Part shown: positions 1-64,000 of the stretch, in pieces | How positions within the stretch are numbered: position 1 is the first letter of the stretch | Layout: every line of letters starts with the position of its first letter | DNA from: Meghimatium bilineatum | Taxonomy: Eukaryota > Mollusca > Gastropoda > Stylommatophora > Philomycidae | Direction: 5' to 3' | Assembly: GCA_034231615.1 (NCBI GenBank) | Contig: CM067312.1 | Span: forward strand, 2,087,001-2,151,000 | Length of the DNA stretch: 64,000 bases | Notes under the pieces: generated by a model | Databases searched by the model: none | The model's input: only the letters and a program-made list of their open reading frames with translations | Told to the model about the DNA's origin: nothing | Made by a program: the position numbers and the translations under genes

Positions 1-808
1 CTCGCAGACGGTCTGTGAGAAGACCCATTGCAAAGCTTTGGTCACCGCCAGAATCTCCATTGTCAAGCTGCTTGTTGTCGTCTGAGCGAATGCACCACTT
101 TCCTCTGATAGTCTCCCCCCACCTTTGAGCCATGAAAGCCCAGGAACTCCTGATGTGTCTCTCAACCGACCCATCTGTATATATAATTATATCACCTTCC
201 CTGGAATTCTCACTGATCAGAGCGAGCACCTCCGACTCGACTACTGTCGGACACCATTCCCTGCACTCTCTATTGAGTGTTATTAATCCCTCGAAGGCTG
301 TTTGGTAATCCGAGGGTGCCAGACTCCATTCAGCACCAGGTAGTACATCCTCCAATCTGCAGACACTCTGTATAGCGTCCTCTGCGCGCCCCATCCACGA
401 CTTTCCTCTCTTTAGTCGACTGCCTTTCACTTTGATCATTTCTGGGTGTAGAGGGTGCTCTTTATCAGAGGTGATGTTTAGGTAGTCCGCGCCCTGCACA
501 TTTGTATTCTTTGCTCCACAGTTGGGCAATCAAGTAGGTATCGCATAGCCGGAGCGTACGTATCTCTCGTGCAGCTCAAAATAATTCGCATTGCCGCATT
601 CTGGATTCTATCCAATCTTTCTGTTTGAGTTTGACTCAGTGTCAGAATTGCCAGTGCGTGCCCTACCACCGCCACCACCAATCCATGATACAGCAGACTT
701 CGGTCCAACATGACCGCCCAAGTACTTCATTGTGATGGTTCTCTCGAGGACATCCCCTCTCAAAGTAACCGATGGCATGGACGTCTTCACTATGTGATTG
801 ATTAGGGA
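1..808 (-). mobile_element. I/Nimb-like LINE fragment (RT thumb and RNase H)
   Basis: Read on the minus strand this is the late part of a non-LTR retrotransposon ORF2. At 711-478 a frame contains the LTLSQTQTERLDRIQNAAMR stretch typical of the RT-to-RNase H linker of I-group LINEs, and near 205-180 the RNase H start IIIYTDGSV is readable. Just below 808 the segment SLINHIVKTS matches the same place (SLNNHMVKT) in the copy at 38916-40450. Frames shift several times, so the copy is dead. It runs off the left edge and is cut short at its 5' side exactly where the 63-bp array begins. Clade assignment (I group, Nimb-like) rests on the RNase H domain and on resemblance to the copies at 10053 and 38916. 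Confidence 0.8.
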
Positions 809-809
809 T

Positions 810-1234
810 AATGTTGGCTATAATTTGTAATTTCACTCAAACATCACATCTGAGAACTTCATGTTAGTTTCTAATGTTGGCTATAATTTGTCATTTCACT
901 CAAACATCACATCTGAGAACTTCATGTTAGTTTCTAATGTTGGCTATAATTTGTCATTTCACTCAAACATCACATCTGAGAACTTCATGTTAGTTTCTAA
1001 TGTTGGCTATAATTTGTCATTTCACTCAAACATCACATCTGAGAACTTCATGTTTCTAATGTTGGCTATAATTTGTCATTTCACTCAAACATCACATCTG
1101 AGAACTTCATGTTAGTTTCTAATGTTGGCTATAATTTGTTATTTCACTCAAACATCACATCTGAGAACTTCATGTTAGTTTCTAATGTTGGCTATAATTT
1201 GTCATTTCACTCAAACATCACATCTGAGAACTTC
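810..1234. repeat. 63-bp minisatellite, 7 copies
   Basis: Seven head-to-tail copies of a 63-bp unit (AATGTTGGCTATAATTTGTC... to ...CATGTTAGTTTCT). One copy near 1050 lacks 4 bp. Because 63 is a multiple of 3 the array reads as an open frame with a 21-residue repeat (NVGYNLSFHSNITSENF core); this is an effect of the period, not a gene. It abuts the broken LINE to its left. Confidence 0.95.
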
Positions 1235-2193
1235 AAGAATCTTCTCCATGGACACATTACTGTAATATTAGATACACCAACGTCTAATCAACTAGCATAC
1301 TATATATTTGAAGTGGTAAAACATCGTGTTTCCATATGTAATAATTAAAATTCTGACAACTATCAAATTATTTAATTCGTTTATAAAAATATTTTAAAAA
1401 CTGGTCATGATGCAAACATGTAAAGTATATATTTATGGGTATAACCAAATATAACATCATATGCAGAAAAACAGATATTAATACGCTAGATGGCAAATCA
1501 AATACTAGTGAAACGTGCTATATAGGAGGTTAGTTAGTTGGATATTAATAATTAAATGTGGGTGGGGACAAATTTAGTGAAACGTGCTAATCCTGGTTAG
1601 TAAATTGGATATTTGAAGGTAAAGTTAGTGAAGGGCACTATTGCATGCTTAAATGCGATGCAGAGATTAATAATTACATTTGTGTGATAGTAAAGCTAGT
1701 GAAACGTGCTATAGTATGTTAGTAAGTCGGAGATTGTTAACGTAACACGTTGTATCTCAATTAGGGGATGCAAATTTCATTTTGTCAACCTTGTCATAGC
1801 AGTTATTGCCTCCTCCTACCTCTCAATGATAATAAGTGTCACCATTTCAGAGATCACCCCTCAATCTGCATAATTATGTTAAAAATATAAGACCCCCCTC
1901 ACACACACAATAATTAGTAGAAGTACGAGCAGACTTACGGTGTTTTCTGACTTCCAGAATTGTTGTTTTCAAATGTAAACAACTTGACACCAATTCATAA
2001 TTGATGTATATAAAACAGTATTGCTGAAGTCAACATGTGTCAACCACAAATCATCCGTGTTGCTGTTATATGCCCCCTAACTGTTGACGTAGTTTAATAA
2101 CATCCCTTTACCAAACAATGGGGCACTTGTGACCAGGTCTTATACAGCGATTCACTCACGGATGTGATATTGATACATGAGTCGGTGCTATTT
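1235..2193. other. AT-rich sequence with degenerate repeat at 1507-1740
   Basis: No coding signal. Between 1507 and 1740 four diverged copies of a 50-70 bp unit can be seen, each opening with TAGTGAAACGTGCTA or a close variant and followed by TTAGTAAGT-like and ATTAATAATTA-like segments. The rest is upstream intron of the EGF-type gene. Confidence 0.6.
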
Positions 2194-2313
2194 TCTCAAA
2201 ACAGCCGTATAGAGACGCACTGGAAGGTATATATGTACTAGCATAACTCACCATCTCAAAACAACCGTATAGAGACGCACTGGAAGGTATATATGTACTA
2301 GCATAACTCACCA
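2194..2313. repeat. 60-bp tandem duplication
   Basis: Two adjacent 60-bp copies beginning TCTCAAAACAGCCGTATAGA and ending ...ACTCACCAT, differing at one visible position (AGCC versus AACC). It lies 70 bp upstream of the EGF exon, in the intron, and the near identity shows it is recent. Confidence 0.95.
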
Positions 2314-2383
2314 TTAGATCAGTATTTCAGTGATGTATACAGTGATTCGCTTAAATTATAATGATCTATACTATTGTTTCCAG

Positions 2384-2518
2384 GATGCGATGCACCTTTC
2401 TTCGGTAGAAGATGTGACATACAATGTTCTGATAAATGTCGTGACCAAGTCTGCTATAGAGAGAATGGAACGTGTTTCGATTGTATCCCGGGATATAGTG
2501 GCCCTACTTGTGAAGAAG
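2384..2518 (+). CDS. EGF-like domain exon of a transmembrane receptor (gene 1)
   Basis: A 135-bp exon (45 codons) bounded by acceptor TTGTTTCCAG and donor AAG|GTCAGT, both introns in phase 1, the usual arrangement for mobile EGF exons. It encodes one EGF/laminin-type cysteine module: CDAPFFGRRCDIQC, then DKCRDQVC, ENGTCFDC and GYSGPTCEE, eight cysteines with the terminal aromatic-glycine loop. Such modules occur in series in MEGF10/11-like and scavenger-type receptors on the cell surface. If spliced to the exon at 6640 the reading frame continues as ...CEEADLPPLEW and enters the membrane helix, so this is probably the last EGF repeat before the membrane. Earlier exons lie left of the window. 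The ligand is unknown. Confidence 0.85.
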
Positions 2519-5500
2519 GTCAGTTCTGTTTCTCAAATTACACATCACTGTTTTACAACACGGACATGTTGCAATCATTGTTGGTCTGACATTACAGTAT
2601 ATATATATATATACACATATATACGTGGGTGCGTTATTTATCATGTTTCTCTGGTTAACACATATTTCATCCATTTATGATTCTACGTATACTTATTCTA
2701 ATAGCGTCAGATATATTTACATACGTGTATGTTATTTATCATTTAATTTATAATTCTCAAACATTTACATCTGACATTCACCTTTGATACGTCATACATC
2801 TCCATTACTCCCCCACTTCTTCAGACTCCAATGCAACTCTATTCTAGCTTTTTCAATTATGTCTTAGGGAATGCACCAATAGTTTCAACAAAATTCGTTG
2901 GATTTGTAATAAATAAACGGAATGAGTTTCGTATTTATTCCGTCGAAATGTTCCTTTTGTTTAGTTCGACGGAAAAAATAACCGAACTGAACCAAGGCGG
3001 ACGTGCGTATTCAACAATTATATAGTATAAGTATAATATAATTATACATTATATTATATATTATAGAGAAACTGTATTTAAATGTATAAAAACAGAGAGG
3101 ACTGTGTAGAGACATGATCGCCTACGCCGGAATATGGTAGCAATGAATGAATGAATGAATATATTATGGTATTTAAATAGTATTAATATTGCGACATTAT
3201 AAAACCGGGGATGGGGATATATGGACGGTGTTGCTGGGGTGTATGCATAGATACAAGGTGATAGGGTGATTGGTAACAAAAACCTATTAAAAAAATAAAA
3301 TAATTATTTTATATTTGTAAACATAACAATCCTACATTTGAAGCAAACAATCCCTTAACGATCATGTTACGGTATGACCACAATATAAATATCACTGACA
3401 AAGAAAAATCACATTTCCTGATAACGTATAATATAGTTCGGTCGATAATTCATATTATTCAGTTGAACTTTTCATGAAAAATATCTGATTCACTGATACC
3501 ACATTTGCATATGATTTTATTCTCCTCATGACCTTAGGAATTCATAGTTTTACACATTGATAGGTAGATTGCAAAAGTGCACACAGTTTTTTTACCTATA
3601 TAAGCAGAGCAAACAATTCACTTAATTCTACATGTTACAGTAACAAAAAAATTATGCAAAGGCCTGTGTCCTCCTTACATTCGTGCCAACTACAAATACA
3701 AACAGGAAATGTGCGGTAGTTATCATTACTTCCAAAGTGTATGTAAAACATGTATCGTTTATGATCAAATAGTCTTGTTTTTTATTTCTTGTGCCATCTA
3801 TGGTGAAGAGGAATAGGTGTATTTAAACATTCCATAAATAAAGGTGACTGCAAACACATCGTTGTGAGAATGAAATGAATAAAGTATTAGTTGATATTGT
3901 TATAATGCCTTGATATTTTAAAATATTCGGTCAATGTGAGAACAGATATTTGCACATCAACTATTTCCTTCGGATTCTGATTCGAGCAGATAGACTACTG
4001 CTAACGGCTGGATAAAATGCAAACTATCTTGTTGGTAATATGTATCTTGCTTGTGATGCACATGCACTTCACATTTTCCCCAGTACTCAATGTCTATTTA
4101 TATGAGCAGATGGCGTGTTATGTTTGTTACAACAAACAGTCCCTGTTTGCTGTTGCTCATTGATCATTGACACAAGCGAGTGTATTTATTTTTTTAAATG
4201 GCACATTATGTACATTCGAGAAACCTGTATACATGTATAATTTAAAGATACGCTGTATTAATTTATTTATATTTGTAAGGACAAACAAACTGGGTTGACA
4301 TTGTCGTGAAGAATTTCAAGTTCGATCCAAAAGCTCTTTTCGATCTAACTATAGTAATGAAGTTTTCCAGTTTTGAGAAACAGTAATTCCAAATGAATAA
4401 CATGAATTATAGGACACACTATAATACAATCTACCAGTACCAAGCGACATCATTCATGGCCATTTTCCATCTCTGACTTAGCGGAAAACACTGAGATTAG
4501 TTATCCTCTACAATTCGACTCGAAGTAAATGTTACTCGAAGATTTTTTAACAAATAAAAAGGAAATGATATCAAAATGTAAATATATTATTGTATGTTAT
4601 GCAATCACATCTATATAAATGTATGCTGATCTGGAGAAATTATCTTATTTTTATATAAATGTTTGTTCATTATATTGTTGTTATCAAATATATTGACACA
4701 TAAACTGATCAAGCAGAATAGCTGATCCATATCGTTTTACATAGAGGTTCTCATACACGTTGGAGTAGGGTTGACGGTCATATAGCTCATATAAGGAAAA
4801 ACTAGATAGCACAGGGATGGGTTGTAGGAGGAGAGAGATCTCGCTAGTCTTGTTCTATGATTTATATAACTAAAACCTAGGATGCACCGGGGAGCTGCGA
4901 AAGCTGTTTAGGAGTGCAGATCATTCGAATACAGATACAATATAAAGAGAGCGGTACTTGTGTGTATGGTTTTATCCAAATATATCCTTGGTATATACAT
5001 ATATACAACCACACTTAATAATACACTGTGTACCATAGGTATCTCAATGACCCAACGGATGTCAGAGACGTCTATACACCTAATATATTATCTAAATAGA
5101 TATATTTCTAAACACGAAACAAAAGATCGTTAAATCTTTAAATGGGTTGTACGAGACAATATCAAACTGTGAATAAATAGGTTCACAACAAACACGTATT
5201 AGGCACATTTTCACCAAAACAACTTATGCCCGTCATACACCAAATATCCACCAACTATAGGTCATCTATAGGCCACACATAAAACAAATACCCCGACTAT
5301 AATACACATATGAGACAACAACGTGGACTGAACTTTCACAGATATATAGAAATCATATTTATAGAGACATATATATAATCACCAATACTCATGATTATCA
5401 CCGTGGTATTTAACTAGCCACACGAAAAGTACATTATTTAGAATAGTTATATTATTGATATGTACATATATCTAGACAAGTATCTATATTTTTGTAATAT

Positions 5501-5908
5501 ATTTCCAATGACTTTAGACACACACACCTATTTGTCATAAACATTTTTTGAAGAGTCTATTGATTATTATGAACATCCATTTGAGCAGTTTATTGTTTAT
5601 CATGAATATTCGTATAAACAGCCTATTGTTTATCATGCATATTTGTGTAAACAGTCTATTGTTATCATGAATATTTGAGTAAACAGTCTATTTTCAACAT
5701 TATTTACGTGGATTATTGCACTGTTTTGTATTTATGATATTCGAATTGTTTAAGGTACTAAATTATTACATTGCTCATTGTCACACTTGATACCACGCCA
5801 CTGTTCATTACGACGGAATGCCTCCAATGTGGGAACACTTGTTTCTGGTCATAATAAACAAAGTATGCACATTTACATAATTATTTATATTATATATTAA
5901 TAATTATC
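2519..5908. other. Intron of gene 1, mostly AT-rich, with an RTE tail remnant
   Basis: No further exon was recognised. Contents seen: a (TA)n tract near 2600; a perfect 10-bp hairpin TTCCGTCGAA/TTCGACGGAA at 2938-2947 and 2965-2974; and at 3108-3156 (+) one diverged copy of the RTE LINE 3' end (GACATGATCGCCTACGCCGG followed by (AATG)n), which also resembles the unit of the 75-bp array at 52.7 kb. Short spaced repeats of TCTATTGTTTATCATGAATA occur at 5550-5690. Confidence 0.6.
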
Positions 5909-6597
5909 ATTCAACACACGCTAAACTTGCGAAAGTGTGTTGGTTGATAGCTCGTACCTTTATTCAACACACGCTAAACTTGCGAGAGTGTGTTGGTTGA
6001 TAGCTCGTACCTTCATTCAACACACGCTAAACTTGCGAGAGTGTGTTGGTTGATAGCTCGTACCTTCATTCAACACACGCTAAACTTGCGAGAGTGTGTT
6101 GGTTGATAGCTCGTACCTTCATTCAACACACGCTAAACTTGCGAGAGTGTGTTGGTTGATAGCTCGTACCTTCATTCAATACACGCTAAACTTGCGAGAG
6201 TGTGTTGGTTGATAGCTCGTACCTTCATTCAACACACGCTAAACTTGCGAGAGTGTGTTGGTTGATAGCTCGTACCTTCATTCAACACACGCTAAACTTG
6301 CGAGAGTGTGTTGGTTGATAGCTCGTACCTTCATTCAACACACGCTAAACTTGCGAGAGTGTGTTGGTTGATAGCTCGTACCTTCATTCAACACACGCTA
6401 AACTTGCGAGAGTGTGTTGGTTGATAGCTCGTACCTTCATTCAACACACGCTAAACTTGCGAGAGTGTGTTGGTTGATAGCTCGTACCTTCATTCAACAC
6501 ACGCTAAACTTGCGAGAGTGTGTTGGTTGATAGCTCGTACCTTCATTCAACACACGCTAAACTTGCGAGAGTGTGTTGGTTGATAGCTTGTACCTTC
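5909..6597. repeat. 53-bp minisatellite, 13 copies, each with a hairpin
   Basis: Thirteen units of exactly 53 bp, almost identical (first has GCGAAAG, the last GCTTGTACC). Each contains the perfect inverted repeat CAACACAC ... GTGTGTTG separated by about 14 bases, so the array is a ladder of potential hairpins. It ends only 42 bp before the acceptor of the last exon of gene 1 and so sits where the branch point region starts. Confidence 0.97.
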
Positions 6598-6639
6598 TTG
6601 TTAATACACCACTATTTATACACACTGTATATCCTACAG

Positions 6640-6767
6640 CAGATCTTCCGCCCTTAGAGTGGTTCATCGCAGGAGCAGTTGCATCAGTGTTTCTTCTTGC
6701 ATGCTGCTGTTTTCTGTGTTGTCTCAGACTCTTCGTGGGTAAAGACCATGGACCTGAAGAAAAATAG
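6640..6767 (+). CDS. Last exon of gene 1: transmembrane helix and cytoplasmic tail
   Basis: Acceptor TATATCCTACAG precedes a phase-1 exon reading DLPPLEW, then a 20-residue hydrophobic helix (FIAGAVASVFLLACCCFLCC), then LRLFVGKDHGPEEK and a TAG stop at 6765-6767. The helix is rich in small residues and cysteines on its inner side, which are possible palmitoylation sites (inference). The basic residues after the helix fit a type I membrane protein with a tail of only about 14 residues, too short for an ITAM or other signalling motif. It joins in phase to the EGF exon at 2384-2518. Unlike MEGF10, which has a long tail with NPXY and ITAM-like motifs, this receptor would need a partner to signal. 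No AATAAA is seen close behind the stop, and the following DNA is a minisatellite. Confidence 0.8.
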
Positions 6768-8010
6768 TAACAAGTACATGTAAGATGTATAAATATTAGT
6801 TGTATGTATGTGAAAGGCATGTACACAGAAGGCACAAGTACATGGGCGATACAGAAGCAAAATTTGATAACGGCGTTTACGCGAGATAACAAAAGTAACA
6901 AATACGTATACGAATTAGAAACAGAAGTGGGAAGTGCATGTAATACACAGCAATATAAGTAACACGTACATATGCGACATAGAAACAGCAGTGACAAGTA
7001 TATGTACAAAATATAAACACAAGAAACAGCAGTGACAAGTATATGTACAAAATATACACACAAGAAACAGCAATGATAAGTGCATCTACAACATAGACAC
7101 AGCGGTGATAAGTGCGTGTACAGCATAGAAACAGCAATGATAAGTGCGTGTACAGCATAGAAACAGCAGTGATAAGTGCGTGTACAACATAAAAACAGCA
7201 GTGATAAGTGCGTGTACAGCATAGAAACAGCAGTGATAAGTGCGTGTACAACATAAAAACAGCAGTGATAAGTGTGTGTACAGCATAGAAACAGCAGTGA
7301 TAAGTGTGTGTACAGCATAGAAACATCAGTGACAAGTGCGTGTACAGTATAGAAATAACAGTGATAAGTGCGTGTACAACATAGAAACAGCAGTGATAAG
7401 TGTCAGTGTACAACATAGAAACAGCAGTGATAAGTGTCAGTGTACAACAAGAAACAGCAGTGATAAGTGCATCTACAACATAGAAACAGCAGTGATAAGT
7501 GCATCTACAACATAGAAACAGCAGTGATAAGTGCATCTACAACATAGAAACAGCAGTGATAAGCGTCAGTGTACAACATAGAAACAGCAGTGATAAATGC
7601 ATGTACAACATAGAAACAGCAGTGATAAATGCATGTACAACATAGAAAAAGCAGTGATACGTGCATGTACAACATAGAAACAGCAGTGATACGTGCATGT
7701 ACAACATAGAAACAGCAGTGATAAGTGTCAGTGTACAACATAAAAACAGCAGTGATAAGTGTCAGTGTACAACATAGAAACAGCAGTGATAAGTGTCAGT
7801 GTACAACATAGAAACAGCAGTGATAATTGTCAGTGTACAACATAAAAACAGCAGTGATAAGTGTCAGTGTACAACATAGAAACAGCAGTGATAAGTGTCA
7901 GTGTACAACATAGAAACAGCAGTGATAAGTGCATGTACAACATAGAAACAGCAGTGATAAGTGTCAGTGTACAACATAAAAACAGCAGTGATAAGTGTCC
8001 GTGTACAATA
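6768..8010. repeat. 32-35 bp minisatellite, about 35 copies, starting at the stop codon
   Basis: Units are of the form AACAGCAGTGATAAGTGCGTGTACA... with a longer form carrying GTGTCAGTGTACAACA. Copies next to the stop codon of gene 1 are strongly diverged and become regular from about 6960 on, with the youngest identical units in 7700-7990. If gene 1 has no nearer polyadenylation site, part of the array would be in its 3' UTR; an AATAAA lies at about 8009. Long minus-strand frames across it are artefacts of the repeat. Confidence 0.92.
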
Positions 8011-8732
8011 AATGTCGATGATGTATTAACAACATGTAATGAAGCAAAATAATCCAAGATGAACATTTGATAACGCCCCCGAATATGTGTGGACATTATT
8101 TGATAAATTTCAGTTTTATAGTTAATATTTACAATTTACTATGGATACCACGAACTCCGTATCCTATATTCGTTGTTTGTCAAATGTTTTTACATGTTTA
8201 CTATGTGATTTCAGTATATTAATACTTAATTACTGAAATTATTATAAGACTATATGCACTAAGTGTTCATATTTATTGGTTTGTTTAATGTCCCAGAAAT
8301 TACTAGTAAAAACAGTGATGTGTATTCGTTTTGTTAACAATGGGATGAACATTTTTTTTTCCAGAAATGTAGTACCTATAATATTCCAAAGTTCAGATAT
8401 TTGCAATGATTATATAAGATGTCTCGTGCAGCCGGTGGCAATTTCGTAAATATATAGGTGAATAGAAGAATGAAAATGTATAAACATGTTTCATCTGACT
8501 ATCGGAAGCGTACGTGATGAGAAGATACTACTCACGAAATGCACAGACTACAAACATAAAGCACTAGCGAAAACCTTCAATTTTAAGTAGCAGGTACCCA
8601 CATGAAAAGACGCGCCGCTCAAACAGCTTCAGATTTACAAAAAAGTGGAGAAAATTAAAGGAATCACTGTATCTTCCTACAAACATATATGTCAATCAAT
8701 ACAAGGTAACTGCGGGAAACTTAACAACAATT
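8011..8732. other. AT-rich sequence without recognised features
   Basis: Nothing with coding or repeat structure was recognised here. A T-run at 8350-8360 followed by CAG looks acceptor-like, but no open exon follows. Confidence 0.4.
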
Positions 8733-9562
8733 GTACTTACGTAAAACACATGTTTACATAATCGCTTCAATCAGCCATGACAGACTATAACTAAAACTAG
8801 TGGGTAATGATGTGTACACAAGAAAACACATAACTTACAATACACAAATCATATTCAACGTTTGGTTGGTTAGTTGGTTGCTGATCCAGCGGCCCATGGG
8901 CTCATGCCCTTTGACCTAATGCCATTAAATGACATTATATTGCTGGGAAATCTGTGGATTTTCGGCCCACCCCGGGACAGAGCCAGAGAATAACTATCAC
9001 ACCTCCACGAAGGTAGGTTTCAACCTATGCACTGCTCCTAGCCAAGATAGGGTTCACTGTGCTCATTCCTCACCACCAATTGACTACTGGTTATGCTGAT
9101 TTGCTCTATTGCTCCAGGCAGGCATGCAACCAAATGTTCAAGTCAAAAGGATTGTTACGTCCTGAGTCACTGTGCCTCTATGATGGGCCACAGCCATAGG
9201 AAAAAACAGTGCTGTCAGTTTCCTCCTCCTCAGTGCTGCAGAGTACATCTCTGGCTCCCTCCCAACCACAGAATGTGCATACATATATATTCAGGCAAAC
9301 ATGAAAAACATTTCAACAACAAAACAAAATCATAATTGTATAGATGACGTGCCATGAAGCTTCTATAAGAAGATAACCTCAATATAACGGCATGTTATCC
9401 ACTAAGGTTTTCTGTTGCATGGATGGTATGTCTAATGGGCCATTGGTGAGAATCACAGACGCAACCACATGCGTATATTCAACGTTTCAACCCACTAGTT
9501 TTAGTTATAATATATCGTGTCTCATTGCAGCGATTATATAAACCTGTGTTTTATGTAACTAC
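8733..9562. mobile_element. Fold-back element (72-bp inverted arms) carrying a later insertion
   Basis: Positions 8733-8804 and 9491-9562 are inverted copies of one another, sharing blocks such as TATAACTAAAACTAGTGGG and TAATCGCT(T/G)CAAT, roughly 80 percent alike. Between them the 13-bp word ATATTCAACGTTT occurs at 8851-8863 and again at 9475-9487, as expected of a target duplication. Removing one word and the 611 bp between them would leave a hairpin with a loop of only about 50 bp, so a fold-back or MITE was probably there first and was entered later. Confidence 0.65.
8864..9474 (-). mobile_element. Candidate 611-bp retroposon with 13-bp target duplication
   Basis: Flanked by ATATTCAACGTTT on both sides. 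On the minus strand its end is a CAACCAACTAACCAACC tail, the sort of simple-repeat tail left by LINE-driven retroposition. GC content is higher than the surroundings. No protein was recognised; a SINE or the 3' part of a LINE are both possible. Confidence 0.5.
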
Positions 9563-9718
9563 AGACATATAGGAATCTGGCCTGCTCAGTAACATATATT
9601 CGCATTAGCATTTGTATCCATATGTTTCACCATTCGACTAACCCGCATCTCAAGATGAGATTTTAATCCTGACCAAATCACAATATCAATATCCATTAGA
9701 CTAATGCGGTGGTCATTC

Positions 9719-10052
9719 CTCAAATTGTAGCGATGCGTGTTTGCTGTACGTGTTTCACAAATTGTAGCGATGCGTGTTTGCTGTACGTGTTTCACAAATT
9801 GTAGCGATACGTGTTTGCTGTACGTGTTTCACAAATTGTAGCGATGCGTGTTTGCTGTACGTGTTTCACAAATTGTAGCTATGCGTGTTTGCTGTACGTG
9901 TTTCACAAATTGTAGCGATGCGTGTTTGCTGTACGTGTTTCACAAATTGTAGCGATGCGTGTTTGCTGTACGTGTTTCACAAATTGTAGCGATGCGTGTT
10001 TGCTGTACGTGTTTCACAAATTGTAGCGATGCGTGTTTGCTGTACGTGTTTC
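9719..10052. repeat. 37-bp minisatellite, 9 copies
   Basis: Nine units of CACAAATTGTAGCGATGCGT plus GTTTGCTGTACGTGTTT, with only single-base variants. It ends exactly where the LINE RT sequence at 10053 begins, so it marks the 5' cut of that element. Confidence 0.96.
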
Positions 10053-11760
10053 ACAATTATAATGCATATGTCTTAGCGAATATTGTACATTTTTTTGAAA
10101 ACACGATATCCTGGACATCTGAGATCAGAACAATAGCACCTGGTCTGCCACAAGGATCTCCTCTGTCCCCAGTACTGTTTAATGTGTATACATTGAGAAT
10201 TGCTCAATTGCAAACTCCCAGCAATTGTAGAGTTCTAACTTACGCTGATGATATCCTACTATACAACATGGGCAGGAACAGAACAGATATTGCTGACAGT
10301 GTACAAAATGGACTAGATCAATTGTCGATATGGTGCAGAGCATACAACGCTGTGATCAATCCCTTGAAAGCAAAGGTCGTCTGGTACTCCTTAAATAATA
10401 ATCTGGTCAATGACACACTGCCAGCTGTTAGTTGCATGTGCTCATTCATCGAAAGAGAACATGACCTTAAATATCTTGGGATAATCTTTGATAGAAGTCT
10501 CTCATTCAACAAACACGTCACAAATATGATTCACAAGGCTAGAAGAGGGATCAGTGTTATCAAGGTTATAGCGACCTTCGACATGCAGCAATGTGTACTT
10601 TTTCTGCTTATGCAAGTGGTGGTGCTATCTGTAATAGATTATGGCCTCGGATTACTAACTTTGTCACAGACACAAGTCGATAGATTGGAAAAATTTCAAA
10701 ATGAGGCAGGGGGGGGGGGTACTAGAGATACACCCATCTCTGCTATGAGATTTCTGCTTGATCTCCCCAGCATTAGAGTGCGACATCAGGCAGCACAAGT
10801 TAGGTCTTACCTTAAAGTGACAGAATACAACCACCACCAATTACACCATCGTCTAGATGAGTCAAAGGGAAAGCGAATCAAGCGTGGCAGATCACGGATG
10901 GCATAGGCTGAAGACACACTGCGAATAGTATGTGAATTGGAAGAAATAGGAAAGGCAGTGAATGGGTGGAGGTAGACACTGAGAAGAAATCACTGACTAA
11001 AGTAATAAAACAACTAGATAAAGCGAAACGAAAATGGACAGCAGTCATGGCTCAGGATACAGTGCAAGAACTCGCCCAACTACACTGAAACCACAAGACA
11101 TAATTATATACACAGATGGCCCTGTTAGCAGAAACACAAATAAAAGTGGTTGAGGTTTTGTTGCCTACAGAAATGGAGTGCAGTTGGTTGAGAAATCTTC
11201 AGCATATTCTACTGTCACATCGAGCATGAAGATGGAGATAGAGGGAGTTACAGCAGCACTTAATTGGTTGATAACTGATACATCAACACACGCAGTAATA
11301 CCCACAGACTCTCAAAGCATGTTGCGCAAGATAGAAAAGTTTATGCTAAGAAAAAAATGGTGGGACTTATTGAACAACTCAGTTGTCCAAAGCATTACAT
11401 GGATATACTGCCCTGGTCATGCTGGGGTCAAAGAAAACGAGAGAGCCGACTTATTGGCAGGCAATGCGGCGATAGACGGCACATTGCTGAGAAGAGATAA
11501 AGCAGATTTAATAAAGGCAGTAATAAATTCATTTCAAGATGCAGATGATGTCAATGAGGTTGAGAACGTACACATACAGAGAATGTTAGAAATGGGAGTA
11601 TTCAGAGGTGAGCGGACGAAAGTAAATGTTTTGGAAAGTCCCGAAGATCACACAATCAACACCTGACCGGAACTCTGAGTCTACATACACTGGGATGGCT
11701 GCTGGAGCGAAGGGCGGAGCACTTATGGGAATGTCCCGCGTGCTGTGAAGTCAGTTTCTA
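10053..11760 (+). mobile_element. I/Nimb-like LINE, 5'-truncated (RT plus RNase H)
   Basis: The RT begins inside the palm: LPQGSPLSPVLFNVY (10146), catalytic box TYADDILLY (about 10238), and KYLGIIFDRSLSF (about 10470), followed by the LTLSQTQVDRLEKFQNEA linker. RNase H follows with IIIYTDGPV at about 11103, SSMKMEIEGVTAALNWL, and the last catalytic segment CPGHAGVKENERADLLAG at about 11410. The ORF ends in an LWECPAC-type motif at about 11735. A stop after RNTNKSG, a run of ten G at 10711-10720, and frame changes after 10906 and 11666 show a dead but fairly young copy. RNase H of this type in a LINE with apurinic-type endonuclease points to the I group. No target duplication was found on its 3' side. 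Confidence 0.88.
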
Positions 11761-11877
11761 ATCAAGAAAACAATAAAACACGATATGAAGTATAAGTAAC
11801 ACTATTAAAAACAACAACAATCCAGATTTCGTGTTGTTTAGTTGGTGTTACTGTTGTAATAATGTTGATAGCTGTGT

Positions 11878-11971
11878 CATTATAAACATGTTTCTATATC
11901 GGCAGGATCACGTCAAGTGAGTCACGTTATAAACATGTTTCTAGATCGACAGAATCACGTTAAGTGAGTCA
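11878..11971. repeat. 47-bp tandem duplication
   Basis: Two copies of a 47-bp unit built around TTATAAACATGTTTCTA-ATCG, CAG-ATCACGT-AAGTGAGTCAC. Diverged at several positions. No coding content. Confidence 0.85.
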
Positions 11972-11995
11972 CATTGTTATGCTTTAGTGATTGAG

Positions 11996-12604
11996 TTTGT
12001 TAGTCGTCGGATCTTCATCACTGCAAACTGGACACGTCCATCACACTTCTGCTGACAGTACCGGTCCTATGCTGGTTGATCATCATTCTTCTGCGCCCTC
12101 CAAAATGTTCACTACTAGCAACACCGCATTTATATCCCTGATCTTTAATCCTAGCCATGGAAAGGGAATCATCATCCACACTAGTCTCACTCTCGCGTGT
12201 TATATCTCTTAAGGAGTTCAAAACGTCAGTTCGATCCATTGCCCCATCGCCCTGTGCCACAATCGCGCACGATGCCAGTTGATCCGCTCTTTCATTGCCT
12301 CGAACGCCCACATGTCCCGGCACGAAAATAAATGTAACCACTTTCAAGCTCGCCTTTCTCAAGGCCTCAATCCACTGTTCGCGAACCAGACCCACTTGTA
12401 CCTTCTTAATCATACTCATAGTCACTCAAGATGCAGATCTGAGTTGCCTTCTGTGAGCGTAGCCACTCAAATGCCTTGGTCACCGCCGTAGTCTCCATGG
12501 TCTGTAGTGACCGCAAAGGCCCTACTCCCCTCCTTGATAGTTTTACCTGCGCACTGAGCTGTAAAGGCCCAACCACTGCGAACATGCCTAATTACAGATC
12601 TATC
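11996..12604 (-). mobile_element. I/Nimb-like LINE 3' part, split by a later LINE
   Basis: On the minus strand the RNase H end is clear: FIFVPGHVGVRGNERADQLA (about 12310), then a C-terminal region closing with WTCPVCSDEDPTTN just before 11996. The same closing motif is seen in the copy at 38916, where it runs into an (AACT)n tail. Its RNase H start, read IIYTDRSVI, is found on the other side of the insertion, at 14883-14935, which shows that this element was the target of the LINE at 12605-14882. Confidence 0.85.
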
Positions 12605-13013
12605 TATCTATCCTATCTTATCTATCCTATCTTATCTATCCTATCTTATCTATCCTATCGTATCTATCCTATCGTATCTATCCTATCGTATCTATCCTAT
12701 CGTATCTATCCTATCTAATCTATCCTATCTAATCTATCCTATCTAATCTATCTATCTAATCTAATCAATCTAATCTAATCTATCTAATCTAATCTATCTA
12801 ATCTAATCTATCTAATCTAATCTAATCTAATCTAATCTAATCTAAATAATCTAATCTATATAATCTAATCTAATCTAATCTAATCTATCCTAATCTATCT
12901 ATCTCATCTATCTAATCTATCAATCTATCCATCTATCCATCTATCCATCAATCCATCCATCCATCCATCCATCCATCAATCCATCCATCCATCTATCTAT
13001 CTATCTATACGCT
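12601..13013. repeat. Expanded (GATA)-type 3' tail of the LINE
   Basis: About 410 bp of TATC, CTATC, CTAAT, ATCC variants, in blocks of changing motif. Its position between the target duplication and the last LINE bases, and the same short (AGAT) tail on the sister copy at 49680-49695, show that it began as the LINE's own tail and then expanded and diverged. Confidence 0.88.
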
Positions 13014-14882
13014 TGTCCCTTGTTTGCCTTGCAGCGTCAGGGGTGGAAGAGTTCTCTGGAGATGGCCTTCTTGTGCGCTGTTTGTAAGCTTGTTCCTGTG
13101 GCTTCTTTGATTTCTGTGATCCATCTTTTACATGGTCTGCCTCTGGCTTTATAACCGTTATGTCTATGTGTCATGGCCATTTGTGGCATGCTATATGTCG
13201 GTAGTCTGGAAGCGTGTGAAAACTACTTGATCTGCTGTCTTTTGATGTGTTCCAATACTGGTATTGTTTTGGTTATCTGTCTGATGTTATCGTTTCTAAT
13301 TCTATCTCTTAATGACACTCCGAGTATTCTTCGTAGACATGCCATTTCTGTTGTCACTATTTTTCTTTTGTCTTGTGCTGTCATTGTCCAGGTTTGGCAC
13401 TGGTAGCATAGTGATGGAATAATAATAGTCTTGTATAATGCAACTTTAGTGTCTATGTTTACATTTTTGTTCTTGAAAATACGTGTCATCTGTCCTAGGA
13501 TCTGGTATGTTTTGTTGCATCTATTTTGTATCTCTTTACTGGTTTTCCCTTCACTCGATATAATGCTTCCCAAGTAAGTGAACTCATTTACTTGTTTAAG
13601 GTGTTTATCATCGATGGAGATAGTGATATTTCTTTATTTCTTTGCTATTGCCATTATTTCAGTCTTTTCAATATTAATCTTCATGTTGAATTTTTGACAT
13701 GTTATGTGGAGTTTGTTCATATGGTCTTGCAATTGTTCTTCTGATGTCGCTATAAGTACTTGGTCGTCTGCAAAGAGTAGTTCGTTCAATTTGTCTTTTA
13801 TGTTATCTTCTTCGTTGGTACTTGTTAGTTTACAGATGTGGTCGATATATGTTATAAAATGTAGAGGGGATAGGACACACCCCTGGCGAACTCCTGATTG
13901 AATTTGGAACTCTTTGGACACACATGTTTGGTATGGCTCTTGCGTCTGTTATTTTCCTTCTATTGGCTCTTCTTGTTACTATAAAGTCTATCTGGCTTTT
14001 GCAGTCTAAATTGTTCCACTTGTACCAGGTGTGAACTTGGGATTCTCTGTGCTTGAAAAATGTGTTAGTTATAAATAAGTTATTCTGGATGCACATTTCA
14101 ATTAATCTGTAGCCGTTGTCATTTATCTTGTTTATTTTATCTCCGAATGGTCCAATGTACTCATCTATACCGTATCTTTCTGGTCCCAAGTGGGAGTTAA
14201 AGTCTCCAAGTACAAATACGTTTTCTTCTGTGTTATTCTTGTTTATTATACCATTTACGATTTCAAAAAATTCTTCCCTTTCCGTTTCGTTGTTGTGTGC
14301 ATTGCAGGGTGCGTATGCTTGAATGAATGTTGTGTTCTCGTTGTCTATTGTTACTGTTATCACTATCAGCCTTTCGCTAACAAAGGTCACGTTAATGACA
14401 TGTTTGGACAGCGCGGGGTCAAGGAGGAAAGCTGCACCATGTTTAGGTTTCGCATTCTTGTGTACACCACAGTATATTAATGTGTAGTCCTTGTGTAGTT
14501 TTTTGTTTCCTTGGCCTTTTATTCGTGTGTCTGCTAACCCTAGTAGTATCATCTTTCATTTTTCCATCTCTTCTATTAGATCTACAGCTTTATTTTTTAA
14601 TCCGCAGATATTAATGGTTCCAAATCTGATCGTGTTACGTTTAGTCGTCTCCTGAGCACTCTTCATTTTTCTATGAGCAGTGTGTTTCGTCGCTGTTGAT
14701 TTGTTAGATCTGTCACAGCGTTGTTTCAGAGTTTATAAATGTTTACACCGTGTTCTAATCTATCACATTCACATGTAGAAATCACATATTCCATCAGAAT
14801 TACACTGAAACACCGAAAACTATTATCCGGTCTAGAGGCTGGCCGAAAGATATCCAACGTGCCCGCCATCTTGACCGGAACC
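12605..14882 (-). mobile_element. LINE (endonuclease plus RT) inserted with 14-bp target duplication
   Basis: Direct repeats ATTACAGATCTATC at 12591-12604 and 14883-14896 bound this 2278-bp insertion. On the minus strand it runs: 5' leader, endonuclease domain from 14552 (GLADTRIKGQGN, FIQAYAPCN, VFVLGDFNSHLG, QIDFIVTRR), RT palm from about 13920 (SGVRQGCVLSPL, ELLFADDQVLIAT), thumb (TWTMTAQDKRKIVTTEMACL at about 13390), then the end ...CKANKGQ-like and a GATA tail. Endonuclease runs straight into the late palm at about 13925, so roughly the first half of the RT gene is deleted inside this copy. The clade is not certain (RTE-like or a related endonuclease LINE). Confidence 0.88.
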
Positions 14883-14935
14883 ATTACAGATCTATCAGTG
14901 TATATAATCAGTGATTGAGTGTTATTGATAATAGG

Positions 14936-15440
14936 TTATGAAACGGAGTCATTGTTCTCCGAGGTCAGTGTTGTCCGACTTCAATGTTGTCCTGGTGATC
15001 CTCTGTGTATTTTGGTCCATCCAACAATCCTCGAAATGTATGAATACTTCATACTTCCTTCTTCTGCAATTATTTCTTCTGACGTGTTTTATTCTGCTAA
15101 GTAGTATTTTGAGCATCACTTTACTGGGGTGTGTTATAAGGCTAATTGTTCTGTAATTTGTACACACTTTCAAATTTCCTTTCTTGGGAATTGGTATTAT
15201 TAGTGATTGTGTCCACTCAGTGGGCCATTGTTTTGTGTTCCATATATTTTGGCATATTTTGGTCATAATATTTACCACATTAATGCCCCCGTATTTCAAC
15301 AATTCTGCTGGAATGTTGTCTACACCAGGTGACGTCCCTCCTTTCAATGTTCGTATGGCCTCTTTTATTTCATCTACTAGAATTTCTGCATTTTCTATTT
15401 CTCTGTCGTTTAGTTCAGAATCCCTCTATAGTGCATCTTT
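14936..15440 (-). mobile_element. LINE RT N-terminal fragment
   Basis: Minus-strand frame from 15430 downward gives the finger region of an RT: ILVDEIKEAIRTLKGGTSPG, DNIPAELLKYGG, IPIPKKGNLKVCTNYRTISL and SKVMLKILLSR. It ends abruptly at about 14936 before any catalytic aspartates. The family looks the same as the LINE at 12605-14882, but this piece is a separate fragment lying in the 5' flank of the split Nimb-like element. Confidence 0.8.
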
Positions 15441-15768
15441 TTGAAACAGATTCCCTCTATAACAACACTTTTCACAATTTCCCATTATATTTATTATTTA
15501 TTGTTTTCAACTGTATATAGCACATTTCTGTTATTACATACATATTTTGTGGGTGCAGACCAAGTTGTTATAATGGGATTCATATTTTGTGGGTCGTTGT
15601 TATAATGGGATTTATATTTTGTCGGTCCGAACCAAGTTGTTATAATGGGATTCATATTTTGTGGGTCGTTGTTATAATGGGATTCATATTTTGTCGGTCC
15701 GAACCAAGTTGTTATAATGGGATTCATATTTTGTCGGTCCGAACCAAGTTGTTATAATGGGATTTGTC
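15418..15768. mobile_element. Pogo-like MITE with its end amplified into a 40-bp array
   Basis: The segment CCTCTATAGTGCATC ... CTCTATAACAACACTTTTCA ... TTCTGTTATTACATACA ... CCAAGTTGTTATAATGGGATTC matches the copy at 30709-30894 almost base for base. From 15545 to 15768 the terminal piece (AACCAAGTTGTTATAATGGG plus ATTCATATTTTGTCGGTCCG) is repeated about seven times with 30-bp and 40-bp unit forms. The copy at 30709 has only one such end. Confidence 0.7.
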
Positions 15769-16572
15769 TGGTGCAGCTGTGTACATCATGGAAAAAAATA
15801 CTAAAAAGACAGTGTCAATCCGGTCTAGACCAGAAGATATCAGCACTAAAACCTCACTATAAAATCTTCATTCTTATGTACTAGATTTTTACCATGGGAA
15901 AAAGGTCAAGGGCCCCCCAAAATAAAATACTTTAATCAGTTGCCTCTCAGTAGAATATACTAGTGAGACAGAACAGACAGACTAACAACAAATACCTCGA
16001 ATCTAGCATATGCAGCGATGTAAAATGCAAAGCAGAGTTAAGGCTGGAGATGGCTTTAGCTTTCAAGGTTAAACTTAATGATTCCGGCCGGAATATTTTT
16101 AGCGTTTAAACGTAATTAAATTTTGTTCGATTATTTTTGTGTTCACATGTATCACGGATACAAGAAATAGCACTTCTAAATATATTTACATTATAATGTA
16201 ATATATATATTTCGAAACAGAAATGGACAGAGAATGTGATTATCACAAAATCATTTCGAAAAAAAATTATGTTAATATATAAAAATTAATTTAGACAGAA
16301 AAGAAAATGTGTAAATGACAAATAAATATTATTTTAGACATGATATTTGACCTTACCGCATATTTTTAATCAATAAATTCCACTCAAACTGTATCATTTC
16401 TGTAGATAATCCAATTACGAACACAATAATGTATAATATATATGCATAGTGCGTCAAAAATGTATTATTTAGAAAGAATTTCGACATCTATCAAAACCAG
16501 TAGACATAACTTTACACGAAACTCAAATAAAAATATGGCTAATTTTTCTTACAAAATGGCGTAAATTTGCAA
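15769..16572. other. AT-rich sequence, no recognised features
   Basis: No exon, repeat or element was recognised. Position 16559-16572 (CGTAAATTTGCAAA) is the left target duplication of the Penelope-like element. Confidence 0.5.
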
Positions 16573-16968
16573 ATCAATAGAAGGTGGTACTGCTAGTAGA
16601 ACATAATGGAAAATAATACTCACGTGTAAAACAGGTAATGAAGTCCTACTGAATGATGACTAAAACACTACACACTATCACTAACGGATGTAAATATGGT
16701 ACATATAACAAAACAATACACAGAATATAATCAACAGATGACAATACACAGGACAAAGTCGACGTTTCGGGAGATAGGCCTTTTTCAAGATACGGACATA
16801 ACATACAAACATAAAAAAACCACAAGTAAAAATGAATGCTTATCCGAGTGAAATGTGGTACTAAGATAGATACCGGAAGCATACGAACAGGAAGTACACA
16901 AAGACGATAATACAGGTGGAACGAGAGGAACAAAACGATGACGTAACAAAGACCAATACGACCGAGAA

Positions 16969-18657
16969 CTAAGTGAAAGAGTGGTCGGAATTGAGTCCAA
17001 ATGGCTTGATGGTACCCAACTCGAAAATGAGACGATTTTCGAGGGCGTACCTAGATTTATCATCGGTGGTGCAGGATCTGATGGCAGTGACCTGAATGTC
17101 AAGGACACCACGGTGGCCATCGCCGTTGAAGTGATTGGCCACAGGAGTGGGTGTTCTGTGTTTGATAGCATGCAAGTGGTTGCAGAAGCGGTCGCTCAGT
17201 CTAAGGCCAGTCTCACCGATATATTGCTTACCACAGCGTTTACATATGATCACGTAAATAACATTACGGTATTCACATGTAAAGGCTTCATCGATGGAGA
17301 AACTGGCCTTGGGGAATGAGATGGAGCGCATCTGAACCACATAAGGACATGTGAAACAACGACCGCGTGAGCACCGCACAGTACCAAAATGGTCAGGTGC
17401 AGAGGACCTGAGGTGGCTGTGGACCAAGATGTCCTTCAGATTTTTGTCGCGCCTAAAGGCCACCAGAGGTAATTTGTGGAAAGCGTCACGGGTGTCAGAA
17501 TCAGACTGGAGAAGGGAATAATATTTAAGTAGAATACGACGGACAGTCGAGTTATGGGGATGGAAGGTAAGAACCAGTTTAACCCTATCAGAGGAGGAGG
17601 AAGAACCCTGGGAATTATTCAAGGTATCAAGGCGAGATAGCTGGCGTACACGGAGCCAAGCCAATGAAAGAATGCTGTCAGGGAAGGAGCGTCTACGAAA
17701 GAACTCAATCATCTCAGAGGATTTGTCGAGAAAATCGTCGTCATCGCTACATAAGCGACGAAGGCGAAGAAGCTGTGAGTAAGGTAGAGAGTTACGACAG
17801 GCGGGAGGATGAGAAGAAGTGTAGAGCAGAAAGCCATGTGCATCACTGGGTTTGTGGTAGACTGATGTGCTGAGGTATAGGTGATGAATGGTGACAATGA
17901 TGTCCAGGAAATGGACAGAGGTGGTGGAAATGGTAAATGTGAATTTAATAGCGGGGTTGAAATTGTTGATGAAGTTGATGAAGCGAGACAGTTCTGCTTC
18001 TGTCATGTCAGTAATGCCTATCCCATCATCAATGTATTTGTGGAAAAGAGATGGGAATGGGCCATCGTAGGTAGACCAAACTAGATGTTCTAGATGTCCC
18101 ATGAAAAGACAGGCATAGCTAGGCCCCATCTTAGTGCCCATGGCCACACCACTGATCTGATCGAAGAAATGTCCGTCGAATTCAAAAGAGTTGAGTGTGA
18201 GCACCAGTTCAGCAAGGCGGATAAAGGTGGGAGTAGATACAGAAGGATGCGGACTCTTGTCCAGAAAGAATTGCAACGCCCTAAGACCATCGGCATGTGG
18301 TATAGACGTGTACAGAGAGCAAACATCAAGCAAGAACAGACGATAGGTGAGATCAGAAGACAAATGCACAGAAGAAAAAATAGTGAGAGCATGCTTGGTG
18401 TCTTTCAAGAATGAGGGCAGTGCCTCGACTAAGGGCTGCAAAATACTGTCGAGGAAATCAGAGATGCGCTCTGTAGGACAAGAGCAAGCTGAGACAATAG
18501 GTCTGCCGGGATTCAATTCCTTGTGTATTTTGGGCAGCATATAGAAGACAGGTCTGCCTAAACAGCAATATATCGGTGAGACTGGCCTTAGACTGAGCGA
18601 CCGCTTCTGCAACCACTTGCATACTATCAAACACAGAACACCCACTCCTGTGGCCAA
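16969..18657 (-). CDS. Penelope-like reverse transcriptase with GIY-YIG endonuclease
   Basis: An uninterrupted frame of 562 codons. Its first 30 or so residues come from the inverted copy and are not part of the gene; the genuine protein starts at about GRPVFYMLPKIHKELNPGRP. RT motifs follow in order: LLDVCSLYTSIPH, GVAMGTKMGPSYACLFMG, the catalytic KYIDDGIGI, and FLDIIVTIH. A linker contains a CXC...C cluster (CSRGRCFTC), and the C-terminal GIY-YIG nuclease shows VIYVIICKRCGKQYIGETG, the RFCNHLHAIK arginine helix and HFNGDGH. The N-terminal part of a full Penelope RT is absent. Penelope-like RTs use a telomerase-like mechanism and the GIY-YIG domain nicks the target. Frame integrity indicates recent activity of the family, though this copy is 5'-truncated. 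Confidence 0.9.
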   Translation of the reverse strand: MATGVGVLCLIVCKWLQKRSLSLRPVSPIYCCLGRPVFYMLPKIHKELNPGRPIVSACSCPTERISDFLDSILQPLVEALPSFLKDTKHALTIFSSVHLSSDLTYRLFLLDVCSLYTSIPHADGLRALQFFLDKSPHPSVSTPTFIRLAELVLTLNSFEFDGHFFDQISGVAMGTKMGPSYACLFMGHLEHLVWSTYDGPFPSLFHKYIDDGIGITDMTEAELSRFINFINNFNPAIKFTFTISTTSVHFLDIIVTIHHLYLSTSVYHKPSDAHGFLLYTSSHPPACRNSLPYSQLLRLRRLCSDDDDFLDKSSEMIEFFRRRSFPDSILSLAWLRVRQLSRLDTLNNSQGSSSSSDRVKLVLTFHPHNSTVRRILLKYYSLLQSDSDTRDAFHKLPLVAFRRDKNLKDILVHSHLRSSAPDHFGTVRCSRGRCFTCPYVVQMRSISFPKASFSIDEAFTCEYRNVIYVIICKRCGKQYIGETGLRLSDRFCNHLHAIKHRTPTPVANHFNGDGHRGVLDIQVTAIRSCTTDDKSRYALENRLIFELGTIKPFGLNSDHSFT

Positions 18658-19169
18658 TCACTTCAACGGCGATGGCCACCGTGGTGTCCTTGACATTCAG
18701 GTCACTGCCATCAGATCCTGCACCACCGATGATAGATCTAGGTAGGCCCTCTAAAATCGTCTCATTTTCGAGTTGGGTACCATCAAGCCATTTGGACTCA
18801 ATTCCGACCACTCTTTCACTTAGTTCTCGGTCGTATTGGTCTTTGTTACGTCATCGTTTTGTTCCTCTCGTTCCACCTGTATTATCGTCTTTGTGTACTT
18901 CCTGTTCGTATGCTTCCGGTATCTATCTTAGTACCACATTTCACTCGAATAAGCATTCATTTTTACTTGTAGTTTTTTTATGTTTGTATGTTATGTCCGT
19001 ATCTTGAAAAAGGCCTATTGGTCCGAAACGTCGACTTTGTCCTGTGTATTGTCATCTGTTGATTATATTCTGTGTTTTGTTTTGTTATATGTACCATATT
19101 TACATCCGTTAGTGATAGTGTGTAGTGTTTCAGTCATCATTCAGTAGGACTTCATTACCTGTTTTACAC
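18566..19169 (+). repeat. Inverted terminal copy of the Penelope-like element
   Basis: Plus-strand copy of the GIY-YIG C-terminal half (QYIGETGLRLSDRFCNHLHT, then HFNGDGHRGVLDIQ) and of the 3' non-coding region down to TTACCTGTTTTACACG. Paired with 16620-17238 it forms an inverted repeat of about 600 bp around a 1.3-kb centre. Confidence 0.92.
19003..19035 (+). ncRNA. Hammerhead-like motif, degenerate (Penelope 3' region)
   Basis: CTTGAAAA-AGGCC-TATT-GGTCC-GAAACGTC has the layout of the small type I hammerhead ribozymes known from Penelope-like elements: a CUGAUGA-like box, stem II (GGCC/GGTC), GAAA, and a cleavage-site-like CGTC. The first box is altered, so catalytic activity is unlikely. 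The minus-strand mirror lies at 16758-16789. Confidence 0.5.
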
Positions 19170-19599
19170 GTAAATTTGCAAACACGATGCTAGAAGCATT
19201 TGCCAGATTGGATTTCATAATAAATGAGACCAAAGTAAATAAAATAGTTATTATTTTACGAAAACAAGTAAATTGGAAAATATATATGAAACATGTAAGG
19301 AAAAATGGCGTCACAGACCCCTAATATCAAAACTTATCAATAACTTAACAAAATTGATATCAATACACATAAAAATCATGCAAGAAGTAATGTGGACATA
19401 TTACACTTGATTTTAGTCACATTCTTATGTTGATATAAATACCGAAAAAAAACACATGAATGTCATTGGAGTATGACTTCTAGAAGTTTTTTCGGCCAGA
19501 AAACATAAGGTTTACTGACTTGTATAAGTCTCCCCGTCTGGAATCAGTGAATTTGGAAATGTAAGATCAGGGTTAGAGTGAAAATCAAATGTTAGGCTT

Positions 19600-19975
19600 A
19601 TAACTCACGAGTGCTTTCTGTTGTGCTGTACTGTTGTGAGAGTTGGCAACTCACTGCAGACATAGAGAGAGTTACAGGCCTTTGAATACAAATGTTACAG
19701 ATAAATTCTACGAATCTCCTATAGAGAGCAGAAGACAAATGTTACAGATGAATTCTATGAATCTCTTATAGAGAACAGAAGACAAATGTGTACGTCTACG
19801 TAAGAAATAAAATAGAGATGAATACAGCTCCACAAGAACCACTGCTGTCAATTGTGAAACGATGAAAACTTGCATGGTCTGAACATGTTTGCAGACATGA
19901 TTCCTTGTGAAAAATGATACTACAGGAAACAAAGTTGGAAGAAGCAAGAACTAGATCCTACACTCATAAAAAAGG
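19600..19975 (+). mobile_element. RTE-like LINE C-terminal fragment
   Basis: Plus-strand readable pieces RVGNSLQT, RELQAFEYKCYR-ILRISY, TNVYVYVRK and KLAW-EHVCRHDSL match the C-terminal region of RTE-type LINE ORFs. A 50-bp internal duplication (AAATGTTACAGATRAATTCT) is visible at 19690-19790. It stops within about 10 bases of the 5' splice site of the ACSF2-like exon at 19981-20122, so it lies just inside that intron. Confidence 0.7.
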
Positions 19976-19980
19976 CTGAC

Positions 19981-20122
19981 CTGTACATCCTTAATTTTGG
20001 GATATTTGTAGAGCACCTGCTCAATCTCCAATGGGTAGATGTTCTCTCCCACTCGAATCAACATGTCTTTGATCCTTCCCACAATGCTGCAATACCCATC
20101 AGCAGACATGACAGCCAAATCT
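19981..20122 (-). CDS. ACSF2: Acyl-CoA synthetase (ACSF2-like) exon, C-terminal hinge region
   Basis: Minus-strand acceptor TTGACATTGCAG at 20123-20134, exon of 142 bp, donor CAG|GTCAGC. With two bases from the exon at 30446 it reads [21 protein letters not shown] then [20 protein letters not shown] and PKIKDVQ. This covers the A8 hinge of the ANL superfamily: the GD start, the GR-KDM loop whose aspartate and lysine mark the domain hinge, and the R-GENIYP-EIE motif. Human ACSF2, a mitochondrial medium-chain acyl-CoA synthetase, has nearly the same order (VGRSKDMIIRGGENIYP). The enzyme activates fatty acids to acyl-CoA with ATP. The next downstream exon (final 60-70 residues) was not found, so the gene may end in unread sequence to the left or be a decayed copy; the three exons seen have no damage. 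Confidence 0.88.
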
Positions 20123-20265
20123 CTGCAATGTCAAGGTTGACATTTCTATCAAGACAACTGTAAACAAACAATTTAAAGTCTCCTTGGCTTTCTAAAGATT
20201 ATAAGATTATTTCTATTTCTAAAGATTATGAGATTATTTCTTTTGATGGAAACATTGCAAATGAA

Positions 20266-21895
20266 TGTTCTCATCATCATTAAGTGCCGTCTCCGCAACA
20301 AAGGTTGGCTGCAACGGATCTCCAACATCCCCTGTCTCTTGTCTTGGTGGTTCATTCTGCTAGACTGCAATCTCTCCATCGTGTGATGTTACTCTCCCAC
20401 TTGTATGTCTGCCTACCTCTTGCTTGCCTCCCTTTGACTTTACCCTCAAGTAAGGTCTTCAATAGGGTGTCATGTCTTTTAATGTGACCACAATATTTTA
20501 TTTGCCTGATCTTTATTTCTCTTAGTAGTTCTTTCTTCATATTAAGTGTCTTTAGCACCTATTTATTTGTTTTCTTCTCTTTCCATGATGTTCTCCCTAT
20601 TCTTCTATATACCCACATCTCAAAGGCATCCATTCTGTCTTCTAATTGTTTATTTAATGTCCATGTTTCTGAGCCATACATTACAATAGAGTAGATATAG
20701 CATTTTATAATACTCATTTTTAACTTGTTTGTAATTTGTTTAGATGTTAATAATTTCCTCATGTCATTGAAGGTACTTTTAGCCATTCCTATTCTCCTTT
20801 TAACTTCTGTTTCACATCTGCCATCATTTGTGACTATGTGCCCAAGATATTGATAATGCTTTACTTGTTGTAGTTTCTCTCCATGTATGTTTATGTTTAG
20901 CTAATGTTCTTCTTTGTCTTTGGTGATTATCATGGTTTTTGGGTTATTTTTTTATATCTTTATCCAGCCCATATTCATTACTTGATTTATTGACTTGATC
21001 TATTAGTCTTTGTAGTTCATGTTCACTTTCTGCTAAAAGAACATTGTCATCTGCATATCTAAGGTTGTTTATTATTTTCCCATTGATCTTGAGTCCTGGC
21101 ATTTCTTCTTTATTTTAAAGATATTCTCTGTGTAGATATTAAATAGACTTGGTGATAAAATGCATCCTTGTCTTACCCTTCTTCATATTTCTATGCATGA
21201 CGAGTAGCTGTTTTGACATCTTATTGATGCAGTTTGTTCCCAATATATATTTCTAATTATTCTGATGTCTTCTCCATCTATGCATATTTCTTGAAGACAT
21301 TTGATTAATTTTTCATGTTGGACTCTGTCAAAGGCCTTGCTGTAGTCTATGAAGCAAATATAGATACTTTTTTGAACTTCTATATATTTATCTATCACTA
21401 GCCGGATACTCAATATAGCTTCTCTGGTTCCTTTGTTTTTTTCCTAAAACCGAATTGTTCTTCACCGACCTCCGTGTCTATCTTGTTCTTAATTCTTTCA
21501 TGTATTATCTTGAGAAGTATTTTAGTTAGATGGCTCATTAGACTTATTGTTCTATATTCGGTACAGTCCACAGCCCTGTGCTTCTTAGGTAGTGGTATGA
21601 ATATTGATGATGTTAGGTCTTTAGGTATATGGCTTGTTTCATATATATTATTGCAAAGTTCTGTGATAGTATCTACAGCAAACTTATTTAGAGTTTTTTA
21701 TTATGTCTGTTGTTATGTTGTCGGAGCCTGCAGCCTTTCCACATTTTATTGATTTTATCGCATGTTCTACTTCTGCTTTCAGTATTGCTGGTCCGTCGTT
21801 CTTGTGTATTATTGGTTTTTTGTTCCATTGGTCGTCAAACAGTTCTGTTACATAATCTTCCCATCTTGTAAGTACTTCTGTTTTATCAAATATTA
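20266..21895 (-). mobile_element. RTE-like LINE copy 1 (5'-truncated)
   Basis: Minus strand, from 21895 down: RT fingers (KAEVEHAIKSIKCGKAAGSDN-like), FIDYSKAFDRVQHEKL, then RQGCILSP-like palm, YADD region near 21050, KVKHYQYLG-like, MAKSTFNDMRKLL and YGSETWTLNKQLEDRMDAFE (20690), and the end KVKGRQARGRQTYKWESNI followed by CGDGT-like codons and a CATCAT-type (minus ATGATG) tail at 20266. Several frame changes. The endonuclease is missing. Same family, with the same 3' end, as 46336-47396 and 40455-40680. Confidence 0.88.
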
Positions 21896-21937
21896 TTTAT
21901 CTAGAATATACCAAAATATTTGAGGTTTCAAGAAGAA

Positions 21938-22050
21938 AACAAAATATGTGATATCTGTACAACAAAATATGTGATATCTGTACAACAAAACATGTGATAT
22001 TTGTACAACAAAACATGTAATATATGTACAACACAACATGTATTATCTCT
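21938..22050. repeat. 23-bp tandem repeat, 5 copies
   Basis: Units of AAAATATGTGATATCTGTACAAC and variants. Intron of the ACSF2-like gene. Confidence 0.9.
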
Positions 22051-22404
22051 ACAAAACGTGATATTGCAGTCAAGCTGCAAACCACAATACAACACATTCC
22101 ATTCTCTTGGCTGCATTCTGCTAACCATCAGAAGTTTGAGAATGAACACAAATATTCCCATGAAATCTGTTTTGGTGTACAACTGGACTTCTGGAAGAGA
22201 ATCAACCTGTTCATCTTCAGCATATTTTTAGATGTTATAAGATAGTTATAGTTTTTTTATTGATCACAGTTGCTGGAAAAATGTGGCAGAAGCCCGTGGT
22301 GCAGGGAGGTTGGTATTACGCACAGGTAAAGAATCGTTTGAAGCGATTTTTAGGAACAGACAAGAACACAAGACACAAACATGTAAAGCATGTTGCTCAC
22401 GATA

Positions 22405-22580
22405 CTGGTGAACTAAACCTCAGCACAATGTCGGTGAACTAAACCTCAACATGATGTCAGTGAACTAAACCTCAACACAATGTCGGTGAACTAAACCTCA
22501 ACATGATGTCAGTGAACTAAACCTCAACATGATGTCAGTGAACAAAACCTCAGCACAATGTCGGTGAACTATACCTGAGC
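22405..22580. repeat. 26-bp tandem repeat, about 7 copies
   Basis: Units of GTGAACTAAACCTCAACATG plus ATGTCA/CAATGTCG, mixing two variants. No coding content. Confidence 0.9.
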
Positions 22581-22871
22581 AAGAAAGTGAGCGAAAGGTA
22601 GTCTAACTTTACTGCTGAGCATTTCCTATACCTGGCCATGTGATGAGGTACAATTTCCTATACAAACCTATCTCAAGGAAACAGTTGAGGGTGGAAGAAG
22701 AATAGGGTGTTATAAAAAAGTAGGGATTGATAATATTAAGGACTGATCAGGATGAAGATTCTCCACACTGAAACAAATATCTGAGAACAGAGCGGCATGG
22801 CAGAATTTGTGTGCTGGTGTTTTATTGGTTTGATAATGGAGATACCTAAACCAAGATCACAGTCAAGATAA

Positions 22872-24108
22872 GGGCGGGATGCAAAGGGAACGCATAGTTC
22901 TAGGCGGACCCAGGGTTAGCAGATAACCAAGATCCCAAATGTATCTCATCGCGGTGCATCCTGGAAACAGAAATACATAAGCTCGAGCTGATTCTGGCCA
23001 AATCATTTGGGGATCGTGTCCGAGAATGTGGAGGTAGCAGATGGAAAGAGATTTGACTGCATTAGAGACAGACATTATCTTTGACACCATCAGCCTCACC
23101 ACATTTATCGACACTGTCGACATACAGTGAAGCTAGTCAGTCTAGTCCGAAACTTGGAGGGGCGGCCAATGTAAAATACACGTAAAGGTAGATGCATGGC
23201 GAGAGACAGATTGATGTCATACTGAGTGCAGTGACACAATAAAAGGGCAGAACAGCGCCAAAGGGCAGTGCGAACTGCAAATAGAAAGTGAAAAGTTCCT
23301 AGGAAAGTGGAACTACAAGCTCCGTCAGCTCGAGACGAGCATCTAGTTACCTGTGCTTCTTATAGGCAGAGACATAGACCCAATCATGGGTATTCGGAAA
23401 AGGAAGAAGACCTAACCCAACTCTGATGTCGAGCCTTCCTAAACCGGAAATATGATCGCAAAGAGAAATGGTTCTGTACACGATGAGCTTAGGCAAAAAA
23501 AAGGGACAACGATGGCAGTCCTGGCCCAACTCTACTGTCAAGGTTTCCTATACCGGAAGTACACTTGCAGAGAGAAAAGGTTCAGTACCTGATGGGCTCA
23601 GGCGCTATTGGGACAAGGTCGCTCAGCTCGAGAACGCCTTGCTCTCAAAAGCGTGGTGTGAGACTTGAACTTGGACAAGGGGTCCACGATGTCGGTGAAT
23701 GACACCTCGGCTAAGAGGGCGAAAGAGCCAGGGTCCAACTCGTCTATTGAGTTCTTCCTCTTAAGGAACCAGGCTCATGGATGAGAAACGGCTTTGTAGC
23801 CGATGGGCACAGGCAAAGTACGTCCAATTACACAAGGCGTTCATAGGCAGTGGAAAACCTCGTGCGAGACAGACGAGAGCAAATGTCGTCTGGGCGAAGA
23901 GTCACCACACACGCGTGTCTGGCGACAGATAGGGAGGCTGTTACAGGCGTGGGTAGCTCACCCGAATTGTCAAGGCATGCCGAAATCGGATGTGCTAGGC
24001 CTACAAGGTGCGTAACGGTGGCACAACGTAATCACGCTCCCGGAGGAAATCGCACGGATTTCCGTGCTGGTTACAATGGAGCGAACGCAAAACAAACAAA
24101 CAAACAAA
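22872..24108 (+). mobile_element. Candidate 1.24-kb retroposon with (CAAA)n tail and 8-bp target duplication
   Basis: A block distinctly richer in GC than its surroundings, ending in GCAAAACAAACAAACAAACAAA. CAAGATAA lies directly before (22864-22871) and directly after (24109-24116). Inside, similar 25-bp phrases recur (GGTTCTGTACACGATGAGCT, GGTTCAGTACCTGATGGGCT, GGCTTTGTAGCCGATGGGCA), suggesting an internal repeat of about 120-250 bp. No RT or other protein was recognised in any frame, so a non-autonomous LINE-mobilised element is the best guess. Confidence 0.5.
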
Positions 24109-24734
24109 CAAGATAATGGTCAGTACTCGATGACACGGGGGGGGGGGAGAGATGAAGTTTAGTTACATGAGACAAGTTCACTGACAGCAGAATACTTTGT
24201 ATAAGATTTATGTAGATGACCCAAGTCTAAATTAGCTTTTGATGGACAGACTAGAACAAAAGCAACACACACATAAATCAAAGGTCAATGCAAAGCAGCA
24301 GTGACTGACTCATTCTACACACAAACCTGCTAAATAACCATCTAAAAGTTAAACAAGGCCATACATACATACAAGATACCAGTAACTATAGGATAGTCTC
24401 TTGACTAAAAATTGTCTAGATTTATTGATGGTTTTTATTGGTTGACTTTTATTGTGAGATTTCATTGGTGGATTTAGAGAAATTAATAATAACCTTGGAT
24501 AGAGAAGAGAAGAAAAAGGGAAGAGAAGAAGTGGAAGCCAGAGAAAAAAGAACAAGAATTTATAACAGAAAATATAAAGAAAATGCTTTAAGGGATTTCA
24601 CTGGCCTAATGGTTAAGCCATTACCTTCTGCTCAAGAAGTTGTGGGTTTTAATCTCACTCAAGCTTTGTTTATAATGTGGATTTCTTTCTGAAGTTGCTG
24701 TGGATTATTGCTTGAAGCTGTGGATTATTGCTTG

Positions 24735-25175
24735 AAGCTGTGGAGTTACTCACTATGAGTGGTACTCTCAGCAGGTGGTGTGTGGTATGAGTGCTGTGGT
24801 GGTCCTCTCAGCAGGTGCTGTGGGGTATGAGTGATGTGTGATATTCTCAGCAGGTGCTATGGTATATGAGTGCTATAGTGGTCCTCTCAGCAGGTGCTAT
24901 GGGATATGAGTGCTATAGTGGTCCTCTCAGCAGGTGCTGTGGGGTATGAGTGCTGTGTGGTACTCTCAGCAGGTGCTGTAAGGGTATGAGTGCTGTGTGG
25001 TACTCTCAGCAGATGCTGTGTGTTGTTAGTGGTGCTCTCAGCAGGTGCTGTGGGATGTGAGTGCTGTGGTGGTACTCTCAGCATGTGCTGTGGGAGTATG
25101 AGTGCTGTGTGGTCCTCTCAGCAGGTGCTGTGGGGTGTGAGTGCTGTGTGGTACTCTCAGCAGGTGGTGTGTCAC
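24735..25175. repeat. About 40-bp minisatellite, 11 copies
   Basis: Units of GTGGTACTCTCAGCAGGTGC plus TGTGGGGTATGAGTGCTGT with single-base and short length variants (39-42 bp). Intron of the ACSF2-like gene. Confidence 0.93.
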
Positions 25176-25404
25176 TTCATTTAGAGGACTAGGGTAGACA
25201 GAGTACAATGAAGTCAATTCTTCACAACTTTTTTATCCTTTTTCTAAAGGAAAATCTCTCTCTTGAATGGAAAATTGTCCAGTTAATGACTGAACCTTAC
25301 AGCTATAATAAGGAATGGTTTACAGCTTTGCTGCATTATCTTCACCTTTTGGCCTGACACATCCAACTTCAGCATAAATTTTATGTTTATTTGACCATCT
25401 ATGA

Positions 25405-26794
25405 AAGGAGTGGGCAAACTGCGGCCCGCGGGCCGCATGCGGCCCGCCATCTGATATTTTGCGCCCTCAAACACATTTTTAAATAAACGAACGATCGTCA
25501 CTGTAAATCTGTTTTAAAAATTAAGTATGTTATTGGCGCAGTTGTCAGTGTCATAAACCTCATCAAATCAAGAAGACTCAATCACATGCAGTTCAGAGCA
25601 TTACTAGACGATCTAGAAACTGAACATTCTGATGTCCTGTACCACCGTACAGTTCGATGGTTGAGTCTCGGAAATTTTTTAAGGAGAGTATGGAATCTTG
25701 AAGAAGAAATAGTAATGTTTCTAGAGAAGGGCATAGATAGAATGTGACTTAAGTGCTAACAAATTGTTGATGAAGAGTGGAAGCTTGACTTTATTCAACT
25801 GAATGTTAAACTTCAGGCCAATGGTTTGTTTGCACATGAAATGTATGTTCATGTCAAATCATTTCAAACCAAACTCTCACTGTTTTCCAGACAAGCAAGG
25901 GAAAACATGTTTTGTCACTTCCCTTTGCTGAAACAAGAAACTATTTCTGATGAAATGAGTAAACAATTTCAACGCAGAGATAGATGTATTGGTTGAAGAA
26001 TTCGGAAGAAGATTCCAAGAACTTGGAGCAGCACTTCAATGTTATCAGTTTTCCTCTCAGTGCAGAAGCTAATAAAGCCACAGAGCACATACAGTTGGAG
26101 TTGCTTTAATTACAAGCCAATCATTACCCGAAGGAAAAATTTAAGTCTGAATGTTTGTTGGATTTCTATGATTCTTTGCCTGAACAATCATTCCCAAACT
26201 TTAAAAACTTTGCAGCTAAATTTTGGTCATAATTTGGATCTACATATATTTTTGAACGGTCATTTTCTTGCTAAAAATCAACAAATCTAAGAATAGGTCT
26301 TTATTATCTTGTTATGCAACTTAAATGCAGTCATGCAAATTTCTACAAGTAAACTTGTTCCAGATTTCAAAGGAATTATAAAATCTTACAAACAATTACA
26401 TACATGTCATTAGAAATTAATAATATCAATAAAGTTGTAACTGTTGTGATTGTATCTGTATGGTGTTTTTTTTTAAATCTTCATTAAAACTATTGATATG
26501 AACCCATATTGTAACTGTATGCAACATAATATTTTTAATAAAATATTGTTAAAATATTTGCAAAATTTTTTATCCATATTAGAAAATATACTGTATAGTG
26601 TTTTGTCTGTTAGAAATGTAATTTATTTCAGAAGTTATCTACATTATGTAAAACTACCTTTCTTTACAATAAAAATATTTAATTGATTACTTACCGAAAA
26701 TTTTAAACAAAAATATACATAATATTATATGTGGTCCTCCAATAGCTTTACAATTTTCAATGTGGCCCTCGGCACAGAAAGTTTCCCACTCCTG
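25405..26794 (+). mobile_element. hAT transposon, decayed, with TIRs and 8-bp target duplication
   Basis: Ends AAGGAGTGGGCAAACTGCGG and (reverse) CAGGAGTGGGAAACTTTCTG form the inverted ends; flanks ATCTATGA (25397-25404) and ATCTATGG (26795-26802) are the 8-bp target duplication typical of hAT. The left end holds the palindromic GGGCCGCATGCGGCCCG, shared with the neighbour at 26933. Inside, plus-strand pieces match the C-terminal half of the GTF2IRD2/DUF4371 type of hAT transposase: LLDDLETEHSDVLYHRTVRW-like, RWLSLGN, LNVKLQANGLFAHEMY. Many stops and an internal loss, so it is dead and older than its neighbour. Confidence 0.85.
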
Positions 26795-26932
26795 ATCTAT
26801 GGGATACATCAACCAACTCCACCCTAATTAGTCATCTTGCATGACATGTATGGTAGCTAAAATTGTTAGAATTATTTGCTCCTCTTTTTGGCCACTGAAA
26901 CACATAAAATAAATGAGGAATATCCTCTATAA

Positions 26933-29337
26933 CAGGCGTGTCAAACTCAAAAAGCACCGTGGGCCGCATAAGATACTTTGAGTATACCAGCGGGCCACAT
27001 CAACAAATCTGAGAAACACTGTAATCTTAATGAATTATATTTAATTAATTTACACGTGTACTACAACAGCTTTATTAAGCTAACGCCCCACAATGCCAAA
27101 TATAACAATTGTAATGCAACATCTATTTAAGAACATTCAATCATTTGTACTCTTTAATCAGTGTTTTGTCCTGAGGTTTGATGCCTCTTTTTCGTGACAA
27201 TTTTTGGTATATCTGGCTGAAATGTATTTGCAGTTCCGACCTTCATCAGGGATGACAAGTGTTCATCGGTCAGCCTTGTTCTCTGAGAAGATTTTGTTAA
27301 TTTCGTGAAGGAAAATAACTGTTCACACACATAGGTGGAACCGAACATTGCGATAATCCTAGTTGAAAACTTTCTGAAGTTTGTAAAGTTTTCAGGCAGG
27401 TATGAATAGAAGCGAGGTATCCCGACTTCTAGATACTTTGCTTTGAGTGTAGAATCAGACTGCATTTCTAATAGCTCCATCTGCAAGTTTTCCTGCTTTA
27501 ACAACATCAAAGCTGAATGGTGCAGAGAATAATGCAAAATGGTATTCAAAAGATGAGAAATCACTAAATCTTTCCTGGAACTCTTTAGGCGACTTTCATA
27601 TTTAGCAAAGGTAAGTACAGATTCAGCATTGACCTGGTTTTTGAGTTCTTTGCAGTTAGGAAAATGAATCAAATTTTCACGTGACAACTGTGTCTTCCAT
27701 AAGCTTAGTTTTGTAATGAAACATTTTATATCGTCGTACAACTGAGTGATGAGTTTGTTTTTGCCTTGTAATTTCAAATTAAGATCACTTAAATGTGCAG
27801 TAATGTCCACAGCAAACGCTAGATCCTGGATCCAACTTTCATCTTTTATTTCATCAGTGTTTTTACCTTTCATCTCCAAAAATAAAGTAATTTCTGGTCT
27901 CAGCAAATAAAATCTTTTCAGCACTTTGTGACACGACAACCAACGGACTGCTGTGTAGAATGGAACATCGGTGAACTGACTATCCATGTCTTCTAATAGC
28001 TGACTGAATTGACGATGGTTGAGAGCATTGCATTTGATAAATTTCACTGTTTTTGTGACCACACTAAGCACGTGATTCAATTTTAAAGTCTTTGAACATA
28101 AATTTTGTTGATGAATAATGCAATGAAAATGTGCAAATGATGAATCTGGATACGAGTTATCAATTCTTGTTCGCAACTTGGCAGCAACACCATTATGTCT
28201 GCCAACCATATTCGCAGCACCATCAGTAGATAAACATACAAGTTTACTCAAATCAAAATCATAGTCATGCAGAATCTGATCGACTTTTTCAAAGATGTTT
28301 TTACTCGCTGTAGTCTCATGCATTGGGATTAGTTCAATTAGTTCTTCATAAATATTAAATTTACTGTCACAGGCCCTAATAAAAACTGCAAGCTGTTCTA
28401 TTCCAATGATGTCAATGATCTCATCAATAGCAGTAGAAAAATGTTCAAATTTGGATGATGCAGACTTCAACTGTTGTTTCAAATCATCTGCCATTTCATC
28501 AATCCGTCCAGCAACAGTATTCCTGGTTAACGAAATATCCTTAAATAACTGTGCTTTCTGTGGGCACACAATGTCAGCAGCTTTTACAAGGCAATACTTT
28601 ACGAAATCTCCTTCACTGCAAGATTTCCCACTCATGGCGACCATTCGGCTGAGTTCATAGCTTGCAGTAACGGAAGCGACATTGGATTGATCTATTTTTG
28701 TAAAGCATGTCTGTTGCTGTATCATGTTAGACTTCAATTCCTGGAGTCTTGAAACACGCATTAAGCCCACAAATTTATCGCAGGATCGATGGTTGGTTTT
28801 ATAATGTCTTTTTAAGTTGTACTCTTGTGGCGTGACAATGCTGTTATTGCATACTAAACAATGTATCTTTATATTTACCATTGCACAAAAATACTGTAGT
28901 TCCCATTTTTTTTTTGAAATACTCGCCTTTCTTCATCAAGTGTCCTTTTCTTCTTAGCTGAAAGTGCTGTAGCCATTTTAAACGGAGTCAGTTTATGCAG
29001 TACTTTATTAAAACAAATAATATAATTACCGGCACGATTCCGCAAGATACAATTTATTATTGTTTTAAAATTTTAACATGGCAATAACAATCTGTTTGCT
29101 ACTTCCGGTCAATTTTGCCAATTGTCATAGATAGAAAACCCTTACTAGCTTAAAACAGCCGTATTGTTTTCGTATACGTGGCACTATGCCAGATTTATGT
29201 TTTATACACCCAGTTTAAAGTATTAAAACTGCAATTTTCGCCATTAAATGAGACAATTGCCGTATTCTTTGTGTGGGCCGCACACGTGCTTGCAAAGGGC
29301 CGCATGCGGCCCTCGGGTCGCACGTTTGACATGCCTG
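26933..29337 (-). mobile_element. hAT transposon, almost whole
   Basis: 2405 bp bounded by CAGGCGTGTCAAAC and its inverted form GTTTGACATGCCTG, with 8-bp flanks CTCTATAA (26925-26932) and CTCTAAAA (29338-29345). GC-rich subterminal GGGCCGCATGCGGCCC is a perfect 16-bp palindrome at 29297-29312. It encodes one long transposase on the minus strand. Only 130 bp separates it from the older hAT at 25405-26794, and the two share subterminal sequence. Confidence 0.93.
27154..28881 (-). CDS. hAT transposase, GTF2IRD2/DUF4371 type
   Basis: 575 codons without a stop. An N-terminal zinc finger (CLVCNNSIVTPQEYNLKRHY-KTNH) for DNA binding is followed by the RNase H-like core: the first acidic site in AIDEIIDI, the second in STDGAANMVG, then the CIIHQQNLCSKTL helix, an inserted all-helical region with AVRWLSCHKVLKRFYLL and LNLKLQGKNKLI, and the C-terminal dimer region with YVCEQLFSF-K, whose glutamate is the third catalytic residue. 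The family start is upstream: MATALSAKKKRTLDEERRVF begins at 28976, and is put out of frame by one base in an A-run at about 28905-28914. Apart from that run, no damage is visible, so the copy is very young. The protein cuts and pastes its own element; related domesticated genes exist in vertebrates (GTF2IRD2, ZBED types). Confidence 0.92.
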   Translation of the reverse strand: MVNIKIHCLVCNNSIVTPQEYNLKRHYKTNHRSCDKFVGLMRVSRLQELKSNMIQQQTCFTKIDQSNVASVTASYELSRMVAMSGKSCSEGDFVKYCLVKAADIVCPQKAQLFKDISLTRNTVAGRIDEMADDLKQQLKSASSKFEHFSTAIDEIIDIIGIEQLAVFIRACDSKFNIYEELIELIPMHETTASKNIFEKVDQILHDYDFDLSKLVCLSTDGAANMVGRHNGVAAKLRTRIDNSYPDSSFAHFHCIIHQQNLCSKTLKLNHVLSVVTKTVKFIKCNALNHRQFSQLLEDMDSQFTDVPFYTAVRWLSCHKVLKRFYLLRPEITLFLEMKGKNTDEIKDESWIQDLAFAVDITAHLSDLNLKLQGKNKLITQLYDDIKCFITKLSLWKTQLSRENLIHFPNCKELKNQVNAESVLTFAKYESRLKSSRKDLVISHLLNTILHYSLHHSALMLLKQENLQMELLEMQSDSTLKAKYLEVGIPRFYSYLPENFTNFRKFSTRIIAMFGSTYVCEQLFSFTKLTKSSQRTRLTDEHLSSLMKVGTANTFQPDIPKIVTKKRHQTSGQNTD

Positions 29338-29454
29338 CTCTAAAAGACATTGCTGTTCAAGTATTGTTTGATTTATATTGTTTGATTTTATGTTTCATGT
29401 TAAGCAGATGTGGTCTATTTTGTACAGAACTAATCTCATACAATATTTAACAAA

Positions 29455-29640
29455 ACAAGCTTCCGCTAAAGGGGCATACAAAGCAGCATCCATCGATCTG
29501 TCCATAACGCACCGAGAGGTCCCCTTCCCCCTGCTCCGGAACACCCTTTGAGGGAGGCAGAGCTCTCAGTGCATCACGCAAATATCGATTTCGCGCCAGC
29601 AGACGCTTTGCTTTTTTTCCGGATCATGGAAGTTCAATTA
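29455..29640. other. GC-rich block of unknown nature
   Basis: About 185 bp clearly richer in GC than the flanks, from CTTCCGCTAAAGGGGC to TTTTTTTCCGGATCATGG, with no open frame of note on either strand. It sits between the hAT element and a low-complexity array. It could be the end of an old mobile element. Confidence 0.3.
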
Positions 29641-29659
29641 AATCAAATCTACTATTAGA

Positions 29660-30285
29660 AAGATGGACTGTTTATTTCAGGATTTATTGACTATTGTTGG
29701 ATTTATGGACTTGATGGATTTTTATTGCTAGATTTTATTGTTGGTTTTATTGACTATTGTTGGATTTTTATTGTTGGATTTATTGACTATTGCTGGATTT
29801 TTATTGTAGGATTGTGTTGTTGGATTTATTGACTATTGTTGGATAGTTATTGATGGATTTTATTGCTTGATTTATTGATTATTATTGGATTAATTGGCCA
29901 TTGTTGGATTTTATTGTTTAATTGATTAACTATTGTATTTTATTTTTGAATTTTTATTGGTGGATTTACTGACCTATTTTTAATTACATGTTTTTTTACG
30001 ATTATTTGATTTTTATTGTTAAATTTATTGACTTTTGCTGAATTTTTATTGTTGGATTTATTGATTATTGTAGGATTTTTATGATTGTTGAATGTATTGA
30101 CTATTGTAGGATTTTATTGTTGGATTTATTGACTATTGTTGAATTTGAATTGTTGGAGTTGTTGACTAGTTGCATTTTTTTACTATTGTTGGATTGATTG
30201 ACTATTAATAGATTATGTTGTTAGATTTATTGACTATTGTTGGATTTTATTGTTGGATTTACTGACTATTATTGGATATTTAGGC
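29660..30285. repeat. Degenerate TTATTG-rich array
   Basis: Roughly 620 bp made of TTATTGACTATTGTTGGATT, TTTATTGTTGGA and similar 20-46 bp phrases. It ends 160 bp before the ACSF2-like exon at 30446. Its low-complexity T and G content points to old slippage. Confidence 0.85.
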
Positions 30286-30445
30286 ACAACGATACTATAC
30301 AACTAATTGTATCAACAATACAATATGAACAGTCAGCTTCTGAATCACAAATAATTTTGCCTGAGTAGTATTTGTGAGACTGGCCCACTTTACCACAGTC
30401 CACTCTACCACAATCAACTAACATGGATATCAAGTCCAAACTTAC

Positions 30446-30594
30446 CCCGAGTGGTACCAATTGTCTGAAATGATGACCTGGCAAGTTCTAGCAGGATCAT
30501 CCCAGTATCCTAACATGTTGTTTGGTCCTCGTGTGCACAGCTCACCTGTTGATCCCACAGGTAACACTCGACCTTCCAGATCAACAATTTTGGC
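30446..30594 (-). CDS. ACSF2: Acyl-CoA synthetase (ACSF2-like) exon, adenylate-binding region
   Basis: Minus-strand acceptor ATTCTCTAG, 149-bp exon, donor GGG|GTAAGT. It reads AKIVDLEGRVLPVGSTGELC, TRGPNNMLGYWDDPARTCQV and IISDNWYHSG, and the last two bases complete GD at the start of the exon at 19981. The stretch GELC-RG---MLGYWDDP-T and W-(H/W)(S/T)GD are the ANL-family A6 and A7 motifs, where the aspartate binds the ribose of AMP. Human ACSF2 has GELCIRGYCVMLGYWGEP and DKWYWTGD in the same order. Phase 0 at its start and phase 2 at its end fit both neighbours exactly. Confidence 0.92.
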
Positions 30595-30708
30595 CTAGAG
30601 AATTGTTAATTTTATTATCAGACATAAATAACATGACAGTTTATAAGAATATGTTTATGAACAAATGAAATAAATTATTAGGATAATAAAATATATTGTA
30701 TCATTTGT

Positions 30709-30894
30709 ACACTGAGATACTTCTATAGCGCATCCTTTTATAACAAACTTCCCTATATAACAACACTTTTCAAAATCCTCAATTACATTTATTCTTTATT
30801 ATTTGTGTTGTATATAGCAAATTTCTGTTATTACATACAGATTTCATCTGTCAGGACCAAGTTGTTATAATGAGATTCCACTGTATTTGTATCT
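30709..30894. mobile_element. Pogo-like MITE, about 186 bp
   Basis: Ends CTGAGATACTTCTATAGCGC and (reverse) CAGTGGAATCTCATTATAAC resemble the TIRs of pogo/Tigger elements. It matches 15418-15600 through most of its length. No coding capacity. Confidence 0.6.
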
Positions 30895-31329
30895 TCTCTC
30901 ATTATCACTAAGGGATGCATATGCCACTAACACAGTCTCTAAACCAGTCCTATTCTGTGAAATTATTAAAATTCTTTCCAGTTTTTTTTTATTGTCAATA
31001 TATGTAGGGTCCTATCCCAAATGTTGCCAAAGACTGAAAGAGGAGCAAAGAAGATCAACACAGTAGCCAGTCATGCATGTTGTAAGAAGCAACTAAGGAG
31101 GTTTGAGGATGGAGTCGGCTATTCCACCTCATAAGTGTATGTCAAAATTACAAAAAAAACATGCCTGAAGTCAGATATGTTGGACCAATAAGTCGCAGAT
31201 ATTGCAGCCATGTTGTAAAAAGTGATGTAACATACTTTATTCTTCAAAATAAATCCTGATGACCAGTGAGACTTGAGAATGAACTCAATAAAAGGTGTTA
31301 TTATATCCTGCTGTAAAACTGTATGCAAA

Positions 31330-31700
31330 TAGTGCTCCCGTGGGATACAGCTAATGAAGTCTTACTGAACAACAACTAACATACTATCACTGTCTGATAC
31401 TCATGTGAAAGCATACACACAGCAATACACAGGATATAATCATATAAGTAACAATACACAGGATATAATCATATAAGTAACAATACACAGGATATAGTCA
31501 TATAAGTAACAATACACAGGACATAATAATCATGTTTTGACCTACAGGCCTTTATCAGGATAAGCGCATAACAACAAAAGATGACCAGTAGAAATGACAA
31601 CACACACAATAAAAATGTCTGAGCGAAATATGGATGCAAGATGTCAGATGGATAGGAACACGATCATTGCCACATATATTTATGTTTTTATGTATTTTCT
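31330..31700 (-). mobile_element. Penelope-like element 3' remnant with a hammerhead-like motif
   Basis: TAATGAAGTCTTACTGAACAACAACTA, CACTATCACT and CAATACACAGGATATAAT match the 3' region of the element at 16573-19169. Within it CAATACACAGGATATAATCATATAAGTAA is tripled (31421-31520). At 31531-31560, minus strand, CCTGATAA-AGGCC-TGTA-GGTC-AAAAC is the best-kept hammerhead-like core in the window, one base off the CUGAUGA box. Coding parts are absent. Confidence 0.65.
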
Positions 31701-33090
31701 GTTCCTATCCTGGCATCTCCATCGTCAAAGAAGTCCCTGGGATCATCAAAAGAGAACACCTAACAACTACTTAGCTAAAAACTCTGGCACAGGAAATGAT
31801 TGCACACAAATGTGATCCTAAACTAAGGACATACATGTGCACAGATGGATCGACAAGGGAGCTCTCAGAAAAAGGAGGAGGAGCCTCTTCATAAGATATT
31901 TTCTTCTTTTCACTATATACCCCTTTAAAACTTGCAGCATCAGGGGGTAGAAGAGAGCTCTCTCTGGAGATGGGTTTTTTTGTGTGCTACATATATGTTT
32001 GTTTTCGTTGACTCCTTTATTTCTGTGATTCATCGTTTGCAATGTCTTCCCCTGGATTTGTATCCATCATGTCTGTATAGTAATACTTTATAAGATATAA
32101 CAATGGAAAATGCCTCAGTAAAGCATTTCCAACAGGAAAGACATGGTCAAACTTCAGAGCAGAAGCCGCGGAATTCCTGCAGGCACTGACAGCTCTAGCT
32201 TCAACAGATCATTCAACACCATCCAATATAGTAATATTCACAGGCTGCAGATCCTTATTGGAAACATTACAATATAGTAATATTCACAGGCCGGAGATCC
32301 TTATTGGAAACATTACAATATAGTAATATTCACAGGCCGGAGATCCTTATTGAAACATTACAAAGCAACAAAAATTAAAACACAATACACAAAATTAGAC
32401 ATCACAAAAAGCTCAAACAACACTCTTCAATGACTACCCATCCATTGTGGTATCATTGAATATCTTATTCAGCGTTCATTCTCAAACTTCCAATAGATTT
32501 CTCTTGCAGCAGGACATTGGGCCTATTCATTTCCAGCAGGATATAGTCCAGAGAATGGAAATGTGTTGTGTCCATATTTTATTTGCGACAATGGCATGGC
32601 ACATCCATCTTTAGCAGTAACTGGAAATTAGAGGGCTGATGCCCTGGCAAAAGCAGGAGGTAAAATGGAACAATTTTGCTATCGTCTGCCATACAGTGAG
32701 GTCATACAGCAAAAATTATACATCACAGTGGAAGAAAGATGTGGATATTTGCTCGAAATCAGACCTCATGTACCAATTTCATAGGCAACAACAGACAATC
32801 ATCTTTCAACTTAGAACTGCTGGCTACAGAGTCACCTGTAGCAGATTAGGGTGGCCCACACAAATGAACGTCCATGCGAAACAGACATACAGACCCCTGT
32901 TAACATATTCCAAGATTGTCCAGAATACAAATAACTGTGAGGCAAGACATGGCCATATTGAACTGAACTAAAGTAAAAACCTTGGGACAGCAACTCTGAG
33001 AAGAGTGGGAGCTTCGTCCTGGTGAATGACCTGAAGATTTAGCAAGACCAAATGATTTCTGAAGACCAAAAAGGAAGAACTAGCCTCATC
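31700..33090 (+). mobile_element. I-group LINE RNase H and 3' end, split by a LINE fragment
   Basis: Plus-strand reading gives the RNase H start TDGSTRELSEKGG at about 31840, continuing after an insertion with NFRAEAAEFLQALTAL, SNIVIFTGCRSLLETL, later GN-RADALAKAGGKMEQ (32610-32670), LPYSEV and the closing PVNIFQDCPEYK. It matches 46090-47990, including the last lines before its end. A short triplicated piece (TAGTAATATTCACAGGC) lies at 32225-32345. It ends only about 25 bp before the ACSF2-like exon. Confidence 0.8.
31900..32089 (-). mobile_element. 190-bp LINE 3' fragment inserted with 9-bp target duplication
   Basis: ATAAGATAT at 31891-31899 and 32090-32098 flank this piece. Its sequence (AGCATCAGGGGGTAGAAGAG, GAGATGG, TTTCTGTGATTCATC) matches the 3' end of the LINE at 12605-14882 (13030-13170). 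Taking it out restores the RNase H reading of the host LINE. Confidence 0.8.
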
Positions 33091-33115
33091 AAAGTTCTAT
33101 TAATCAGCATATCAC

Positions 33116-33223
33116 CTCAACATGATCTAGTACTTTCCCTACAGTTGACACCCTCTTCTCTGGTGCACATTCATCTGTAGACTGGAACGACACAGGACTT
33201 GATTCTGTTGACCCATAGCATAC
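33116..33223 (-). CDS. ACSF2: Acyl-CoA synthetase (ACSF2-like) exon, A5 motif
   Basis: Minus-strand acceptor GTTTATGCAG, exon of 108 bp in phase 0 at both ends, donor GAG|GTGATA. It reads VCYGSTESSPVSFQSTDECA and PEKRVSTVGKVLDHVE, then runs on in frame into AKIVDLEG of the next exon. Y-G-TE is the ANL-family A5 motif that positions AMP; human ACSF2 has VAYGTTENSPVTF and SVGRIMPHTEARI here. Exons for the ATP-binding P-loop and the N-terminal part should lie at higher coordinates on this strand; none was recognised up to 64 kb. Confidence 0.92.
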
Positions 33224-33452
33224 CTGCATAAACAAGTGTTTAATAACAGTATAAACAATTTGACTTGTGTACAAAACTAAACACTCAGACTATCATAAAC
33301 TTTCTATTGTATGACAAGTACACAAATGTTCACAAATAAACAGTTCAAACTTCATTTTAATTTTAAAAACAGAAGTAGAAAAATATAATAACAATAATAG
33401 AACATATGATAAATAACAGTTTTACATAGAGCAAATACAAGATTGAACAAAT

Positions 33453-33483
33453 CAATGTTTCAACCAAAAGGTCTTTATCAAGA
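33453..33483 (-). ncRNA. Hammerhead-like motif, degenerate (Penelope-derived)
   Basis: Minus strand: CTTGATAA-AGACC-TTTT-GGTT-GAAACATTG, the same layout as at 19003. It lies in a small Penelope-like 3' remnant with no coding part. Confidence 0.45.
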
Positions 33484-33822
33484 TAAGAACACACACAAAA
33501 TGGAGCAATAATATTGCAAAATACTACATAGTATTATGTGGTATACCATAAACTGGCAGAAATTGGAATGTGAGAGCAAAATAAAAGAAAAAAATATGTG
33601 TTTGTGAAATTATATAACAAAATGGTACAGCACACATCATGTCGTGCCAAATGGTGTTGGCGATCATATTTCTCCATGTACATCGATCTCTCATATATGT
33701 CTACATCTTTTGTTGTGTAATTATTCAAAGTCATTTAGTAAAAAATGAAGTATAAATCAACCAGTGTAGGGTAACAACCCTAAATAGGAAGTAGGTGGCT
33801 GAGGTAACACTGGTCAAAATGT

Positions 33823-33952
33823 CAAGATATACAAAACTAGGTAGATGTGTTACCAAAGTAAAACATAAAACAACTTAACAACGAGATACAGTTTTGTTAA
33901 GTTGTTTTATGTTTTACTTTGGTAACACACCTACATATTTTTTTATATCTTG
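33823..33952. repeat. Fold-back hairpin, 59-bp arms, 12-bp loop
   Basis: 33823-33881 and 33894-33952 are inverted copies, about 90 percent matched, with a perfect core of roughly 35 bp (GTGTTACCAAAGTAAAACAT plus AAAACAACTTAACAA). Transcribed from either strand it would fold to one long stem. It may be a MITE or a fresh inverted duplication. Confidence 0.93.
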
Positions 33953-33954
33953 TC

Positions 33955-34340
33955 ATTTAGTAAAACTGTCCAATATCTTTTCTCTGGGTCTTCGCCTTGA
34001 TCTTTGCCTTCTATCTTTCCTGTTGTAGCTATATTCTCAATGCCTCCTCTTCTCATTATGTGCCCAATAAATGTTGACTGTCTATTTCTTTATCAATAAT
34101 GCATTATTTCACATCCATCCTTCTAAGACATTCTTCATTAGTAATCTTTGCTGGCCAAGGAATGCATAACATTCTTTGAAAAAACCACATTTCTGCTGCC
34201 TCCAATGATTTTTGTGATGTCTTATTTATTGTCCATGCTTCACTTCCATAGAGTATCACTGGTTCAATGTAGCATTTGAGGACACGTTTTCTAGTATCCA
34301 TTGGTATGGACTTGTTGCAACGGATATTTTTCTTTTTATA
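33955..34340 (-). mobile_element. RTE-like LINE C-terminal fragment
   Basis: Minus frame 34301-34104 reads RKRVLKCYIEPVILYGSEAW, TINKTSQKSLEAAEMWFFQR and ITNEECLRRMDV, the conserved post-RT region of RTE-type LINEs; at 34080-33960 the weaker HIMRRGGIENI-TTG reading continues. It belongs to a different subfamily from 46336-47396. Confidence 0.78.
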
Positions 34341-34480
34341 TGCATCAGCTCAACAGCGGAGAGCAGCTAGAAAGTCACGGATAGACCAAGATCCGTCTGC
34401 AGTCATTCCATGCCCAAACTGTCCAAAGATATTTACAGCTCGAATAGGTCTCATTAGCCATCTGCGAACATAATCAAGGA
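34341..34480 (+). mobile_element. LINE C-terminal zinc-finger fragment
   Basis: Plus strand: SAQQRRAARKSRIDQDPSAV, then CPNCPKIFTARIGLISHLRT. A single C2H2-type finger with this IGLISHLRTH wording is found at the C terminus of certain LINE RT polyproteins. It is opposed tail-to-head against the RTE fragment to its left. Confidence 0.6.
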
Positions 34481-34790
34481 CATAACTCTAATTGAATTTT
34501 CACAAGTGGATGTAACAAATGGTCATCATCATTATGTAATGGGTGAACAACAACATTTTTCATTTTATGTCATGCTGTTTTTGCTTGTCCTAATAGTCAA
34601 GCAAAATGAATTAAACAGGTTACTAAAACACTTACCTTGCCTATTAAAAAATATATATAAAAAAGTATATATAAAAAACATACAATAAAACTAAACAGGA
34701 CAATTCTCCACGTATTGGCTCAAATTGAACCTTTTTCAAGAGAAAAACAACAGAAAACAACACAATAAAAAGCAAAATAGATGACTTTAG

Positions 34791-34913
34791 ATTTCATCAA
34801 GTCCCGTCTCCATAGCGCAGGGATGGCAACGCAATCTTTTACTTTTACTCTATTTTTTCTTTTACTAGATGCGTTGCCATCCCCTGCGTTATGGAGACGG
34901 GACTTGATGAAAT
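34791..34913. repeat. Fold-back hairpin, 43-bp arms, 36-bp loop
   Basis: 34791-34833 and 34870-34913 are inverted copies (ATTTCATCAAGTCCCGTCTC plus CATAGCGCAGGGATGGCAAC) with one mismatch and one extra base. The loop is a T-rich tract. A degenerate Penelope-type motif lies just left (34710-34740). Confidence 0.95.
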
Positions 34914-35039
34914 CTAGATTTCCAACACCAAAATGGTAGTATATAAAATGAGCATAATACCATAACTACTTTACCAATTTCAAATTTAGACATTAACAAC
35001 ATAATCTACAAGTTAACTTGTCACAACATAAATGGCTTG

Positions 35040-36350
35040 AGCAGACAGAATTGTAGAGATCTGACATCTGCCCTATTCGCTAACTTCAGTGCTAAAGGGA
35101 AATTAATGAATATATATATATATTCATTCATTCATTTTCCTTTTGCGCTGAAGCTAGCGCATAGGGCAGAGGTCAGATCTCTCCAATTATCTCTGTTTAA
35201 AGCTATTCTGTGCAGTTCTTGAATAGTATGAATATTGTTTGTTTTACTTTCTCTAAGTATTGTTCTTCTGGGTGTTTCTTTTGGTCTACCCCTTGCTCTT
35301 TTGCCTGTAGGTATCCATTCAAGAGATTGGGGGTGTATTCTGTTGGTGTCTGCGCGTAGGACATACCCGATGTAGGACCAACGGCGTTTTCTGATAACAT
35401 CTGTGATGAAATGTTGATGTGTCTCTTCTCTGATTTTGTCATTCGATTTAAATTCACTCCAATGGGTGTTAGTTATCCTACAAAGTCATTTTTTCTCGAA
35501 ACTCAGTAATTTGTTTTCTGAAGATAAAGAGCTTTTCCACCTCTCACATCCATATGATAGCACCGGAATAACGCAGGAGTTAAATAAGCGCATTTTCGTG
35601 CGTGTGCTGATTGACTTTGACTTCCAGATATTAGACAGTCTGTTAAATGCACTTGATGATAGGGCAATGCGAGTTGTAATTTCTGTCATGACATCACCGT
35701 CAAGTGTTAATTTGCTTCCTAGATAGGAGAATTTGTGTACTTTTTCAAGTTGTTGTCCATTTAAAGTAATTTCGTTAGGTGAATTGGTGAAGTCCATAAT
35801 TTTTGTTTTTGATGAATTGATTTGGAGACCTATTTGTCCTGCAATGATATTTAATCTATCAGTTTTTGTTTGTGCATCTTGATGGTTTTCACTCAATAGT
35901 GCAAGATCATCGGCAAAATCCAGGTCTTCTAATGTTGTTTTATTTATCCATTTGATTCCTAAATTTGTGTTGGGTGTGCTTTTTCTCATAGCCCAGTCAA
36001 TTGCGATATTGAATAGTAATGGTGACATAGGGCAGCCTTGTTTAACACCAGTAATCACAGGGAACTATTCTGAATTGCCTTTTTCTGTTCTAACACAGCA
36101 TTTTGAGTTGGTATAGAATGATTTTATCACATTTATATATTTGTTTTGGAATCCGTTTATTTTTAAAATTTCCCAAAGAGTTGGTCGATGGATGCTGTGG
36201 AAGGCTTTTTGAAAATCAACGAAGTTTATTATGAGATTAGATGTAAATTCTAGACATTCTTCTATTATTATTCTAAGAGTGAATATATTTTCGAGGCAGG
36301 AACGACCTGGTCTAAAGCCCGACTGCTCTTCTCTATTTATATCATACTTC
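35040..36350 (-). mobile_element. LINE RT fragment with a mirrored 3' end
   Basis: Minus frame 36058-35486 gives the RT palm: GVKQGCPMSPLLFNIAIDWA, LEDLDFADDLALLS, LQINSSKTKIMDF, KFSYLGSKLTLDG and LFNSCVIPVLSYGCE. Reading continues to the 3' end at about 35120. There the 3' end meets an inverted copy of its own last 70 bp (35041-35110, plus strand) around an (AT)n centre: GATCTGACATCTGCCCTATT mirrors the 35158-35182 block. Upstream the fingers are partly legible to 36350. A further 3' end of the same family is at 41440-41620. Confidence 0.85.
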
Positions 36351-36867
36351 GAAGAGAGCTCTGGCTCATTAAGAACACGATAACAACAACGTTAAATGTG
36401 TTGGTCATGTACAGGACATTACTGCATGGAAATACCAAAGACTGAAATCAGAGTTTGCGCCACAGGCAATGGAGTATTGGAGCTGTAGAATACAATAAAG
36501 AAATAATATGCATTTCTCCTTATCAACAGCGCTGTCTGACAGACTCGGCTGTACTGTAAAATATAGCACATTGCGTACATTCACCAAACCTTTATACATT
36601 ATACTTTATAGAGAACATCATTTAATATAATTACATTTCTGAATGGCAAACAATAGTTTCATATGATCATGGAGAAATTCAAGTTGAATGCAAAAGATGT
36701 TTTTGATATAACACGTATATTTGGTGATTCCAAGTCAGTAACAAGAATTACGGAACGAACTATAACGTGTTATGTCTATTGCAATGGATAAAGTTATTAC
36801 ACCTTTCTTCTGCCGAAAATTATTCCTGTAAGATTTATATTCTAAATAACCCAAGAATACCCAATAC

Positions 36868-37008
36868 CTTTATATCGTCCTTGGATGTCCTCCGTTCTTC
36901 TAATGCCTTGTTTAAAAGGCCACACGTCCCTTCCTTTATCTTTATTTGGCTATGTATGACACCTGCCTCGTCCTGTACCCCATACACGATACATGTTTTA
37001 GAACATGT
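36868..37008 (-). CDS. Possible host exon, function unknown
   Basis: Minus strand: acceptor TGATGACTTCCAG, 141-bp open exon in phase 0, possible donor AAG|GTATTG. Translation: TCSKTCIVYGVQDEAGVIHS, QIKIKEGTCGLLNKALEERR, TSKDDIK, charged and helix-like after the first 20 residues. It is not part of ACSF2 as known, and it was not matched to a LINE. It could be an exon of another minus-strand gene or a chance frame. Confidence 0.3.
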
Positions 37009-37439
37009 CTGGAAGTCATCAGTGGTCAAAGAGAAAAGTTAAGAATACGATCAGCATACTTTCAACTGCTGAACAATATCTCATAACTCTACACATTTCA
37101 TTGGTTGTCATAACTATCTCATTTTGCTCCCGGCCTGCCTTAGAATAATTGAATTAAAGTCAAGTCTGATAAAATTAGGGACCTCATATAACTAGTTTTA
37201 CGCCTGAACGTTTCCTACTTGACGTTCCTATACATTTGTTGACAACACGTCTCTGACTATGTACTCACTATTAACATGATTCGGCTGTATTCAGTCCTCA
37301 TAATCTGACTTCATGCTCCATACGTTCCCATCTTCGTCTATGCATATTAATTCAAATTTGTATTACCAGATAATATCTACAATTTTTACACCAAAATTCT
37401 GCTACCAATGACAAACATTTTCTTTGACAACCTCGCAAC

Positions 37440-37860
37440 ACACGAAAGTCGTTACATGTGAACAAGTATCTGAGAACAGCTGCAATGGAAACCAAACTAG
37501 ATACAATGAGAAAAGACGAAATTAGGAAAATTGTTGGAATAATACCATGCATTGAACATATTGAAATACAACGAGTCAAATGCTTCGATCACCTTATGAG
37601 AATAAACCCAAACCAAATACCAATAAGAGTGTATAGCAAAGAAATATCCGTGCCTAAAGTCAAAGACAGACCAAGAAAACGGTGGATAGAAAACATCAAG
37701 ATATCATTGAACAAGCATAGACTAAATGCAACCACGGCAACACAGTTTGCCTCGGAACAACAGCTTCGGCTCCCACCTCTGCGCTTAACAGCAAGTATTA
37801 ATACGCTCAGCCGTCATTCAATTGGGGACAGACAATAGTTGACCCCCACGAAGTGGCTGA
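37440..37860 (+). mobile_element. LINE C-terminal fragment
   Basis: Plus strand: KYLRTAAMETKLDTMRKDEI, IIPCIEHIEIQRVKCFDHLM and RPRKRWIENI, the terminal part of a LINE ORF of the same broad family as 12605-14882 (PVLEHIKRQQIK). Ends with a stop after about 126 codons. Confidence 0.75.
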
Positions 37861-38534
37861 ACAAACTCTCGTCGAAGTGTGATATACTATGTTGTAATGT
37901 GTAGTTTTATAGTTACTGCCTTGCCAAATGAAAGAAAAATACATATATATATATATAAGTTTGGATTGCGCGTGTGTTGAAGTCGCTATCACAGTTCTTG
38001 TCTTAATTTTTCCTGCACCATCCCCCAAATTGTGTATGATTGCATCAATATGTCTAAAACTAATTTCGTCTTCAGTTCTGAATTATCGAATATGACGTGG
38101 TCTGTCCTTAAAGCATTTGTTCACTTGATCTTTGATTTCATTTTGTTTACGTTCATTGTATTGTACTGTATTTCACTACATGTGACCTATATTGTATTGT
38201 ATTCTATCTACATTTATGTGTTGGTATTGTAATGAACAATGTTCGAAAGGAAGAAGCATATATAAATATTTCATTGGTCGATGACATAGTTTACTGGTCG
38301 TTTGCCTGATATCACAAATGTTCACCCATGTCACTGATTGAGAGATTTGAATATATTCTTATTTTTACACATATATATGTTATTATATGCTTGTTGATTT
38401 CTACAGTTGATTTCTGTTCATAACTCTGCGTGTATTCACATGGTTCTGTGTACACATGATGACATCATGATTTCATAATCAGTTTATGAGTACATGCACT
38501 GGATACAATAGCGCCATGTGAGCATAAGTAAGTA
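37861..38534. other. AT-rich sequence, nothing recognised
   Basis: No gene, repeat array or element identified; a short (TA)n at about 37940. Confidence 0.4.
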
Positions 38535-38627
38535 GGAATAACGGTGAAATATACGAAAATGTAACTGTTAACAGTGAGTTAGTTATTTAGTTAGTTAGTT
38601 TTGTTAGTTCGTTAGTTAGTTAGTTTT

Positions 38628-38661
<34 letters not shown>

Positions 38662-38812
38662 GTAGGAATAACGGTGAAATATACGAAAATGTAACTGTTA
38701 ACACAGTGAGTGAGTTAGTTAGTTAGTTAATTAGTTAGTTAGTTAGTGTAGGAATAACGGTGAAATATACGAAAATGTAACTGTTAACATTCATTCAGTC
38801 AGTAAGTCAGTA

Positions 38813-38844
<32 letters not shown>

Positions 38845-38876
38845 AGTCAGTCAGTCAGTCAGTCAGTCAGTCAGTC

Positions 38877-38915
<39 letters not shown>
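38535..38915. repeat. Composite tail: (TTAG)n/(TCAG)n microsatellite with three copies of a 43-bp insert
   Basis: Read on the minus strand this is the (AACT)n tail of the LINE at 38916-40450, whose stop codon TAA lies inside the tail itself. Three copies of TAGGAATAACGGTGAAATAT plus ACGAAAATGTAACTGTTAAC are interspersed with runs of TTAG, and a pure AGTC run stands at 38805-38878. Confidence 0.9.
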
Positions 38916-38916
<1 letters not shown>

Positions 38917-40450
38917 GTCGGATCATCATCACTGCAAACTGGACACTTCCATAGTTGCTCCGATCTTTCCTTGAGTGTATCCGCCATTAAACTTATGCTG
39001 ACAGTACCGGTCCTATTGTGGTTGACCATCATTCTTCTGCGCCCTTCAAAATGTTTACTTCTAGCAACTCCGAATTTCAATCCCTGATCTTTAATCCTGG
39101 CCTTTGAAAAGAAAAGGAATCATCATCCACATTAGGCTCACTCTCGCGTGCAACTTAAGGAGTTCAACACTTAAGCTCAGTCCATTGACACATCGCCCTG
39201 TGCCACAATCGCGCATGCCGCCAGCTGACCTGCTCATTCATTGCCCCGAACACCTGCATGTCCCAGCACACAAATAAATCTTGCCACTTTTTGCCTCGCT
39301 TTTCTCAAGGCCTCAATCCACTGTTCGCAAACGAGACCCACGTGTGCTTTCTAATCATGCTCATAGCGTCACTCAAGATGTAAACCTGCGTTACCTTCTG
39401 TGTATGTAACCACTTAAATGCCCTGGTCACCGCCATAGTCTCCATGGCCAGGCTACTTGTAGTAACCGCAAAGGCACCACTCTCCTCCCTTATTGTTTTA
39501 CCTGCTTACTGAGCTGTGAAGACCCAAACACTGCGAACATGTTTAATCACATTTCTCTTTGGCATTGTCACTGACCAAAGCCTGCACCTCTTTATCAACA
39601 GTTGTGGGACACCATTTTCTGCATTACCTGTTAAGTGTTATTGCTACTCTCAAAAGAATTTTCGAATTGTGTGGGTATACTTATCCATTCCGCACCTGCT
39701 GCCACATTCTGCAATCTGCACACGCTTTGTTTGACGTCATCAGCACGTCCCAACCACGACTTTCCTCTCTTAAGTCTGCTGCCTTTAAGTTTCTGTATTT
39801 CGGAATGCAAAGAGTGTTCCTTATCTGCATGTATTTGAAGTTACGCCTGTGCACAGCAATGCTGTAATCTGCTGGACAGTCAAGTAGATATCGAACAGCT
39901 CTAGTCGATGTGTTTCTTGTACACGCAAGTATGATACGCATTCATGCATTCTTAATTATATCCAGTCTTTCGAACTGAGTTTAGTTAAGAGTCAGAATTT
40001 CCAGTGCATATTCAACCACAGCCAACACAAAACTGGTACAAAATAAATAACCACCTCTGCTCATACTGCACATCAGCTATAACCGTCATTGCTGCTAAGC
40101 CTTTGCCTGCCCTTATTATAAAGTGGTCAACATGTTCCCTGAAACCCAGACTTCTGTCAAAAAACATACCAAAAAATTTCATTGGGCATGTTCTTTCTAA
40201 ACTTTTCCAGGACAACAAAACTTGTGGCATGAGTGTCTTCACCATGTGATTGTTTAAGGAAAACCACGTCACGAATGCCTTAGAGGGATTAACCGCTGCT
40301 CCTATATCTCGACACCAATTTGTCAGTCTGTCCAACTCCTTCTGTAGTTCCACAACGCACTCTTCTCGATTTCTGCCCTGTTTATACACTATAATGTCAT
40401 ACGCCGATGCCATGGATAATACTATTAACAGTATCTGGAGGTAGTGTTGA
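38916..40450 (-). mobile_element. I/Nimb-like LINE, 5'-truncated
   Basis: Minus strand: RT from ASAYDIIVY (a changed YADD box, about 40405), GAAVNPSKAFVTWFSLNNHM, FFGMFFDRSLGFREHVDHFI, the linker and AMRIILACTRNTSTRAVRYLLD (39940-39870), then RNase H and the closing WKCPVCSDDDPTT with a TAA in the tail. Many frame changes. It defines the full 3' end of the family also seen at 11996. Confidence 0.85.
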
Positions 40451-40454
40451 CTGG

Positions 40455-40680
40455 ATTACCTGAACCGCTATGTCAACTATGATACGTTATTGAAGACCGT
40501 ACCTGAGGGTAAAGTCAAAGGGAAGCGAGTAGGAGGTAGACATATATACAAGTGGAAGAGTAACATCCCACGATGGTCTGGTTACAGTCTAGCAGAGTGT
40601 ACAACCAAAATAAGATACATGGGATGTTAGAGATATGTTGTAACCAACTGTCGTTGCGGAGACGGCACTTGATGATGATG
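40455..40680 (+). mobile_element. RTE-like LINE 3' end
   Basis: Plus strand: YDTLLKT-PEGKVKGKRVGGR, YKWKSNIPRWSGYSLAECTT and CRCGDGT, then the tail TGATGATGATGATG. The closing codons and tail are the same as those of 20266 and 46336 (both minus), which fixes the family's 3' terminus. A C-run follows at 40686. Confidence 0.88.
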
Positions 40681-40873
40681 ATGCACCCCCCCCCCCCTCA
40701 CTATTTTTCATGGTTAAAATATTAGATATCACTGAATTGAACTTAGGTCCAAAGTCAGAAGGGGCGTTAGCTGACCATGTGATGAACATTTTACACAAGT
40801 AAAGGAGTGCATTCACAATAATTATTGCTCTGTATACAAATAGTAGCTCGTTTCATTGTTCATTGATACTTAC

Positions 40874-41091
40874 CTGCTCTCATCAATCATATTTCGATGC
40901 ATAACTAATTGTATGTATTCGTGATTATTGTATGAGTCGACATCGGTACACTCCGGCCATCCAAGTGTGAGTTTAGTATCTTTCAACAGATGACGAATGA
41001 TATGTTTGATGAACGTTCTCACAATATGTTTACTGCGTACGTTATTCAGCCCGCCCTCCATCATAACCAGATGATATCTCCCACGAGCCAT
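40874..41091 (-). CDS. Host exon of unknown gene, possibly first coding exon
   Basis: On the minus strand a clear donor (GAGAGCAG|GTAAGT) ends an open frame that starts with ATG at 41091-41089: MARGRYHLVMMEGGLNNVRS, KHIVRTFIKHIIRHLLKDTK, LTLGWPECTDVDSYNNHEYI, QLVMHRNMIDES. It ends in phase 2. Composition is that of an ordinary soluble protein, with basic helices first and an acidic loop afterwards. No acceptor is evident upstream, since the 38-bp array begins just 9 bases before the ATG; the exon may have lost its natural left side to the array. Not recognised as ACSF2 or as a mobile element. Confidence 0.5.
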
Positions 41092-41099
41092 TCCACCAC

Positions 41100-41375
41100 T
41101 TTATTATTTCAATACCACACTCGTACACCACACAGTCCGTATTATTTCAATACCACACTCGTACACCACACAGTCCGTATTATTTCAATACCACACTCGT
41201 ACACCACACAGTCCGTATTATTTCAATACCACACTTGTACACCACACAGTCCGTATTATTTCAATACCACACTCGTACACCACACAGTCCGTAATATTTC
41301 AATACCACACTTGTACACCACACAGTCCGTATTATTTCAATACCACACTCGTACACCACACAGTCCGTATCTAAA
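41100..41375. repeat. 38-bp minisatellite, 7 copies
   Basis: Units of GTCCGTATTATTTCAATACC plus ACACTCGTACACCACACA, nearly identical. It touches the ATG of the unknown minus-strand exon. Confidence 0.96.
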
Positions 41376-41439
41376 GTTAGCACTTTTATTTAAGGTCATA
41401 ATATCCACATTCGACAGAGACCTGGGTATGTGAGACATC

Positions 41440-41620
41440 ATTAATTCATTTTCATTTTTCGCTGAAGTTGGTGCATAGGGCAGAGGTCAGATCTCTCCAA
41501 TTCTGTCTGTTCAAACATATTATGTGCAGTTCTTGAATAGTATGGATATTGATTGTTTTATTTTCTCTAAGTTTTGTTCTTCTGAGTGTTTCTTTTGGTC
41601 TACCCCTGTCTCTTTCTCTG
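41440..41620 (-). mobile_element. LINE 3' end fragment
   Basis: TTCATTTTTCGCTGAAGTTG, GCATAGGGCAGAGGTCAGAT and TTCTTGAATAGTATGGATAT match 35130-35300, the 3' end of the LINE at 35040-36350. About 180 bp, same orientation. Confidence 0.85.
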
Positions 41621-41624
41621 TGAG

Positions 41625-42230
41625 ACATCATTATGTCAAATCTAATCTATCTTCCCCCAGTATGCAAGACATCATTACGCCGGATGTAATCTATCTGCCC
41701 TCAGTATGTGAGACATAATTACACCGGATGTAATCTATCTGCCCTCAGTATGCGAGACATGATTACGCTGGATGTAATCTATCTGCCCTCAGTATGTGAG
41801 ACATAATTACACCGGATGTAATCTATCTGCCCTCAGTATGTGAGACATAATTACACCGGATGTAATCTATCTGCCCTCAGTATGTGAGACATCATTACGC
41901 CGGATGTAATCTATCTGCCCTCAGTATGCGAGACATCATTACGCCGGATGTAATCTACCTCACCTCAGTATGTGAGACATAATTACACCGGATGTAATCT
42001 ATCTGCCCTCAGTATGCGAGACATCATTACGCCGTATGTAATCTACCTCACCTCAGTATTTGAGACATCATTACTCCGGATGTAATCTATCTGCCCTCAG
42101 TATGCGAGACATCATTACTCCGGATGTAATCTATCTGCCCTCAGTATGTGAGACATCATTACGTCAGATGTAATCTACCTCACCTCAGTATGTGAGACAT
42201 CATAAACTGGATGAACTGTACATGGCATCA
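41625..42230. repeat. 44-bp minisatellite, about 13 copies
   Basis: Units of CCTCAGTATGTGAGACATAA plus TTACACCGGATGTAATCTATCTGC. Variants ACACCGG, ACGCCGG and ACTCCGG alternate. The GAGACATCATTACG-CGGATGTAATCTA core is related to the 42-bp unit that follows. Confidence 0.95.
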
Positions 42231-42770
42231 CTATGTGAGGTACCATTACACTAGATGTAATCTACATGTCCTACATATGCGACACCATTACACTAGATGT
42301 AATCTACATGTCCTACCTATGCGGCACCATTACACTAGATGTAATCTACATGTCCTACATATGCGGTACCATTACACTAGATGTAATCTGCATGTCCTAC
42401 CTATGCGACACCATTACACTAGATGTAATCTACATGTCCTACATATGCGACACCATTACACTAGATGTAATCTACATGTCCTACATATGCGGCACCATTA
42501 CACTAGATGGAATCTGCATGTCCTACCTATGCGGCACCATTACACTAGATGTAATCTACATGTCCTACATATGCGGTACCATTACACTAGATGTAATCTG
42601 CATGTCATACCTATGCGGCACCATTACACTAGATGTAATCTACATGTCCTACATATGCGGTACCATTACACTAGATGTAATCTGCATGTCCTACCTATGC
42701 GGCACCATTACACTAGATGTAATCTACATATCCTACCTATGCGGCACCATTACAATGAATGCAGTGTTTA
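42231..42770. repeat. 42-bp minisatellite, 13 copies, partly dimeric
   Basis: Units of GTCCTACATATGCGGCACCA plus TTACACTAGATGTAATCTACAT. Two forms (CATATGCGGTACC with CTGCAT, and CCTATGCGGCACC with CTACAT) alternate over the middle, giving an 84-bp higher-order period. Since 42 is a multiple of 3, more than one frame stays open across the whole array; neither is a gene. Confidence 0.95.
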
Positions 42771-42829
42771 TGACATCATTATGTGAGACATCATATGAAT
42801 ATCATTATATACAGACATGTGTATGTTAA

Positions 42830-43040
42830 TATACTAGAATAATTATGTATACACACATGTGTATGGTAGTATGCTAGCTTCTGTAATGTAGACACATATG
42901 TATGTGGTAGTATACAATCTTATGTAATGTAGACACATGTTTATATGGTAATATGCTAGTTTATCTAATATATATGTACACATGTTTATATGGTAGTATT
43001 ATATCGTATGTAACGTATATACATATTGATATGGAATGAT
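42830..43040. repeat. Degenerate 50-60 bp repeat
   Basis: Four or five diverged copies built on ACACATGTGTATGGTAGTAT and TAATGTAGACACATG. Old. Confidence 0.7.
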
Positions 43041-43765
43041 GCTAACTTGAAGATTGAGCTTATACAATATGGTTCCCTTTTCTTTATGATGGATCAACCT
43101 AGGAGAGGTTTGAAATTTAAAACTAGCTCGGACTGAATTGAAAATTGAACCATGGATCAAGTATTCTTGAAACCAAAACAAGTTGTCTCAACATGGCACC
43201 AGATGCAAGCAAGCTGTGCAAGCTAACATAAACACTAAATGACGAGGCATATGGTGCTTACAGTAAACGGGTCATCAAGGAACATAGAAAACTCCATACG
43301 GGAAAAATGTCAGCAATCATCATTATATCATACTTCTACAAGGAATAAAATAATGTAACATTTCCTCACAAGCGCATCATAAAAGTCAGGAAATGAATGT
43401 CTAGCTAACATATAAAACTCGGAATACTGAATGACGTTACCTTTCATCATGAGAGAATTCAACGTAGCTATCAGCACATTCCAAAGAAAAAAAGCTCCAG
43501 GTAAAGTCGTCATCTCAAATGAAATAATTAAGAAGCTAGCGTCCACAGCTACAGGTAAATATTTCGTCTACAACCAGACCTGGAGTAAAGGAAACATTCC
43601 CGATAAATGGTTAGAAGCAATAATCATCCCAATCAGAAAAACAGCAAGAGAAAACAAGTTAATCCAGCTATCGACCTATCAGCATACTAAGCATCTTAGG
43701 GAAGGTATGGAAAAAATGTTAAACACAAGACTAATGCAGCATCTAGAAAATAAAACTGCTGTAAA

Positions 43766-44634
43766 ACTCACGGACATCATACAGGAACATTGCAGAACAG
43801 ATAACTCACGGACATCGTACAGGAACATCGCAGTACAGATAACTCACGGACATCGTACAGGAACATCGCAGCACAGATAACTCACGGACATCGTACAGGA
43901 ACATCGCAGTACAGATAACTCACGGACATCGTACAGGAACATCGCAGTACAGATAACTCACGGACATCGTACAGGAACATCGCAGCACAGATAACTCACG
44001 GACATCGTACAGGAACATCGCAGTACAGATAACTCACGGACATCGTACAGGAACATCGCAGTACAGATAACTCACGGACATCGTACAGGAACATCGCAGC
44101 ACAGATAACTCACGGACATCGTACAGGAACATCGCAGAACAGATAACTCACGGACATCGTACAGGAACATCGCAGTACAGATAACTCACGGACATCGTAC
44201 AGGAACATCGCAGCACAGATAACTCACGGACATCGTACAGGAACATTGCAGTACAGATAACTCACGGACATCGTACAGGAACATCGCAGCACAGATAACT
44301 CACGGACATCGTACAGGAACATCGCAGAACAGATAACTCACGGACATCGTACAGGAACATCGCAGTACAGATAACTCACGGACATCGTACAGGAACATCG
44401 CAGTACAGATAACTCACGGACATCGTACAGGAACATCGCAGTACAGATAACTCACGGACATCGTACAGGAACATCGCAGTACAGATAACTCACGGACATC
44501 GTACAGGAACATCGCAGTACAGATAACTCACGGACATCGTACAGGAACATCGCAGCACAGATAACTCACGGACATCGTACAGGAACATCGCAGCACAGAT
44601 AACTCACGGACATCATACAGGAACACCGCAGTAC
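43766..44634. repeat. 38-bp minisatellite, about 23 copies, inside a LINE RT gene
   Basis: Units of ACGGACATCGTACAGGAACA plus TCGCAGTACAGATAACTC. The first and last copies are part of the RT coding sequence (DIIQEHCRTDN on the left, IIQEHRSTEDQ on the right), so the unit is an amplified piece of that gene. The unit length is not a multiple of three. Confidence 0.96.
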
Positions 44635-44829
44635 TGAAGACCAACCTGTATACCTGACTAAAGAAATAGAAAATACCATTCAGGAAAAAAAGAAGTAATT
44701 GCAGCCTTTGTGAGCCTAACTAAAGCATTTGATAAAGTATAGAATTAAGGGCTACATATAAAGCTACGTAGAAATAAATATGAAGGGGGAATGTACAGGA
44801 GGAAACAGGACTTCCTACAGTACCGCATT

Positions 44830-45125
44830 GCAAGAGAGTGGCTAGACCAAACACTTAGCCACCAAGTCAGACTCCCGCAAGATGTACCGCAGGGGAGTCA
44901 TATCACTGAACTGCTAGACCAAACACTTAGCCACCAAGTCAGACTCCCGCAAGGTGTATCGCAGGGGAGTCATATCACTGAACTGCTAGACCAAACACTT
45001 AGTCACCAAGTCAGACTCCCGCAAGGTGCACCGCAGGGGAGTCATATCACTGAACTGCTAGACCAAACACTTAGCCACCAAGTTAAACTCCCGCAAGGTG
45101 CACCGCAGGGGAGTCATATCACCAG
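44830..45125. repeat. 72-bp tandem repeat, 4 copies, containing the RT motif LPQG
   Basis: Each 24-codon unit reads ELLDQTLSHQVRLPQG plus VSQGSHIT with a few changes (APQG, DVPQG), an in-frame multiplication of the catalytic palm segment LPQGVPQGS of the LINE. Confidence 0.95.
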
Positions 45126-46335
45126 CTCTATTCTATGTCTATATTAATGACAAGCTAACAACCACGTCTGCAAATCATTCCATGCTGATGCCCTTGCGAT
45201 TTGACGTACTGCAGATCCTCATACCAATATAGTCACGAGTAGAATGAATGCAGACATCACAAAATAATATTGGCAGGTGGGAAAATGACTGGATACTACA
45301 GATCAACATTGCTAAGACAAAAGAAACATGTTTTACTTTCTCAATTCAACAAGAACATACGAACCTAAAAAATGTACGGAAAGAAAAATACCTTAGAAGA
45401 GGTTCATATTTACATTGAAGTTAAATTTGACAAGTCACTTTCTTGGGATCAACACCTGACTACAGCAAAGCAGAAAGCAACACAAATCTCACCTTCATGA
45501 ATAAACTATCTTTCACACATTGGAGGAGGGGGTGTAGTAGTATAATTAAAAGCGAATACGCAGGAACAGTTAGAATTGTGTTAGAATGCAAGATTACATC
45601 ATTTGACAGACCATGTAAAACAAGCACATAACGTCTACAGAAAGTCCATAATGATGGCCTTATAGTAGTCTTGGTTGTCATAAAGAACAACCCAAATAAA
45701 CCAATGAGAAAACATATAAATATTCTGCCACTTGAAAACAGGCACACATAAAGAGTACTTTCACACAGACAGAAGCTGTTGTCTATGTCAGACTAGTCAA
45801 TGCACCCCCATATGCACAATTGTCAAAAATAATAGATTGACGATTACAAACTTCTTGCACATATCAAAACAACTGCATAACCAACAGGAAGATATATCTC
45901 CCAATGATCCCCAAAAATTACAACTTCTTTCTGGCTTTCAGGAGTTAATTTACATTCCCAAAACATCTTCATTGTTAAAGAAGCCCCTGGGATCATCAAC
46001 AGAGTACACCTGACACATCCTGGGCTAAAGTCTCTGCCACAAGAAATTATTTCACACAAATGCGATCCTAAAATACGGACACATGTGTACACAGATAGAT
46101 CGGAAGAGGGAGCTATTCAAATGGACGAGGAGGCGTCATTATAATATATAATAACGGAAAGAGAAAGAACCCAAGTAAAGCATTCACACCATGAAATGCA
46201 TGCTCATATTTAAGAGCAGACGCTGAGGCACTCCTATAGGCGGTGAGAGCTCTCGTTTCTACAAAGCATTCAACAACACACAATGTAGTAATATGTAGTT
46301 ATATTCACGAGATGCGGATCCCTTTGGAAAACATT

Positions 46336-47396
46336 CATCATCATCAAGTGCCGTCTCCGCAACGGAGGTTGGCTGCAACGTATCTCCAACATCTCCTGTC
46401 TCTTGTCTTGGTGGTGCACTCTGCTAGACTGTAACCTGTCCATCGTGTAATGTTACTCTCCCACGCGTATCTCTGCCTACCTCTTGCTCGCTTCCCTTTG
46501 ACTTTACCCTCAAGTAAGGTCTTCAATAGGGTGTCATGTCTTTTAATGTGTCCAAAGTATTTTATTTGCCTGATCTTTATTTCTCTTAGTAGTTCTTTCT
46601 TCATACTAAGTGCCTTTAGCAACTCTTTATTTGTTTTCTTCTCTTTCCATGATGTTCTCCCTATTCTTCTATATACCCACATCTCAAAGGCATCAATTTT
46701 GTCTTCTAATTGTTTATTTAGTGTCCATGTTTCTGAGCCATACATTAATATGGAATAGATGTAGCATTTTATAATTCACATTTTTAACTTGTTTGTAATT
46801 TGTTTAGATATTAATAATTTCCTCATGTCATTGAAGGTACTTTTAGCCATTCCTATTCTCCTTTTAACTTCTGTTTCACATCTGCCATCATTTGTGACTA
46901 TGTGTCCAAGATATTGATAATGTTTTACTTGTTGTAGTTTCTCTCCATGTATGTTTATGTTTACCTCCTGTTCTTCTGTGTCTTTGCTGATTATCATGGT
47001 TTTTGTTTGTTGAATGTTTATATCCAGTCCATATTCATTACTTGATTTATTGACTTGATCTATTAGTCTTTGTAGTTCATGTTCACTTTCTGCTAAAAGA
47101 ACAGTGTCATCTGCATATCTAATGTTGTTTATTATTTTCCCATTGATCTTGAGTCCTGGTATTTCTTCTATATTTTTAAAGATATTGTCTGTGTAGATAT
47201 TAAATAGGCTTGGTGATAAAATGCATCCTTGTCTTACCCCTCTTCTTATTTCTATGTATGGAGAGTAGCTGTTTTCACACCTTATTGATGCTGTTTGTTC
47301 CCAATATATATTTCTAATCAGTCTGATGTCATTTCCATCTATGCCTATTTCTTGAAGACATTTGATTAATTTTTCGTGTTGGACTCTGTCAAAGGC
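46336..47396 (-). mobile_element. RTE-like LINE copy 2, inserted with 9-bp target duplication
   Basis: Flanked by GAAAACATT (46327-46335) and GAAAAAATT (47397-47405). Minus strand: FDRVQHEKLIKCLQEIGIDG at the 5' cut, RRGVRQGCILSPSLFNIYTD, INNIRYADDTVLLAESEHEL (catalytic YADD intact), QVKHYQYLGHIVTNDG, MAKSTFNDMRKLL, then after one frame change YGSETWTLNKQLEDKIDAFE and RCWRYVAANLRCGDGT with a CAT-repeat tail. Only one or two frame changes: the youngest RTE copy here, 5'-truncated inside the RT. Confidence 0.93.
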
Positions 47397-47990
47397 GAAA
47401 AAATTACAATGTAGCAAAAGCGGAAACACAATACATACAATTAGACGAGAGCCGACAAACATACAATGAAGCTGAAACCTCACACACAAATGGCTACCTC
47501 TCCATTGTGGTATCACTGGACAAGACAGGAGATATAATGGAACAATTCGGCAATCATTTGCCATACAGTTAGGCCAAAAACTACTCTACAAACTGTGTAC
47601 ATCACCGTGGAATATATATAGTGATATTGAATATCTATCAGACTCCAAACACCAACTTCATTGGCGATAAATTATATTTCCACTTAGAACTGAGCACTGC
47701 AGACTACAGAGCCTCGTGAACAGGGTGGCCCACACAAATGAATGTACATGCGGAACAGGATTACAAACCCCAGAACACATACTATAAGACTTCCCAGAAT
47801 ACAAAGAACTGCTAGAGAAAACATCGCCATAATGTACCGAACATAAACATAACATCGGAACAGCCAGTCTGACCTGGGGAAGAACGGGAGCTTCGTCCTG
47901 GCGACTGTCCTAGAGATCTAGCGAGACCTCAAGATTCATAAATGCAGAAGAAAAAGAACTATGTGTAGTCCGACTACGGAATCAGTTTAC
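47397..47990 (+). mobile_element. I-group LINE, 3' part of the split copy
   Basis: Continues the element that stops at 46335; joining across the RTE insertion gives PLENITM..., as expected of the family at 32280. Later ERTC-GTGLQTPEHIL-DFPEY (about 47740-47800) parallels PVNIFQDCPEYK at 32900. Ends near 47990 with a terminus similar to 33090. Confidence 0.82.
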
Positions 47991-47999
47991 CAACCATTT

Positions 48000-48370
48000 A
48001 GCTACAGAATCCAAGTATTGTATTGTGTACATACATTATGCTAAGATTTATTAACATTTGGTTATATCGCCAACGCCACCATTCAATGCAATACCTGTGA
48101 TTTCTATGGTGGCACACGCCACCTCAGAAAATCTACAAGGACTCGTTAAAGAACTCACCGTAACAGTTTTAAATAATTAAAGATACATAGAAAAGACCAT
48201 CTGCACCAAATAGTTCCATGTTGTTTTACAGTCAAAGAATGGTTGAGCATATTATGATATGCGGAGAATCGGAGCAATTAAAAATCGAAAAGTATCTAAA
48301 ACATCACGTGTTGATTAAAACAAATATCCACAATGGTCATCACATGCCCGAATTATCAAACGAAATACGT
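48000..48370. other. Upstream region of gene 2, no recognised gene
   Basis: AT-rich; no promoter element could be called with confidence. Confidence 0.4.
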
Positions 48371-48371
48371 C

Positions 48372-48690
48372 ATATAGTAAAATAGTGGTACAATATGTGC
48401 TAGTAAAATATCGGTACAATAGGTAATAGTAAAATAGCGGTACACTAGGTAATAGTAAAATCGCGGTACAATAGGTAATAGTAAAATAGCGGTACACTAG
48501 GTAATAGTAAAATAGCGGTACACTAGGTAATAGCAAAATATCAGTACAATAGGTAAAAGTAAAATAGCGTTACACTAGGTAATATTAAAATAGCGGTACA
48601 ATAGGTAATAGTAAAATAGCGGTACACTAGGTAATAGTAAAATAGCGGTACAATAGGTAATAGTAAAATAGCGGGGCAATAGGTACTATT
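48372..48690. repeat. 26-bp minisatellite, about 12 copies
   Basis: Units of AATAGGTAATAGTAAAATAG plus CGGTAC, with CACTAGG and CAATAGG forms alternating. It lies about 180 bp upstream of the start codon of gene 2 and so within or next to its promoter. Confidence 0.94.
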
Positions 48691-48870
48691 AAAATAATAG
48701 TGGTTGTTATTCTGAAAAATCTTATCCCACGATCTCTGAACTTTGTCTGTATACAATGTAATAGTCTTTTAACTAACGTGTGCATCCAGAATAGTTGTTG
48801 ATGTCAAAACATAGTAATCTCTTCCACAGACAAACATTCCTCAAGATCAGATGACTCGATCAAACGATGA

Positions 48871-48946
48871 ATGTTTCCAATGAAGGTTTACATTCTCAGA
48901 TATTACCTACTTCTGTTTATCCTGCAGGAACATGTTACTGTTTCAG
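48871..48946 (+). CDS. Signal-peptide exon of gene 2 (EGF/lectin-like receptor)
   Basis: An open frame begins ATGTTTCCAATGAAG and ends at donor TTTCAG|GTAGAT in phase 1. It reads MFPMKVYILRYYLLLFILQE then HVTVS-G: a short basic start, a hydrophobic core of leucines and aromatics, and a small-residue cleavage region near VTVSG, a typical secretory signal. The second ATG (48880), giving MKVYILRYY, may be the real start. Spliced to 51657 in phase 1 it continues VSGACADTFWG without a break. Short first exons ending in phase 1 are usual ahead of EGF exons. Supported by frame agreement rather than similarity. Confidence 0.68.
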
Positions 48947-49269
48947 GTAGATAGTTATTAAACATGCATTTATTGTTATAGTTAATATATTTTATGAGTG
49001 TTTCTTGAATTATTGTACTATTTCTTAGAACCTGCAAATTCCAGTTTGCAATATATAAATGTGAATCGTGTACATTGAAGAATAATTGGAAAAAAAACTA
49101 GGTTGTTGCATTTTTAACATATGACAGAACAATCCTCAGAATCAAACAAGATCACCAATATAAACATCCTGACAAAATTGCGTGTAAAAGAAAACTGGTT
49201 AAATAATAAAGACATCTATAGAAGTGTATAATAATTACAGTCACGACGTGTCAGATTATACCACGTCAA

Positions 49270-49700
49270 AATGTATGATTTGTGTGTGCCGAACCTGGAC
49301 AATGACAGCACAAGACAAAATAAAAATAGTGACAATAGAAATGACATGTCTACGAAGAATACTCGGAGTGTCATTAAGAGATAGAATTGGAAACGATAAC
49401 ATCATACAGATAACCACAACAATACCAGTATTGGATCACATCAAAAGACAACAGATCAAGTAGTTTTCACACGATTCCAGACTACCGACAAATAGCATGC
49501 CACAAATGGCCATGACACATAGACATAACGGTTATAAAGCCAAAGGCAGACTATGTAAAAGATGGATCACAGAAATAAAAAAAAGCCACAGGAACAGGCT
49601 TACAAACAGCACACAAGAATGTCATCTCCAGAGATTTCTTCCACCCCTGACGCCGCAAGGCAAACAAGGGACACAACGTACAGATAGATAGGTAGAAAAT
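49270..49700 (+). mobile_element. LINE C-terminal fragment with (AGAT) tail
   Basis: CRTWTMTAQDKIKIVTIEMT, CLRRILGVSLRDRIGNDNI and PVLDHIKRQQIK match the LINE at 12605-14882 nearly residue by residue; the end (TPQGKQGTQRTDR, then AGATAGATAGG) shows the natural 3' end. 5'-truncated, in intron 1 or upstream DNA of gene 2. Confidence 0.88.
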
Positions 49701-50339
49701 GTATGATGATATCAAATCAACAGAAACAAAGGTAAATCAGTAAAAAAGATTGCTCAATACATCAACTATCACCTAAACACGACACTCACAGAATCAGGTA
49801 GAGTGGTTCAAGAACGACAGACATATCATAAGACTACAATGCCTGCAAGATCATGACATGTATTTTCTACCATTATTCCTCATCGATATTCAATGAAAAT
49901 GTGTACACAGTACATGCTGTTCTCATTGTACACACAACCTAAGAAATACGTGTCTACAAGAACACACTGCATGTCATAAGTGAATGGAATATATTGTAAT
50001 ATGTAATTCAATATACCATATATGTTTGTAATATGAATGTAATATATAAGACAGAAAGATGATATATTTTAACGGTAATATATTTAGTGTCATGTATGTG
50101 ATACAGTTAATATGAGGATTATGTAAAGATGTAATACTGCAAAGTTTGAAAATTTGTAGAAAATACCGTCGTTGTACTCGGGTTGTACGATATATTTTAT
50201 GTCCCTCATAGCAAGGCTGCACGAACGAATTAGCAATAGTAGTTATGTACATATAATTCAATGTCATTTAATTGTCTAGTATTCTACTTTCGGTTTGGAT
50301 GCAATGCATTTACTGTAAAATAGTATTTATGTATTTCAC

Positions 50340-50500
50340 CCCCAACACAATATACTCAGCACACCAGAAGGCCTTCTCCGTAAAACTCTTCTACCCCTAA
50401 TACAATATACTCAGAACACAAGAGGGCCTTCTCCATAAAACTCTTCTACCACTAACGCCGAAAGACAACAGCGGGTTTCAGCGCATAGATAGTTTATATA
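50340..50500 (+). mobile_element. LINE 3' end fragment with internal duplication
   Basis: ACTAACGCCGAAAGACAACA and CGCATAGATAG match the last bases of the same LINE family. The piece ACAATATACTCAG...CTTCTACC is present twice in a row (about 60 bp). Confidence 0.65.
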
Positions 50501-51656
50501 AATTTACTTTATTTCTTTAACATCAATCATTTCTAATACACAATTTTAAAATGTGTATTAATTTGTAATTTGTATGAATTGATCTTGATTTTAAAGTATT
50601 ATACGCCGTGTATACATATTACAGAAATCGATTTTTGTGTATGCGCCCAATGTGCTATCCTAAGGTTCTGACGTGTTGTCAGCTTATACAAGTGTGTGTT
50701 CTACATGCTTGCATATCGTGTGATCTCATACACACTTTCACTTTGAAACAATATTTCAACAACGACACAATAACTATGGCAAATCTGGTAAAACAAAACA
50801 TGATATTTCGGGGATAATAACACGCTGCAGAGTTCATGGGTGGTTACATTTCTCAACATACATAACGATTTTACTATGGGCTGGACTGTTGTGAAAGTTT
50901 GTTTTGCACTCAGGAAGACACTTAAACGATATACAGATAGTTAGGCACACATTATTGTTAAAAATGTAAAGAAGGACACACAAAAATAAGGAATACCAAC
51001 ATAACTAAAACTCACAAATGTGATACTGACTGATACAATTCATCTAGAAAATGTAAATTATGAAGATTTCGGGTCAACAATCAACAGCACATGGAATGGA
51101 ATTGTTCGGCATCAGAAGAAATCAGAAAAGAATTAGTAATGACCCTAGACAACATTTCGTGGATGAAAATTGCTTGACAGTGTGAAAACAGAACAACAAA
51201 TAGAGCAACATCTATTAAGAATGTATATGTTTTTCCAGTGTCAACACATTGTTAAAGAGTCGTTCATAGTGATGTCCACAACGGTAAAGAAGGTATGGAG
51301 ATTAGAAATGTAAAATATAAGTAAGAGCAAAGAATACGACGGGCAGTATAACGAAAACGCGTAGCTATCAGAATACATCTGAATGTTGATGCAGACACAT
51401 GGTATTGAAGCCACTGGGAACATGACAGTGGAAACAGTCAGGCTGTTTACACAGAAAATATAAGCGTACATAGTGGCAGTGTTGGCAACATTTAATAAAG
51501 GACACCTCAAAATGACAGACAGAAGTCGCTTGTAACGTACTAAAATCAAAATAACTTGTCAACAAAACACTAAAACATGTTACGTGTATTTTGTTTCACT
51601 CTAGTAAAGAATAAACTGATAATATTTAATACCATATACTATAATATATAATACAG

Positions 51657-51794
51657 GTGCTTGTGCGGATACGTTTTGGGGAAACAATTGCGAGTTCAAG
51701 TGTCTTTGCGATCCAGCAGATTCGTGTAATGATAAGGGAGAATGTGTTGGTGGAAAATGTGTTCCAAATTTTTTCGGGCCATCATGTCAGTTCA
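51657..51794 (+). CDS. EGF-like exon of gene 2
   Basis: Acceptor ATATAATACAG, 138-bp exon (46 codons), donor TTCA|GTAAGT, phase 1 at both ends. It reads GACADTFWGNNCEFKCLC, DPADSCNDKGECVGGKC, VPNFFGPSCQF: eight cysteines spaced as in laminin/EGF-type modules, with the FFGPSC closing loop. Its spacing resembles the exon at 2384 but sequence identity is low, as expected of different positions in paralogous proteins. Joined to the next exon (59780) the frame is CQFMDLAINM. In molluscan receptors of this build a single EGF module often precedes a lectin-like domain, which fits. Confidence 0.85.
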
Positions 51795-52329
51795 GTAAGT
51801 GTTTTTACTAATTTCAGTTTTCGTAAAACAACGCACTTTTTTTTAAAGATTAATATTTAGGTGATTTGACTATCAGATGTTTACATGACAAGGTGGTACA
51901 ATGTTTGAGGTATATGGGATCATAGATAAGCCTTTAGTTAAAGTGTGTGAAATTTACTTATACAAAATCCATCCAATGATTAACGTCTTTAATATTTTAA
52001 TTGCCATATTGAATATGACATTAAAACGGATTAGATGATTGTACCGTCATTGTACCCAGTTTATCATATGTGCTCTCCGTCCCACACAAGAAAACGTACG
52101 TCTTCTGTCGAGTGTATATCTCATATCACGTGCTCCGTAGAATCAAGAGACAGTCATATGGGTCTTCTAAAAAATTACATTAGAAACTGAACCACTTCAC
52201 ATAGGAGATTCAAGTTATTGTGACCATATTTCGGTACATAGATCGTGGGTATATTATTACCAGCCTCCTAGATAACTTCACAGTAATAAATGTTACTGTA
52301 GGATTTACTAGAAAAAAGTGCGGGATGGG

Positions 52330-52713
52330 AATGTCCGATGACTACACCACAACAAAAATGCCTCAGTGATAGATAGTATTTCACTCGGACACTTTTGTCG
52401 TGGTGTAGTTATTTCTAATCCTAATATTTTTATGTTATGTGTGTAACTTGATAGAGGCATTTAGTTCGAAACGTCGACTGTGCCCTATGTATTATTGTCG
52501 ATTGTGTTAGTCGACGCTTAGTAAAAGTACATTACCTGTTTCCCACCTGAGTACTATTTCCATACGGTTTTACTAGTAGTTTTACTTGTCATTGAGTATA
52601 TTACAAAAGCGAAGAGTGGAAATGACAGCGAAATACACACGTGTCCGAGCGAAATGTGGATGCGAGATGATGGAAGGATAAGAGCAAGACGTACATAAAC
52701 ACGTAAATATATG
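52330..52713. mobile_element. Penelope-like 3' remnants, two pieces back to back
   Basis: 52420-52600 (+) matches the 3' region of the element at 16573-19169 (GTACATTACCTGTTTCCCAC, ACTAGTAGTTTTACTTG); 52605-52710 (-) matches the AAATGACA...GCGAAATGTGGATGC block of 31590-31650. A small hairpin ACTACACCACAACAAAA/TTTTGTCGTGGTGTAGT lies at 52344-52413. Confidence 0.55.
52447..52478 (+). ncRNA. Hammerhead-like motif, degenerate (Penelope-derived)
   Basis: CTTGATAG-AGGC-ATTTA-GTTC-GAAACGTCGAC repeats the layout seen at 19003 and 31531, with GAAACGTC intact and one extra base in the CUGAUGA box. Confidence 0.45.
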
Positions 52714-54056
52714 TAGAAACGAAACGAAAAAAGAGATGAATTAATTCATTGGTACCATGACTTCCAGAGTAGGCGATGATGTCTTATGTGGAAACGAAAC
52801 GAACATAGAGATGAATTCATTCATTGGTACCATGACTTCCAGCGTAGGCGATGATGTCTTATGTGGAAACGAAACGAACAAAGAGATGAATTAATTCATT
52901 GGTACCATGACTTCCAGCGTAGGCGATGATGTCTTATGTGGAAACGAAACGAACAAAGAGATGAATTAATTCATTGGTACCATGACTTCCAGCGTAGGCG
53001 ATGATGTCTTATGTGGAAACGAAACGAACAAAGAGATGAATTCATTCATTGGTACCATGACTTCCAGCGTAGGCGATGATGTCTTATGTGGAAACGAAAC
53101 GAACAAAGAGATGAATTAATTCATTGGTACCATGCCTTCCAGCGTAGGCGATGTCTTATGTGGAAACGAAACGAACAAAGAGATGAATTAATTCATTGGT
53201 ACCATGACTTCCAGCGTAGGCGATGATGTCTTATGTGGAAACGAAACGAACAAAGAGATGAATTAATTCATTGGTACCATGACTTCCAGCGTAGGCGATG
53301 ATGTCTTATGTGGAAACGAAACGAACAAAGAGATGAATTCATTCATTGGTACCATGACTTCCAGCGTAGGCGATGATGTCTTATGTGGAAACGAAACGAA
53401 CAAAGAGATGAATTAATTCATTGGTACCATGCCTTCCAGCGTAGGCGATGATGTCTTATGTGGAAACGAAACGAACAAAGAGATGAATTAATTCATTGGT
53501 ACCATGACTTCCAGCGTAGGCGATGATGTCTTATGTGGAAACGAAACGAACAAAGAGATGAATTCATTCATTGGTACCATGCCTTCCAGCGTAGGCGATG
53601 ATGTCTTATGTGGAAACGAAACGAACAAAGAGATGAATTAATTCATTGGTACCATGACTTCCAGCGTAAGCGATGATGTCTTATGTGGAAACGAAACGAA
53701 CAAAGAGATGAATTAATTCATTGGTACCATGCCTTCCAGCGTAGGCGATGATGTCTTATGTGGAAACGAAACGAACAAAGAGATGAATTCATTCATTGGT
53801 ACCATGACTTCCAGCGTAGGCGATGATGTCTTATGTGGAAACGAAACGAACAAAGAGATGAATTAATTCATTGGTACCATGCCTTCCAGCGTAGGCGATG
53901 ATGTCTTATGTGGAAACGAAACGAACAAAGAGATGAATTAATTCATTGGTACCATGACTTCCAGCGTAGGCGATGATGTCTTATGTGGAAACGAAACGAA
54001 CAAAGAGATGAATTCATTCATTGGTACCATGACTTCCAGCGTAGGCGATGATGTCT
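52714..54056. repeat. 75-bp minisatellite, about 18 copies, derived from an RTE LINE 3' end
   Basis: Units of CTTATGTGGAAACGAAACGA, ACAAAGAGATGAATTAATTC, ATTGGTACCATGACTTCCAG, CGTAGGCGATGATGT. Two variable sites (TTAATTC/TTCATTC and GACTT/GCCTT) recur in a four-unit order over part of the array. On the minus strand each unit holds the coding end of the adjoining RTE LINE (ATCGCCTACGCTGG, the codons for IAYAG) and its ATGAAT tail. It fills intron 2 of gene 2. Confidence 0.97.
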
Positions 54057-54990
54057 TTCCACAGTATTATGTTTGTTATTCATTTAAATATATTTTCTGC
54101 TGATTCTGCATTATGCCAGGCTTTCAAGCCATCCAACATTTTCTCACGTTGTCTGTCTCTGTCTCTCTTACCCTCGATCTTTCCAGTTGTTACGATGTTC
54201 TCCAGCCCAACTCTTCTCATGACATGACGCATGAACTGGGAATATCGTCGTCTAATACAGTTTATAAGTTCGCTATTTGAATTGACCAGTTGTAGAATTA
54301 TAGCATTACTCTTTTTAGCTGTCCATGATATTTTCAACATTTATTATATAAAGTCTCAACTATGTAGGCCTCCAGATGTTTTCTTGCAACCAGATGTTCC
54401 CCGTCTTCTGGAATGCTGCTTCTACCTGTGCTGTTCGACTGTTATGTCAGTAACGCATCTACCATTTGAAGTAATAATTGTGCCCAAATATTTAAATTGG
54501 TCTACTTGTGATGAACTATCCCGTTAACCTTGATGTTACATTTAGAAGTGTTAGATATTTTTTATTTAACCATTACCTCTGTTTTCTTGGTGTTCAAGCT
54601 CAGACCGCTGTTTGTGCTTTCTTCTACTATAGTTGTAATCAAATGGTGTAGTTCTTTTTCACTCTGTGCTACCAGAACCGTGTCGTCAGCATATCTCAGT
54701 TTATTCATATTATACCCACCAACAGCTAGTCCCTGTATATTTTCTATAGATCTAAAAATCATTTCACTGTATAAGTTAAACAGATCAGGTGATAGCAGAC
54801 ACACTTGTAAGACTCCTTGTCTTATTGGATGACATTCCCCTATTTGGTTGTTGATTTTGATTGCTGCTGTTTGATGCCAATATATGTTCTCTATTATTCT
54901 AAGGTCTTTACTATCAATGTTGATATATTTTACCAGACTGATGATTACATAAAAAGAGATTACGTAAATAAAAAATATGATTTTTCCACA
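54057..54990 (-). mobile_element. RTE-like LINE fragment, source of the 75-bp array
   Basis: Minus strand: IDSKDLRIIENIYWHQTAAI, LSPDLFNLYSEMIFRSI, MNKLRYADDTVLVAQSEKEL (catalytic YADD), SGLSLNTKKTEVMV, then RRYSQFMRHVMRRVGLENIV and GKIEGKRDRDRQREKMLDGL and, before the array, WKDIIAYAGSHGTNE. 5'-truncated at about 54990. Some frame changes. Confidence 0.88.
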
Positions 54991-55061
54991 AAAATAGTGT
55001 TGATGTGTATTCAATTTGTATGACTGACATATCCGAAACATACTTGTCTCGCAACATCTAA

Positions 55062-56400
55062 TGCATTAACAATATGAACCTGGCTATTCAATTCGCATCT
55101 AACATTTCCACTACTTCTATCAACTTCCTTGAAATCGTTGTCACTATTCATTCCCCCCCCCCCTTACCTCAGCACAACCGTTTACTATACACCTACTGAT
55201 TCACATGTCTTTCTGAAACACACTTCTCATTTTCCCTCTTCATGCAATTCTATGTCATACTTCCAGCGTCTTGGCCTGTGTCGCTTATGTAGCCATGACG
55301 ACGACTTTCTGGATAAACCATCTGAAATGATTTAGTTCTTCAGTGTTTCTCTCATTCCCTGACATCATCTTCAGTGTTTCTCTCATTCCCTGACATCATC
55401 TTCAGTGTTTCTCTCATTCCCTGACATCATCTTCAGTGTTTCTCTTATTCCCTGACATCATCTTCAGTGTTTCTCTCATTCCCTGACATCATCTTCAGTG
55501 TTTCTCTCATTCCCTGACATCATCTTCAGTGTTTCTCTCATTCCCTGACATCATCTTCAGTGTTTCTCTCATTCCCTGACATCATCTTCAGTGTTTCTCT
55601 CATTCCCTGACATCATCTTCAGTGTTTCTCTCATTCCCTGACATCATCTTCAGTGTTTCTCTCATTCCCTGACATCATCTTCAGTGTTTCTCTCATTCCC
55701 TGACATCATCTTCAGTGTTTCTCTCATTCCCTGACATCATCGTTTTATCGGTTCGTCTCAGTCTATGCTACGTATCTCACCTCGATACCTTGACTAACTC
55801 CAAGGTTTCTTCCTCCTCCTCTTACATTTCATCCCCATAACTGTACTGTCCGGCACATCCTGCTTAAACAGTATTCCTTTCTTCAGTCTGATCTTCACAC
55901 CCGTGTAGTTTTCCTGGAAGCGCCTCTGGTTGCCAATACTTGCAACACACGTCTTCATGACATCTTGCCCCGCAGACACCTTAGGTCCTCTGTTCCTGAC
56001 CATTTCGGCACTGTTCGCTACCCATGCTGTCGTTTCCACACACGTTCTTGTGTGGTTCAGATGTGTTTCATTGTGTCTCCGTTTAAGTTAATAAGACCAC
56101 TTTCACCATTGATGGGGCCTGTGCATGTGAATCCCGTAATGTGATTAACGTGATATATTTAACGCTTTAGCAAGCATCGATGAAACTGGCTGAATATTTT
56201 CTTCATGACATCAAGCACAGATAATTTACCCCTGGTGTCACACACTTCCACGGCGATGGCCACTGTAGTGTTCTTGATGTTCAGGTCTCTGCTAGGAGAT
56301 CCTTCATCACCGATGATAAATGTAGGTACGCTCATAAGGATCGCCATATTTTTTAGTTGTGTACCCTCAAGCCATTTTGACTAAATCATTTGTCTAGTTC
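55062..56400 (+). mobile_element. Second Penelope-like element, decayed
   Basis: Plus strand, starting after the catalytic box: NISTTSINFLEIVVTIH, CRLCSHDDDFLDKPSEMI, then an array, then weaker traces of the linker and of the GIY-YIG domain: HFHGDGH-SVLDVQV and SFITDDKCRYAHKDR (56240-56340) against HFNGDGHRGVLDIQV and DDKSRYALENR of 16969-18657. Old, with several breaks. It lies in intron 2 of gene 2. Confidence 0.85.
55339..55745. repeat. 31-bp minisatellite, 13 copies, inside the Penelope-like RT
   Basis: Units of TTCAGTGTTTCTCTCATTCC plus CTGACATCATC, nearly identical. The unit corresponds to the coding piece EFFRRRSFPDSIL of the whole element (FF-VSLIP-HH here), and normal sequence resumes behind it. 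Confidence 0.95.
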
Positions 56401-57244
56401 CCGATTGGTGTAGTTTTTTTTCTCTTTTTCAGTTTGTTATGTCATTTATGTCATCCTTCTGCTCATTAGGGTTAGATCATATATATATATATATATACTG
56501 ATCTTTTCCAATATGATGGTCATTTTTCTGCTCACAAGACCATATCACAGGAGGAATAGTAGAGTGGACACTGGGTTATTTTAGTATTTGTAGTAATTCA
56601 GTAATTAAGTCATTAACTATCCTAGTTAAGTAGATAAATGGGAAGGTACACAATATCTTGCTGGAACACCACCTTTTCAACCAAATACCAAGGTATATGT
56701 CGATGGTATCCTACAATTCGATGCATATCAGCCCATACTGGTACCATGTTAGGTGTTCAGTTTGTAATTGCCCTATGATTGTTTCTGGTTCACCTATTGT
56801 GTGTCTTGTATTGTTTGTGACTTTTTTTCCTTGGATCTCCGTGCATTTCCCTACAGTACTGAGAGCAGATATTGAAGATTTCTTAATTTTCGGCTAGTAT
56901 GTTTCCTGGCTTATCTTTGGTTGCTTGTGTGGCTGGTTGAAATCGTGTTATGTGTTTTCTTCTTTAAACCTGTTGACATAACCTTGTTCGTGAAATTGTT
57001 ATCTATTGCTAATGTAGTTTTTCTTGTCCTGCGTATTCATTGTATTCTTCTATTTTCTCTAGTATGTTTATTGTTCATCACTTTGTATGTCACCTTTTGT
57101 GTTATTGTATTCGGATGTTGATCAATTGTAATGTTTCGTCTGTGAAGTTATACTTTTCTTTTCTCACAACTGTAGGTATATCAGCTTGTGCATATTCTAA
57201 CATTGATTCTTTATTATTGTTGTTCATATTTTGCTGACGCACCA
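56401..57244. other. Unassigned intron sequence
   Basis: T-rich plus strand without a recognised element; a (TA)n at 56478-56500. It replaces the expected 3' half of the LINE to its right. Confidence 0.4.
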
Positions 57245-59705
57245 TCTATTTGCCCATAAGGTTAGAGCATCGATAGCTCTTTGTATTTGTTTAGTGGCCA
57301 CTGTTGCATGTTCTTCCGTGCACCAGATCACCAGGTCGTCAGCATACATTGCCACTTTGATCCCGTGTGGTAGTTCAGCAACTAGGTCATTGATGTAAAC
57401 CAAGAAAAGTGTGGGTCACAGGAATCCTCCCTGGGGGACTCCATGACGCAGTAGAATTTTCTTGCTCTTGCGACCATCTAATTATACCCTGGGTCTTCTA
57501 TTATGTAGGTATGATTTTACCCATTTGTACATTCTTAAGCTAACCCTGCAATTTCGCAATTTCTTTAGGAGCCCTTCTTTCCAGACCTTATCAAATGCTT
57601 TCCTGAGGTCTATCCATGCTGCTAGTACCAGTTTCTTATTTTGGAAGGCACCCTCAAACTCTTGGGAGAGGTAGGTTGCCTGATCTTCAGTAGAGTAGCA
57701 CTGTCTGAAGCCTGCTTGCTGTGATACCAGAAGGTTTTCACTTTCAAGGTACCCCTAAGATTGATAATGCGTTCCATTGTTTTGCATAGACAGCTTGTGA
57801 GGCTGATGGACCTGTAGTTAGAGACTGTGTTGCCATCTTTTCCTGATTTAAGGAGTGGTATCATTATTGCTTCTCTCCACGCCTGTGGTACATTACCTGT
57901 GGACCAGCTTGTGTTAAAGATCTGCAGTAGCTTTGCTCTTGCTGCAATTCCCAGGTTTCTAATCATTTCATTGGACACTCCATCAGCTCCAGGGGACTTT
58001 TTCATTTTCAATTTGGATATTGCATGCTCCAGTTCTCTCATTGTGATTGGTGTCTCCATGACTTCAGGTATAGGTTCGCCTTGTCCAGTGTTTTGCTGGT
58101 CTCTCGAACCTCCTGTTGTTTGTCTGGGCTGACTTTGACGTTATTGTCTTCTGCAAAGGAATCTGCAAAGTAATCAGCTGCATGTTTACCTGTTAAAATG
58201 TTTCTATCTTTATAAAGTGTGATCCTGTTATTTCTCCCTGTACCTTCATCATTTAGTTGTTTTACAAGTTTCCATAATTTCCTAGTTTCTCTTTCTAGGT
58301 TCAGCGACTCTATTTTTTCTTTCCAGCTGCTCCGTCTGGCTTGTAACTTGGCTCTTTTAAATTTAGCCTTTATTGATATTTGTTGTGATGTTCTTGGCTA
58401 GGTCTGTTCTCAGCCTGCTGTCTAGATGTTTCCTTCTCATTTTGCAGCTTTTCCAGTTAATCATTCCAATAGGGTTTGTAGTTTTTGCGTGCCCTCTGGT
58501 GTATGGTTTTACTAGAAGCATGTAGTATACATCTATTAAATTCACTCACTGCTCTATTGATGTCTTTGTCCAAGTTCATGTCCTTAGCTAGAACACTGGT
58601 TAAATGCTGGTAAATTTTCCAGTCTGCCCTTTTATAGTTGCACATAGTGAGCGTGCTGCTGTCCTTGGTAAATTCATTGTCGATTTCAAGAAATACTGGT
58701 CTGTGGTCACTACCCCCAAGCTGCTTTCCAACGACACGTGTGATGTTCCATTCCAAGCCTGGTGAGTGGAATGCCAGGTCTGGTGTAGAGGTGGTGTGCC
58801 ATGCTCTCGAGTAGAAGGTTGGTGAGTGTGCTGGCTGGTTAATAAGGATAAGATTATTTTCATCCTGCCAGCTCTCAAGTTCCTCGCCTCTCTTGTCGAT
58901 ATGATCGTAGCCCCAGCTCTGAGAGTGGCTGTTGAAGTCACCACACACCATAAGTCTCTCTTTGGAATTGTGTCTAGTGTCAATAGTTTATCATTTGGGC
59001 AGTAGTAGTTCAGGAGATGGAATTCTGCACTGTCTGTTTTAGGTGGAGAATCTGGTATTCTGCCCCTTCCATATATACTTCCAGCTGACATGCGCTGATA
59101 TTGTTTTTAACAAGTGTCAGAATTCCACCCTTTCGCCTGTCCTTTCTGTCAGACTGGTAGCACTGGTAGCCTCTGATTTTGAAGGCTATGTCGCTGCTGA
59201 GGTGTGTTTCTTGGATACAGCATATACTAACTTGTTCTTCACTGAGGACATTTTCAAGTTCCAATTTTTTGCTGTATCCATCTCTTTCACTGTTGACACC
59301 ATCAGCATTCCAGTGCATTATTTTTATTGGTCGTTTGTTTGTTTGGCCAGTAGCTCTATTCCCTTGCCTCCTGGCTCCTCGGGGCAATTAAGAAGGACTT
59401 CCAGTAACTGAGGTTGGGCCCTTTCGATGTATAGGGCCCGGCACGTCCCTGCCTGAACGTCCGCCACAGGGCAGGCACAATAACTATTTATAAATACAGA
59501 CATGTTTCCATTGTGTTTTGTGCGTGGCATCCTGATTATCTGTGCGCCTTTTGGCTGGATGCCTCCGTCTTCAGCACTCTGCTTTCTTGGGCAGGACTAT
59601 GGTCCTGGTCTAGTGGGACTGCCCGACCAGTCTTAGTTTCCAGCCCCTGATGGCTGAACTAAGCCCCATCACCACTAAACGGTGCTGGCCTCGATGGGGG
59701 AAAAA
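57245..59705 (-). mobile_element. I/Nimb-like LINE with intact 5' end, missing 3' half
   Basis: Minus strand from 59705: a 5' leader, then the endonuclease: IKIMHWNADGVNSERDGYSK, ISCCIQETHLS-like, CQLEVYMEGAEYQI, VVCGDFNSHSQSWGYDH, TPDLAFHSPGLEWN, LGGSDHRPVFLEI, all catalytic segments of an apurinic-type nuclease. RT follows: METPITMRELEHAISKLKMK, SPGADGVSNEMI, WREAIMIPLLKSGKD, NYRSISLTSCLCKTMER (58059-57780), GVPQGGFL-PTLFLVYINDL and MYADDLVIWC (about 57345). It stops near 57245, so the thumb and RNase H are lost. A whole 5' end with a lost 3' end is unusual for a LINE. The 5' end lies 75 bp ahead of the next exon of gene 2. Confidence 0.88.
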
Positions 59706-59779
59706 AACAACATATAATTTCGTAGTGGTCATTCAATGTATTATGTAATTATCCTTACTTGAAATATTTTCTGTTTCAG

Positions 59780-59938
59780 TGGACCTGGCAATAAATATGA
59801 TAAACAAGCAAAGAACTGCAGAATATTTAAGAGATTCTGATGATTCAACCTGCAATCCAGATACAAAATCCAATAGTGTCTTGATGACGATAACAGAAGA
59901 CTTCTCGTTTTACTGGTTAAGGATAGTCGTCATTCCCG
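59780..59938 (+). CDS. Lectin-like (FTP/F5-8C-type) domain exon of gene 2, first part
   Basis: Acceptor TTTTCTGTTTCAG, 159-bp exon, donor CCCG|GTAAGA, phase 1 at both ends. With one base from 51794 it reads MDLAINMINKQRTAEYLRDS, DDSTCNPDTKSNSVLMTITE and DFSFYWLRIVVIPG. The layout (an N-A-N-like start, D-DDSTC, then a strand pattern closing with YWLRIVVI) is that of the first half of a galactose-binding-like fold domain of the fucolectin/F5-8C group, often found after one EGF module in molluscan receptors. Such domains bind sugars, commonly fucose, with calcium. The second half should be in the next exon, which was not found before 64 kb. The domain name is tentative; exon boundaries are strong. 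Confidence 0.7.
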
Positions 59939-60280
59939 GTAAGATATGCATCAAATTAAATGCAGCTTTATGTACATATTGGTTTTATTATATATTTGTA
60001 AATGATTGTAGACTATGGTGCTATTGTGTAAATGTAGTATGATAGATGTTACCATAGATGTGTAATGGTAGCGAGGAACACAAATATATTTTACTTGCTA
60101 CAGAAAATTCAGAAAGTCTACAATCCTGCCAGATATATTATCTCTACCTGTTCCATCCGTAAAACACATATCTTGACTGACTGAAAATGTTTCTTTCAGT
60201 CGTTAGTAAACATCTCCATGATTCTTTACAGATAGTAAGCATGACATGACTATCTGTCACTGTCGCCCGCTCACACTTAC

Positions 60281-60389
60281 CGTATCTTCCCACTGGATGT
60301 CTGCTCCCTTCACAGGGTCATAACACACTCGAAGGGTAGTATCAATGTTTTCAAGCGTTTCCTTGACACCCACATGTGGTAGCCAGGGT
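60281..60389 (-). CDS. Host exon on the minus strand, gene unknown
   Basis: Minus strand: acceptor CTAGTCGTCTAG, 109-bp exon, donor GATACG|GTAAGT. It reads PWLPHVGVKETLENIDTTLR then VCYDPVKGADIQWEDT, one extra base at the start (phase 1) and phase 0 at the end. The composition is that of a globular protein; strands and helix alternate. I could not place the family. It lies 340 bp behind the lectin-like exon of gene 2 and in the opposite direction, so it belongs to a nested or overlapping gene, or a fragment of one. Confidence 0.5.
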
Positions 60390-61950
60390 CTAGACGACTA
60401 GTTCAGGATGCAAGGAACTTTGTCTTCTTTCCAGACACTCACAGGAGGCGATTTTAAAAAGCAAGAGACATGACGACAATCTAGAACATGTTAACAAATC
60501 GTTACTGCACGATAGCCCTCGATTTATTTCTTGATTTCTTACGAACATTTGCAGTTGTGTTCTTTTGAAACCGATTTCAAGTTGACGCGGAATGTTAATA
60601 GTAATATCACGCAATTGGGTCCACAGATCTGAGAGAAGCAATTAAATATGTGAGAAATGTGTGTGCCCAAGAATTCCATGGTGATTTTGGTATACTGCTG
60701 CATTGGAGTGCCTCCTTCACGAATTCTTCTTCTTATTTGATATCCCAAGACATGGCAATGGCAAGCAATTAACTCTGCCTTACTATGTGCAGTAATGTCT
60801 CTCAGAATTTTGTTTCCTACCTAGAAGACTTCAGCTTTCGGCTTAGTGTAACGTCTATAGAAGGAGCATTCTGCTCAGAGTGTGTATATGTCACGATACC
60901 AGTTGATAGTTTACCGTGTTTATCCATTGAACGTCGCTCTTCCTACGAAGCGCTTCGCAGCCAACTAACCATTACTCGTGTAGGAATGATCACTATCATC
61001 CATGTTGTCCTAATTTCCCAGACGTATTTTCTTGTGTATGAACTGATTTAGGAAATAGCGACAGTCGAATTACATTCAGGACTGATAAACGTTCTCCTAG
61101 AAGAGATCCTGCTTTCCTAAACTGATCGTGGATTTGGCGTTGGACATATGCATTTTTCACCTAAATATTCTTGAAACTAACGGGATTGAACCAGTCCGTC
61201 AAACGGCAAAAAATTGCCTAGCAACTACCGTGCATGATTTTCTCCGTACATAACACAGGACGTGATTGTGTTATGACTCTTATGTCATTGCGCTTATCAC
61301 CCACATAAATTGATATAAATTGCGATAATCTTGGACGAGTAGACGAACACTTTTTGTGTACTTTTTGACATGTATTGCCCCTATTCTATCTCTTTTGAGC
61401 AGTGTTGCGCAAATGTGACTGTCGAGTTAGAAACGCTGCGTCTAGCACGCATTGCTTGTTGCAGAATCAATGTGTACTAATAGTAGCACCATATGTTAGC
61501 GAAATCTACTTATATCAGTACTGTGACCCGGGCCGCCCCTTCTATGTTTCAGCATATTTGGTTGATCAAGAAGAAATGAACAAATGAACTAATGAAACTG
61601 TGTCGACTTTCTGCCGTGTGTTGTGGCGTTGATGTATAAAGTTACTGCCTGTCACTTTGGGGCCAATTCTCATTCCATCTACATCCTCCACATCTACCGG
61701 AACCATCAAAAACTTGTTGGTCAAGATATCAACAAAATCAGAATTTATTTATGTTTCCAGTGTGCACCACGAGAATGTAATTTGAGGATGGCAGATTATC
61801 TGCTAACTGGGTGAGCACGAGAGAATTACTAGACCATTTTCACCGCCCTTCAAGGAGTACATAAACTTCCACAAAATTCCGCAACAAAACCATGCCTTTG
61901 AGACAACAACAAAAATTATACACAATTCTGGTGTCAATATGGCTAATCAG
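60390..61950. other. Sequence without recognised features
   Basis: Slightly less AT-rich than the surroundings. A 12-bp palindrome CGAAGCGCTTCG lies at about 60947-60958. Minus-strand readings such as LRSVDPIA-YYY at 60630-60580 hint at an old mobile element but are too weak to name. Confidence 0.3.
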
Positions 61951-61959
61951 CTGAGTAGG

Positions 61960-62098
61960 TAATCCACAGGTAGGCCTGTGGGTACTCAACTGTGGGTACT
62001 CAACTGTAGGTACTCGACTGTGGGTACTCAACTGAGTAAGGAAGGCCTGTGGGTACTCAGCTGAGTAAGGAAGGCCTGTGGGTACTCAGCTGAGTAAG
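61960..62098. repeat. Short tandem repeat, GGTACTCAACTG / GGTACTCAGCTGAGTAAGGA type
   Basis: Copies of GTGGGTACTCAACTG (15 bp) pass into copies of AGGCCTGTGGGTACTCAGCT plus GAGTAAGGA (29 bp). Confidence 0.85.
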
Positions 62099-62100
62099 GT

Positions 62101-62199
62101 ATGACAATGTGGTTAATCAACTGATTAAGTCATGTTTGTTTGTCGGAAAGTGTATGGTCTGTCATGAATTATGTGTTCACAGATAAATAGTTATTCTAT
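62101..62199. repeat. 99-bp direct repeat, left copy
   Basis: Matches 63272-63370 with three mismatches. It begins ATGACAATGTGGTTAATCAA and ends AGATAAATAGTTATTCTAT. The flanks differ. Confidence 0.95.
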
Positions 62200-62886
62200 T
62201 ATAATCACTTTACACATTTGTGTCTCAAACTGGCGTGTGCGCCACTTGGTTGCGATTATACATCACTGACCACATAGAGTTCATAATTAACAACAAAAAC
62301 ATGTATAGAGTTAGATATTTTGAGAAACTTAAATGTAACCATACATAAGGGTGGCAAGCAGAAACATTATAAAGTATATCAGGAAGGCCCCGGGTAACAC
62401 ATGAAATATGGGTTTGATGTGCGTAGTACGACATAAAATACAACATACATGAACTATATACAGTGGTAAATTAGGCAAGTATGGTCATTTTGAGGGTCAT
62501 CGTGAGAAAAATGAAATCAAATCCTCCTTTTAATAGAGAAGTAGAACATGGTAAGAATGCACACACTACCAGCACGCAAACACACACACAAGTGGTAATA
62601 CAAGCAGACACGCCTAAATATATATGGCATATCATCTAATGAATGGTGCTTTCTAAAAATACAGGAATGGGATGTTTGAAAGAAAAGTATTTGTCCACCA
62701 ATCCAAACGATTCAATATAGACGTCTCACACCTGACCCAAGTTAACAGTTGTCCCAATGTGTACACCAACCTTATCAACGAATCGACATAATCACTGCCA
62801 ATAGTAACATTCGTATCACGTAACTCCGTAGCGCAAAGCTATAATTCTAAGGAATATAACAAGATAAATTAATTCCATACACAAGA

Positions 62887-63090
62887 CGACGCGAACCAGC
62901 TGATTCGAACTCGTGACACGTTGATACAAATTGAGACAACGCGAACCAGCTGATTCGAACTCGTAACACGTTGATCACAAAGTGAGACAACGCGAACCAG
63001 CTGATTCGTACTCGTAACACGTTGATCACAAAGTGAGACAACGCGAACCAGCTGATTCGAACTCGTGACACGTTGATCACAAAGTGAGAC
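62887..63090. repeat. 51-bp minisatellite, 4 copies
   Basis: Units of ACGCGAACCAGCTGATTCGA plus ACTCGTAACACGTTGATCAC and AAAGTGAGACA. The minus strand of each unit holds GAGTTCGAATC, which resembles a pol III B box, but no A box or tRNA fold goes with it. Confidence 0.93.
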
Positions 63091-63271
63091 GTCTTACACT
63101 CAACACCAGGGGAGATCATACATTAACACAAAAATAAAAATATAATGTTTGGTGAGGATGGTGCAGAAAAATAAGATTGTCGCCCTCATTTTCCTGGGCG
63201 ATGAATATCCAAATGTCATGGACCATAACATACACAGATGTGTGAATACGAAACGCATAATGATCATACAT

Positions 63272-63370
63272 ATGACAATGTGGTTAATCAACTGATTAAG
63301 TCATGTTCGTTTGTCGGAAAGTATATGGTCTGTCATGAATGATGTGTTCACAGATAAATAGTTATTCTAT
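63272..63370. repeat. 99-bp direct repeat, right copy
   Basis: Partner of 62101-62199, 1171 bp apart. See that entry. Confidence 0.95.
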
Positions 63371-64000
63371 AACCACTGATACAGATATATGCACCCAATG
63401 AAATCAAATGACGGTATAAGTAGTATATAAGGTGCATTTGGATGTATATTTTCCTGGCACCAATGACAAAGAAGGAAAAACCTGGCACCAAAGACAAAGA
63501 AGAATTAATTCCAAGGATAACAAGGCTTAGCTGAGTTTTTCTGGGGTTTCTGGGGTTTTCGTGAGGTATTTTTAAAAAAAAATATTTGGAAATTTTTTAT
63601 TTTGAGCTTAGTTTATTGTTAATTTTATTTATTGTCTAGAGTTTTCGTGTATTGTTTCTTTTTGAGCTTTTCCACTGTTTACTATTTAATGTAGTACCGT
63701 AGGATGTCTCCGGCCTTTACTTGTTGTTATTGTTGTGATATCTTGTTATATAAATAAACTGTCAAAAGGGTAATGGCGAGTCGTCTCTACATACACAAAT
63801 GATTCTCAAAAACCGTCTACCTCTTCTGTAATGTAGGTGTTGGTAGAATACACATGTCGGTTATTGCCAGGTCGGGTGTTACATGTGATAAGTCTCCTTG
63901 GTATTATAGATAAAAGGGGAATACATAATGGTCACATATATACAAACAACCATAGATAAAACATGAAGCTTTTTGAGTTGTGTTGAATATGTTTTTTATT
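63371..64000. other. Right end of window, no recognised gene
   Basis: A short direct repeat CCTGGCACCAAAGACAAAGAAG is present twice at 63450-63510, and a TATAAATAAA stretch lies at 63750. No exon of gene 2 was found. Confidence 0.4.

Follow-up and report, generated by a model that had tools for sequence, protein, structure and literature searches.

The 75-bp minisatellite of this region is a tandemly multiplied insertion junction. Each of its units joins the 3' end of an RTE-like LINE, with its simple-repeat tail, to a piece of the DNA into which that LINE inserted, and exactly one such unit stands beside the same LINE in three paralogous segments of the genome. The window, that is, the whole stretch of 64,000 nucleotides that was analysed, corresponds to C15:2087001-2151000 of a 1.61-Gb assembly of Meghimatium bilineatum in 32 contigs. 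Positions without a contig name are those of the window, and the features discussed below are collected in Table 1.

Table 1. Features of the minisatellite, the adjoining LINE and their surroundings in the window
Feature	Position	Strand	Basis or remark
Short solitary LINE 3' end with tail, from the same family	about 3067..3165	+	85-91% identity to the three family copies compared
Dispersed repeat into which the LINE inserted, left part	52604..52737	.	at least 36 further loci at 81-86% (40 of 1343 candidates scored)
75-bp minisatellite, 18 units	52710..54057	.	Tandem Repeats Finder and unit-by-unit listing
Unit columns 1-20, target DNA of the older dispersed repeat (unit 1 shown)	52710..52729	.	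matches LINE-free repeat copies
Left target-site duplication AAAGAGAT, unit columns 21-28 (unit 1 shown)	52730..52737	.	same 8 bp at 54953-54960
5'-truncated RTE-like LINE encoding reverse transcriptase	54012..54946	-	(ATTC)n/(ATGA)n tail and 3' end at left; last 45 bp inside unit 18
Right arm of inverted match, TTTCCACA	54056..54063	.	pairs with TGTGGAAA at unit columns 4-11; arms at the two founding breakpoints
Right target-site duplication AAAGAGAT, just past the LINE 5' end	54953..54960	.	sequence identity to unit columns 21-28
Dispersed repeat right of the LINE	55018..55330	.	at least 36 further loci at 75-78% (40 of 1947 candidates scored)
31-bp minisatellite common to four paralogs	55337..55741	.	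13.1, 94.1, 17.1 and 5.0 copies

The array and its distribution

Tandem Repeats Finder (TRF) describes the array with a period of 75, 18.0 copies, 97% matches and a score of 2563. Seventeen of the 18 units are 75 bp long and one is 72 bp, which gives an array of about 1.35 kb, and an earlier sequence-only reading of this DNA had correctly recognized the tandem repeat. Its units, longer than 10 and shorter than 100 bp and arranged head-to-tail in one place, agree with a published definition of minisatellites (PMC3389668).

No second tandem array of the 75-bp unit was found in the 1.61-Gb assembly by paired searches with exact anchors, which cover unit lengths of about 30-126 bp and let diverged arrays and other lengths escape. 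Outside the window, the 40 scored of 872 candidates include full-length single units at three paralogs that carry the same LINE. A spread satellite DNA family is therefore rejected within the reach of these exact-anchor searches, which diverged arrays would escape. The sequence-only reading had named a LINE-free satellite at many loci as the observation that would count against a LINE origin, and that is not the pattern seen.

Make-up of the unit

The unit is a mosaic of 45 bp of LINE 3' end and simple tail (columns 31-75) and 30 bp of target DNA. Of the latter, 20 bp belong to an older dispersed repeat and the rest to the target duplication of 8-10 bp. The unit is therefore an insertion junction and not just a LINE end. 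The original proposal that the array consists of the multiplied LINE 3' end alone fails for the 30 of 75 bp that are flank. Columns 1-28 match the older repeat, and the next two bases (GA, columns 29-30) also fit its usual sequence and match the empty site, so the left target duplication is perhaps 10 bp long.

The empty site is visible in other copies of the target repeat. Twenty copies were fetched from the 36 further copies listed, and 17 of these align, some with small gaps, through the point where the flanks of the window's LINE would join; the remaining three end before it. Past this join only 7-9 bp can be aligned, since the window no longer follows the repeat from there to about 55018.

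This composition bears on the idea that template jumping during reverse transcription of the LINE made repeated ends at the moment of insertion. One array on another contig, described below (C18), has tandem 3' ends consisting of LINE sequence only, which is what such a process could leave. The units in the window hold target DNA and the target duplication, neither of which LINE RNA could supply at insertion, and in three paralogs a single unit accompanies this insertion. Template jumping is rejected for the window array on the make-up of its units, and we regard it as scarcely credible.

The adjoining LINE

On the minus strand, the last array unit passes unbroken into LINE sequence, whose end reads LWKDIIAYAGSHGTNE-stop; by eye, family copies usually end, in the orientation of the window, as (ATTC)n ATTGGTACCATGCCTTCCGGCGTAGGCGATCATGTCT. 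The terminal IAYAG codons and the ATGAAT tail that the sequence-only reading saw in the units are present. It had the LINE start at the right edge of the array, and the element does continue rightwards from there, but it begins at 54012, within the last unit. Its other statements about the family hold as well. The LINE end is continuous with the family, since alignments at all 37 LINE-end loci start between 53986 and 54016 and run rightwards, and the single diverged LINE end noticed at 3108-3156 is real and lies on the plus strand (Table 1). The 37 loci comprise 17 of the 36 single LINE-end rows from the unit search, 19 of the first 20 places of the end motif (100 of its 642 places being listed), and a tandem pair on C9 that was chosen as already known and is dropped from the 36-locus count given below.

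The longest of these alignments reach 54944-54946, and beyond there none of the 37 loci matches. Positions 54565-54945 match the RVT_1 profile (E 2.2e-14) from profile position 95. One family copy (L028) extends upstream to cover profile positions 34-107 with a weak match (E 1.3e-4) under the curated cut-off, so that the truncation at the 5' end of the window copy falls inside the reverse transcriptase. Reverse transcriptase, 5' truncation and AAAGAGAT on both sides identify the element as a LINE, that is, a non-LTR retrotransposon. The name RTE-like reflects only a presumed resemblance of its C-terminus to BovB-type RTE elements.

A marker base connects the array to this particular copy. The stretch GATGATGTCT is found in 17 of 18 units and in the three paralogs, and the 72-bp unit is the one without it, whereas in 34 of 37 family copies its second G is replaced by C. 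The marker rejects another LINE copy as the source of the units and supports the view, already taken in the sequence-only reading, that the array derives from the LINE copy adjoining it.

As a separate observation, L085 (C2:121989805) is a nuclear copy of mitochondrial DNA. Its COX1 stretch (a Pfam match) has five internal TGA codons and can be read through with the invertebrate mitochondrial code, under which an ND2-like frame can also be seen by eye.

Paralogs that keep a single unit

The same LINE with the same flanks and exactly one unit is found at C15:1967765, C8:59199747 and C8:59383715. The C15 paralog is collinear, with gaps, over 50.3-61.2 kb of the window at 93-98% identity (mostly 96-98%), and the C8 paralogs match about 45-63 kb, their main pieces being 83-91% identical. 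Sequence beside the array gives divergences of 3.3% between window and C15, 5.3-6.2% between the two C8 copies and 8.9-10.0% between window and C8, and 131 informative sites support the tree ((window,C15),(C8a,C8b)) against 6 that oppose it. Because the same LINE occupies the same site in all four paralogs, its insertion predates the segment duplications. The array is either younger than the oldest segment duplication or was lost from the other copies, and the single-unit paralogs may themselves be arrays that were collapsed in assembly.

Other tandem repeats in these segments also differ in length between paralogs. The 31-bp array has 13.1 units in the window and 94.1 in C15, with a range of 5.0-94.1 over the four paralogs. 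Gains specific to the window have occurred away from the LINE, in a 51-bp array with 4.1 copies and a 29-bp array with 2.8 copies; in both C8 paralogs each is present as about one unit, and the alignment with C15 stops short of the two arrays. A gain specific to C15, again away from the LINE, is a 60-bp repeat with 2.0 copies that is represented by one unit in the window and in C8a.

We consider the following history highly probable. A 5'-truncated RTE-like LINE would have inserted into one copy of an older dispersed repeat, duplicating 8-10 bp of its target. Later duplications would have carried the whole segment to four or more sites, of which C15 and C8 have two each. In the line leading to the window copy, a 75-bp piece across the LINE 3' junction, comprising 20 bp of flank, the target duplication, the tail and 34 bp of LINE end, would have been duplicated in tandem. 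This founding duplication, with about 1 bp of homology, would have been an end-joining or template-switch type of event. Slippage or unequal exchange between 75-bp units, with partial homogenization, would then have raised their number from two to 18. We infer the joining step, the mode of expansion and the timing; the insertion with its target duplication, the single unit at three paralogs and the breakpoints are observed directly.

Founding breakpoints

The breakpoints of the founding duplication can be located by comparing the single-unit state with the junction between units, where GATGATGTCT is followed by TATGTGG. This comparison yields 1 bp of homology. The overlap is 1 against one C8 locus; it is -5 against C15 and -1 against the other C8 locus because point changes adjoin the junction in these two. 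The left breakpoint lies 20 bp beyond the target duplication and 30 bp beyond the tail, and the right breakpoint lies 34 bp inside the LINE, so that neither touches the simple tail. Direct repeats of 5-10 bp, as in the Haber-Louis model, were not found at the founding breakpoints. No direct match in the 10 bp around each of the two is longer than 4 bp, a length reached by 72% of random segments.

These positions decide against the most direct explanation in the sequence-only reading, in which a LINE 3' terminus with a simple tail acts as the seed and the tail drives amplification in four-unit blocks. Every unit does hold the tail and the LINE end. Nevertheless, with breakpoints on either side of the tail and hardly any homology between them, seeding of the array at 52710-54057 by the tail is not supported, and as to breakpoints this explanation is refuted here. 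Taken as a whole, including the evidence from other LINE ends given below, it is unlikely.

An inverted match is present where direct repeats are lacking. The 8-bp arms TGTGGAAA and TTTCCACA lie 2-6 bp from the two founding breakpoints, and 389 of 20000 75-bp segments drawn at random from the window (1.9%) do equally well. A hairpin of these arms might have brought the breakpoints together and triggered the founding duplication. However, the last unit with its right flank folds no better than shuffled sequences (z -0.84; 41 of 200 as good), and in none of the three single-unit paralogs are both arms exact: C15 is without both, one C8 copy without the right arm and the other without the left. 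The match is, moreover, one case that was tested after being noticed. We judge a role for such a hairpin to be distinctly unlikely, and an end-joining or template-switch event with about 1 bp of homology remains the preferred founding step.

Variation among the units

Columns 34 and 51 hold most of the departures from the commonest unit; among the units of 75 bp, unit 1 has diverged furthest. Column 34 is C in units 2, 5, 9, 12, 15 and 18 (steps of 3, 4, 3, 3 and 3), and column 51 is C in units 6, 10, 12, 14 and 16. When eight lags were examined with three measures in these 18 units, with p values left uncorrected, agreement of whole haplotypes was best at lag 4 (0.50, p 0.06), column 34 peaked at lag 3 (p 0.011) and column 51 peaked at lags 2 and 4 (p 0.036 and 0.022). 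The claim of a four-unit order of variants, and with it of amplification in blocks of about 300 bp, is not established by this pattern. A four-unit block is possible, and a three-unit block is no less so.

The variants also raise a question of timing. At column 6, unit 1 and the C15 paralog have A, and units 2-18 and both C8 paralogs have G. This distribution suggests that the array is perhaps older than the split between window and C15 and shrank to one unit at C15:1967765. The unit there agrees with unit 12 in having C at both column 34 and column 51, and the 31-bp array testifies that array lengths change in these segments. On the other hand, recurrent change is an alternative explanation of column 6, which by eye is G in 16, A in 3 and C in 1 of the 20 repeat copies, and the LINE usually has C at both of the other columns, 34 and 51. 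At column 51, where C is thus usual in the family, both C8 paralogs and 13 of the 18 units have A. An origin of the array before the split is thus conceivable and deserves attention, though we lean against it.

The two preceding ideas can be combined into birth without direct repeats, assisted by the inverted match, of an array that existed before the split and was erased to a single hybrid unit in one C15 copy. We consider this combination very unlikely. If it were true, the four paralogs would record both the birth and the near-death of one minisatellite. The preferred history remains one in which the junction was duplicated in the lineage of the window.

LINE ends as sites of tandem repeat formation

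A 16-base motif from the LINE end has 642 exact copies in the assembly, 18 of them within the array. Searches with exact anchors find tandem LINE ends at three loci, namely the window array and one locus each on C9 and C18, as against about 620 other exact end motifs. The last two answer the question, raised in the sequence-only reading, of whether other arrays adjoin LINE 3' ends. At C18:42741605 (positions 736-1048 of L086, C18:42740700-42742700), a 62-bp unit of purely LINE sequence is repeated 5.1 times at the LINE 3' end, and the tail motif CATT occurs at both breakpoints, giving 4 bp of homology. At C9:57787928 (positions 995-1151 of L063, C9:57786928-57788927), a very short LINE end forms a tandem pair with a 72-bp unit and 2.2 copies, and TTCATTC at both breakpoints gives 7 bp of homology. 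At these two loci the tail motif supplies the homology, so tails can take part in tandem formation. The general claim that a tail can seed tandem LINE ends thus gains support at C18 and C9, but not from the array in the window.

Such events are few. Of 36 LINE ends selected without regard to repeats, two have arrays within about 60 bp, whereas randomly placed windows in the same loci would give 5.4. The rarity of tandem ends among the exact motifs, together with this count, argues against the tail as a general seed, as does the lack of a firm four-unit period against amplification in such blocks. Minisatellites with units of at least 10 bp and a TRF score of at least 80 form 31 merged arrays in the window and occupy 16.5% of its sequence; 39 arrays occupy 10.5% of the 108 kb at the 37 LINE-end loci. 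As tandem ends are few, arrays near LINE ends are few and arrays have been gained without a LINE end, LINE ends do not look like preferred array seeds. The LINE end in the window looks like one of many sites at which minisatellites arise. Most likely, the array is a neutral by-product in a genome where minisatellites form often, and no function needs to be invoked.

One further candidate for a tandem LINE end, at C14:59763449, was rejected. It consists of 80.6 copies of the 17-bp unit CTGGTAGGTGATGATGT, and BLAST gives no match of the window LINE in 3067 bp of that locus; its resemblance to the LINE end is taken as chance.

Two other observations concern the surroundings of LINE ends. At L012 (positions 1262-2037), a 42-bp unit without LINE sequence is repeated 18.5 times in an array that touches the LINE tail. 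At C1:113490045-113520621, six LINE ends of the family lie on the same strand at a spacing of 5.7-7.1 kb, perhaps as a macrosatellite or a tandem segmental duplication that carries the LINE.

Relation to known tandem repeats

With 45 of 75 bp from LINE end and tail, continuous with the LINE, and a remainder that matches an older dispersed repeat, the array belongs to a known kind, the transposon-derived minisatellite. Reviews describe satellites from the 3' regions of L1 and CR1 elements and minisatellites from Alu, B1 and LTR elements (PMC6947457, PMC9659126). The common cetacean satellite, according to these accounts, comes from an L1 3' end (PMC9659126, PMC6947457), and the chicken HinfI satellite from the CR1 3' UTR and part of ORF2 (PMC9659126). 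In both, as in the window, LINE 3' sequence makes the repeat. Unlike these satellite families, the array in the window is a single one of 1.35 kb at one locus, and its source is an RTE-like LINE with a simple-repeat tail. No published tandem array of an RTE 3' junction was found in the literature searched.

In the Haber-Louis model, as summarized in PMC6947457 and PMC3389668, a unique segment is duplicated and expansion between units follows, with a requirement for direct repeats of 5-10 bp. The window array shares the order of duplication and then expansion, but differs in having about 1 bp of homology. The requirement as stated in these papers is fitted by the C9 pair, with the 7 bp of TTCATTC, and nearly fitted by the C18 array, with the 4 bp of CATT. 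For human tandem repeats derived from transposons, the figure given by Ahmed and Liang (2012, PMC3389668) is that the two established mechanisms explain about 6%, and the same source describes most founding events as having neither flanking direct repeats nor an incomplete end unit. The near-absence of breakpoint homology in the window agrees with that low figure. Like the human minisatellites described there, the window array repeats part of a transposon in place and lacks direct repeats; it differs from them in that its unit straddles an insertion junction and its single-unit state is kept in three paralogs.

The merit of the present case lies in this preserved single-unit state and in breakpoints that can be read. 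The founding events of minisatellites are seldom visible, the single-copy state usually being gone. Three paralogs keep that state here, and the founding breakpoints are therefore readable almost to the base. Since minisatellites make up 10-17% of the DNA sampled and segmental duplicates are available for comparison, this genome would be well suited to collecting further pairs of loci that show a tandem repeat before and after its birth.
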